From Chytridium lagenaria (taxonomy: Eukaryota; Chytridiomycota; Chytridiomycetes; Chytridiales; Chytridiaceae): a stretch of DNA of 64,000 nucleotides. Below are positions 1-64,000 of the stretch, piece after piece. The notes under the pieces were generated by a model. That model saw only the letters and a program-made list of their open reading frames with translations, ran no database searches and was not told where the DNA came from. The stretch lies in the NCBI GenBank assembly GCA_025449115.1, contig JAHLKC010000008.1, positions 372,001 through 436,000 of the forward strand, written 5' to 3'. Positions within the stretch are counted from its first letter, which is position 1. Every line of letters starts with the position of its first letter. Made by a program: the position numbers and the translations under genes.

Positions 1-1138
<1,138 letters not shown>

Positions 1139-1193
1139 GGTGTGACGTAGAAATCTGTTGAGAACTCTGAGATTGTCACTTTTCACAACTCCC
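1139..1193. promoter_or_regulatory. 55-bp gap between divergent start codons
   Basis: Only 55 bp separate the start codons of the dehydratase (minus) and the coiled-coil gene (plus), so any core promoter elements must be shared or lie inside the 5' coding sequences. No TATA box is visible. Confidence 0.5.
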
Positions 1194-4099
1194 ATGCAGC
1201 ACCCACCCTCTGAGAGAAGGATCTCGCTACGGCCTCAACGACCCGTCAACGATGCCGCACTCGCAGCAGCAGCGTTTCAAGCTGCAGGGAACTTTGAACT
1301 AGCCAAAGTACTTCAGCTGGTGGAGAATGAGGCGAATCAGTTTTTCAGGGGTGGGAAGGTGTTGGCTGACAAGGTGGTTCAAACCGACGAGTTGGATTGC
1401 ATCAACCTGACTGAAGTCGATGCCATTGCAGGAGAGATTAGAACTGTAAAAATTGACCTTTTATGATGTTTTCATTAACAGTTTAAAGGATGTGGATGTC
1501 ACGCATAAGATGTTGCAGGTTAACTGTAATCAGAAGATGAGGGATATTCAGCAGATTCTGCATAAGGTCATCATGGAAAGGCTACTCTTCATACAAACGC
1601 AGTATAAGAGTCGCGCAGAGGATGTGAGGCGTATGTATAAAATGAATGAGGGGATCGATGGATCGTATTCAAAGGGATTTGGCGGTTCGTGATTTCTCTT
1701 CGTGGACTCGACTAATGTACGGGAAAGGCAAAACGAGATCAAGTCATAGCAGAACTGGAGGAAAAGACATCAAAAAAGTTGTCTGAACGTATGGAATTGC
1801 TTGCAAAGGCTAAAAAAATGTTTCGGTCTAAAGATGATGAGTATCAGCAACTCAGATTTATGGCTGCCCGGTACTTTATGCTGTTGCGAAAACATGCCAT
1901 AACCGATGTCGAGGTAAGCGAATTATCCAAGGAACGAAACTGATTCACGAAAGGTGATTGAAGACGACGACAGAGTTCAAATTGCAGAACTTATGGAGAA
2001 GTACCAAGACTCTATCACACAATCAGACGAAACAATCCGGCATCTGCGTGTACAGGTTTTTCAACTTGAAGAACTCATCGAAAAATCTCAAACAAATCGT
2101 GTGGTCTCTCGCGACGTTGTGACGCTCGCAAAGGGAAGCTCTTCCGAAAAACGCATCAACAGCGCTGCCCCCCGGACCGTCGCATCACGTGCCAGTCGAC
2201 TTAGCATATCTGAAAGATCACAAACTCCAGCGCAAAAGCTTAATTCAGGGCATGGACCAGAACAACCTTCAGTGCCATCTACATCCGGGAACATGTTTAG
2301 GTCCAATACACCTGGAAACGATGTGGATGTTAGCTCACACTTTAGCGTTGCTTCTTTACGTGCAGATAATTTTTTGAGTGCGTCAAAGGCACGGAAGACA
2401 TCAACTGGAAACAACCGCGTTAGCGCATGGGATACCATATCACGGTTTCGTCCCCAGTCGTCTCAAGGTGAAGATTGGGCGGTCATTTCTCAACCATGTC
2501 AGGAATCCATGAATCTAGCGACAAGGTGGAGGAGTTTGACGCAACTCAAATCGCGCTCATCAAAGCCCGCGTCAATTTGATCACAAAACTCGAGGAGGAA
2601 TGCGATATCCGTTTACAGGAAGCGCTCATGGGACCTGAAGAAGAGTTAATGGAACTTCGAAATACGCGCGCCAGGATTACAGCGGAATGGGAGGCACGAT
2701 TTCGATCTGCAGAGTCTATGTACAGTAATTCGCATTTGGATAAAATATTGAAGAGGCAGCAACGGATTTTAAAACTTGCAAGGTTTCTCGCCAAGGAGGC
2801 TGCCAGCAAGATTCCGAAAATGGAGAAAGAGGTGGACTGCTTTTTGGGGGGTTGACATTGCAAGAGACAATTCGGATTGAGAATTTGAGGAGAGAGGCGG
2901 CGATAGCAGCGGAGAATGCGGAGAGAGAGGCGGCGGAACGGAAGGCGGCGTTGGAGCTAGCTAGACCAGTCATTGCGGATGGCATGTTGGAATCGTCTAT
3001 TGATGATATGGTAAGTGATACGATTTTACGCGAAGACCGATTTTAATACGTTTGCAGAATGATAGTAATGCAGCTGGAGATTCAAAGGATTATATAAGTC
3101 ACAGTAGCTCCTTATACAGAAAAGGCTCTGTCATCGGTGACCAACCAAGGGCATCGCATAGGATGAATTCCGTGGATTACGGAAATATCATTGTACAACG
3201 TTCGCGTTCCGTCACTGCTCCAACGCGAACCTACATTCTCGACGGTTCTGAGCTCATGAGACCACGTAACCGTTCCGTGAACGCGCAGTCGCGAATATCA
3301 GGAACGGTGGATAGATCAGAGTCTATTGGATTGAGCGGATACATGGCGGATGAATCCTCTCAAGCCGATGAGCAAAGTCATTGGGGAGATGCCCCACAAA
3401 GCGCTCACGAAATGTCAGGGGTCGAACATGAATATATTTCTGGTAAGCCGAGAGGGGTTACCGCTCCGGCTGAGTTGGAGCAACATGACCGTGGAAGGCC
3501 AAACAGACGGCATATGTACAAGAAAACAGCTCTCAAAAGAGGGTTGGCAGGGATTGCCGAAACATTGTGGTAAGTTTTCAGGAGAACGTCTTTCCCCAAA
3601 CCTCCCTTCATCGAATTTAAAAAAGAGGAAAGAAAGAAAGAAAACAAGGTACAGAAAGGAGCTAATGATTATTTACAGCAAGCGCAAGACTGCGCAACTC
3701 GGGTCGCAGGTATTGGTACCACACCCGAAATCGTTCCCCTCGTCAACGTCACCCTCTCTCAACCCGATCTCCCGCAGCCCCACAGAACGTTTCCGCAACT
3801 ACTCCCAAAGTGCACCTCAAGACACCGCATCCATATCAAGCAAACCCTCCATTCTCCCCTCTCTCGACAGATTTAATATCCGTCCATGGAGCGCAAACTC
3901 ATCCATTCGAACAGAAAAAGAGAAGGAGCTTGGGAATACACTTAAAATCAGCACGTTGCAGAGCGTTCCAGAGAAAACAAAGACGAGGGTGAAATCTGCG
4001 GCGGATGGAGGGCGAAAACCAACGACTGGGGAGGGGAAACGGGAGGTGGGGTCACCAAAGAGGGAAGGGAATTTACAGGTCCACGGAATTCACATTTAA
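1194..4099 (+). CDS. Coiled-coil protein of unknown function, possibly flagellar
   Basis: I do not recognise the family. The start is the ATG at 1194 (MQHPPSERRISLRP). The first exon is Ala-rich and ends near 1449. The first intron fits a GTAAAA donor and an AAAG acceptor near 1488, keeping frame into DVDVTHKML. The middle (about 1490-2850) is charged and helical, with heptad-like stretches such as ELEEKTSKKLSERMELLAK and ALIKARVNLITKLEEE, typical of coiled coils. The C-terminal third (about 3050-4099) is Ser/Arg/Pro-rich and probably disordered. There is no signal peptide or membrane segment. At least one frame change near 1710-1730 (GGGAAAGG) interrupts otherwise continuous coding and looks like an indel. 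It lies tail to tail with CFAP20DC (stop codons about 73 bp apart), near CFAP44, so an axonemal role is possible, but this rests on context alone. Confidence 0.65.
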
Positions 4100-4172
4100 A
4101 GGGTTAAGATTATCGCTATTTTCTATAGATTCTGAATCTTCAATCTCGTAATGTTTCCCTGTCTGCAAAATG

Positions 4173-6611
4173 TTAACTGTTGTGTAAACTGTAGTAATAT
4201 ACCTTGGGATCAAAATATGTCCCCGTTTCTTTATCAAATTCGAGCTCTATACTGTCTTTTTCTTCGTTCTCATATATCACGGAAGCCTCGGCTGCCAAAG
4301 CTACACCAGAAGTCTCATCCCGATGTTGAGGAGACATTGGAGGCCTGTCTGTTACATACAAGTCCTCTCCTTGATGCCAAAGTGTTCATCATCCCCATCT
4401 CTGGAAGATAGGCGTCTGGAAATTGAAGACCGGCTAGAACTAGCTGTTGACATTCTTTCTTGCCGAGCTTGCTCTTCTAAAATCCTGAATGCTCGCTCCG
4501 AGAATGAGAGTGTTTGGCTTTTCACAGTCGATGCCGAAGAGTGCCTGGATTCCCTGCCGACGCCATTCACCAGAGGCTCATCTGTAGCCATGACTGCTTT
4601 TCTTTCTGAAAATCGCGAATTCTTGTCACTATTTGCGATCGATGCAGTAGAATCCCTAAAAAAAATTTAGAGGTCCAGATTCTGATTACAATTAAAATAC
4701 CTTAACTTGACCGTACTATCAATAATAGACTTCATTGTAATTTAGGCAAAGCGCTTATATAATATGTCCTACCTCTGATCGAGAAAGAGTATCTTTTCGG
4801 ACTTTACTCGATACACTTTGAACTTCAAACATATCGTCCATAGCCTCCAAATCCTTTGTTTCAATCATTCTAACATGATGTTCATGTAAGCTTTCAGTAA
4901 TTTGTAATCAATATATACCGATCCAGTGTACTGATAATATCCTCCACGTTAAACTCTTCATCGGGTTCATCACTAAATTCGTTAGGACTATATAATTCTC
5001 AAAATTAAGCTTACTCAATCTGAGATTCCGATTTAGAATAAGAAAGATGGTCGTCTAACGACTCCTCGAATGACTCCTGAGTTTCAAGCTTTTTAACAAC
5101 TTCCGCAGGGTTCACCTTTGGAGTTATTGGTTTACTTCTGGCAGGTAGCTTTGAGGCTGGTTGCTTTAGTCTTGATTTTCGGTTTGGGTTTTTCTACAGG
5201 GGGTTGCTCAATCAATAATGTAATTAAAAAATAGAAACATAAAAACCTTCTACCATATCATGACTTCTCGCAGCCTTAGTTTCTCTTCACGATTGTATTT
5301 GTTGGGGTTGTAAGGTGTTGTGTCGAACTTTTTGGTTCCTTTGCTTTTTCAACAGCAGTGCTGCAATCCTCTCCGTAAAACTATTCCGTTTTTGACGGAC
5401 TTTCTCGATTTTTGGTAAAAACCCTTCTTTGGTTCCTGCTTCTCAATTTCGGGATTTTCCTGCTTCCCTTCGACCTTTTTCTTCGTTTGACTTAATCGCG
5501 GAAGTCTCACTTTCTTTTCACCCGGTCCATGGCTTGAGGGGCTTCTCGCGTCATGTTCCACAATGGGGATTCTAGAACTCTGGATGATGAGCGACTGAAT
5601 GATGGGGGATCTTCTATAGGTCTACGAGCGTTGTTTTCTTGGATTTGTATCCATTTAAGTCGATCTGGGGAGAGGAGCTGGGTTGAGAATTCCACACCAC
5701 TACCAAATTGGAGAACGCGGGGGAGGTCTTCAAAGCAAGTTACTTCGAGATTGTTATCAAGTTCGTTGTAACTGCATGGGCGGTTTTTTAATGTGAATAT
5801 CTGACGTGTCAATGTTTTAGAACGATGGTTAAACTACCTTTCGTAATCTAAACGTTCCGACTAATGAGATGAAGTCTAAGCTTCTAAATGTTTGACCACG
5901 GTAAGTTTCTGATATCTAGATTAAAGTTTAACTTCATTGTGAGAAATAGAATCGTACTAGATATTGAAGATCGATGCAGAAGTTGATCCAAAGCCCGCGT
6001 TTCAAGATGCTCAAAGGTAGTGTTACATGCAAAGCTGTTTGTTTTATAGTTTTCGTAGCTGTTGTAAGAAAGAACCGTCGCTTGTTATGGTTCAAATCGG
6101 TTAAGCTATAAAAAAGTGTCAGGCATAGTTCATTTGTCGGAGATTGTCGTCATGTACCATAATTCTATCGATATCGCTTGGCCCTAATATTAGAATCATT
6201 AGAAAATCACTTTTATCAAAGTGAATAGAGTTATACCAAAGCAACAAAGAGCTGGAAAACTAGAAACGGCTGCACTAGATAAGCTAAAAAAAAACTATTA
6301 GTTTTCGTATATAAAGAAAACAAGAGTAATAACCTGGCTGTTTTTCATCTTTCGGGAACGAAATCTTTCCCGTCTTCTCACAAGTTAGGCAAAACCCTTT
6401 CACATCTTTCTCATAAGTCTGCTTCACAAAGAGCTTGTTTGAGATCTAAACAAACGTAAAATACACAACACAAGAGTGTTAGTCGTCTGTCTGAAATCAT
6501 AAATATAGCAGGGACGAATTCAATATCCCAAACCTTCCAGCTTGCTGTACTTGATGGATTCGTGGTGAGCACTTCAAAGAAAGGTCCGCCCTGGAACTCG
6601 TTCTTGAGCAT
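4173..6611 (-). CDS. CFAP20DC: CFAP20 domain-containing protein (CFAP20DC, C3orf67-like)
   Basis: Related to the axonemal inner-junction protein CFAP20 at its N-terminus, with a long extra C-terminal region; expected in the flagellum. The start is the ATG complementary to 6609-6611, giving MLKNEFQGGPFFEV, matching the family's usual N-terminus. Successive minus-strand exons read KDVKGFCLTCEK, ISFPKDEKQ, LGPSDIDRIMV, LTDLNHNKRRFFLTT, LPLSILKRGLWINFCIDL and IFTLKNRPCSYNEL, in the same order as remembered vertebrate C3orf67. Then comes a long Ser/Lys-rich, low-complexity region, and the extreme C-terminus has TGTYFDPKVYYYS before the stop at 4173. About eight short introns are implied; the exon limits in the 4700-5250 stretch are uncertain. 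It is divergent from CFAP44, another flagellar gene, which supports co-regulation during zoospore formation. Confidence 0.82.
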
Positions 6612-6696
6612 CGCTTGTCGGTGTTGGCCGAAAACCTGTCCAAAAGTCGTTTGACAATTCTGTTTGTGATACCATACAACCAACTTGGACCAAAAC
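6612..6696. promoter_or_regulatory. Bidirectional promoter gap between CFAP20DC and CFAP44
   Basis: If the proposed starts are right, about 85 bp separate the two divergent flagellar genes. No TATA box is visible. If CFAP44 starts further downstream, the gap grows to at most about 240 bp. The inference of a shared promoter comes from geometry and shared function, not from a recognised motif. Confidence 0.4.
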
Positions 6697-9600
6697 ATGA
6701 CAGGTATGCCGACAGCAACAGCGTCGCAGCAAATGGTCTAACCTGCATTTGATAGAGGGTGGAGGTCAACCTGTGGAGGGAAATGCGTTGGAAGGTACGG
6801 GTTTTTACTCGATTGATATGAGACTTATGCGTTGGATGTGTTTCAGTGGTGGATCAAGGTGTGAAAGTGATCCCAGACGACTTCTTTTACGATTATGAAT
6901 CATTCCGGGAGACGGATGTATCAGGGAAGAATATGGATAAGAATTCTTTGAGCTTATTGTATGTATTCATTTGCTTATTAAAGATTTAGTACTGATTTGG
7001 ACATGAAGCTGCTCTTTCGGATTCGACTCGCACAAGAGAAACAACATTCATTATGTTGACGAAATCACAATTCTCTCGGCCGTCGGAAACATTTTAGTAT
7101 TCTTGAACTCACGAACAATGGAACAAGCCTACTTTCATGCATTAAGACCGGGTGCTATCGGGTCAATCGCAGTATGTCGGCCATCCTTAACTTTGAACTA
7201 AAACCCTGTTAGATGCATCCATCAAGAAAGTACATTGCTCTTGGAGAAATATACTATTCGTCTCCATGCATTTTTATTTTTGAGTACCCATCGATGAAGC
7301 TATACAGAGTTCTGAGGGGTGGTGCCGTGAAGGGCTTTTCCGATCTAGCCTTTAACACTGAGGGAAACAAATTAGCTTCACTTGGTTCGGACCCTGATTA
7401 CATGCTTACAATGTGGGATTGGATGAGCGAGTCGGTCATTCTTCGAAGTAAAGCCTTTTCGCAGGTTCGGTTAAAGCTTTTAATCGTCATCACCTGACTC
7501 TTTTTTCAGGATGTCTTTAAAGTGGCTTTTGCACCCGAGAATGATGGAAACCTCACAACCTCTGGGATGGGACATATCAAGTTTTGGAGAATGGCTGCCA
7601 CGTTCACAGGGTTAAAGCTTCAAGGTTATATTGGAAAGTTTGGAGCATCCGAGTTAACCGATATCTGCGCGTTTATCCAATTACCCGACGGTAAAGTTCT
7701 GTCTTCGACTGAAACCGGCAACATGTTGCTTTGGGATGGTGGAATGATCAAGTGTGAGCTCGCACTGAAAGGCAGGAAGCCTTGTCATTTAGGCAAAATC
7801 GAGGTTATCTTGCTGATTGAAGGGGAGGTATTTACGGCCGGAGAAGATGGGTACGTGAGGGTTTGGGATTTGGAGACTATAGATAATGCGGATGTCACGA
7901 CTGTGAGTGCAGGACCTGCAGAAGGTGCCGCAGGACAGCCGGCGGCTCAGTCGGCGCCTGCTCAGGCTCGGATTTTCGAATTGGAGGTTTTAGAAGAATT
8001 TCTTATTGGAAAGGACGTAAAGGTGATTTTCAACTATAATGTTTTGTTCCACTAACTATTCTGTGTCTTAGATTAAAAATATGATAAAATGCCCTGGCGA
8101 TAACTCTGAGTATCTTATTCAAGATCTACAAGGACATTTATTTAAACTTGATACAAAGAAACGAGCAAGCGAAAAGATCTTAACCTTCCATTCCGGTCCC
8201 GTTGCGTCCATTGATACAAGTCCTTTAACTCATTCTTTAATGAGTTTAGGCAGTGACGGAACCCTTCGTTTATACGACTACCTCACAAAAAGTCTCGTCA
8301 TCCGAGCTAAATACCCAAACGGCGGATGCTGCTTACAATACCTTCCTGACGTAAGTCACACCTTAAAACCATAATTTAATGCTCGCTTAGACCCTCGACG
8401 CTCGGGGATGTACTGTCGCCGCCGGTTTCTCCGATGGAGTCCTCCGCATCATCTCCCACACCCCAATCTCCTTAAGCGGCACCACCAGCGACTTTACCCT
8501 CCACTACATTTTTAAACCCCACCGTCACCCAATAACCGCAATCACCATCTCCCAAGACGGCACATACATGGCAACCGCATCTCTCGACAAAACCGTCTTT
8601 TTCTTCAAACTCGACATGGTTGACGTGAAACCCGACACAGAGGAACCCCGTCCATTGTGTTTTCTAGAAAATCCATCACGATCACACCGATAGGGTTCTT
8701 GGAATTCAACACCCCTGTCGTGTCGTTAACGTTCTCACCCGACAATCATGCGAATATTGGAGAGATTGAACCTATGGAGAAAAAGGAGAAGGAAGGAGAG
8801 GAGATGGGTGATGAGGATATGGAAGATGTGGATGGGAAGAGGACGTTGCTTGTAACAAAAGATGGGGAGATTTTCTCATTGATCGTGCCACCTCTTTCAA
8901 AAGTGGAAACGAAATCCACCTTTGAATTATCGTCTGTCATGGTACAATTAGAATCGTGGGTTTTGGATGTCCCGCCCCCGAAAATTCCGACGGCGAAACC
9001 AAAAGTGGAGGGAGAACAACAGGAGGAAGGGAAAGCGGAGAATAAGAAGGAGGATGAGGATGCGAAAAAGTCGAGATTGACTTCGGCTATGAGACGGTCG
9101 AGGGGACTTGTGATTACTAGCAAATCACCCGCGACTGCCGTTATGTATTTGGAGGGAGGGTATTTCTTGGCGGCGTTCGTGAATACCCATGGAGAGGGGG
9201 AAGTCCGATCGTGTAAATTCAATCGACCAACAGCCAGTCGGTGAGTGACCATCCGTACCACAACACCCTCCATTCTAACTCCTCCTAGGTTGATCGTAGT
9301 CCACAAATCCCCATTCACAGACCTCCGTCTCTCCGCGTCGGGGAAGCACCTCCTCGTAGGCAGTCAAGACGGCATGTCCTGTCTCCGCAAAATCCGACTA
9401 GAAGACATGCTCCTCTACAAATGGGAACTCGGTCACGAGACCTACGAGCATTACAGTAAAGTCTTTGAAGATGAGCTTGATCTTAAAAAAGCCCATCGTG
9501 ACGCTATCACGCATTCTAAGGATGAGGAATCAAAAACAGAGGATGAGGGATTGCAGTGGGTTGGGTTTGCGCATGATTGTGATAGAGGGAGGGTGAATGC

Positions 9601-12600
9601 CGTGACAACGACTTTTGATGATTCGTTTTTATGTAGTGCAGGGAATGATGGGGGGTTGTTTATTTGGAGGATTCAGAATGAACCCATTAGAAGATCGGAG
9701 GGTGAGGAAACTTTTTTTTCACGTCACAACAACTCATGAAATGTTCAGCGTTGGAATTCGACGGCGATGATGGTGACATTGAAGCGGTTGAAGATATCGT
9801 TGACACAAACGTCTACACGATTCAGGAAGAAAAAATCAAGGCTGAGAAAGATCGGGAATTGAATGACGCCGAGACCAAGAAACAACAAACCCGGGATTAC
9901 ATTGAAGAACTTCGAGCAGAGTTTGCACGAACTATGGCTGAAGTTGAAAAAGTCCTTCCTGACGAACTTGCAGATATCAAACAAACCGTCCACGTGGATC
10001 CCGATTTAAAAATCGACATAGGTAACCCGACGCCCAATACCATTCCTCATTTTCTCTACTTTAGATATAGAGACGGAACGAAAAATAGAAAACGTCAAGA
10101 AGGAACTGGAATGGATCTCGGAAAAAGAATCTATAGGTCCTAACAAACTTAAACGAAAGTTTTTCGATGACCTCGGTACCGAGTTTATCGAAATCGGGGC
10201 CTTCCAAACGCGTCATCACGTGTCAACCTTCCGAACGACAAAACTTGAGCAGACTTTGGAATCGGTGCTCAATCCACTTGTGAACAGCGATAAGGCTCAT
10301 TCTAGGTTGGGGCATACGGGGACCACGAAAGAGCAAACAGCTTTACAAGGAAAGAAAGGGAAACAACAGACAGAACTTGAAGAACGGAAAGAAGAGGCCA
10401 AGAAATCATTAAAAGTAATTTTCTCTCATTTGTTTCTTTGAATCGATTCTTATTCATGGCTTCTTTGAATTCCCTACACCACCCTCTATTCTGCGTATGC
10501 GCAATACCACATGATCCCTTACCCGTACATTCCGTTACACCCATTGAACTCTAAACCCTTACATTCCGCTACAACCATTGACTCTTGTACATACTTTTCC
10601 CCATAGCACAACGACGCGAAATCTAAACTAGAAGCCCGTAAAGCTTTACGCCTCGAACGTTCCAACCTCTGGAAAGAGCTCATGGACGCTAAACCCGACG
10701 ACAGTTACGAAGACCCACGCGATGTTGCAGCGATCCGATTCGCTGAACTTCATATGGGTGACTATAAACTGAAAACCGGCGAAAAGTACATTGTCCCCGA
10801 AAGTGAACGTGTCGACGCGGATAAGAAAAAGAGGCAGATTCTTATGCTTAAACAAAGTGTTTATTCCATTAAAGAGGTATGGAAACAAGCCCTACTTTTT
10901 TTTATTACGCTCTTCTTTCTGTTTATGGACAAATTACCCTCCACCCCCAATTTTTTTTATTACGCTTTTTGCTTTCTCTTTATTGACGGACAAAATACCC
11001 CCCATCTTTCTATTATCCTTTTGCTTTCTTCCTATTAACGGACAGAACCCCCCCCCCCCACTTTTTTCATCACGTTTTGCTTTCTTTCCATTAACGGATA
11101 AAACACTCCCCACTTTTTTCATCACGCTTTTCGCCTTAACGTACCACCCCAACAGAGTTTCAATCGACGCGTCTTAAAGCTTCGACAAAGAAAACGTGAT
11201 CTCGTAGACCTCTTCAGCGCCCGCAATGCCCAAATCAAGTCGATATCCGAGAAACTCCACGAACTAGGAGAATCCGTGACCGACGTGTTATGGAGTCCAG
11301 AAATGGAGGGAAAGGCGTTCCCCGAGTTCCGGTATAGAGTGACCAGCGATGATATTGTGAAACTTCAACAAGAGGAGGCGGATTCTGCTAGTCGGAGTAA
11401 AGGGGGGGAAATGGGGTTTGCTGTGACGACGGGGGGTGGGAGGGAGAATGCGGGGTCGCCTTCTAGACCTGGGAGTGGTGATACGACGGTGAGTAAAAGT
11501 GGGGGTGGGGTGAAGAGTGTGATGGAGGTGGTGAATCGATCGAATTTGGAGATGGTGGAGATGGAACATGTGAAGAAGGTTTTGAAGCATCAGAAGGAAT
11601 TGATATTGAAGGTATTTTTTTTTTTTTTTGGTATCCCTTTTTTATTAAGTTGTGTTGGGCTAATGTGTATTTCTGTTGTTGTTTTTGTTTTTTTTTGTTT
11701 TTTTTCTCTTTGTTTTCTTCTTTTGTTTATTCTTGTTTCCATTGTTTTTTTTTTATATCTTCGTTTGTTTTTCTTTTTCCATTGTTTTTCTTTGATTTCT
11801 TTTGTTTTTGTTTTTCCTTTGTTTTGTTTTTCCTTTGTACTTCTTTGGTTTCTTCTTTTGTTTTTCTTTGGTTTCTTGTTTTATTTTTATTTTCCCTTTG
11901 TTTTTCTTTGTTTTCTCTTCTTTTGGTTTTCCATTTCCTGTTGATTCTTTTCCGTTTGTTAATCTATTAATCCTCTTTATTTACCCATTTCCTTTTTTCC
12001 TTCTTTAGGAAATCCGTGATAACGCTGCGCAATTTGACGCGGATATTGAGAGTTTAAGTAAAGAAAGGGTTGCATTAGAATCAGGTGGGACAACATCACC
12101 CCAACCAAAGCATTAACTCTGGTTTGTTGACGCAGACATCAAGTTTGCGGATATCAAGCTCCTCCTTTTATACCGTGAATGGATGCTCCTCAAAGAATTT
12201 GAAAAGTACGACAACGCACTCGCCGACAAGCTTGTGATGAAGCGGAACGAAAAAGCGGATATAGACGCCAAGGTATGTTTCTCATCCACAAAAACGGGGG
12301 TTTTTGACGGAAGATGTAGATTAAGGAATGTCAAGAGAAACTGATTTCCAAGAAACTTGAGATTGAGGATGTGATTACAAAAGAGAAATCGATACAGGAG
12401 GAATTTCATAAAACGTTGGGCGAGAATAACAAGCATGAGGAGTATCTTACGAAAGTGTTTAAGAAGAAGATTAAACGGACAAAGGTAGGAGGTGGTTTAT
12501 GTGTGTGTGTTAAGACTTTTAGAAAAAAGTTAAACTTGATGGAGCGCAGGAAGAGGGGGATCATCATGATGAGGAGGAGGAGGAGGAGGAGGAAGATGAG

Positions 12601-13801
12601 GAGGATTATGATGATGACGATGGAAGTGATGGATCGAATTCGATGTCGAGTGATGGAGAGGGGATGGAGGAGAGGAATGTCCGAATGATTGTGATCCGGC
12701 GGTGTTTATGAGGGTACAGGAACTTCGGGAAAAGAAGTTAGATGAAGAGGATATCCTTGTTGAGATACAAAAAGTCATTGAGGTAAAACTTGACATGGGA
12801 TGATATGTTTTTAAAAGTGGTTCAGGCGCTAAAGAAAGAAAACGATGGATTGATCAAAAAGGAAAAGATCATTGATATGGCGCTCAAAAACACGGAAGCC
12901 GAGATACAGGATTTCCAGACCCAGAAGCAACAAAAGTTGAATGAACTTGATGTTGTCGTTCCGTTACGACTGCATCAAGTTCAATTTTTAGAAAAAAATG
13001 CCATCCCCCAGGATCTTTCGCAGAGTCTTGTGTTTGTGAATGACGGGTTGATGAAATTGCGAAACCGGATCAAGGAGTTACAACAGGTATGTTGAGGGGG
13101 TATCGTTGGATGATGTTGAATGGGGTTTAGGAAAAAGCGGATATACGAAAACAGCATAAAGAGCTTCGGAAGATGCATGTGTCGCTTATTAAAAATCGGA
13201 AAGAGAAGCAGTTGAAACTTGCCGAGTTGGAGATGAGGGCGACGGATGTGCAGATGCTCAAGTTTGGAAAGATTATTGATTTGGAAAAGTTGGAGCGGAT
13301 GGGTGTGAATAAGAATGCGGATGAGTTGAGGGAGAAATTGCAAAAGGAGGATAATAGAAGGTCTAAGGAGGTGGAGCAGTATGAGGTGAGATTTTTAAGT
13401 TATTTTTTCCCCCCTGTTTGACAGAATTTAACGCGTGACGGTTATTAGGCTAGGACAAATAGACTGAAAGAGGATTTGACAAATATCACGCGAGAGAACA
13501 CGAATCTTCTCGAAAACATTGTAAAGCTGACAGAGTCTCGACAAACTCTTGAGGAAGCTTTGAATTCGAGTCAATCCTCAGTGGTAAGAAAACTTTAAAA
13601 AAAATCGCGATCATCTAATGGTGTTTTTTGCAGACGGCAGAGTACTCTGGACTACAAAAGAAGGACGTTATTGAACGGGATAAGCTCATCACTTTGGTGC
13701 AATCACAGTCTTCCGAAATTGAAGAGCTCAAGAAGGAGATTGAGGTTCTCATTCAAAAACCCATGAGAGTCCTTCCTGTTAAAAAAGCGGCCATGCAGTA
13801 A
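6697..13801 (+). CDS. CFAP44: Cilia- and flagella-associated protein 44 (WDR52)
   Basis: A large axonemal protein of the tether/tetherhead complex that links inner-arm dynein f/I1 to the doublet microtubule. The N-terminal half (about 6880-9740) is a WD-repeat region. It includes [55 protein letters not shown] and ILRSKAFSQ, closely matching the family. Later WD blades include [12 protein letters not shown] and YVRVWDLE. The C-terminal half (about 9740-13800) is coiled coil, with [21 protein letters not shown] and a Glu/Asp tract near 12560-12650 followed by [18 protein letters not shown], also family hallmarks. The stop is TAA at 13799-13801. Many short introns are present, two of them repeat-filled. 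The start is uncertain: the ATG at 6697 needs one extra A near 6735 to run into the conserved frame, so the true start may lie elsewhere between 6697 and 6850. Confidence 0.9.
10887..11137 (+). repeat. Intronic minisatellite, about 55-bp unit, five copies (CFAP44)
   Basis: Five imperfect units share a T-run, ATTACGC or ATCACG, a GCTTTCTTT block, then a TTATTGACGGACA-like block and a C-run. Anchors fall near 10904, 10959, 11012, 11069 and 11121 (spacing 52-57 bp). The array lies inside a CFAP44 intron between the exons ending VYSIKE and beginning near 11157. Confidence 0.75.
11610..12008 (+). repeat. T-rich low-complexity intron (CFAP44)
   Basis: About 400 bp of T-runs punctuated by C and G, built from recurring TTTCTTTGGTTTCTT-like units. 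It starts at a donor after KELILK and ends at a TTTAG acceptor just before the exon reading EIRDNAAQF. The hydrophobic Phe/Leu-rich reading frames across it are translations of poly-T and are not coding. Confidence 0.8.
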
Positions 13802-13824
13802 ACAACAAGATGTAAATATAAAAA

Positions 13825-15040
13825 ATCCTAAATAAATTCGTGATAATATTGTAAAAATGCCATCACTTTTACTCATTATGCGCCTTGCGTGATCATCCAA
13901 TTGTAATCAAAATATATTCTGATATTATAAAAATGCCATCACTTTTTAATCATTGCACGTTTTGCGTAAGTAAAGTGTAATCAAAATGTATTCTGATATT
14001 ATAAAAATGGCATCACTTTTACTCATTGCACGTTTTGCGTGATTAAAGTGCAATCAAAATGTATTCTGATATTATAAAAATGCCATCACTTTTTACTCAT
14101 TGCACGTTTTGCGTGATTAAAGTGTAATCCAAATAAATTCGTGGTAATATTGTAAAAATGCCATCACTTTTACTCATTATGCGCCTTGCGTGATCATCAA
14201 AGTGTAATCAAAATATGTTTGTGATATATTAAAAAAAAGCCATCACTTTTTAATCATTGCGCGCTTTGCGTAAGGAAAGTGTGATCAAAATACATTTGTG
14301 ATATATTATAAAAACGCCATCACGTTTTAATCATTGCACGTTTTGCGTGATCGTCAAAGTGCAATCAAAATGTATTCTGAGTTATAAAAATGCCATCACG
14401 TTTTAATCATTGCACGTTTTGCGTGATTAAAGTGTAATAAAAATGTATTCGTGATATTATTATAAAAATGCCATCACTTTTTACTCATTGCACGCTTTGC
14501 GTGATTAAAGTGCAATCAAAATGTATTCGTGATAATATTATAAAAATGCCATCACTTTTTAATCATTGCACGTTTTGCGTGATTAAAGTGTAATCAAAAT
14601 GTATTCTGATATTATAAAAATGCCATCACTTTTTAGTCATTGCACGTTTTGCGTGATTAAAGTGTAATCAAAATGTATTCGTGATAATATTATGAAAATG
14701 CCATCACTTTTTACTCATTGCACGTTTTGCGTGATTAAAGTGTAAACAAAATGTATTCGTGATAATATTATAAAAACGGCATGACTTTTTACTCATTGCA
14801 CGTTTTGCGTGATTAAAGTGTAATCAAAATGTATTCGTGATATTATTATAAAAATGCCATCACGTTTTAATCATTGCACGTTTTGCGTGATTAAAGTGTA
14901 ATCAAAATGTATTCTGATATTATAAAAATGCCATCACGTTTTAATCATTGAATCGAAGTGTAATCAAAATATAGTTGTGAGATATTACAAAAAAAATGCC
15001 ATCACTTTTTTCACTCATGATGCGCCTTGCGTGAACGAAG
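13825..15040 (+). repeat. Tandem array, about 17 units of 73-79 bp, between convergent genes
   Basis: Units share ATAAAAATGCCATCACTTTTT, then (A/C)TCATTGCACGTTTTGCGTGAT, then TAAAGTGTAATCAAAATGTATTC and a variable AT spacer. The CATCAC anchor occurs at 13861, 13937, 14011, 14084, 14162, 14241, 14318, 14394, 14472, 14550, 14624, 14702, 14780 (variant), 14858, 14932 and 15000, giving periods of 68-79 bp. Each unit carries a short imperfect palindrome, CACG-TTTTG-CGTG. The array fills the space between the CFAP44 stop and the palmitoyltransferase stop, and its last unit overlaps the end of the latter. No spacers, no ORF. Confidence 0.95.
13831..13836 (+). promoter_or_regulatory. Candidate polyadenylation signal AATAAA, CFAP44
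   Basis: AATAAA lies 30 bp past the CFAP44 stop codon, at the left edge of the tandem array. Confidence 0.4.
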
Positions 15041-16727
15041 TCCATCACTCGTTTCCACAACACCAACATCCTCCACCTCCCCATTCCTCAACTTATACCT
15101 CACCTGCTTGACCGCCAACGTTTCATCATCACTCTCCCCCTCTGACAACTCCAACCCTGAGCGGCCCGTCTCTCCGCATCCTGAACCAACCGTTCCCGTT
15201 CCTCCACCGTCCATTCCTTGACAAGATACCCTTCACTTCCACGACGAACATGCTTCCTCGTGATATCAGGTTGCGGTACCCCCTTTCTCCTCTTTTGATG
15301 CTCATAGTACTCGAGGGCGGCCAGATGATGTCTTCCCCACTGTCGAGGAGTTCAGGATCAATGTCAAAGGATAACCCATCGCCTTCCGCGGGTTGAGGGA
15401 GCCACCATAAGAGAACGTGGCTACCCAACACGGCTTGAAGGTTTCTGTAAGTCCCTAGATCGTAGGGGAAGGTGATATCCGCTGACACCTTGTTCTTGGC
15501 AATCAGGTCCTGGATTTTAGAGTTTTCCGAGTTTTCAATGGTGGTGGTGTTGCATGTGACGAAATAGAGTTGCCATATGGAGAGGATGCCGACGGTGAAG
15601 AGGAGGATAAAGAGGAGGACGAGGTTAAAGACCATGGAGAGGAGTTCAGCGTTGTTGGCGGGGGGGGTGTAGTGGTAGCCTGCGTAGGGGGTGTAGTGGG
15701 AGCCGTAGTGTTCTTGGTTGCTGATGAGATCCCACATGCGGAAACCGATGAGGGCGAGCGCGTAGATGACGGCGAAAGCTGGAATGTAAAGTGGTGAATG
15801 GCGATTTTCTTTTTTCTTTTTGGGTTGTTTTTTTTTTTTGAATGGTGAAATGATGTTTTTACTTACTCACTGACAGGAGAAAGCGAAGAAAGTGGCCTAA
15901 ATTCCTATGACCCACGCAATTGTTGAGCCATGGACCTTGAAAAAATAAAAATAAATAAATAAATAGAGATAGTTTTAGCATGGACGTTGTAAAGATAGAA
16001 AAAAAAGAATTAGAAAAAAAAAGAGTAGATGTTTACAATGATGGTCCATTTTCAACACGCATCTGTTGCATTCTCTGCAGTGATGAGAACGCGGTGGTTT
16101 GTAGACCTCACAGGTTTTACACCACCTTGGTTTGCCCGTCGTCTTTTTCAGTTCCTTGACTGCAGGTTTCGTGTCGTGGGTGTGTTGGGGGGAGTTGTAG
16201 TCTTGAGGGGACTTTACCGGGGTCTGAGTGCAAGCGAGGTAGTAGTTTACCCAGATGGAGAGGACGGCCAGATTGAAGGGAGCCAGACACCACACGGCGT
16301 CCCTCTGAGAGCGAAAAGAGAGCCATGGCCAAAAGATGAACAGCTGTAGTAAATAAATAAATAAATTAATTAATTAATAAATAGTATAAATAATGAATGA
16401 ATATAGAATTGAATATTAGAAGGAATGAATGATGACTCATACTAAATGAGATAATAGATAAAGAATAGATAATAGATAATAGATAATAGAATACAATAGA
16501 ACAGAATAGAATACAACATATAACAATGTAATATAACAATATATAATATAGAATATAATAATAATATATAATATATAATAATATAATATAATGAATATAC
16601 ACTCAACTTGTGATGTTAATGGAATAAATGTGACTAGAAAGACTACCCCTCCTATGGCTAGTATCCCATAGTCAATGCATTGCTGGTGTTTGATGATTGG
16701 TTGATGATGATGTTCATTATTGGTCAT
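15011..16727 (-). CDS. DHHC palmitoyltransferase, PFA4-like
   Basis: Transfers palmitate from palmitoyl-CoA to cysteines of membrane proteins, probably at the ER (yeast Pfa4 acts on chitin synthase Chs3). The start is the ATG complementary to 16725-16727. TM1 is around [20 protein letters not shown]2 follows in the next exon ([19 protein letters not shown]). The cysteine-rich domain reads [30 protein letters not shown], then after an intron splitting the last Cys codon [11 protein letters not shown], so the catalytic DHHC is intact. TM3 and TM4 follow ([25 protein letters not shown]). [10 protein letters not shown] segment precedes the tail, as in PFA4 relatives. The reading frame changes near 15314-15320 (GGGCGG) and again near 15140-15150, both probably single-base indels. 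The last codons are made of tandem-repeat sequence. Confidence 0.85.
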
Positions 16728-17243
16728 TTAAATGATATACTATACTACTACTACTACTGCTAACAGAGTATAGTATAGGATGTAGTAGTAGTAGTATGTA
16801 TAGTAATGTATATAGATAGAATATAGTTATAAGATGAGTGTGTATGGTTTGATGTGTAAAGAGTCATTTACCTTTCAGTGTATATTGATAGTATAGAGTT
16901 AGATAAGATATATTTATATATATATGTGGATAGATGGTTATAGATATAGATATGGATATAGATGATATAGATGGGTATGTATGCGTGTGTATAAATATTG
17001 TAATGGAATCGAGTTTATAATAGTAAATATGTTAATGTGATTGTTATTCAATTCATTCAAATGTAAATGGTAGTACAAACTATCTGTATATTTAATTATT
17101 ATATATGTGCATGCATTACATATTAAATTAATAAATATTATTTATTCAACTGACAAACCATATTTATATACCCCATTCATTCCCATTCTCATATTTATAT
17201 ATTCCCATTTATTTTTTTATAGAAAAAAAAAAAAAAAAAAAGG
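16728..17243. other. AT-rich intergenic region, divergent promoters
   Basis: It separates the divergent starts of the palmitoyltransferase and the DBP10-like helicase. It holds short tandem runs (TACTAC, TAGATATAGATA, TATATATA) and an A-run of about 20 directly before the helicase start codon. No gene is seen. Confidence 0.6.
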
Positions 17244-21162
<3,919 letters not shown>

Positions 21163-21737
21163 AGGAGGGGAAGGGGGGGCGGGAAGTAGTAAGGGGGGAA
21201 GTTTGGGGGGGTGGGAAGGGGGGGAAGTTTGGGGGTGGAGGTGGGGGTGGTGGGAAAGGTGGAGTTTGGAAAGAGGAAGTAAAAGTGGTTTTTGTGGTAC
21301 TGCTTTTTTTTTTTTGATATAATAAAAGCGGCAGGAAGTGCATGTCTGCCATATCATCGTTTAAACGCAAAGGTCACGTTTGCATTGTTGTTTTTTTGTT
21401 GTTGTTCTTGAAGTTTAGACGCTAATGTGGATCATGCACAAGAGCAAACAACCTTTTGTATTTAGCATGCGGCAGGAAGTGCAGTATGTGATTGTCTATT
21501 TTTTAACGCGTTTTCGATGTTGGTTTTTTTTGGTGTTCTTCAAGTTTGTCGCTAATGTGGTTCTTCAAGTTTGTCGCTAATGTGGATCATGCAGAAGAGT
21601 AATATCCAATTTGCTGATAAACATATGGCCATGTCTTGCAATACGGTAACAGGCTAGATTTGGTATCCGAAAATTGATCTTGATAAGGTCACAAAAAAAA
21701 AACACGGTTTCACCAACCATCCCAAAAACACTCTATC
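21163..21737. other. Intergenic region between DBP10 and NADH dehydrogenase
   Basis: A G-rich stretch (21163-21275) follows the DBP10 stop, then AATAAA at 21321. A pair of GCGGCAGGAAGTGCA copies (21329, 21470) and repeated TTCAAGTTTGTCGCTAATGTGG (about 21538 and 21562) are present. No gene is seen. Confidence 0.6.
21321..21326 (+). promoter_or_regulatory. Candidate polyadenylation signal AATAAA, DBP10
   Basis: AATAAA lies about 160 bp past the DBP10 stop codon. Confidence 0.35.
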
Positions 21738-24733
21738 ATGCATGCCCGCCTCCTCACCCGAGCTCTCCGCTCCCTCCCCCTCCGTCCCTTCACCACAACC
21801 CCCACCCTCCGCCGACCCCACCGTCTCCCTCTCTTCCTCACCCTCCTCGCAACCACAACGCTAACCACCGTCTACCTCACGACCCCGAAAGACGACCCAC
21901 TCTACTGTGAAGACGCGACGACGCTCTCGTTCCACCGGAGCGTGGCGGTGGATGTGGATGGGAAGATGGAGACGTTACCGGTTTTCGAGTTTGCGAGGGA
22001 GGGGAAGGAGAAGTTGGTTGTGCTTGGGACGGGGTGGGGGGCTACGAGTGTTTTGAAGGAGTTGGAGAAGACGTATGAGGTTTTGGTTGTCAGTCCTACG
22101 AATTGTGAGTGGGTTGAGTTGGTTGGGATGGGATTTGCGGTTTATTGATGGATGGGATTAGAATGGGGAGCGTGTTTTGGTCTGGATTTAAGGTTGATGG
22201 TCAGGATTCGAGGTTGTCTTTTCCAACGGCAATGATTCACGCTTGAATATTAACGATCACATCCTATGATGGTTGTTGGACGATGGGATGTAGTTGGTTT
22301 ACATGGATTGATCGCTCCATGCTTGGTAGACGATGGGATGCGTAGATTGCGTCTATTGATGGTTGTTTTGGGATTGGGAAGGGAAGGGGACGTGTTGTGA
22401 TGGTCTGGATTCGAGGTTGTCTTTTCCAACGGCAGGGGTTCACGCTTATACATGAACGATCACCTCCAGTGATGCTTGTTAGATGATGGGATGCAATCGG
22501 TGCACGCTCCAATGTCTTCCGATGTGCTGCGATGGAAGCTTTTTATAACTCTTTACTAAACCCCCTTACCCCTTCAACCCCAGACTTCCTCTTCTCCCCT
22601 CTCCTCCCGAAGCCGCAACAGGCACAGTCGAAGCCCGATCCCTGATGGAATCCGCTCGCAAGATCTGTCAACGGTCCTCCGCCTCCTTTATCGAATCCGA
22701 AGCGCGTGACATCTATTTCAAAGAAAAGTTGATTCTCGTTGAAAGTCGATCTGGTCGACGGTTTTTGGTGCCGTATGATAAAGTTGTGGTGGCTGTGGGT
22801 GCGACCAATAATACGTTTGGTGTGCCCGGGGTGGAAGAGCATACGAGTTTTTTGAAGGATATTAATCAGGCTAGAGGGATTAGGTATAAGGTGATGAGTC
22901 TTTTTGAGGAGGCGGCTTTGCCTATGGATGAGGAGGAGAGGAAGGTGAGGTTTTCTTTTTTGGGAATCATTTGACTAGATTCGTTGTAGATGTTTACTGT
23001 TTTTTTTTTTTGTTTTTTTGTGGTGTGAATGATTCTTTTGACTAGATTGGTTATGGCTGTTTGCCATATTTTTTGGGAGTACTTGTTTTTTTGTTTTTTT
23101 TTTTTGTTTTTTTTTTTTTGCGGGGAGTTGGGGTGCCCAATGATGGCTGACGACTGGCCGAGTTTAACCGTATATTTTGACTGACTCTTTTTTCTATAGA
23201 AACTTCTTACCTTTGTCATTGCTGGTGGAGGTCCCACCGGAGTCGAATATGCAGCAGAATTGAACGACCTCATCAACTGTGACATTAAAAAATATTTCCC
23301 AAACCTGAACGCTCGTATTGCCCTCATACACAGTTCTGATCATGTCTTGAACACGTTTGCTGAAGGTATTTGTTGTATGATGACGGTTTTTATATTGACG
23401 TTTTTCGGTTTTTTTTTCTTGTGCAGCGATCTCGTCTATGACTGAAAAGCATTTCCAGAGGAATGATATTGAGGTGTTGTTGAATACTAGGGTTGTGGCT
23501 GTGGAGAAGAATAAGATTATTTATAAGGTTTGGATTTTATACTTCTGATGGTGGCACTGCCGCGCTGTGTTTTTTTTTTTTTGGTATGTGTTTTAAATGT
23601 TATGATAGAAAAAGAACGTTCCAAAGGGTGAACAAGATACGTTTGAAATGCCGTTTGGACTTTGCGTGTGGAGGTGAGGGCTTCCATATGTTTTGAATAC
23701 TGGGTTGACTGTGAATAGCACGGGGATCGGTATGAGACCTTTTGCTGACCGTATTCGTAAAAAGATTGCCGCGCAGGTGCGTCATAGTCGCGCTTGATTT
23801 TTTGTTTTTTTAACTCTTTGTGAATAGAACAAGGCGCGTGCCTTGAAAACCGACGGAACTCTTCGTCTTGTTGGCGTGTCGGATGTGTATGCGCTTGGGA
23901 TTGCGCGACGATTGAGAACCCGAAATTGATGGATGTGATTTTGGAGAGGTTTGGGGGTATTTTTGTTATGAGGGACTGACGAGGGCGTTTTTTTCATGGT
24001 GTTAGGTTGGAGTTGACTGGGAAAGATAAATTGAATAAGGTGGAGTTTGAGGATGTGGCGACAGAGTGTATCAAGAAGTATCCGCAGACGTTGTTGCATT
24101 TGCAAAAGTTGGATAAATTGGTAGGGTTATTTTGATATTTTATTTTTATTTTTAAAAACTGACTTTGTAATGGTGTGGGTTTTTAGTTTGAAAAGTACGA
24201 CGCTGATAAGAGCGGGTTCTTGGATTTGAAAGAGATTAAAGCGCTTCTGGACGATATTGACAAGAGGCTTACTTCTCTCCCTGCGACAGCGCAGGTAAGC
24301 GTTTTTTTTAAGGGCTCTAGCTTTATAAAATGTAATAAATACCTTTTTTTTTTTTTGGTAGGTCGCGTCGCAACAGGGCAAGTACCTCGCAAAGCAGTTG
24401 AACTCTTTGGCGAAACTCAAGACTGATGATGAGAAGAAGGCTTTTAAGGCTGCTGACTTTGTGTACAATCATATGGGATCGTTCTCGTATATTGGCGGGG
24501 ACCATGCAGTGATGGATTTGAAGGGTGGGGTGTCTGCTGGAGGAATTGGTGCGTTGTTCTTGGTGTTTTGTATGTTGTTGTATTTTATATTAACGGTGTT
24601 TTTTTTAAAGGTGTTTACTTGCTTTGGCGTGGTGCGTTTTTGAGTGAGCAGGTGTCTCTTCGTACTCGTGTGCTTCTTGCTATGGACTGGATAAAGTGTA
24701 AAGTGTTTTGGAAGGGATATTTCGAGGTCGTGA
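21738..24733 (+). CDS. Type II external NADH dehydrogenase with EF-hand (NDE/NDB-like)
   Basis: A single-subunit flavoprotein that passes electrons from cytosolic NAD(P)H to ubiquinone at the inner mitochondrial membrane without pumping protons. The start ATG at 21738 gives an Arg-rich, Ser/Thr-rich presequence followed by a hydrophobic stretch, consistent with mitochondrial import. The FAD motif is LVVLGTGWGATSVLKEL and the NADH motif is FVIAGGGPTGVEYAAEL. CVW-STGIGMRP spans an intron, then VYALG(D)CATIENP. An EF-hand, KYDADKSGFLDLKEI, lies between the NADH domain and the C-terminus, as in calcium-regulated NDB/NDE enzymes. The C-terminal exon has LLWRGAFLSEQVSLRTRVLLAMDWIK, then FGRDISRS and a stop at 24731. 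Two single-base breaks, at GGG 23897-23899 (the GDCA motif) and TTTT 24706-24709, probably are sequencing indels. At least nine introns. Confidence 0.92.
22196..22500 (+). repeat. Direct repeat, about 203-bp spacing, in NADH dehydrogenase intron
   Basis: GGATTCGAGGTTGTCTTTTCC occurs at 22204 and 22407, each followed by AACGGCA, GTTCACGCTT-like and AACGATCAC blocks and a GATGGGATG block. The first copy runs about 200 bp and the second about 100 bp. The repeat sits in the first intron. Confidence 0.75.
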
Positions 24734-25440
24734 ACTTTTTGGAGATGGGCTTTCCCGGTTCACTCTTTTTTTTCTTTTCTGTTCTTGCGGTGGCTTGGTT
24801 TCGTGTTTATTCGCTATTTCTTTTGAGTGAAAACAGTTTCTGTTTTTGTATTTGGCTTGTGAGGTTATTTTATTTTTTTTTGTTGTTCCTCTGGCGTTTC
24901 GTGTTTATTCGATATCACTTTTGTATTTTGACTCATGGGGTTTTTTTTATAATTGTTCCTCTTGTATCCTTTGTTTTTTTGTTGGACAACGATTTTATAT
25001 ACTCATCTGTTTTGTTATTGTTGTTGTTTTTTAACAAAAGTGGCATTTGAATATGAGTTGTTTTTTGTGTTATTCGCGAGTGACTACTGTCCGTGCGCTA
25101 TGATCGATGCAAGATATAAGGATCCATGTAAATCCCAGTAATGGGATGGTATAGACTGAAAAGTGGTGGACCAGCTGTCACTGTTGATACTAGAGGACGC
25201 TGCAGGCAACAGACATGAAGATTTCAATGCGTAAGAGTGAGATTGAGGAAGGGGGTTTCTTCCCCTTGAGGATCGTCCTCCATCCTCGATCAAAAACGTA
25301 GCAGCCACCCCAAACGACCCAACCCACACATCATAATATAATTGCAAGAGCAAAGAAAATCTTTTTGAGCGTCGACGAAAAAATTGTTTGGGAAAGAGAA
25401 GCTGCCCAACATCGACCTCCAGGCAAGAAAAAGAAGAAAG
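24734..25440. other. Intergenic region upstream of calcineurin A
   Basis: The first half is T-rich 3' flank of the NADH dehydrogenase. From about 25080 the composition becomes balanced, probably the calcineurin promoter and 5' UTR. No TATA box or separate gene is seen. Confidence 0.55.
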
Positions 25441-28005
<2,565 letters not shown>

Positions 28006-29614
28006 AATAAATCCTTCCCTCTTTTATTCCCCGTTGTTTGATGGCCCGTCACCCACGTTTTTTTCTTCGTTTTTTATCGCCATACTTTTTTTTTTTTTGT
28101 TTTTGTTTTTACCAATCATCGAATCCTCCCACCCCCCATTTTCACCGCAGTGCTTGGCATCTCTTTTTTCCTTCATAGCTTTATATTTCTGTTACTTGCT
28201 GTTTTTTGTATCATGCTCCCGCCCCTTTTCTTCAATTTTTTTTCTTGTGGAGGAGGGGTGGCCATTGTTCTGTTTTGGGGATCCTTCAACCCACCCTCCT
28301 GTCCTGTTGTTTGGTTGTTTTTTTTTCCCTGCTTAATCTCTTATACATGTTTTTGTTGGAAGTCATATGTACTGTTTTGAATCCCGTTTTTCTTCTTGTC
28401 CATGCTCCTACGCAAAACACCTCCGTCTTTTCTGATCTCTGCCCTTGTTCTTTTTTTTTGGAATGTTGTTTTTTGGTAATTTTTTTTTTTGGTAATGGGA
28501 ACGTTGAGAAAATATAGGGTTTTCTTGACCTAAAGACTCCCCTTCTTTTGGATGAATGAGGACGTTGTAAGAGTTTTTTTTGGATGTACAAAAGAGGATC
28601 TGCTTTGATTGAAAATGGAAATCTCAACGGTTTATTAATGGTGTGAGTGTGATTTAAACAAAAGTGATATGACTTTCTCTGGACTTTTTCTGACCAACGA
28701 AAGAATATTAAGAAGTGTTTCTTCGGGTTTTGTCTTTTTGTTATTTTATAAATCCATTCCTTCATGGAATCGCAACAACAACCATACGGCGGATCCCCCC
28801 AAAAAAAAACCCACAAAAAAACCACAACCCCTCGTTTAAATCGCAAAACTTCAAAAAGCCATCAAATATGCTTGAAAGAAACACCAAACCGTGGCAGCGC
28901 TTGAAGCAAAAAACACGGGAGCACTCCCATCACACTAAAAACCAGCTGCGTTCAACATGAAATAACCCCCATTCCCAAAAATCCAAACCATGCGTGTCAA
29001 CATCAACGAAAAAAAACTACTCCAATGTAACCCCCAAAACCACTCTGTTCAACGCGCCAAACCCCTCATTCCCCGATCCCATAACATTACAACGCGTCAA
29101 CACAAAGGAGAAACCGCATTCTAGAAAACAGCCAAAAACCATCCGTTCAACGCGCCAAACCCACCATTCCAAAAACAGAACCCGCGGACGTTTAAAAAAA
29201 CACATCATACAAAAACAAAAACAAAAAAAACGAAAACGACGAACCCATTCCTCAAAAGCCTCAACACGAATCTATACATGTAAAATGGTCATCATCAAAA
29301 ATCATCGAGACGACAGCATAACAAGACCAGACCAATAAATTCACAAAACGACTATTTTATTTGTATTTTCAAATCCTTCATTCAATGCGTTCAACCAGCT
29401 TCCAAAAAAGACAAAAAAACGAATACGTAAACCAAGACATACAACACCCTCCCAAAAAAAGTCAACCCTAAAAAAGAAAACAAAAAACTACTACTCTATA
29501 AAAACTTGTTTGTATTGGATTGAAGGAAAAGGTGAACTGAGAACGGTGAGGGGGTTGACCGAGATATTCGATGGACGGAAATGAGAAAAGAGTTGGAGAT
29601 TCGAAAGGTGCTAT
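28006..29614. other. Convergent intergenic region, calcineurin A to DUF3712-like gene
   Basis: AATAAA lies at 28006-28011, directly after the calcineurin stop. The left half is T-rich on the plus strand and the right half A-rich, as expected of two facing 3' flanks. GTTCAACGCGCCAAACCC recurs near 29047 and 29143. Open frames here are Phe- or Lys-rich products of the composition. No gene is seen. Confidence 0.6.
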
Positions 29615-31670
29615 TTAGATCTTGAAAAGGAGGTTTGCGGGGACGGCTTCCTGGATCTAAAAAACAAACTCACGCATCAACATCCACACATCTCTCAAAA
29701 GAAAAAAGGGGTGAAACAACTAGAAAAAAAAACCAAAACAAAACACTCACATAATCAATCGTAGTATCATACCCTCCAAACTGCACTGTCAATTCACTCT
29801 TCACCACAACCTTGAGTCCCTTCCCAATCGCCTTAAAGATAGCCTTGATCGCCTCAAAATTGATCTTGAGGACCAATTTAAACGTTGGCGACGTGGCGCT
29901 TCCCTTCGAGGCAAGGTTGAACCCGACAACAGGTTGATCAATCGTGCCAATCACCTTGTTTTGGTATTCGAGGGAGGCTCGGAGGTAGACGATGGAGACG
30001 GGAGAGTCAAAGGGGTTGATGGCAATAATGTTGGCTTTTGTGGAGAGGGGGAAGAGAAGATGTTGGTGGGGATGGCGAAATTGGAGAGCTGTGGATGCAA
30101 TTGCAAACAGTTAGATATGGTAAAAAAAATCTCACGTCGAAATGCAGTTGCCTTAAAACTTGTACTTTTAAAGCTTATAAAGAAGTAAAATAGGCGGGAA
30201 GGAAGAAAGACCATATCAAAAAGGAAAAAGGTTGGGGCCAAATGTACCATAACCAAAAAAGAGTTGCCTGATATAAAAAAATGAATGATTCTCACCTTGA
30301 TCAACTGCTGGCTTGCTTGACGGCAAATTCTGCGTCAACCTCAACGACGCAAACGCCAAATCCAACGACGGCATATTCGACGACTTTCCATTGGCCACCA
30401 CAACCCCAGAATCTTGCCCCCAGTAAATTGACTCAACAGCGTCCTGGTAGCAGCCACAGCAGCCGGGTTCCCTTATCCGGGAAAACATAGGAGCTCGCAG
30501 ACAGTGTGTTGACACCAGGAACAATGGCGACTTGAGAGAGAATGACGGTACCGACCTTGATGTTGTTGAAGAGAAGGTCGAGAAGGACGTCGGTGTTTGT
30601 GTTGAGGATGACGTTGGAGGGGGAGGTGATTTCGAGGGGGATGGAAAGTTGGATGCCCTTTTCTTTGGAGCCGCCGAGGACGACAGGGAGGCCTTTGATG
30701 ACGGTGTTGAGAGACCGCCAAAGCCTTTTAAAAGCAAGGATGTAACAAAAAAGGAATAAGAAAAAAAGAAAAAATAAATATATAGGAGAAGGTTGAGAAA
30801 AACGAGAATGAGTCAGTTTATATTTACCGCCAAGGGAGGAACCAACGCTAAAGGACACGTATTCGAGACAGAGAGGGACCGTGTCATTGCTGTTTTGTTG
30901 TCTCCTGACGAGGGCGTGGTTGAGGAATGAGCTCTGTTCAGAGTTATCACGTTTCACCAACGCCATAGCAGAGGCCGAAGAGGCAATGGTGCGAGTGTTG
31001 GCATACCCAGACATGGTCAAAGGATATTTCCCATTCGAGTTAGTGACATCCTTGAAAAGCTGTTCAAATCCAGCCTGTTAGATCCTTTGACGCTCATGGG
31101 CACTTTTTCCAAGGCAAGCAAGAGGGTCTGGGAGGTGGAATCCCCAGATGCGGGTGCCGTGTCGGCAGTTTTAAGGTTTGCAACGATGGGTTGACCGACT
31201 GGGGAGACGTCGATGTTGGAACCAGCATTGGTGAATTGAAGTTTAAGGTCTTTGAGGGAGTCGGGGATGGAGAGAGTAGCTTTGACGTTAGTTGCAGTGG
31301 CTTTGGGAGTCCAGGGGTCTTTTGGGTCAAAGTCGAGTTGGAAGTTGGGGAGGTCGATAGCGGTGACGAGGGGCGGGGCGGCAACATAGATGCCTCCGCC
31401 TTCACAGTTGGAGAAGCAGAATTTGCCAGGAACGACGCCCTTGTCGCATTTGAGGCCCTGTTTTACATTAATAATGGAAATGGGGTGAGATAAAATCAAG
31501 CTTAAAAAAATCAAGAGAAGATAGGATGATGGGATGATGGGATGAGTGGAAATGAATGAATAGTAAACTGCTATTAAACAGTATAAAATGAATTTTACCT
31601 GTGAAGTGACGGACTGAGCAGCGAGGATGCTCGATGCGACGAGAGCAACTAAAGTCTTGACCGAGAGCAT
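29615..31670 (-). CDS. Secreted DUF3712-like protein, copy 1
   Basis: The start ATG complementary to 31668-31670 gives MLSVKTLVALVASSILAAQS, a clear signal peptide. After the first intron comes a Cys-containing segment (LKCDKGVVPGKFCFSNCEG), then GIYVAAPPLV and NFQLDF. The mid region has ITSPSNVILNTNTDVLLDLLFNN with PGVNTLSA, and the C-terminal part has INPFDSPVSIVYL, VIGTIDQPVVGF and LTVQFGGYDTTIDY, ending LLFKI. This beta-rich NPSNV/NPFDSP pattern resembles fungal DUF3712 proteins (function unknown), probably with two such units. The paralog at 33141-35239 aligns along its whole length. Frame changes occur near 31070, 30460 and 30060. Family assignment is from motif memory; secretion is well supported. 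Confidence 0.75.
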
Positions 31671-33140
31671 TCTTCTCTAACTTTCTTCTATTTACTTTTT
31701 GGTTTTGTTTTTTTCTTTTGCAACTAAGATCGAAGAAAGAAAGAGGTTGATGATGAAAAAGTGGAAGAACCAGGGGTTAGTTGGAATCAATTTGAAGTTA
31801 ACATTCAATAACAAGAGAGATGATGATGTGTGTGGATGATGATGTGTGATGTGATGTTTGAGAAAAAGTAAAGCTAGTTGTGCTGTGAATGTGAGGGTGA
31901 ATTGAGTTGATGAATGTGGTGATGGATGGATATTGACGGAATGAGAATGCTTGCGATGAATGAAACGATGTGAAATGACGTCTCCAGCGAGTCCGTCATC
32001 TTTAATAACTCACCTCTTTTTCTGAGAGCAAAAGATCTATTATTTGCTATTATTATTATTTAATTAACTATTATTATAAATATAATAATATTAATAACAA
32101 TTTACAATACATCAAAAGAAAAAAGAGAAAAAAAAGGCAAAGAGGATCTTTTTCTTTTTCTTTTTCGCCTATTATTAATATATAAGGAGTTTATTTTAAT
32201 TAATATTTTATATTTACGATGAGTGAATGAATGAATAGGGGTGCTGCACGAGAGGAGGTGTGCAGTGTGATGTTGAATGTGGGATGACGGGGGGTGCTTG
32301 TTCCTAGAGATATAATAAAGTACATTTAGAAACTACGTCATCCTTTGCTATTCAATTATAGTATTATTATATATTTACCCAGTGATTGATTGAAAGTAGG
32401 TAATACCTAAAAAAAGCTATTTATTTTATTTTTATTTTTTATTTTAAACTTGTTCTTCTCTGAGTGAAACCCTTGTGACCTTGTATTACCTTTTGTCAAC
32501 TTCTTTTGTGTTCCTTTAAAATAGAATAATTAAGAATTCAATCAATTAATTACCTATTTGTATGCATCTCGTGAGATCATTCATCTATTGCCGGTTTGTC
32601 CTTTGTACGCATTATTATTTATTTATTTAATTTTATTACTTTATATGATATTTAATTATAGAATTTGATAGAGAAAAAAAAAATAGAGGTCTTGACGGTC
32701 AAACATAAGCGACACCTCACCTCCGTCAACACTCCATCCATCCATCCGTCGGTCTGACAGACATTACATTAGAGGAACTTACCTTTGCTACAAAACATAA
32801 AGGAGGTGAGGATTATTTGTGTGTGTATACATCTTGGGGGAGAAAGATGTGAAGAATTGGATTCATCCGTCACACTTCTTCACCGTTCATATTACGATAA
32901 AGTTCGATGTGGAAATGAGGGGAGGATGGATTAGAGAGTTGATTTTAACTCTTTATACTCTAGAGCTAATCCCCCTTTCTTGCTTTTCTTCACTTGCTTT
33001 CTATTATCTCACCTATGAATTTACAGGGAACAATATAGAATCATCGTCATCATCATCAACTCTGTTTTTATAAAGAAAGAGGGAATAACTCGAAAATAAC
33101 ACCAATCCCTCCGATAAACCAACAAACCAACATTAGAAAA
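31671..33140. other. AT-rich divergent intergenic region between the DUF3712-like paralogs
   Basis: About 1.47 kb holds the two promoters. GATGATGTGTG-type short repeats lie near 31820-31860, AT-rich tracts with TTATTATTA runs at 32040-32100 and 32610-32680, and ATCC repeats near 32735. Both gene leaders are A/C-rich. No gene is seen. Confidence 0.6.
33069..33075 (+). promoter_or_regulatory. Candidate TATA box, DUF3712-like copy 2
   Basis: TATAAAG lies 66 bp upstream of the start codon at 33141, with an A/C-rich leader between. Confidence 0.45.
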
Positions 33141-35239
33141 ATGCTCTCCATCAAGGTCATCACTGCACTCGCAGCAACCCTCCTCTTCTCAGCCTTACCA
33201 CCTCTCACATCAGCACAAAGTGTCTGTAACCGTGGTGCCGTCTCCAAACAATATCTGTCTCGCCACTTGCTCAGGTCAAGGCATCTATGTCAACTCTCCC
33301 GCTCTCGTCGAAGCAATGTCCATCTCAAACTTTCAACTCGACTTTGTCAGAGGAAATCCTTATGCTCCTCTCGCCACTTCTAAGGGTGTGAAAGTCAGAG
33401 TCTCTATCCCTGACACCCTCTCGGCTGTCAAGCTTCAATTCAACGGTGCTGGTTACTCTATTGGTGTCGGCGCTCCAGGCGGTAATCTTGTCGCAAACAT
33501 TGATCTTAATAGGTAAGAAAAGCTAGAAGGGTGGATGGTGGTGGGCTGTGATCATAAGCGAGCTTAAAGAAGAGAGTATTAGTTTGGTGGGTCACGAGTG
33601 ATAGCACGAGATTTTTCGTCGTAGGCGACTCTGCGAATAACTATCACTCGCTAAGGGCTAGTATCCCTCAAAGTATTATTATCACTCGACATAGGATACT
33701 ATATGCACAACCACTACTTATCTCTCACCATTCTTACTTTTTATACCCTATCTATAACAAAATTTAATTTAAATTTAATTATAAAAAAGTTACGGCGCCG
33801 CCTCTGGTGATTCTGGGAGCAAGGAGATTAACCTGGACATTGAAAAAAGTTCCCATGACAGTCCGTAACGGCGATGAAGGCGGCTTTCGGGATTTCCTCA
33901 GAAGGGTCACCCTAACCGAGGGAACCTTTAATATGAGGCTTGCAGGGTACGCCAACACCAAAGCTATTGCTTCTTCCAACACCAACGAGAACACGGATCT
34001 TTCCACCGATCTGTGCCTCGAGTATGTTGGGTTTGATTACCACTTCGGCTCTTTCCGGTAAGCTGTCACACACCACACCTTTTAAAACAATATCGCTCTC
34101 CATCTCATCCTTAACTTACCCATCACCTCTTTTCTTCAAAAGGATTCGGCGGTCTTAAAGACACCAAAGTCATCAACAATGGGAACAACCCCCGCGTTGT
34201 CGGCGGTTCCGACCGTGGTGTCGAACTCTCCATCGATCTCGAACTCAACAACCCTTCCAACGTGATCCTCAACGCCAACGCCGACGCTGAATTCGATCTC
34301 CTCTACAACAATGTCAACTGTGGTGTCGTCATTCTCCCCAATGTCGCGGTTAATCCTGGTCGGAATCGCTTGACCGCGAGATCGTTTGCGAGAGGCGCTG
34401 AAGCGAATGCGGCTTGTGGGCAGATGTTGGAGAGGTTTACGGGGGGGACGGATATCTCGGTTGGAGTTGCGAATGGACGGGCACCGGATATGCCGTCGTT
34501 GGATGGAGCTTTTGGGGCTTTGAATTTGCCGCAGCAGTTGCCAGCCAATAAGGTTCCTCTCATCAACGTGAGTTCATTCTTTCTTATTCGTAATTTATTG
34601 TATTTGTTTTGTCGCTCATTTGTGTTGCGTTTCTTTTTTTTCTCACTCTTTATACCTCGGCCCTACTTTCTACTCTTAATTCACTCAACACCTCCTTCTA
34701 ACCCCACTTCTCCCTTTTATCAGTCCGCCACCCTCATCATCTCCGAACTCAACATCCTCCGTCTCGAAACCGAATCCCGCATCAACGCCGCCAACCCCTT
34801 TGACGCCGTCGTTGACATCACGCGCATTGTCGCTGACATCAAAGACCGTCGTTCCGGCACCACGATTGGTAAAATCGATCAAGGCGTCTCTGGCTTTAGG
34901 TTACCATCCAAGGGATCTGCTGATTCCCCTGCTTTGAACACAAAGTTAATTTTGAATTTCGCTGCGGCTAGAGCGCTTTTGGGAGCGCTTGGAGGGAGTA
35001 TTCCTATTACTGTGGATTCCGTGTTGACCGTTAGGTTGGGAATTATGAAACGACAATTCGTTATGTGAGTTTCTCCCTTCTATTTAGTTTTTGTGTTTTG
35101 TTTGTTGTTTTTTTTTTCTTCTAATGGGCTGGCGGTATTCTTTCTATTAATGGCCGTTTCTTTGCCGACTCTTACTTACAAAACTTTTTCTATTTTCCTT
35201 TCCTAGGTCCAAAACGTTGACGCAAGACTCACCCTTTAA
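33141..35239 (+). CDS. Secreted DUF3712-like protein, copy 2
   Basis: The start ATG at 33141 gives MLSIKVITALAATLLFSALP, a signal peptide similar to copy 1. Conserved blocks follow: CLATCSGQGIYVNSPALV, NFQLDF, VSIPDTLSAVKLQFNGAG, KKVPMTV, LAGYANTKAIASS, LCLEYVGF, NNPSNVILNANADAEFDLLYNN, NPGRNRLTARSF, AANPFDAVVDITRI and GKIDQGVSGFRLPSKGSA. With the last intron removed in the right frame, the protein ends NYETTIRYVQNVDARLTL, stop at 35237-35239. Breaks are seen at AAA 33246-33248, AAAAAA 33843-33848 and GGG 35038-35040; each time the paralog shows the expected continuation in the neighbouring frame. The intron at 33513-33789 holds an inverted repeat. Probably cell-surface or secreted; function unknown. 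Confidence 0.77.
33595..33650 (+). repeat. 10-bp perfect inverted repeat in intron
   Basis: CGAGTGATAG (33595-33604) and CTATCACTCG (33641-33650) can form a 10-bp stem around a 36-base loop. TATCACTCG recurs at 33680-33688. Confidence 0.6.
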
Positions 35240-36681
35240 ACTTACCGTAATCTCCTTTTCTCAGTTCATTCAATCCCCTTCGCTTCGTATCTCCTTTTCT
35301 CCCCTGTCCTTATCAAGTTTGTTTCCCACCATCACCTCTCTCCTTCTATTTTCCTCACCTCTACGGGTCCTAAAATTGAGCGTGATCCCTCCCACCCTTT
35401 TCTGTTCTTATTAGATCGACTTTTGCCCCCCCTCCCATTTTTTGTTCTTTTCGGCTGTCTCAGTTTACTCTTTTTCGCCCATTTTTTTTTGCTGTGATTG
35501 GGGAAAAAAAACAAAATTTTTGGCTATATCTTTACGCTTTCGGGGTTTGTGTGATTTTTTGGGGGACGATCTCTGTTGCTGGTTTTATGGAGGTTGTGTG
35601 TGAAAACCCGTGTTGTTGTATTTGATGTCGATTACCTTTCTCCTTTTTTGATTAATATGAGTGTTCGGGGTCTGTAGTGACGCCGGGTTTGTGAATGTAT
35701 GATTTTTATGGTAACGTTTCGGTAACGCTCCCTTTTTTTTTTGTTTGATGAGGCTCGTCATGAAGGTCTCTTTTATAAATCCACTCTAGTGTGTCGCATA
35801 CTTTTTCAATGCACACCCGTTTTTGCATGCGGTTTTGTGGATTAAATGGGAGTTGGGCAGGGGTGATAAGCGGTCGTTTTTCCACGATATAAAGGTATAT
35901 GTATTTTTGACAGTCTTTTTTCCTTGGTATATAAATGGGGGGAGCTTTTTTTTTGTTGATGCCCGCTTTGACCATACTTCAAGGTGTATTTACCTATATC
36001 GTTTGTGCCCAATTTTTTGTCTGGATTTTGTTCATTCTTACTTGCGATTCAGAGGGCTACCCCTTCCTTAAAATTCAGCCGATGTCAACACGATTTGAAG
36101 CTGTTCATGCCTATTTTAAAGCAGGCTTTTTTCTTCCTTTCACAACTGGTTTCAAGATAAACTCAAGTTGATCTTTGGCCTAAACCATACAGCTCCCATC
36201 CAACGCGGTCATGAGGTAAGAGACATTTATTTCAAAGCCGTTTCGTTGATTCAGTCTTCCCATTGGAAACTACGCGGAAGTTTCATACCCTGGTTTCTAG
36301 ATAATCTCGGATTGACGCAAGCCGTCTCGTTGATTCAGTTTTCCCATTGGAAATTACGCGGAAGGTTCTTACCCAGATTTCTAGATAATCTCGGATTGAC
36401 GCAATGCCAATGAGGAAGGAATGTTGCTGATTCCAAAAAAAGCATCTCTACCTGTAGGATCTCCAAAGGTGGGGATTCACTTTTAAATAACTTTATACAT
36501 AATGATAAAACGGAAGAGGAGTTACTTTTTACGTAATAAATTGAATTACAACGTTGTTCTCCCCCCTTCGCCCTTTCGTGAACGGCATCAGTTTTTGGAA
36601 GAACGGCAAGGTTGAGGCTTTTGGATGCGCTGAGCAGATTCCCCCTGCGCGGCGACCAGTTGTATTTTTTTTTGGAACTCT
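35240..36681. other. Intergenic region upstream of the cyclase cluster
   Basis: T- and C-rich 3' flank of the DUF3712-like gene up to about 35600, then mixed sequence containing an 84-bp tandem duplication at 36237-36404. No gene with recognisable homology is seen. Confidence 0.5.
36237..36404 (+). repeat. 84-bp tandem duplication, two copies
   Basis: Copies at 36237-36320 and 36321-36404 differ at about nine positions. The unit is a multiple of three, so an open frame (36168-36413) crosses both copies, but half or more of the differences change the amino acid. Confidence 0.9.
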
Positions 36682-39600
36682 ATGTTGCTGAAAACAAATG
36701 ATGGGACGACGGCGGTGCAAGATCATGTCTCTGATGAGATGTGGTTTTCAAAGAGCTTGATGAACCCTACCACATTGTATTTTCCTCCGGCGATGGTAAG
36801 GAAATAAGAGGATTTATGTAGCTCATAGAAGCCTCTTTTCTCATTATTCTATTCTCCCTATACAGGAAAGAGTGTTCATTCTTGAGGTAAGACGTTTCCA
36901 ACTACTGACAAAGTCTTACCCCTCTTTCCCAGCACATCGGATCCGATGAATCCAGAAGAAACATGCGTGTTAATGCTAGTATTGCATTTATATTTTACAT
37001 ATTTGCCGAACTTTTCGGTCTCTACAGCTGGATTACTGGAGACCGCAGTGCTGTGCATACCCTATCAATGATCTTAGAGTTTGTCGCTTTCATTATCTGT
37101 GAAATTCTCGCACTGTGGGTTGTCATCTTCCCAACGCGAACTCAAGAACAATGGAGACAGTGGCATGAAGGGAATGGGTCTATTCATTTCAGACGGCCGC
37201 AAGTTTGCATTATGGCCATATCAGCGTTGTTCTTATTGAGGTTGGGGTTTGAGGTTGCTTCTTTCTTTTTTTTTTAAATCCTTTTGCCGTAGGTCCGAGA
37301 ACATTTTGTATCCAAAGGACTTTGCGGCTTGGCAGGTTTCCACCGCAGGGTTTGTTTTTATTATATTTGCTGCAGCTATTGGGTTGTCGTTTAAGGTACT
37401 TTTGAAAATTTAATGTTGGTGCTGATATTGGATAGTATTATCCGAGCAGTGTTTTTACCTTGGTTCTATTCTGTGTGGTTGTTGTGAGAGGGATCATTGT
37501 TGGAGCTTTGGATAGGAATCGCGATTCACCGGTGCGCTTGTTGGTGTTTTTGACGCCAGCATTGATATCATTATGTAAGTCTACGTTGCCTGCTTGCTTT
37601 ATCTTTTGGCCATGCTGGATAGGAATTATACTAAATTGGGGGCCTTGTATTATAGTGGTGAACGGTTGGGCTATGTTTGTGATAGAAACAAACTTTAGGA
37701 CAAAGTATCTTACCAAAAAGAGATTGGAGATTGAAATGCGAAGACTAAAGGACAGGCGTGTCAGTGTCGACTCTATCCTTCAAGTGGTACTTCCAAAGGT
37801 GAAGTTTCGGTCTCCATGCTGTTTCCACCTTCTTATCTCTCCAGTAGGATGTTATAATGCGACTTCAGGAATCGGATTTTCAGTTTTCCGCCGTCACAGA
37901 TCGCTTTGAGACGGCTTTTTGCGTGTTTGTGGATTTTTATAGCTCGAAAGAGGAGTTGGATAAGATCAGCCCAGAGAACATGTTGAGGTTGATTAATCTC
38001 ACGTTTCGCGACTTTGATATATTGTTGGATAAATTTCAGGATGTGGAAAAAATCAAGGTTTGGCTCTTTCTTTGCCGATAAGCAAAAGGCTGAAATCGGA
38101 TTTTGTTTTTTTTAGACTATATCGAGCAAAGCGTTGCTTGTAGCGAAACCGGTTGGAATGGATGCCATTATAATCAATGGGGATGCTATCACGAGACTAT
38201 GTATTGAAACTTTGGAACGCATGAGGGCGCCGGTGCAAATTGAGTTTGATGATGATGGCTATGGTAATGATGTGCAGAAGGTCGGCGATGGATGTGCTTC
38301 GGTCGCTGGAGAATATAAGGTTACGACCATTTCCAGGAATGTTACGATCGGAATTGCGTTTGGGGAGGTTGTAGCAGGTACGTGTATTATGATAAGTTTT
38401 GATTTTTTTACGAACGTACGTTTAAGGCATTGTTGGAGTTGACCGATTCGTGTATGACATATATGGCGATGTTGTGAATACTGGTAGGATATAAAGGACA
38501 TGGTCGAGTTTCCCCCCTAATTTATCTGTCAGCGAGTCGTATGCAAACGTTGAACGACCCAAAGTCGCATTCTGTGATGTGCACTGCAGCAGCTTTTTGC
38601 TCAGTTTAGCCCCGAAACTCGTAAGCCCCTTAAGTCTGCATATAATTTGATACATATTTAAGGCCAACATTGGTACAGCACTGGCATGGTATCCGTGAAA
38701 GGGAAGGGAATCATGGAAGTCTATCGTCTCCAAGAAGCTCCTATAAATACCTCACCACTTTTACACTTCCCCGCACTTGATGTGATCGGAGCCGCGGCAC
38801 CTCTACTTTCTGTTCTTGATTCACAAAAAAAGGAAAGGATTTCATTTCGTGGGAATCTTCCTGGTGTTGGAGAAGACGCCGTTAGAGCCATTCTCAACAC
38901 TTTCCATGGGCATGGTAACCTCTCTACTGTTTTTGATAAATCAAAGACCTGTGCGATGGCTGAGCGTCAGTTGGGGTTCGGGTCTGCTCTTGGAAGCTGT
39001 GAAAGGATCGATAAGGATTGTATGTTTTTATCTAAAACAAAGTCCGAGTTCAAGGCTAGAGAGAATGATCACTTTTCAGATATTTTTGTCAGTGAATACG
39101 GGTCGGGGGACATTAAAATCGATTTTTTCAAGACGCCCGACATCGTATGATACCACGTTCTCTGAGGCTACACATAAGGCTGTTAAAAGCAAGCGAGCAC
39201 AGAATGGGTCCTATGGTTACAAAGGGGATCCAGTCCTCACCGTCGACGAGCGATTATCTATGGCACGATCATTCGAGAAACTGGCTAGTGTCAAGAATTC
39301 CTTATTGAGCTTGGCGACACCAGAGATTCCAATGCATTTGGGTACGGCTGGACTTGAGGTCAGGGCATCGGTGTCAACTTTTGAACACCCATTTTATGAT
39401 GAGAGGGATCTTCCGCTTCCACCCAACATTGAGGTGAGCGAGCCCTTATCTCCTGCGGTGGATCTTCGACGAAAATCTATAGCAATACGTGAGCTACGGG
39501 ATTCAACGTCATTAAAGTGGCTCCATGAGGCCTCGAAAGCAAGCTTGGGGAAAGTTTCGGTCGGGGATGAGAAGAGGAGAAGAGGGGTTGTTGAGGGAGC

Positions 39601-41661
39601 TGATATGTTTTCTAATTCTTGGATTCCTCTTTACGTTCTGGATCATTGGCAACATATTGGGAAGTGGTCTCTTTTATTCCTTGATTCGGATATGAGGGAA
39701 AAATACCGTCTGTTTGTGAGGAGTGATGGCGGTGCTTACCTCAAAGCGTTGTTCAGAGAAGGAGCATCAGCTGCAATTATATCAAGTGGGATTATTACTA
39801 TTGCCATATTGCATACACTTTTTGCCGACGACGCAGGGAGAATGCCATCATCAGTACGATTGGAATACATTGCGAAAAATACTGTGTTGCGCCAATATAG
39901 TCCCTGGATTGGAATTTACAGCGCTGTAGGCTTTTTCACGGCTCAAATGTTTGTCTGTTGGTTGCAGCATTTTTTGTGTCGGAGGCGTCTCGACAGAATC
40001 ATCAGAAGAGTCGCTGATGAAACTCATACAGCTGTAGATACGGCGGCTTTAGGATCTTGGGGAGCTTATTGGCTGAAAATTATCACAACGGCAGGAGTGA
40101 TTATAAGCATTCAACTGACCACCTTTGGCCATGTTTGGTTGTTCCCTCAAGCAGGGATGCAGCTTTTTCTTGCGTTTGTGGCGAACCTTGAACATCAATA
40201 CCTTGATTCGGATATGCCCTTTCATTATTTCATGGTGGCGATTGTGGTGATGACTGTAGTGCCGATGACAACTTTATTTTTTCTCAAGGTTGCTGGAATG
40301 GTGGATCTTATTGAGACATTTGCGCTCACAGCTATAGTACTTTCTGGAAAATACAGACATTCATTAGCGAAGAAGACGAGCTTCTTGTTTCAGCTTACTC
40401 TTGTAACGAGTAGGGAGTTGCAGGATCTGGAATCTGCATTCTTCTTTGAGCTTTTGGGCGCAATATTACCGCATAGGGTCATTGAAAGCATGTTTAGTGA
40501 CACCAGGAACGAAAGCACGCTGGAACGATTCAAAGGTGAATTAATCGTCTTATTCCTTTAGTAATCAATGTTGCGTTTGACCTCCTAATATGCTTGCTAA
40601 CAATGTAGAACAGGGGTCAGCGTGATCCATTTAGACATCACCTCATTTACCGTCTTATCTGGTTTTTTACGGCCTCATGATGTTATCAAAATTCTTGTAG
40701 GGCTCTCGTTCATTATGCCTTTGGAACTCACACACGCATAGAATACACTCTTTACAAAGTTTGACCGAATCTGCTACGAGCACCAAGTTGAAAAAATTCT
40801 CACGATTGGTGACGCGTACGTAGCCATGCGAGCTCCGGAAAGCTCCAACCCCAAGGCGTTGGAACATAAAAACAATTTCAGAGCAGAGTACATGCACAAG
40901 CAGAAATTAAAACAAGACGCCGAGGCTATTGATGGTTTTGATGTCAAGGTGAACGAGAGACCGAGAGCCTCTTGCCATGTTAACCGTTCAATCATGGACA
41001 TGAGCTTTGCAAAGATGACCGATTCTGTTTTAAAAACGACGGAGCAATTGGAATCCATACCTGCTGGCGGGTCTGAGTTCCAGGATTACCATTCCGAGGC
41101 TGCGGTTGATGCGTGTCATGCTGCGTTGGAAATGCTAGAAGCAGTGGAGAATTTGGCGTCGTCTTGGTCCGAATCTCATGCTGATCCGTCTGGAAAGCGA
41201 GAGGAGGTGAATTTTCAAGGAAGAGCAAATTTAGCAAAGCTCCGCGTGAGAATTGGTATTCACACGGGACCTGCATATGGATGCTTGACAGGTATATTTA
41301 CACAGTTTCTGTTCAACACAGTGTCGTTTTTTGCGTTGTCGGCAACTTATGGTAGTAACCAAGTATTATAGGAGGAAGGAGTAAAATTAAATATGAACTT
41401 GTTGGCGAGGCAATGGAGATAGCTGAACTTATGGAACAGCAAGCTACACCCGGTACGGTCCGCGTTTCACGAGCAACTATGAATTTGATTGTGAAAAAAC
41501 GCGGGCCATTGAGAACCACTCTACCATCGAACAAATATGATGAGGAACCACCGCATGAGGAGGGAGCAGAAATTGAGTGTCCATCAGGTCAGGGACTTTC
41601 GTTTATTGCAAGAGTGAGTGTAGGATCTGGGGTAAGCTATGAGCTGCGGAGAGATCGGTAG
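36682..41661 (+). CDS. Membrane class III adenylyl cyclase, two cyclase domains, copy A
   Basis: Predicted to make cAMP at the plasma membrane. The start ATG at 36682 begins MLLKTNDGTTAV, followed by the conserved cytosolic block DEMWFSKSLMNPTTLYFP. About six TM helices follow (36965-37690), then a charged helix (LEIEMRRLKDRR). Cyclase domain 1 (about 37860-38740) has FVDF, VEKIKTISSKALL, YDIYGDVVN and ASRMQTL: it keeps the C2-type Lys, Asp, Asn and Arg, but the second metal Asp is replaced (SSK for GDA). A linker with GEDAVRAIL and HIGKWSLLF leads to a second six-helix block (about 39720-40370). Domain 2 (about 40600-41640) has HLDITSF and VEKILTIGDAYVAM, with both metal Asp, then LRVRIGIHTGPAYG and KYELVGEAMEIAE. 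Breaks at TTTTT 38594-38598 and TTTTTT 39123-39128 look like indels. The product is roughly 1,300-1,400 residues by my estimate. Confidence 0.85.
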
Positions 41662-41924
41662 GGCTTAAAGCGCCTAGTGTATCCGAGTCACAACTTAGGA
41701 CCGAATAGCCCATGAATAAAAGCAAACCTACAGTTTGACCAACAGTATGGTTGGCAAATTGGCTAGTAAAATAATAGGGTAGATGGAGATTTACCGTTTC
41801 AGCGTGTTAGAGCTGGAGTTCAGTCGCGATTAATTATTAGAAAATCCGGATTGCCACTAGTCCATGGATCGCCGCCAATGTCTTGGAAGTTGGAACGTTC
41901 CCTGCTACATGTCAGGGAAAGCGA

Positions 41925-44900
41925 ATGTATAAGCAGGACGATGGCGAAAGCCATGAGGCTGTTTCTGACGAGCAATGGTTCTCCAATGACATTATCGACA
42001 AGCACACTCTGTATTTTCCCTATGATATGGAGAAGGTGTATACAATGGAGGTAGGCAACTTATGAATTTAAGCTGACTTTAAAGAATATAGGCTCCGATG
42101 TAGCCAGAGTAAACCTCAGAAACATTCTCTATATAGGCCTCTGCTATTATATTATTGCAGAAATTTGGACTATTGCTGCCTTTATCATTCTTCGAACATC
42201 AGCACTTTCGTTTATTCTCCAAGGATGTCTGTTTATTGTTGGACAGATTATTGGTTTCGTTGACATAGGCTGGTTGACAAAAAAGGAACAGTGGAAAAGA
42301 CTGCACACCGCGAGAATGGCTCGATATATCGCCATGCCCCAAGCGTTGGGATATTTGACACTGTGCGTTTACATTTTAAGGTACTTTAACATACTCATCG
42401 ATTCCTAAGGAAAAATATCACAGGACCGAGAATTTTACCTATCCCTTTGACTTTTTCCAATGGCAGATCTCGCCGATAGGATTTATCTACGTTCTGTCGT
42501 CAGTTATCATAGGAATATGTGTCAAAGTTCTTTACTTCATAGGTCTTCTACTAATAAGCATAGTTTCTCCCCGCATTGATTGTGACGGCCATCTTCTTTC
42601 TTTTTATAATTCTTCGTGCAGTCATATTGGGTGCTCTGGATACCTGCAAAGATGCCTGGGTGCGCGCCATTGGATACCTTCTTCCAGGCGCGATCGCATT
42701 TTGTAAGCTTTAAACATCTAAAAAGGTAACCTAATTACCCAAGTCGTGAACCATTGGGCCATGTATATCTTGGAGCAAAGGCTACGGATAAACTTTATCA
42801 CAAAGAAGAGATTAGAAATTGAGACGAGGCGATTGCAAGAACGCCAGAAAAGTGTTGAGGCTATTTTAGAGCTTGTTTTACCAAAGGTTTAGTTTGTTGA
42901 TTTAGCTCTTAAGTTAATGTAATTCAGGATGTTATCACGAGGATGCAGATACAAAACTATTCGTTCTCCATTGTTGATCGCTTTGAGTCTGCGTTCTGCG
43001 TATTTGTCGACTTTTTTAGCGCTCAAAAGCTCGATTTGATAGAGCCCTATGCTTGCATCAAAGCGTTGAATGCCACTTTTATGAGTCTTGATCTTCTCCT
43101 TCAAGAATATCCCACGATTGAAAAGATAAAGGTGATAAATATATCTTTTGTATTGTTTGCATCCACTAAACATTCTAATTCTGTCTTTACGTTGAAGACT
43201 ATATCGAGCAAAGGTCTTCTAATAAGTACACCATCTGGACCTGATGAGATGATAGTGTACTCGGACGCTGTTACGTCTTTCTGCTTTGAACTTTTTCGTA
43301 AACTTAACGGAGACAGCTTCAATGAATTACCGGAACTATTGAAAAGATCAGTTACTATAGGAGTCGCCTTTGGAGAAATCGTTGCAGGTTGGTGTCCACC
43401 GCACATGATTATTTTTAATACGATACAACAGGATTAGTTGGGGAGAGGCGATTTTGTTACGATGTCTATGGAGACATTGTAAACACAGGTGAATAGCTTT
43501 GAGAAAAGTAGTCCCCGCTTTCTGACGTACATCGCGTATATGCAGCCAGTCGAATGCAGACCTTGGGTTTACTTCATCCGATTCTTTGTACCGAGGATAC
43601 CTTTTCACAATTTTCGTCTACAACACGTAAGATTATTAGCAACAACATACTATTTGGGCATCTGACGCCATCTTTAGAAATGAAGTGGAGGAGCTGTGGC
43701 ATCCACTCAGTAAAAGGCAAAGGAGACATGCTCATATATCGAGCTGCTTCCGAAGCTGACGATAAAAAAGAGGCTACTGGCAACTTAGCAGACTCTTTGA
43801 GTAGACTCGGAGTAGATTCTAGGTCAAAGGAGGATAGGAAGCCAAGCTATATTGACGTCGGAGATGACGCGATACGGTCAATTCTGATTTCTTTCAAAAA
43901 GCAACACGAACCTATATCTCCCGTTTCGCCTTCCGAAAGGCACGCCAACTTAGGTAACATCAAAGCGATACCTAGTCAAGATCGAGCACAAAGACTGGTT
44001 GAGCGACGAGTGACGTTACAGAAGCTCCAAAAATTAAGTGTGTCGGGAAACGACACATCTTTTCCCGACACATCTAAACTGCAACCGTTTTCGCTCACAG
44101 ACATTGGCAGAAACCAAAAGACCTTGAAAATGCGTGAGGTGGAAAATCCAAAGAAGCGGTCGATACCTATTCTTGATTATTTCATTGAGTATTCGAATCA
44201 CTGGAATCATATTGATCGTTTTTCGCTCAAGTTCTTTGAATTAAAAAACCGAGAAGAATATCGAAATGGGGTTCGGCAGAATGTAAAATCGACTACGGAC
44301 TGTTTTTCAAGAAGGCTGTTGCGCAACTGTGATATCTGTCAGCTGCATTTTAATGGCAACTATTTACGCCATCTTCATAGACCCTGATCGCGTGTCCACC
44401 AAGATCACAGCTCGGGAAGATATCTTCTCAAAAAAGGGACGATTTCCGGACCACCCTTGGATTGGTATCGCTGTGTTGCATGCGGCGGGTTTATTCTGCT
44501 ATTATCGGCATCCGTCTTTCACTTTTTCCAACTAAGAAGATCGCTGCAAATCAATGAAGACAAAAACGGCGTAAAGGGATCTACTTTTCGGTATACGCTT
44601 GCTATGTATTGTTTGAAGATTCTATCCGCCTACACTACGATACTTGGCGTGCAGATCACAGCTTATGGGCAGACTTACCTCTCCGCTCAAGGGTTGACGT
44701 GCCTGTTCCTGTCCTATGCTGCAGGACTGGATTACGATGATATTGAGCCTGAGCTTTCGTTTACTGTTGTAGCCATGTTTCTCAGCATACTCACTCTAGG
44801 CACAAACGCGTTGTGGGTTTATGCACGAGTCGCTGCTTTGACGGACCTGCTTCAAATTTTCAGTCTTTTAACGATCGTGTTGGTGGGAAAATACCGATAT

Positions 44901-46179
44901 GCTGTAGCGAAACGAATGAACTTGCTCTTAAATCTTAAATTAAAAGCGAGTCAAGAACTACAGGATATTGAATCAGCTTTCTTTTTCGAGCTTTTGGAGG
45001 CTATTCTTCCTTCCAGACTCACGCAGAATATGCTAGAGAATCCTATTTCATTTGGAAGGCTGTATTTGGAGCTCTTCGAGAGTAAGCTTCATCCGTTGTT
45101 GTTCTTGCATTTTCCTTTGTTTGTTACCTTTATTTTGTTACATTTGTTAAATCTAACTGTGTATTCAAGCTGTTACTGTAATTCACTTGGACATAACATC
45201 GTTCACCGTAATGTCCAGCAACATGCCGCCATCCGACCTTGTAGACCTTTTGGTAAGCTCTACGTATTATATATATTCCTTCTTCTAGCACTCGAACTAA
45301 TCAGATTTTTACATAGAATATGCTGTTCACACGGTTTGATAAAATATGTCAAGGCCACAACGTGGAAAAAATACTTACCATCGGTGACGCTTACGTTGCT
45401 ATGCGCATGCCCAAATCTTTTAAAGGATCAAGGACACGCCATCTTGAGGGTCATCAAAAAATTCACCCTTCCCAAGGGCCAACCTCTGCTGGAGAACATC
45501 TCCACTACACGTCACAAAACGCCTCTGATGGTCCGAACCAAAGAAGCGAGAACCCGGGCGGAAATTCTACAGAGACAGTGAAGTGGGACGAGAATGCTGA
45601 AGCTGCTATGGAGGCTTGCATTGCTGCTGTTGAGATGCAGGAGGCTCTTAAATCTATGATCATGACATGGTCTGAGGAGAGACCAGAAAGCGGGATCAAC
45701 TCTGACCAAATAGGTAAACTTCGCGCTAGGATTGGTATACACACGGGACCTGCCTTTGGATGCTTAACAGGTGAAGTTTCGAGATACTCGCGTTTAAGTT
45801 AACACTGTGTAGGTGGAGCTACAAAGATAAAGTACGAGCTTATGGGAGAGGCTATGGAAGTTTCTGAGCAGATTGAACGGATGGCAGAACCAGGAACAGT
45901 TCGATCATCCCTATCGACCATGTACCATGTTTTTCAAGGAATGGGACTTTTTTTGAATGAAATCATGGGATGGGAATGTCTACAAGCATCTACATCATTC
46001 AAGGACGGCCAGGAGCTCATTTCTCAAAGGGAATTTCTTTCATCGCCCGACGCCCAAAAGGTCATCTTTCCACAGATAAACCTTGTTCTGTTCAAACTCA
46101 TCCAGAGCCCAATACGGCAGTAATGGGTGCTGGCACCCATACATTATTCCTGTCCTTTGAAATAAAGAAGACGAAATGA
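41925..46179 (+). CDS. Membrane class III adenylyl cyclase, two cyclase domains, copy B
   Basis: Paralog of copy A, starting 263 bp after its stop. The start ATG at 41925 gives MYKQDDGESHEAV, then DEQWFSNDIIDKHTLYFP. The first membrane block is at about 42090-42760, ending VVNHWAMYILE and KKRLEIETRRLQERQ. Cyclase domain 1 (42940-43760) has FCVFVDFFSA, IEKIK with TISSKGLL, VTIGVAFGEIVAG, YDVYGDIVN and ASRMQTLG. The linker has GDDAIRSILISF and HWNHIDRFSLKFF. The second membrane block is at about 44310-44930. Domain 2 (45170-46179) has HLDITSFTVM, FDKICQGHNVEKILTIGDAY, LRARIGIHTGPAFG and KYELMGEAMEVSEQ. The C-terminus GISFIARR to SFEIKKTK matches the other copies in a shifted frame, so the end is taken at 46179. 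The residue pattern is as in copy A: C2-type residues first, both metal Asp second. Breaks occur near 44285-44300 and 44470. Confidence 0.83.
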
Positions 46180-46301
46180 GGTTATGATCAACCAGGATTG
46201 GTTTTCAAAGGGTTTACCATCTCGGAAATCTTCAAGATCACCAGTGCCTCTGAAGAAAGTTGTAGGTTGATGCGCCTTGGGTACTCGGCAAACTGTAACA
46301 G

Positions 46302-49300
46302 ATGTACCGACCCCATGTTTCTTTACGAAAAATGAGTGAGGAAGTCGGCGACCTGCATGATAAAATATCCGAGGAGCTGTGGTTCTCGGATGATATTATT
46401 GATAGACATACCCTATACTTCCCAGCTACTATGGAAAGAATCTTTACGAGAGAGGTATGGTGGTCGCTTACTGTGGCCAAAGTTGACGGTGTCTAGCATA
46501 TTGGGTCAGAGGATTCGCAGCTTATATTGAGGAATGTCTTGTGTGTTGGGTTGGTTTATTATGCCATATCAGAAGCAGTGTCCACGACAACGTTTTTAAG
46601 GGAGAAGAATACCAGTAACAGTATACCATCATATGTTCTGCAAGCGTTTATCTTCATCGTCACTGAAGTCGTGGGGTTCTGGAACCTCAAGCACTGTATC
46701 TTAAATTCCGAACGGTGGCGGCGGTTGCATTTAAGGGAAAGCGCGAATTATGTTCCTGTACCTCAGGGGATTGCTTATCTAAATCTCTTTGTCTATGCCT
46801 TTCGGTAAGAGCGGGAGTATTTTTTTCTGCGACTGATAGATGCGAAAGGAACGAGAATTATTGCTATATGGAGGAGTTTATGACGTGGCAGGTGGGGATT
46901 TTTTTCGCACGGGGAGTTAGGCTGATCATGAATTCGCTAGGTCTCCTCCATAGGATTTATTTATGTTCTTTCAGCCGCGATCATGGGACTTGCTTTCAAG
47001 GTGACTATATCACTTTCCTAGCTTCTTTAACAATAAAAAGTTCCTCCCCGCCGTCTTCATGTCCGCCGCTATCTTCTCCATGGTGGCATGGAGATGCGTC
47101 GTTCTTTTTGCCGCAGAAGCTAGTCCTGATTATTGGGTTCGATCGTTGAGCTTTATCATGCCCGCGTTTGTGGCATTCAGTATGAGAGTTCTTGCTTTTC
47201 TTCTGTTAACTTTTACCTAAGTTGTGAACCATTGGGCAATGTATGTGATCGAATATAGTTTTCGGAAACGCTTTATCACGAAAAAGAGACTCGAAATTGA
47301 AATGCGGAGACTGCAGGAGCGACATAAGGGGGTGGAAGGGATTTTAGAGTTGATTCTACCGACGGTATGCAATAATCTTAAGCTGGTTTTTTGCTTTGAT
47401 GAAATATGAGATAAGGCTTAACGGCATACATTTGGTTTTAATAGGATGTCATTGGAAGACTTCAAGCCTCCAATTACAACTTCTCAGCTGTTGTCGACCG
47501 GTTCGAGACAGCCTTCTCTATCTTCATCGAATTCATCTCTAAAAAGGAGTTAGATTCGATGAAGCCCGAAGAAGCACTTCGGTGTTTGAACGTGTTTTTC
47601 AAGGGACTTGATTCCATATTGCAAGATTTTCCTGAAGTAGAAAAGATCAAGGTATTTTTTACTGGAGGAGGGCTTATTTTAATGAAGCAATTTTGTTAGA
47701 CTATATCGAGTAAAGCGTTGCTGATTAGTTGCCCAAAAGGGGATGAAGAGGTCAAGAGACATGGGGATGCGATTACAAAGCTATGTTTTGAAGGCGATTG
47801 AGAGGTCGTTGCAGATGAGGAGGAATATCTCGGTGGGGATAGCTTTTGGCGAGATTGTTGCAGGTATGGATCTAGCGCGTGGTTTCATGATACTTGTGAT
47901 GTTTTCTTAAAAAATTTATCGTCTCATGATTTTTTACAGGAATTGTTGGAGTCCAACGCTTCTGTTACGATGTGTACGGCGATGTTGTAAAATACTTGTT
48001 AGTACCGGTTTTGGGGTTTTTTGAAACTATTTTGCTTTCGTATAAACTTACAATTCCATGTACAGCGAGTCGAATGCAAACATTAGGGATTCGACAATTT
48101 GCTCTCTGCACGGGCGAAGCATACCGTCAATTTTCCAAAGATACTCGTAAGCATATTCCTTAGCCTTAAAACCTAAGAAACTCTGCTAGAAACCCAGTGG
48201 AGAAGCGCCGGTGTCCACTTCGTCAAAGGCAAAGGCATGATGGAAGTCTACAGCGTCTCTAGTCCAAACAACCGCCGCAACACTGGTATCGATCTCTCCT
48301 CCTCTGCTGAAACCATGCGCAGTCTCCCCTCATTTCTAGATCTGGAAACGAATGGGGCTCTTGAACCCTTTGACAGGCCTATTGAAAATGAAGGCATGTT
48401 TGCGCTGAACGGGTCTCTCCCCATTACAAGCACGACGGATATTGATGTAGGGGATGCGGCTGTGCGTGCAGTGTTGACGGCGTTTAATCCTGCCAATGGG
48501 GTGTTTGGGAGTCGACGGAACAGGATTACGCCTGTATCTGATACGATATCTGCGACGAATTTATCAAAGGCGTCAGTGTCGTTGACGGATTTTTTGGAGG
48601 TGTTTGATACAACGAAACCGGTGACAAAGGCATTTAGCCAGAAAAGGGAGAAGGAGAAATCGGTCTCGTCCATGACGATTGAGGCGGATAAGACCGTGTG
48701 GCCTAGAAGAACGTCGATGACACCGCCCGGATGGCATAGGAGGACGTCGATGAACCCGACTTGGTTTAAAGTTCCTGGATTTGGGATTGTGAAAGATGTG
48801 AAGAAACGGAAGGAGGGGGAGAAGAACGCATCTTATGCTGTGATGATGGCTGAGCCCACCATGACCAAGGCGGCGGGGTTTGAGACGCTCATTGAAGAGT
48901 TTTCGGACCCATGGAAGCATATAGGGTGGCTTTCGTTGGTGTTTACAGATCCGGATATTTGGAAACGGTATCGTCGATATCTTCGGAAAGACGAGGAACA
49001 TCGATTGAGAACGTTGTTGTTGGAGGGGTGTCAGCGACGCTTATTTCATCCATAACTATTATAGTGGCGTCTCTGTATCTGCGTTATGTGAATCACGATC
49101 GACCTTCCGATCTTATCAAAGCCCGCACTGGTAAAGTTGCAAGACAAGGATTGTTTGAATCATCGTCTACGGTGGGGATGTGGGTGTCGATATCGTTTTT
49201 TTTCGTGCAGATGGTGATATCGTGGCTGCATTATGGTATCATCCGTCACGCCGTGTCCTTGCATCGACACAAAGGAAAGTCACACCATTAGGAAAACGCA

Positions 49301-51472
49301 AATACATCACAGGCACGAAATTCTTGAACGGATGGGCCTTGCATTTCATTAAAATCGTTACAGCTTTGGGCGTTCAGATCGGAGTGCAGGTCACTCCTTA
49401 CGGCCAAATCTGGTTATCCCAACAAGCCGTTGTATGCCTCTTTCTCTCCTATGCTGCCAACATTGAGTATGATTTTTTGGAACCCGGGATGCCGTTTTAT
49501 GCTGTGGCTGCCACGATTGTTGTTTTGACAATGATACCAAACATAGCGTTTTTTATGTGTGGGATGTCGACGATTCAGGATATGATGAGGATTGTGTGGA
49601 TGATTACTATTGTGTTGGGGGGAAGTATCGACATGCGCTTGCGAGACGGGGGAATTTTTTGTTGCATATTACGTTGATGAAGAGCAGGGAGTTGCAGGAT
49701 TTGGAGTCAGAGTTTATCTTTCAGTTGCTTGGTGCGATTTTGCCGGCGAGAGCGATTGATTATATGTTGATCAATTCGGAATCCGGCGGGGAAGTCGTAT
49801 TTGGAGAGTTTTGAATGTGAGTGTTTTTTTTTTTTTTTTTTTTAAAAAAAATATCATGTTATGATTTCTCTTTTGTCAAGCGGTGAGGTGGAACAGCCTT
49901 GGATATAATTGTTGTTTTGTTCACTAATGTTTGTATTTTTTTTAGGCGTCACTGTTATTCATATGGACGTCACTTCATTCACGGTGCTTTCAAGTATGAT
50001 GCGACCAGAGGACGTGATCGCTCTTTTGGTCGGTTCATGTTCTAATTATTTTATTTATTTTTGTTTTTTTGTGTTTTGCTTGCATGTAACTTACCTATGT
50101 GCACATATAGAATATTCTCTTTACTCAATTTGACGAGATCTGCAACTCTCACGACGTCGAAAAGATTCTCACCATCGGTGACGCCTACGTTGCCATGCGT
50201 ATCCCGCAATCCAACACTATCAAAATGTCCGAAACCATCCCTGGAACGCGCAACTTACATCCCATAAAATCCATGATACTTCCAACAAAACGCCGAATCA
50301 CCTTTCCACAGACCTTTTTAATCTAAAACCCACCTTCACAGCCGCGTTGGATGAAGCGACAAAGTTTGAGACATGCCCGCCTGAGTATCATCGACGGGAG
50401 AACCTGTTGAATATACCAAAGATGCCGTGGAGTGGGACGACGGGAACGGGGGGGAGACGAAAATCAGCGTCTGATATCATGGTTCCCACAGCACAGAAGA
50501 CGGGACATGAAGAAGGAGGGGAATCGAGCGCACAATCCAGCGACGAGGATTCAGATGGGAAAGTGAATCGAAGGACAAGTTTAGGGCTGGGTAGTAGTAA
50601 AACCCACGTCGAGTTCGCGAGTGTTTCCAACGTCTCAAGGAGGAGAGGCATTGGGCAAGTCTGTGCGTGCTCCTGCGATGGCTGGGAAAGGGGATGTGAG
50701 GATTGGACCGGATTGTGGAAGCTGCTGGGGAGGCTTGTAGAGCTGCGCTGGAGATGCAAGAGGCTGTCAGGAATCTTGTGATGAGTTGGAGGATTTAGGA
50801 GCGAGAGGAAGAGTGGATTTTCCTTTTGTAGCGCAGTTGGCGGGACGGGAAGATGGGAAGGAGGCGTTGGATTTGTTGATGAAGTTGAAGGTGAGGATTG
50901 GGGTGCATTCCGGAACGGCGTTTGGATGTTTGACTGGTGAGTTGTTTTTCTTCTTTGACTTAATTTCGTTTTTACTTTCGTTGAATTCAACAATAAGACT
51001 TTCTAACGAGACGTTTATTTTTTCGGCATTTTTCTTTTCTCAAAGGCGGTACCACAAAAATCAAGTATGAGGTTGTAGGTGAAGCCATGGACGTTGCTGA
51101 GACCATGGAGCAAAGAGCGACACCAGGAACGTGCGAGTGTCACGCACAACCATGAACTTGATTGTGCAAAGACCGCGGTCCACCCCATCTCAACATATTC
51201 TCCACTGACAATGCGCCATTAGGTGATCCTATGGAAGACGAAGATGGTACGTTACAGAGGCGCCACCTGAGCAAGGGCTCGCGTTTGTGACGAGACGGAG
51301 TAGTGATGGTTGGGTGTCTTTTGAGTTGAGAACGAGGAGGGAGGAGACGGCAAAGCGTCAACCAACCTCGGAAGTGGTAGGGCGATCCGAGAGTATATAT
51401 AGGAAAGAAAGAGACGCTGTACGCGAGGGCAAAGTGATGATGCAGAGGGTGTGTTTCGAGGACCCCAATTGA
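46302..51472 (+). CDS. Membrane class III adenylyl cyclase, two cyclase domains, copy C
   Basis: Third paralog, starting 122 bp after copy B. The start ATG at 46302 gives MYRPHVSLRKMSEE, then ISEELWFSDDIIDRHTLYFP. The first membrane block is at about 46520-47240, ending VVNHWAMYVIE and KKRLEIEMRRLQERH. Cyclase domain 1 (47450-48260) has FSIFIEF (first metal Asp is Glu), VEKIK with TISSKALL, YDVYGDVV and SRMQTLGI. The linker has GDAAVRAVLTAF and WKHIGWLSLVF. The second membrane block is at about 49010-49680. Domain 2 (49940-51310) has HMDVTSFTVLSSMM, FDEICNSHDVEKILTIGDAYVAM, LKVRIGVHSGTAFG and KYEVVGEAMDVAE, and a C-terminal GLAFVTRR and WVSFELRTRR. It ends CFEDPN at 51470-51472. Frame breaks near 47801, 47990, 49040 and 51130 are single-base and leave the conserved sequence readable in the next frame. 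Confidence 0.82.
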
Positions 51473-52143
51473 TAGTAAAATCATGAGATTACTGTGTAAA
51501 CAAACGAAATCAATCTTTTCTTTTTTTATCACTTTCTCGACTTTTGACTCACAATTAACCGATTGAGGGGTTCTTATTACCGCTCAGTTCCAAGGTTTTT
51601 AAACTACAAATAAGCCAGTGACTTTAGCGCCATTAAAGCTATAAAAAATGATTCGCCCATCTCCGCTTTGAACCCCACGTCCCTTTCCTCGATCCTTCCT
51701 CCAATGTGGCCGGCACCTCCGCTTGTTCAATCCAATTCATTCATTAATAAAACGTATTACCGAATACCGGCTCAACCCAGGACGTTGATGCCTAAATTTC
51801 TTTCCCGAGTTCTAGGCCTCCATATTTCTAAATGTGGTTCCGAAAAAGGGGGAAAAGGCGCTTGTGTAATTATAAAAAGAACCGGCGGAAGATTGTGCAA
51901 TTAAATTCCCGAATCTATTATGTGTCAAGGTTGAAACCTTTTTAAATTATTTAGTATTTGATGCAATGGTAATTGGTAAATGAGGGATGACTCATTGCTC
52001 GTTGTGATCCACTCCTCCAGGCTTTTACTGATCGACGAGTTGAAACCTCTGTTAACCGTCCTGCTGTCTTCCTTGTCCTCCTCCTCCTCTCTCTCTTCTC
52101 TTGTCTGTTTTCTATAAATAGATCATTTAATAGTGTATCACCC

Positions 52144-52170
52144 ATTATTATTATTATTATTATTATTATT
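52144..52170 (+). repeat. (ATT)9 microsatellite
   Basis: Nine consecutive ATT units. Confidence 0.9.
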
Positions 52171-52275
52171 CAATAAATAGAAAAAGACAAAAGAATGATT
52201 TTTATTATTATTTAATTGTACATAATAACTAAAATATTATTATATAATTATTACTATTACTTATTATTATTATTT

Positions 52276-52300
52276 AGAATTAGAATTAGAATTAGAATTC
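52276..52300 (+). repeat. (AGAATT)4 microsatellite
   Basis: Four hexamer units AGAATT in a row. Confidence 0.9.
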
Positions 52301-52512
52301 GTTTAATTAATTATTAAATAAGCGGAGGAATTGATTTTACCAGCAGCAGCTGCATCAAAAGAAGACCTTGTCGAAGGAACGGCTCTGAGTACAGCAGTTC
52401 TGCGGACTTCTGTCGTTGCCAGAGGGCTTGCGTGAGCCAGCCCGGGTTGAGAAGAAGGCTTTGCGTTGTCGGGCGTTAGTTAGATTGAGCGGTTATCTTT
52501 GTTGCCGTTAAC

Positions 52513-55500
52513 ATGGCTGCGAAACGCTCTTCGATGAAGGCTATGCCGATGGGATCCTTTATGTTAAAAACTTACCGCCCCAAACCCTCGGAAAACGTAA
52601 GATCTTACTCGTTTCCTTTCACTTCTCAATTTCCTTGTCTGCACCGTCACGCTCTATTTTGCTAGACCACAGTCACTTTGATATTTGAGTCGAGATGTTT
52701 TCTGATGTAATTGGGGGATGGGAATTTACGGATACTGATGGCAGATACTGATTTCTAATTGACTGTTTACATAAGACTTCGTCGGCGAGTTAGATACATC
52801 ACTAATGAAAACTATCTTTTCTGACTCCATCTGCTTGTTGTTTGAACATAAAACCCATTCATCGACCCACCCCATTGACTGGTCAGAAAAAGATACTGAT
52901 CAGATACCATTAGATTTGCGATAACTGTCGGACAAAGAAACTTAAATGCGACGGCTCACATCGACTTTGCGAGCGGCGCAAGAACGCAACAGATCCTCCG
53001 CCTCCCGGAAGACGAAATGGTCGAAAACTCATAGAGCGATCACATACCTCTGGAGCTCATGCCGGAAATGCTTCCCACAGGGAGCACGCTGCATCCCGAT
53101 CACGGAAGGATTGACAATGAGAGTGGAGTGGATGAAGATATGGAGCCTCGAGGATACCATGATGAATCGAGAATGTCGCATTCAGTGTCGTCGGCCTCTA
53201 CCACCCATACTTTGGCGGGTTCAAAATCGCATCCTGGATCGTGTGCCTCGTCAGCGAATTTTGCTGAACACGCGCATCATCACCATGGCCGTGTCTTTGA
53301 AGCACACGAATGGCGACCTACACCACTCTCCGCCCAGTCGTCCACATCAACGCTCAATTTGCCAAACTCGAATACACCTGTCTCAATTTCTGGCTCTGGA
53401 CAACAGCCACACAATGACCATGAGGATGAAGTAGTGATGAGGTCGGAGGAATATCGGGGCACAACCCATCCGCTGTTCAGCCATATTACACCGGAAATCA
53501 TGGCTATAACTACCCTTATACTCCCAGCCACGGCCATTACCACAGTTACCACGAATCTGACGTTGTGCCGGACCACGACCAAGACCCTCCTCCATATTAC
53601 CCCATGCCCGCCGCATCTTTCACCCGTCCCTCTTTCGATCCCTCGTCGATATTTTGACACAAATCAACCGCTCCTTTGTCTTTGACGAACGCACTTCCAC
53701 ACAACACAATCAGCTCTCACCAAAATCCTGCAAAACGTCAACGCATCTCATCATCCGCATTCCTACGTTCCTCCTCAGCATCCACATTCGCCATTCACCC
53801 TGTCAACACTCTCCCCACAGCTGATCTCAGACCTTGGTCAACCACCACAAATTTACCCCGTCCACCTTTTACCTCCAACAAATTCATCCCACTCGGACGA
53901 TATGCCTCCATTCTTTGTCTCAGCATCCAAACCCACATCCTCCACATCCGCCTCATCCGCTTCCGTCGCCATGTCCAACCCCACAGCCACCTCTTCAACC
54001 TCATCAGAAGACCCTAACCCTGTGATACGGGAATGGGTTCCACTCACTGACCCGTCGTCCCTGTTTCCTGTCCAGCCAAACGTTCTCAGAGCATCCCCTT
54101 TTGGCTCGGAAGCGTCGGACCGGTCGTCGTCGACTGCACCGTCGTCTTCGTTGAGGTCGAGTAGCGTTGAGGATGATGGGGATGTGGAGTGGATGATTTT
54201 GGAGAGGTTTTTGGGAAGTAAGGCTGAGAGTATTATTGAGGTTGTGGACCGGGAATCATTTTTGAGGAAATTGGAAACGAGGTTACCGGTTTTAAGGTAC
54301 AAAGATTATTCTTGTTCGTTTTTTTTTTTGTTTTTTTTAAACTTTCCTTCCTATTTTAAGAAAGGCCTTTTTTTCTCATTCGTTCCTTATTTTTCGTTTT
54401 GTTTGTTTACTAAAAACTGATAACATTGGGGGTTTTTTGTTTTTTGTTTTTTGTTTTTGTTTTTTTTTTAGATACGCTGTCTGTGCTTACGCTGCACATC
54501 ATTCATACCCCAAAGCTCCATACCATGTCGCGCGAAAATATTACATGAAAGCACGAGACCTCGCCAAAGCCTCAATTGGCAAACCTTCATTCCAAGCCCT
54601 TCAATCGCTCATTCTTTTACGAGCTTTATCGATGGGTACATTGTCCATCTTTTTTTTTCCCCGCACCGAATCCTCTGCTAACGTCTTTTAGCTATGTCGG
54701 ATAATATGCATGGATTTTTTTTCTTGGAGGCTGCGTTGAAGATGGTGAGGAAGTTTTTTTTGGGGGAGTATGGAGCTGACTTTTTTTTTTTTTTTTTTTT
54801 GGTTGATAGTCGTCACAGTTGGAGCTTAAAGTGACTTGGACGGATGGAAGGCTGGAGATATCGTCGAGTCGGGAGTTGGAAGATGATGTGGATTTAAAGG
54901 AGTTGAGGAAGTGTTGGATGGCTTGCTATTTTCATGATAGAAGTGGGTCTTGCCTCTTATTTTTTTTGTCTTGTATTTCAATTCCTTTTTTAAGTACAGG
55001 TTTTGCCAATTTGATCGGTTATTATTTTTTCTTTTATGGTTTCTGGCAAATTTAACAGACGGTTTTTTTTTTTTCTTCAAGTGGGAGCAATCGCATCCGG
55101 TCAACCGCATTTCCTTCCCGTCATCGGCGGCCTTCACGACGAGGCTATCTTGGATGCTGGTTCACCAGTAGATCTAGACTCCACCTCTTCCTCTACCACC
55201 CCACAACCCACGCTCCAGGACATCCCCGGCGTCTCCCCATCTCACTCCACCACCTCCGCCACACCAACAGCAAACCCCAGCCCAACCCCAAAAAGCGACC
55301 CCGACCCCCTCGACCACCTCATGAAACTCCTCGACATTGCCTTCCAGATCCACCGTGCCGCCAAAAAGCCCATTACCTGTGAACAAGAACTCCGCGATCG
55401 CTGGCACCACCTCGAAAGCGCCGAAGCCGCTCTTTCCTCATGGGCTTTTGGCGTCCCCGTCTGGATGCTCTCCGAACCCACTCTAGACTGGTGTCTCCAA

Positions 55501-56413
55501 ACCTTCAACTCGTCAAGCGACACCCCCATCCCATGGTCAGCCCTCACCGTTCTCTTCTTGTACCACTCCCTCCGGTGTTTTCTGCATCGACCGCGGTTAT
55601 CCCTTGAAGCTGCCTTGACGGATGCTGCGGGTGGTGTGGGGGGACTTGGGTTTGGAGGACATACGGATCAGAGTATTGTGAGGAAGTTGGAGGCGTTGGG
55701 GATTCCTGGGGCGGTGGAGGTGACTGCGGAAAGCGCGTTTGTGGTTGCGAGGACGGTGGCGAAGATTTTGTTGGCGGATCCGGGGGTTAGGGATATGAAT
55801 CCGCCGATGGCGTTTTGTTTGACGACGGTTAGCATTGGATTGGGGGTAAGTCTTTTTTTATATTTAAAGCGAGCGTCTGCCTTTGCGCTTTTTTATATCC
55901 ACATGGTGCTGCGTAGGGGCACGTGGGGCCTTTTTGGTGGAAGCGTAAATGTGTTAAATGCACAAAACATGTTTCCGCCCTCCCCCCCCTTGATTTTAAT
56001 GCTTTATTTTCTTTTATGTCTCAAACCATTTATTTTTTGTTCCATTTGATTTGTTTGCCAAGCCTGATCTAACACCATCTCTTTCTCCCGTCAAGGATCT
56101 CGCCAAACGCCGCGGCACCTACCTCCTCGCCGCCGGCGGCATGGGAGGATGGAAGAGCCCCCCACAACCGCGTCCCATCAAGGACGAGCCGACTCAAGGC
56201 AAATACAGCCGGCTTCTTGCTCATACCAATCCTGGGATGAGTCCTGGACCTGAAGGACTCGGGGAATGCCTTGAAGGTGTTGAGGCTGTGCTTGCTGTGA
56301 TGAGGAATTTATTGCCTTATTGGAATGTCATGCAGTTTGTGATGTTGTTGGAGGGGATTATGGCGAATGTGAGAAAGTGGGAGGATGATGTTGTGGCGAG
56401 GATGAGGGGGTAG
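52513..56413 (+). CDS. Fungal Zn2Cys6-type transcription factor, zinc cluster apparently incomplete
   Basis: The start ATG at 52513 gives MAAKRSSMKAMPMGSF. A phase-0 intron at 52597-52913 joins it to CDNCRTKKLKCDGSHRLCERRK, a Zn2Cys6 cluster in which four cysteines (spacing C-x2-C-x6-C-x6-C) are seen. The fifth is Arg and no sixth is visible in frame. A long low-complexity region follows (His/Pro/Ser-rich, to about 54130) with several frame changes, then a helical region resembling the fungal-specific transcription factor (middle homology) domain: CAYAAHHSYPKAPYHVARKYY, ALQSLILLRALSMG, MHGFFFLEAALKM, LKELRKCWMACYFHD, WCLQTF and ALTVLFLYHSLRCFLHRP. The C-terminal exon ends VVARMRG, stop at 56411-56413. 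Targets are unknown. Gene identity is good; DNA-binding ability is uncertain. Confidence 0.78.
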
Positions 56414-56857
56414 GGTTTTGGTATGAGGGTGGGAGGGGTGTTCTCAAGTTTTTTTTGAGGGGGGAAGAAGGAGAAGGGGGGTTGGAGGGGTATTGTGCTT
56501 TTTCTTATAAAAATTAACACTTGGTTCTTTTATTATTATTTTTTTTTTTTGTTTCTGCAAGTTTGTGTTTCTTGTATCGTACGTCTTGCTAAACATATCA
56601 ACTCACGCGCGTTTTTTTATTACATTTTTCGTACGGACTTGACGTCCTTATCGTCTGAATTTTTTGACCATCGATGACGACTCTTTATCGTTTGCTTTTT
56701 TTAGAAAAATCTAAGTGAACCCCTCACGGGTAACTTGTCAACCATGTACATAAATATGACGCATCATGACAACCCTAATACTTCAATCCTATAAAAATGG
56801 TTTGGTCGCCATATAAAAGACATCTGTAACCCCACCCTCTGTAACATACATTAAACC
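56414..56857. other. Intergenic region upstream of the universal stress protein gene
   Basis: 3' flank of the transcription factor (G-rich then T-rich), followed by the promoter of the next gene. No gene is seen. Confidence 0.55.
56790..56818 (+). promoter_or_regulatory. Two candidate TATA boxes, universal stress protein gene
   Basis: TATAAAA occurs at 56790-56796 and again at 56812-56818, which are 68 and 46 bp upstream of the ATG at 56858. Confidence 0.5.
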
Positions 56858-57631
56858 ATGGCTGCAACACATATCACCGACCCATTTGTCGATGACGATG
56901 GTCGTGAAGAAACACGCATCATGTACGATCTCACAGACATTGAAGTAGATCCAGGGATTCGACGGATCATCTGCATTGCCATCGACGAAAGTGGTAAGAA
57001 AAACATCACACGAAGACTTAAGAGATTTCAACTAAAAAGTCACCTTTCTTCTTTTTTAAGAGCAATCGAAATATGCTTTCGAATGGACGCTTGATCACTT
57101 GATCGTGCCTACAAAAGTACACGGAGATGAGGATTTAATTGTGTTAACACGTGAGTTCATCTTCTCCTTCAAACGCTTACCATTCCACCAATCCATAACA
57201 TTTATGAAATAGACTGCTACAAACCCAACCCACCTCACCCACCCCCCTACCTCCTCAAATCCCTCCTCCAACGTCTCCACGCCCACATCCCCTCCCACCC
57301 CCACATCCACGCTCTCCATCTCAAAGGCGACCCCCGAACCCTCCTCCCAACCCTCCTCACGCTCTACGCGACACCCCTTCAACCCCTCCTCTCTCCCCAC
57401 AAATCACCGTGCACACGCACAACACGCTGAGGATCCCTGAAAACGTGTCGACCAGGGCCATGGATGGGATTTGGGGGGAAGAAGGGGGGATGAAGAGTGG
57501 GGAGAAGAGTGTGGACGGTTGTTGTGGGGAGACGGGGGAGACGGACGGGGAAGAGCGTTGGAGAGTTTGTGGCGTTGCATGCGCCAAATGGATGTGCGGT
57601 TGTGATTGTGAGGAGGAAGGAGGTGAAATAA
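56858..57631 (+). CDS. Universal stress protein (UspA) family protein
   Basis: A small alpha/beta protein of the USP family, which binds ATP in some members; its cellular role here is unknown. The start ATG at 56858 (MAATHITDPFVDDDG). After a short acidic leader, strand 1 reads RRIICIAIDES, and across the first intron (donor GTAAGA near 56992) EQSKYAFEWTLDHLI, the canonical USP opening. DEDLIVLTHCY spans the second intron. The C-terminus in the correct frame reads SVGEFVALHAPNGCAVVIVRRK, the usual USP ending, stop at 57629-57631. The reading frame shifts between about 57370 and 57540, where the DNA is very C- then G-rich, so the central ATP-loop region cannot be read with confidence. A tandem pair of TATA boxes lies just upstream. 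Confidence 0.75.
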
Positions 57632-58010
57632 ATCCGAGTTTATTCTTTTTTGGTGGTTAATGAAGTATGTTTTTTGTTCTTTGATACTATGCATTGTCGT
57701 TCGATTTCACTCTGCAAGGCGCTTATGTGATTATGGTGCCGCTGATTATTTTATCCTCCAAATGGGTAAGTTGGCACAATATAGAGGAAAAAATACTAGC
57801 GCTATGTTTAGAAGTTGAAAACGAAGAAGCCATAACGAATTTAAAGAAAAATAGCAACATTATGACTTTACAGCGAATAGAGGGAAACGATGGGATAAAA
57901 GGAAATCGCAATGACATATGAAAGAAACAACTAAAAAAATCAAATCACTTAAGGAAGCCAAATGAAAATACAATCGCACACTACTAAAATCACGCTCAAC
58001 TTCAATGCTT
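57632..58010. other. Convergent intergenic region
   Basis: Lies between the facing 3' ends of the universal stress protein gene and the two-TM protein gene. A-rich on the right. No gene is seen. Confidence 0.5.
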
Positions 58011-59328
58011 TCACGCATCCTCAAATACATTTGTGTCTTCCCCCAACAACTCATCGTTTTCTCCAAGAGTGCTGTATCCCCTCTTTTTCCCATTTCCAAA
58101 CACACAAATCCTCAACAACCCGTAAACTCCAAATGCAGTACTGACGAAGACAGGAAGGATGAACACAAAGACGACATGGATCCATCTGAGTTCATACTCG
58201 ACGTTCATGTATGCGGTGTTGTAGGGTTGACGTATAACTGCAGTGAGTGGAGTGAGCGCATAAGGGAGGGAGACGATGCAACGGTTCTTCTTAGAGGTGG
58301 GATCGCAATATTGAAATGAGGTGGTGATGTCGACTTCAAGCTGACGGCCACTAAAAACGACGTGAGTTTTTTTTTTTGGATGCTAATTATAATATGGTGT
58401 TTACCTCATCTTGACAGTCCATTCCTCACGGAGGGTATCGAAACATCTTGTATGCTCTGCACCGTAGATTCCAAAGTAAAGATCTATTCCGTTCTCTTTT
58501 TGCTTGTTTGTCACGGGGATGGTGTAATTCGTCGTTGAAGATGTTGAGAGGTAGTCCGTGACGTTTAGATTGACCGACTCGTCATGAGATTTAAGTTGAA
58601 GGTAGCAACCAGGGTGATGGGAAACGAGTTTAAAGTCCAGATCGATGGTCTACAAAAGGGGTTCATATTAGTACCAGCGAAGAAGTCGGGGGGTAATTAT
58701 AAGATAAAGATTGTACCTCCGACACTGGCTTGATTTCAACCCATGCATTCCCATCATATTCGGATCCCACTTCTAACGTCCTTTCAAAATCGCGCTCAAC
58801 GTAAATCGGCGTGTTTTGGAACAACGCTACCCCAAAGTTGAACCTGTCCGTGTGAATGACCGCCGACTTGTACCACAGTCCACTATAAAGGGCATTGGGT
58901 TGGAACTCAGAAACAGCCATATGACGGGAGTAAAAGTAAGTTTTGAAAAAGTCGGCGTTTTTGAGAAGGAAGAAGGCGGTGATAGGGAGTGCGAGGAACA
59001 TGAGGTAGACTGTAAGAATTCTTGTTAGATGATACGGAGCAAAGCGTGTACACTAGTTGTGGAACTTACATAATGTCCATAATATTTTTGGTACCCATAT
59101 CTTTCTCCTATCCCTCTTCTTTTTCTCATGCACAGCGGGGTCAAAGGGAGTCAAAGCTGAATACGTGACGGGGAGGAGTATCTTGCACAGCGTATTCGTC
59201 GGAGACGTGATCCACAAGGACGTCTTTTTGATAGAACCACCAGATTTAGGCTCCGATAGGACAAGGTCGACCGGCCCAAAGCCAAGCACCGTGATGGAAA
59301 GAGTTGAAAGGGTTTCGTGAGAAGACAT
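58011..59328 (-). CDS. Two-TM membrane protein of unknown family
   Basis: Not recognised. The start ATG complementary to 59326-59328 gives MSSHETLSTLSITVLGFGPV, a cytosolic N-terminal segment of about 90 residues. TM1 spans the first intron (WTL then FYLMFLALPITAFFLL). A large presumably extracytoplasmic domain follows, with LFQNTPIYVERDF, HHPGCYLQLKSHDES, NVTDYL and NYT (N-glycosylation sequons), IDLYFGIYGAEHTRCF and YCDPTSKKNRC. TM2 near the C-terminus reads WIHVVFVFILPVFVSTAFGVYGLL, then a short cytosolic tail ending EDTNVFEDA. Introns fall near 58998-59070, 58655-58720 and 58352-58405. The topology (N-in, two TM, glycosylated lumenal or outer domain) resembles CDC50-type proteins, but I see no diagnostic CDC50 sequence. 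The exon sequence is clean, without frame breaks. Confidence 0.65.
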
Positions 59329-61486
59329 TCAGAGTTATTTAATGGTTAATGAGACTGAAATGAAGGCGCGTTGGGTTGGTTTTTATGCAATTGAAAAGGG
59401 CTGGGTTTTAGACAGAATTGTCGGAAGTTTTTATTAACCGCTTAAATCTTCGCCCCTGGAAACGTGGAAGCTCCTAAAAGGGGGCCACACATGACGGCGG
59501 AGGGTCTAGGGCAAGTGTGAAATAAATTGAGCGCTGGGGATCAAATTGGCTGTCCGCCTTTACAACAATTAGCCTTGTTTAGAAGGATGTAGATTGCTGA
59601 GTTAGAACGTGGCCATGATTACTCGCTATACTTTTGAATTAATAAGCTCTGAAGGAATTTACGTGGATCTGCTCTATGATCTGATTTCATCTCAGTGATC
59701 CATGATCCATGATGTGTTCCTTGATAAATGCTAAATATCCTCCATCATTCACTGTCTCACAGACCCTTTAGCTTCAAACGAAAGTTTGAGGTAATGTTTA
59801 GCCCTTTTCGCCACGCCTTAGCCTTAGCTCTTTATCTGACACCTTGTTCAATTCTTAGTGAGCTTCTTTTTAAAATACATATCTTTAACTCTTCTCAAGC
59901 GATGTATGCGTCCAAATTTTTATTAGTCAGCGAACCCATCAAGATAGTCTTGATTCTTGGCGGCCATCTTTCATGCGAATGATATTAAAATCTAAAAGTT
60001 TTGTGGCCTTACTGGAAAAAGGCCGATGGTTAAGTAAATGGACAGACAATGTCTGCCTTGCCCAAACTCCATTTTCGACACATCCTACAACGGCGGCATA
60101 GCCTTTAGTTTAAGAACTCATGACAATCTTTAAACGAGCCACGATATTTATAATCTGCGTTTTTTAATTGCCGCATTCATACTTTATCGACAAACAAGGT
60201 AAGAAGTCAGAGCTGGATGTGTCTTGTTTTAAAGTAATAATATTTTATGTTTGTTGTTGGCGGTGTTATAATCAAAACTTAATATTCTCCAACGACTTAG
60301 ATAATAAGCTGGAGAGACGTTATCTTAAAACTGTTGAATTTTCGCGCATTGCCAGACTTGGTTGGAGTACGGATACTTAAGGACATTAACACGTTAACTT
60401 GATACTTGATCAGCGCATTAAGGTTTTAAGTGGCTGGGTCAATTCTCAATGTGGCTTTTTGTACCACCACTCTGGACAAGTCTTTGATGTGGTTAGTTAC
60501 ACCAATGCCAAGAAAAGATGATTGTGTAAAGTTAAACTGCAATAACAGACACAATCGTTATGGCTGCCTTCATTGAACCCGTCATCGAGGTGCCCACCAG
60601 CACATGGAACGGTCCGCACAACCAAAATGATCTACGTAGTACATCCTCATACATACATATACTTATCATTGGTTTTCTCAACTTAATCAATAGGGTACTA
60701 CCGACATCCTCACAGCAACTTGATTTGATGGCAACCGTGCAAGTCCCATAGATATATACTAGCTATCTTTTCACATATACAGTCTCTCCACTGTCTCACT
60801 ACCCCATCTCATCCTGACGACCAATTTCACTATGTATACCAAAAGAACAGAAGCCTGTGTCGCTAGTAAAATCCAATTTTCAGTTGATATCAAATGATGG
60901 AAGAGAATTAAGATTTCATGTTAAGCATAGTTACAATAAAAAGGCTTAATCAAATATCAATTATATAGGCTCGAAAAAGGAAAGATATTTTGTTTGAAAA
61001 ATATGAGCTATGACAGGGACCAAACTAGGGAGGTGGTTACGAACTGGTTCAGACATCATTTTTGGACTTAAAGTTGAAACAGAAAGCTTCGTCGGCAGTG
61101 CAGTTAAAGATGCCCATGACCACCATTCTAAAGCGGAATCGACAAAGAAAGTTTGATGGGGGGGTTTTGAATGTCTAAACTTCAGACCGTCATTCAAGCA
61201 TCCACTTGTGATCCGTTTCTTATTTTATTTTGTCGGTACACGGTATACTTTGGATAAAGTACAAGAAATACCACCATGCCTATAATCAATGTGAATATTG
61301 CAGAGTCACGTATTTATTATATAGGTAAAATTATGGTGGTTGACAGCAGTGTCACCATGCCTCTAAATGTGTGAGACGAGTATAAAAAGCGCGTGGTGAT
61401 TTCACGGCTATACCACATCGTGATAACTGCAGTTGTGAAACATCCTAACTATAATATCCATCGCTACCTTTTTTTAGTAAATAAGA
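59329..61486. other. 2.2-kb intergenic region, no recognised gene
   Basis: No open frame here shows recognisable similarity or a convincing exon chain. A 63-codon frame at 60560-60751 begins with a good start context but ends quickly. The right end (61270-61486) is the promoter of the next gene, with a TATA box at 61381. Confidence 0.55.
61381..61388 (+). promoter_or_regulatory. Candidate TATA box, single-TM protein gene
   Basis: TATAAAAA lies 99 bp before the start codon at 61487. Confidence 0.45.
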
Positions 61487-62727
61487 ATGGCAACGACTAA
61501 TACGACGACGATCCTTAATCCTACTTCGTCCTTGTCCTTGACGATCCCCTCAATAACGGCGACAGTTCCGTAAGTGCAGAGTTTGATGTCTTAATTGGAC
61601 TCGAGTCTATGACAAGTGTTGGATATCTCTATCCATGAAAACTGAAATATCGAATTTCTTAACTCTTCCAGCTTCCCAACAACAACCCTCCGGCCCGCCC
61701 TAAACGTCCTCGAGTCGAATTACTACAAATTGAATATTAGTTATGTTTATAGCAAATTCGCGTCAAACATATCAACCTGTACATCCAACTCGGTCTCTGC
61801 TTGCTTCATCCAGGACGACTCCGTGAATCTTCCTCTCGACCTTTGCTCAAAAGCCAACCTCTGCAACGGACTCGTATGTGGGGATAGTATTGGCAACCCG
61901 GTCAGTAGTTATAAAAAGGGATGCTACCTTTCCATCAATATGACTTTTGACGCGTCAACGACTGGCAAGACCACTTACGCCATGTACATTAGAAGTGAGT
62001 TTTCATCATCATGCTCACCATTCTCACACGGCTTTGTTAGACGGTCGCAGCGCAATAGTCAATTCTAAAACAATCAGCGTCAGCTCTTCAGGCGCCGTCA
62101 CGACCATTGCCCCGTCTCCAAAGCCAAGCCCAAGCCCGCGGTTCCTTCCTGGCCGCACACCCGCGTCAGCTCCATCTATCAACTACGGCCTCATTATCGG
62201 TCTTGTCATCGGTGGGATGCTTCTCGCCACCGCCGCAGTCTACGGATCTCGGAACACTAGCCTAGAAGAGAGAAAAAGGAAACGGGCGGAAGCACAAGCT
62301 CGACTCGATGCTCTCAACCAATCTGCTCCGGGTGGAGTGGTAAGTTTTTCCCCTTATATGTTCTCCCAACAATTCGTTAACTTCTCTCTCTAACCGCCTC
62401 CCTGACCAAAAACCAATGTTGAATTAACCCCAGGCCATCCAGTACGAATTACCCTCTTACTCAAACCAGCCAGCCTTCCAACAAGAGCACTATGTCGCTC
62501 AACTTGCTTCCTCCCCGCAACAGCAGTATGCTCCGCAATCCCCTTATAGCCAGCAACAGCAGATTACGTCTCAGCCCGCTTACTCTCAACCGTATGTAGT
62601 ACCAGGTGCCGCATTTCAACCTTCACCTGGTGTCGCGTCTCAGAATTCAAGTGTGCAGTATTCGGCGTATGAGGTTCCATCACCGCAATCTGCTTCAAAG
62701 CCTAAAGGCGCAACCACCTATGTTTAA
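61487..62727 (+). CDS. Single-pass membrane protein with Cys-rich ectodomain and Gln-rich tail
   Basis: Not recognised. The start ATG at 61487 (MATTNTTTILNPTSS) gives a Thr/Ser-rich N-terminus without a clear signal peptide. The first intron is at about 61571-61671. The ectodomain has CTSNSVSACFIQDDS, LPLDLCSKANLCNGLVCGD and KKGCYLSINMTF, seven or so cysteines likely to form disulfides. After the second intron comes a Pro/Ser-rich stalk (PSPKPSPSPRFLP), a TM segment INYGLIIGLVIGGMLLATAAV, a basic EERKRKRAEAQ stop-transfer, and, after a third intron, a Gln/Pro/Tyr-rich tail (QQQYAPQSPYSQQQQ) ending KGATTYV at 62725-62727. The layout resembles fungal cell-surface sensors or Wsc/mucin-like proteins in shape only. 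A relic of the same gene lies 440 bp downstream. Confidence 0.65.
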
Positions 62728-62822
62728 GGCGTAGAACAATATTTCAAATCTCCTTGAATAATGTACTTGTCGTACTTTTCTGTTCCATGAAATACCGTAA
62801 CGTTCAAATTATGATAATTCTT

Positions 62823-62828
62823 AATAAA
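62823..62828 (+). promoter_or_regulatory. Candidate polyadenylation signal AATAAA
   Basis: AATAAA lies 96 bp past the stop codon of the single-TM protein gene. Confidence 0.4.
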
Positions 62829-63162
62829 ATGACTCCATATTATGGCTTAATAGTGAATTGATGTATTTTATTATATATTATTTATAATTTGGGGGTTACG
62901 GATACTTTATTCAACAGAATTAAAATACGAAAACAGACGGTCAAACAGGGCAAAAACGCGGCGAGTACATTTCTTTAAAATACCGTCATTAATATTCGGG
63001 TGAGTTTGTAGGCACAACCTTTAGCGATAAAGCGGACTGCATGTGAATACACCCGTAGATGTGAGAGTCAGCCAATGGACAAGGGCGTCTAAAACAAGGG
63101 CTGCCTATATCAAGTGTAAGGCTCCTTTCCTATCATATATACTAATTGTTGTTCATGATTAG
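62829..63162. other. Intergenic stretch before the relic copy
   Basis: AT-rich at first. Near 63090-63120 the sequence AAGGGCTGCCTATATCAAG weakly resembles the end of exon 2 of the upstream gene (KKGCYLSI), possibly a decayed exon. Confidence 0.35.
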
Positions 63163-63700
63163 ACGGCCGTTTCTTTACCCTCGACGGAGAATATATCAGC
63201 TTCAACGAGACAACCGGCAAAACTGTTCACAACCGTAATCCACCACCCTCTGTGAACATTGGTCCTATCATTGGTGTGGCTTCTGGAAGCTTCCTTCTCA
63301 TAGTCAAAGTTGTCTTATCTTTGATGAAGTAAATCGTCAAATGCATCAAGTAGTAGGCTATTGTAATGTTAGTGCAAACATTTTCTTTGCCTCACTTACC
63401 TTCGTTCTTGGAAACTTACGTTATTTTTTACTCGCCCTGGGTTCGCGCATTATAATCATCATCAGATCACCGCACCAGGAACCGCAAATCAGGTTCATTC
63501 CGGTTTATGGGCGGTCCGAGTTTTGGTAACTTACGAAGTTGTGAGTGTTTTGTTTGTTTATTTCATCTTTCTTCATTATTTCTCACATTTTTTGATTTTG
63601 GTTTACTTGTTCTTTAATTCAGCAACCCCAGCCCCGTCTTCCCTCCTATATCATTCAGGATTCGGATCAGCCTAACGCACCTCACAACATTATGCCTCTA
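63163..63700 (+). pseudogene. Relic or diverged tandem copy of the single-TM protein gene
   Basis: After an acceptor ending TTAG, just as in exon 3 of the upstream gene, the sequence reads NGRFFTLDGEYISF, then PPPSVNIGPIIGVASGSFLLIV. This corresponds to NGRSAIVNSKTISV and SINYGLIIGLVIGGMLL upstream. The frame stops at 63330-63332, without the basic stop-transfer segment. Further on (about 63622-63690) QPQPRLPSYIIQ recalls the upstream tail start QYELPSYSNQ. No intact exon 1 or 2 is found upstream. It could be a pseudogene from tandem duplication or a poorly modelled paralog. Confidence 0.45.
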
Positions 63701-64000
63701 ACGCTGCTCCCGTATACCAATAGTATAGGGAACCTATCCCACCGCGGTAAACACTGTGGATTGTGATATGCTTTGCAGGCTGCGCTTAGCGTGCACAATC
63801 TTTATATACCTTTTTAGAATATCTTCTATTTCACAATTAGTGACTTGAATGCAATTAGTTTATACGTCTATTTAAATAATTGACTCGAGTGTTGTGGGAT
63901 TGTTTACCAAGATTTTTTTCTTCTCGGTAGTATGCTTTACAATAACACGTCTTTCACGCTGCGCTACTCTCGTGAACCAAAAGTACGCAGAGCCTATACC

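Follow-up and report, generated by a model that had tools for sequence, protein, structure and literature searches.

The window analysed here, a 64,000-nucleotide stretch of DNA from the zoosporic fungus Chytridium lagenaria (Chytridiales, Chytridiaceae), carries three tandem genes which are probably paralogues within a chytrid family of 12-transmembrane (TM) class III adenylyl cyclases, each with one active site made from the base-binding residues of its first cyclase domain and the metal-binding residues of its second. Judged by the residues they carry, the catalytic halves of these proteins are swapped relative to those of animal transmembrane adenylyl cyclases (tmACs). An earlier note on this DNA had proposed three head-to-tail genes, each encoding a membrane block, a cyclase domain, a linker, a second membrane block and a second cyclase domain, in a zoosporic fungus. 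The host is such a fungus, and the proposed gene layout is borne out by the gene models, hydropathy profiles and structure models described below.

Structure of the tandem locus

The three genes lie head to tail on the + strand between positions 36682 and ~51469 and comprise 15, 13 and ~18 exons, respectively, by spliced protein-to-DNA alignment. Exons were first read by hand from the DNA and then modelled with our own aligner, a program written in C which accepts GT/GC-AG introns and permits frame breaks. Gene 1 (36682..41661, stop included) encodes an inverted two-domain 12-TM cyclase of ~1401 amino acids, with one frame break in the model. Gene 2 (41925..46179) has the same layout; its modelled end lies at 46120, its open frame runs on to 46179, and its 3' end is uncertain. 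Gene 3 (46302..51472, alternative start at 46332, modelled end at 51469) shares this layout as well, with several frame breaks and a poorly modelled last third that contains two introns with GC donors. As the earlier note had measured, the genes are separated by 263 bp (41661/41925) and 122 bp (46179/46302).

Using a protein of Phlyctochytrium planicorne (P0001) as an outside query, we obtained alignment scores of 2788, 1946 and 2410 for genes 1, 2 and 3, compared to 76 when gene 1 was aligned on its minus strand. Genes 1 and 3 each contain all 12 gene 2 introns, matching in aligned position and phase, as expected of tandem duplicates, and gene 1 is 38% identical to gene 2 and 40% to gene 3. 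The Pfam search of gene 1 returned PF00211 in three stretches (E 7.8e-49).

The gene models place ~50–60 residues ahead of the first hydrophobic segment. In gene 1, the modelled exons and hydropathy locate the first membrane block, together with the helix leading into domain 1, at 36933..37798, followed by catalytic domain 1 at 37848..38740. The second membrane block and its signalling helix (39686..40466) fall within a single exon (39179-40535), for which a structure model gave six helices and a fold match, and catalytic domain 2 follows at 40614..41658. In gene 2, domain 1 spans 42928..43740, the second membrane block with its signalling helix 44200..45080 (modelled exons and hydropathy) and domain 2 45170..46120; in gene 3, the two catalytic domains lie at 47445..48260 and 49946..51469.

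Hydrophobic 19-residue windows numbered 66, 80 and 45 in genes 1, 2 and 3, of which 63, 80 and 45 fell inside the two membrane blocks. Among 300 whole-protein shuffles, the respective means were 16, 15 and 12 and the maxima 57, 52 and 56, so that the total for gene 3 remains within its shuffle extreme. A simple TM count at a hydropathy threshold of 1.4 was dropped, since shuffled gene 1 averaged 6.85 TM-like segments, and the block profile and structure models were used instead. The structure model of a relative from Phlyctochytrium bullatum (P0002) showed six helices in the first block and five in the second, in which one stretch is missing from the gene model, and matched the fold of mammalian AC9/AC8 over its full length at ~15% identity. 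The animal-type plan of two successive units of six TM segments and a cyclase domain is found by hydropathy in genes 1–3 and by the models of P0002 and of block 2 of gene 1.

The frame breaks raise the question of whether the locus is the decayed remnant of a former expansion from which no protein is made. With the hand-read queries, we counted one break in gene 1, two within membrane block 2 of gene 2 with a probable third near its 3' end, and 8 in gene 3 (6 in another alignment run); with P0001 as query, the counts were 2, 3 and 10. Such a decay would also fit the finding that a 694-base probe from gene 2 detected no second allele in the same genome. However, the assembly itself has indel errors: among six HSP70 copies examined as a control, only the cytosolic one used as query was open, whereas the other five carried 1, 2, 3, 4 and 13 breaks, and the single-copy cyclase orthologue on contig C9 is likewise broken inside conserved stretches. 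The breaks alone do not, therefore, make these genes pseudogenes. Since genes 1–3 moreover retain their 12 shared introns and intact catalytic residues, we consider decay of the cluster unlikely, with gene 3 as a possible exception. The HSP70 copies with 4 and 13 breaks share 66% and 64% identity with the query and the one with 3 breaks 38%; some of these copies may themselves be decaying.

Order of the catalytic halves and predicted substrate

Animal tmACs have the metal half (C1) ahead of the base half (C2). According to PMC6592433, one half of a class III dimer provides two metal-binding aspartates and the other a base-selecting pair together with an asparagine and an arginine. In genes 1–3, domain 1 carries the Lys, Asp, Asn and Arg, its second metal position being occupied by Ser (in gene 3, the first metal position is also changed, to Glu), and domain 2 carries both metal Asp, has Leu where the Lys would be and lacks the Asn/Arg. 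The metal, base and transition-state residues of a class III enzyme are thus all present across the two domains, in an order opposite to that of animal tmACs. The best-scoring stretches from the PDB agree with this assignment in gene 2, being the C2 domain of AC9/AC5 for domain 1 and the C1 domain of AC8/AC9 for domain 2.

The same order was encountered in 25 chytrid database proteins. Domain 2 of all 25 carries both metal Asp; domain 1 carries the Lys in 24/25, the Asn in 24/25 and the Arg in 23/25, and its second metal place is other than Asp in 23/25, with a gap in P0146 and an Asp in P0148. The residue exceptions (P0121, P0145, P0146 and P0148) coincide with gaps or breaks in the gene models. 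When compared with profiles of animal C1 and C2, domain 1 was nearer C2 in 28/29 cases and domain 2 nearer C1 in 29/29, and the outcome was the same with the six diagnostic columns masked. Taken together, these results retain one part of the earlier suggestion of an animal-like layout, namely the doubled unit of six TM segments and a cyclase domain, but the layout is not simply that of animals, as the halves are swapped by both residues and profiles.

The subfamily to which the window genes belong (type A) has a Lys/Asp base pair, and a second subfamily (type B) has Lys/Glu (Glu in 22/22). A Lys/Asp pair predicts ATP as the substrate, and the earlier assignment of the genes to adenylyl rather than guanylyl cyclases agrees with this residue pair.

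An inverted order is also found in the guanylyl cyclases of Paramecium, Tetrahymena and Plasmodium, and the window genes might accordingly be 12-TM guanylyl cyclases of the alveolate kind making cGMP. The base half precedes the metal half in both groups, and four protist-like proteins (P0014, P0015, P0018 and P0026) share this order, with Glu at the base position. In PMC6592433, the order is likewise printed for the Toxoplasma ATPaseP-GC, together with a 12-TM cyclase module, and rhodopsin guanylyl cyclases are described, in published abstracts, as serving the photoorientation of chytrid zoospores. The pair expected of such enzymes, Glu with Cys or Ala, is nonetheless absent: the base position is Lys instead of Glu in 3/3 window genes and in 24/25 relatives (the model of P0121 is broken there), and the second position is Asp instead of Cys or Ala in the window subfamily. 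Nor was the N-terminal P4-ATPase-like half of the alveolate enzymes found in gene 1, for which PF00211 was the only Pfam match. Production of cGMP by this route thus appears quite unlikely; the window genes further differ from the alveolate enzymes in belonging to a fungus, and an adenylyl cyclase remains our preferred reading.

A comparable division of labour has been described for chytrid RGC1/NeoR, where, according to PMC12264004, the base residues belong to one half and the metal Asp to another that lacks Asn/Arg, and where a change of Glu/Cys to Lys/Asp in RGC1 turns the enzyme to ATP. Unlike the window genes, which carry both halves in one chain, RGC1 and NeoR are separate, rhodopsin-bearing and GTP-specific proteins. 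Dictyostelium ACA/GCA are likewise described, in PMC11988041, as having 12 TM and two cyclase domains.

Distribution among chytrids and relation to other cyclases

Three protein searches, in which shared 5-residue words were needed and the best ~8000 candidates were scored, recovered the inverted two-domain order in at least 25 database proteins, which come from 23 species or isolates of chytrids and include C. lagenaria P0005. The source genera include Rhizoclosmatium, Chytriomyces, Spizellomyces, Powellomyces, Gaertneriomyces, Rhizophlyctis, Nowakowskiella and Blyttiomyces. Within the limits of the gene models, the order of the domains was read in 25/25, and membrane blocks were read by hydropathy in four and by structure model in one. 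In the databases, these proteins are named hypothetical, adenylate cyclase, or wrongly something else. The layout is therefore not lineage-specific, contrary to the earlier proposal, given that genera such as Spizellomyces, Powellomyces and Nowakowskiella share both domains and their order. Type A was encountered, among the matches found, only in Chytridium and Phlyctochytrium, and the subfamily of the triple array thus looks restricted to these two genera.

In a tree of 80 of the 99 aligned domains, for which the bootstrap had not settled, all first domains formed one clade (100/98) and all second domains another (100/97). Domain 1 of L017, P0005, P0121, P0130, P0146 and P0148 was left out as belonging to broken or partial models, as were 13 further domains that were near-copies or surplus rows; domain 2 of L020 had been lost earlier as too short. 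Both halves of gene 1 grouped with those of P. bullatum P0002 (support 97/87 and 99/89), suggesting that the duplication behind genes 1–3 probably predates the split between Chytridium and Phlyctochytrium.

Three more such genes are present in the C. lagenaria genome, on contigs C59 and C39 (type A) and C9 (type B). Domain 1 of the C39 gene is only partly readable, and the C9 gene agrees by eye with P0005. The genome also holds rhodopsin cyclases, FHA or GAF cyclases and two tandem arrays of coiled-coil cyclases, and G-alpha matches above the cut-off lie on five of its contigs.

The fungal adenylyl cyclase Cyr1 is not known to have TM blocks and has a single cyclase domain. A Cyr1-type gene on contig C7 combines PP2C and cyclase domains (Pfam) with leucine-rich repeats recognized by eye; it was found by reading, as a genome search with the Cyr1 mark PF08509 gave no match, but neither did the control (0/14 genomes). 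Gene 1 is expected to share cAMP synthesis with this enzyme, and yet Pfam detected neither a leucine-rich repeat nor a PP2C domain in it, and it has two cyclase domains instead of one. The contrast with the Cyr1 type drawn in the earlier note is thus upheld within one genome, and the presence of the C7 gene indicates that the 12-TM enzymes exist alongside Cyr1 and are not a substitute for it.

Like animal AC1–AC9, the chytrid proteins have two six-TM blocks that each precede a class III domain, with Lys/Asp/Asn/Arg in one half and the two metal Asp in the other; they differ in the order of the halves, in their low identity over the common fold and in long inserts in domain 2. Domain 1 grouped with animal C2 (support 88/54), and five alternative groupings, including that of domain 1 with domain 2, could not be rejected by AU tests (p 0.17–0.45). 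The motif LxF....LExxY, a pattern picked after looking and matched 0.17 times per shuffled protein, occurs at least once in 27/28 chytrid and 7/8 animal proteins and ahead of both membrane blocks in 11/28 and 5/8, respectively, which hints at a membrane module common to both groups. When the complete alignments of the two groups were compared profile to profile, only the last cyclase domains were brought into register, and the membrane blocks were not. It is highly improbable that these are ordinary animal-type tmACs in normal C1/C2 order, derived from an opisthokont ancestor or by transfer: although plan and fold are shared, animal AC3 gave the next matches after chytrids in the third search and the post hoc motif precedes membrane blocks in both groups, the halves are reversed and the chytrid domains form clades of their own, which also makes a recent transfer unlikely.

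A working model and its meaning

Returning to the reading of a chytrid 12-TM adenylyl cyclase, we propose that the two six-TM blocks would anchor the protein in the membrane, each extended by a signalling helix that leads to a cyclase domain in the cytosol. Within a single chain, the two cyclase domains may then pair head to tail to give one active and one degenerate site, domain 1 supplying the base-selecting Lys/Asp and the transition-state Asn/Arg, and domain 2 the two metal-binding aspartates. The predicted product, going by the base pair, would be cAMP from ATP. Control could be exerted at the degenerate site, the divergent membrane blocks and the N-terminal part by membrane-borne or G-protein signals, and we would guess that the enzymes are used in the zoospore or another wall-less stage.

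As to deeper origin, we tentatively consider a scenario in which chytrids kept or made an ancient doubled 6TM-cyclase unit with a split of labour opposite to the animal one. On this view, the order seen in animals would be only one of two opisthokont solutions, and the diverged membrane domains of the Chytridiaceae array might be receptors for different cues.

The earlier note knew of no description of such a tandem cluster in fungi, and no paper on such enzymes in fungi was found in the literature searched (open-licence papers, mostly the starts of abstracts). In the main text of a review on the conservation of eukaryotic membrane adenylyl cyclases (PMC9552081), the words fungi, fungal and yeast do not occur. 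The inverted order and the 12-TM layout are each already known; what appears to be new is that, in fungi, they occur together with ATP-type residues.

Teaching on fungal cAMP signalling centres on Cyr1, and a second, membrane-spanning system, present in many chytrids and combining the animal fold with exchanged halves and ATP-type residues, would move the boundary drawn between the cAMP signalling of animals and that of fungi. The chytrid enzymes would also serve as a natural experiment on how the residues must be apportioned between the halves of a tmAC and on the role of the membrane domains, a question open to direct testing as chytrids are culturable and some are transformable.

Additional cyclase loci in the C. 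lagenaria genome

Beyond the three tandem inverted cyclase genes of the window, two further tandem cyclase arrays of about three genes each, as judged from the positions of PF00211 matches, were encountered on contig C19, at ∼5–14 kb (L012/L013) and ∼103–112 kb (L014/L015). The proteins of both arrays look like coiled coils with a single cyclase domain each, and no membrane block was seen in the parts of these proteins that were read. Guanylyl-type motifs are kept in the ∼103–112 kb array.

We also observed a head-to-head pair of rhodopsin-cyclase-like genes (L010/L009, contigs C20/C246) with Bac_rhodopsin scores of 33.7 and 22.7 bits, the latter falling below the cut-off of 24.6 bits; the C246 contig appears to be a second haplotype of C20. 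Loci of this kind also occur on C82, at 25.0 bits, and on C258, the latter recognised by eye alone. In addition, a cyclase locus carrying an FHA domain on C44 is, by eye, near-identical to one on C292, the frame of which is more broken, and C292 is probably the other haplotype of this locus.

Frame breaks in HSP70 control genes

Two adjoining HSP70 genes on C12 (L027 and L029), used as a control for the frame breaks in the tandem cyclases, contain 4 and 13 breaks in otherwise conserved sequence, unlike the HSP70 copy on C29, the frame of which is open. These breaks reflect either uneven assembly quality or decay of tandem copies.

Features of chytrid and other two-domain cyclases

The motif LxF....LExxY precedes membrane blocks in chytrid proteins (the three tandem genes and their relatives, pre-TM segments) as well as in animal tmACs, and possibly represents a common helix coupling both membrane blocks. 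Two database two-domain cyclases (P0007 and P0012) display the normal animal order, yet carry Lys in both halves; their first domains cluster weakly with chytrid domain 2, the metal half (79/83, domain tree).

In two Gaertneriomyces species, models of the type B cyclase, the chytrid inverted form with a Lys/Glu base pair, continue into RasGEF-type domains (P0143 and P0144), which in P0143 comprise SH3, DUF7783, RasGEF_N and RasGEF. This extension, a genuine fusion or else read-through of conserved neighbours, would tie the type B cyclase to Ras.
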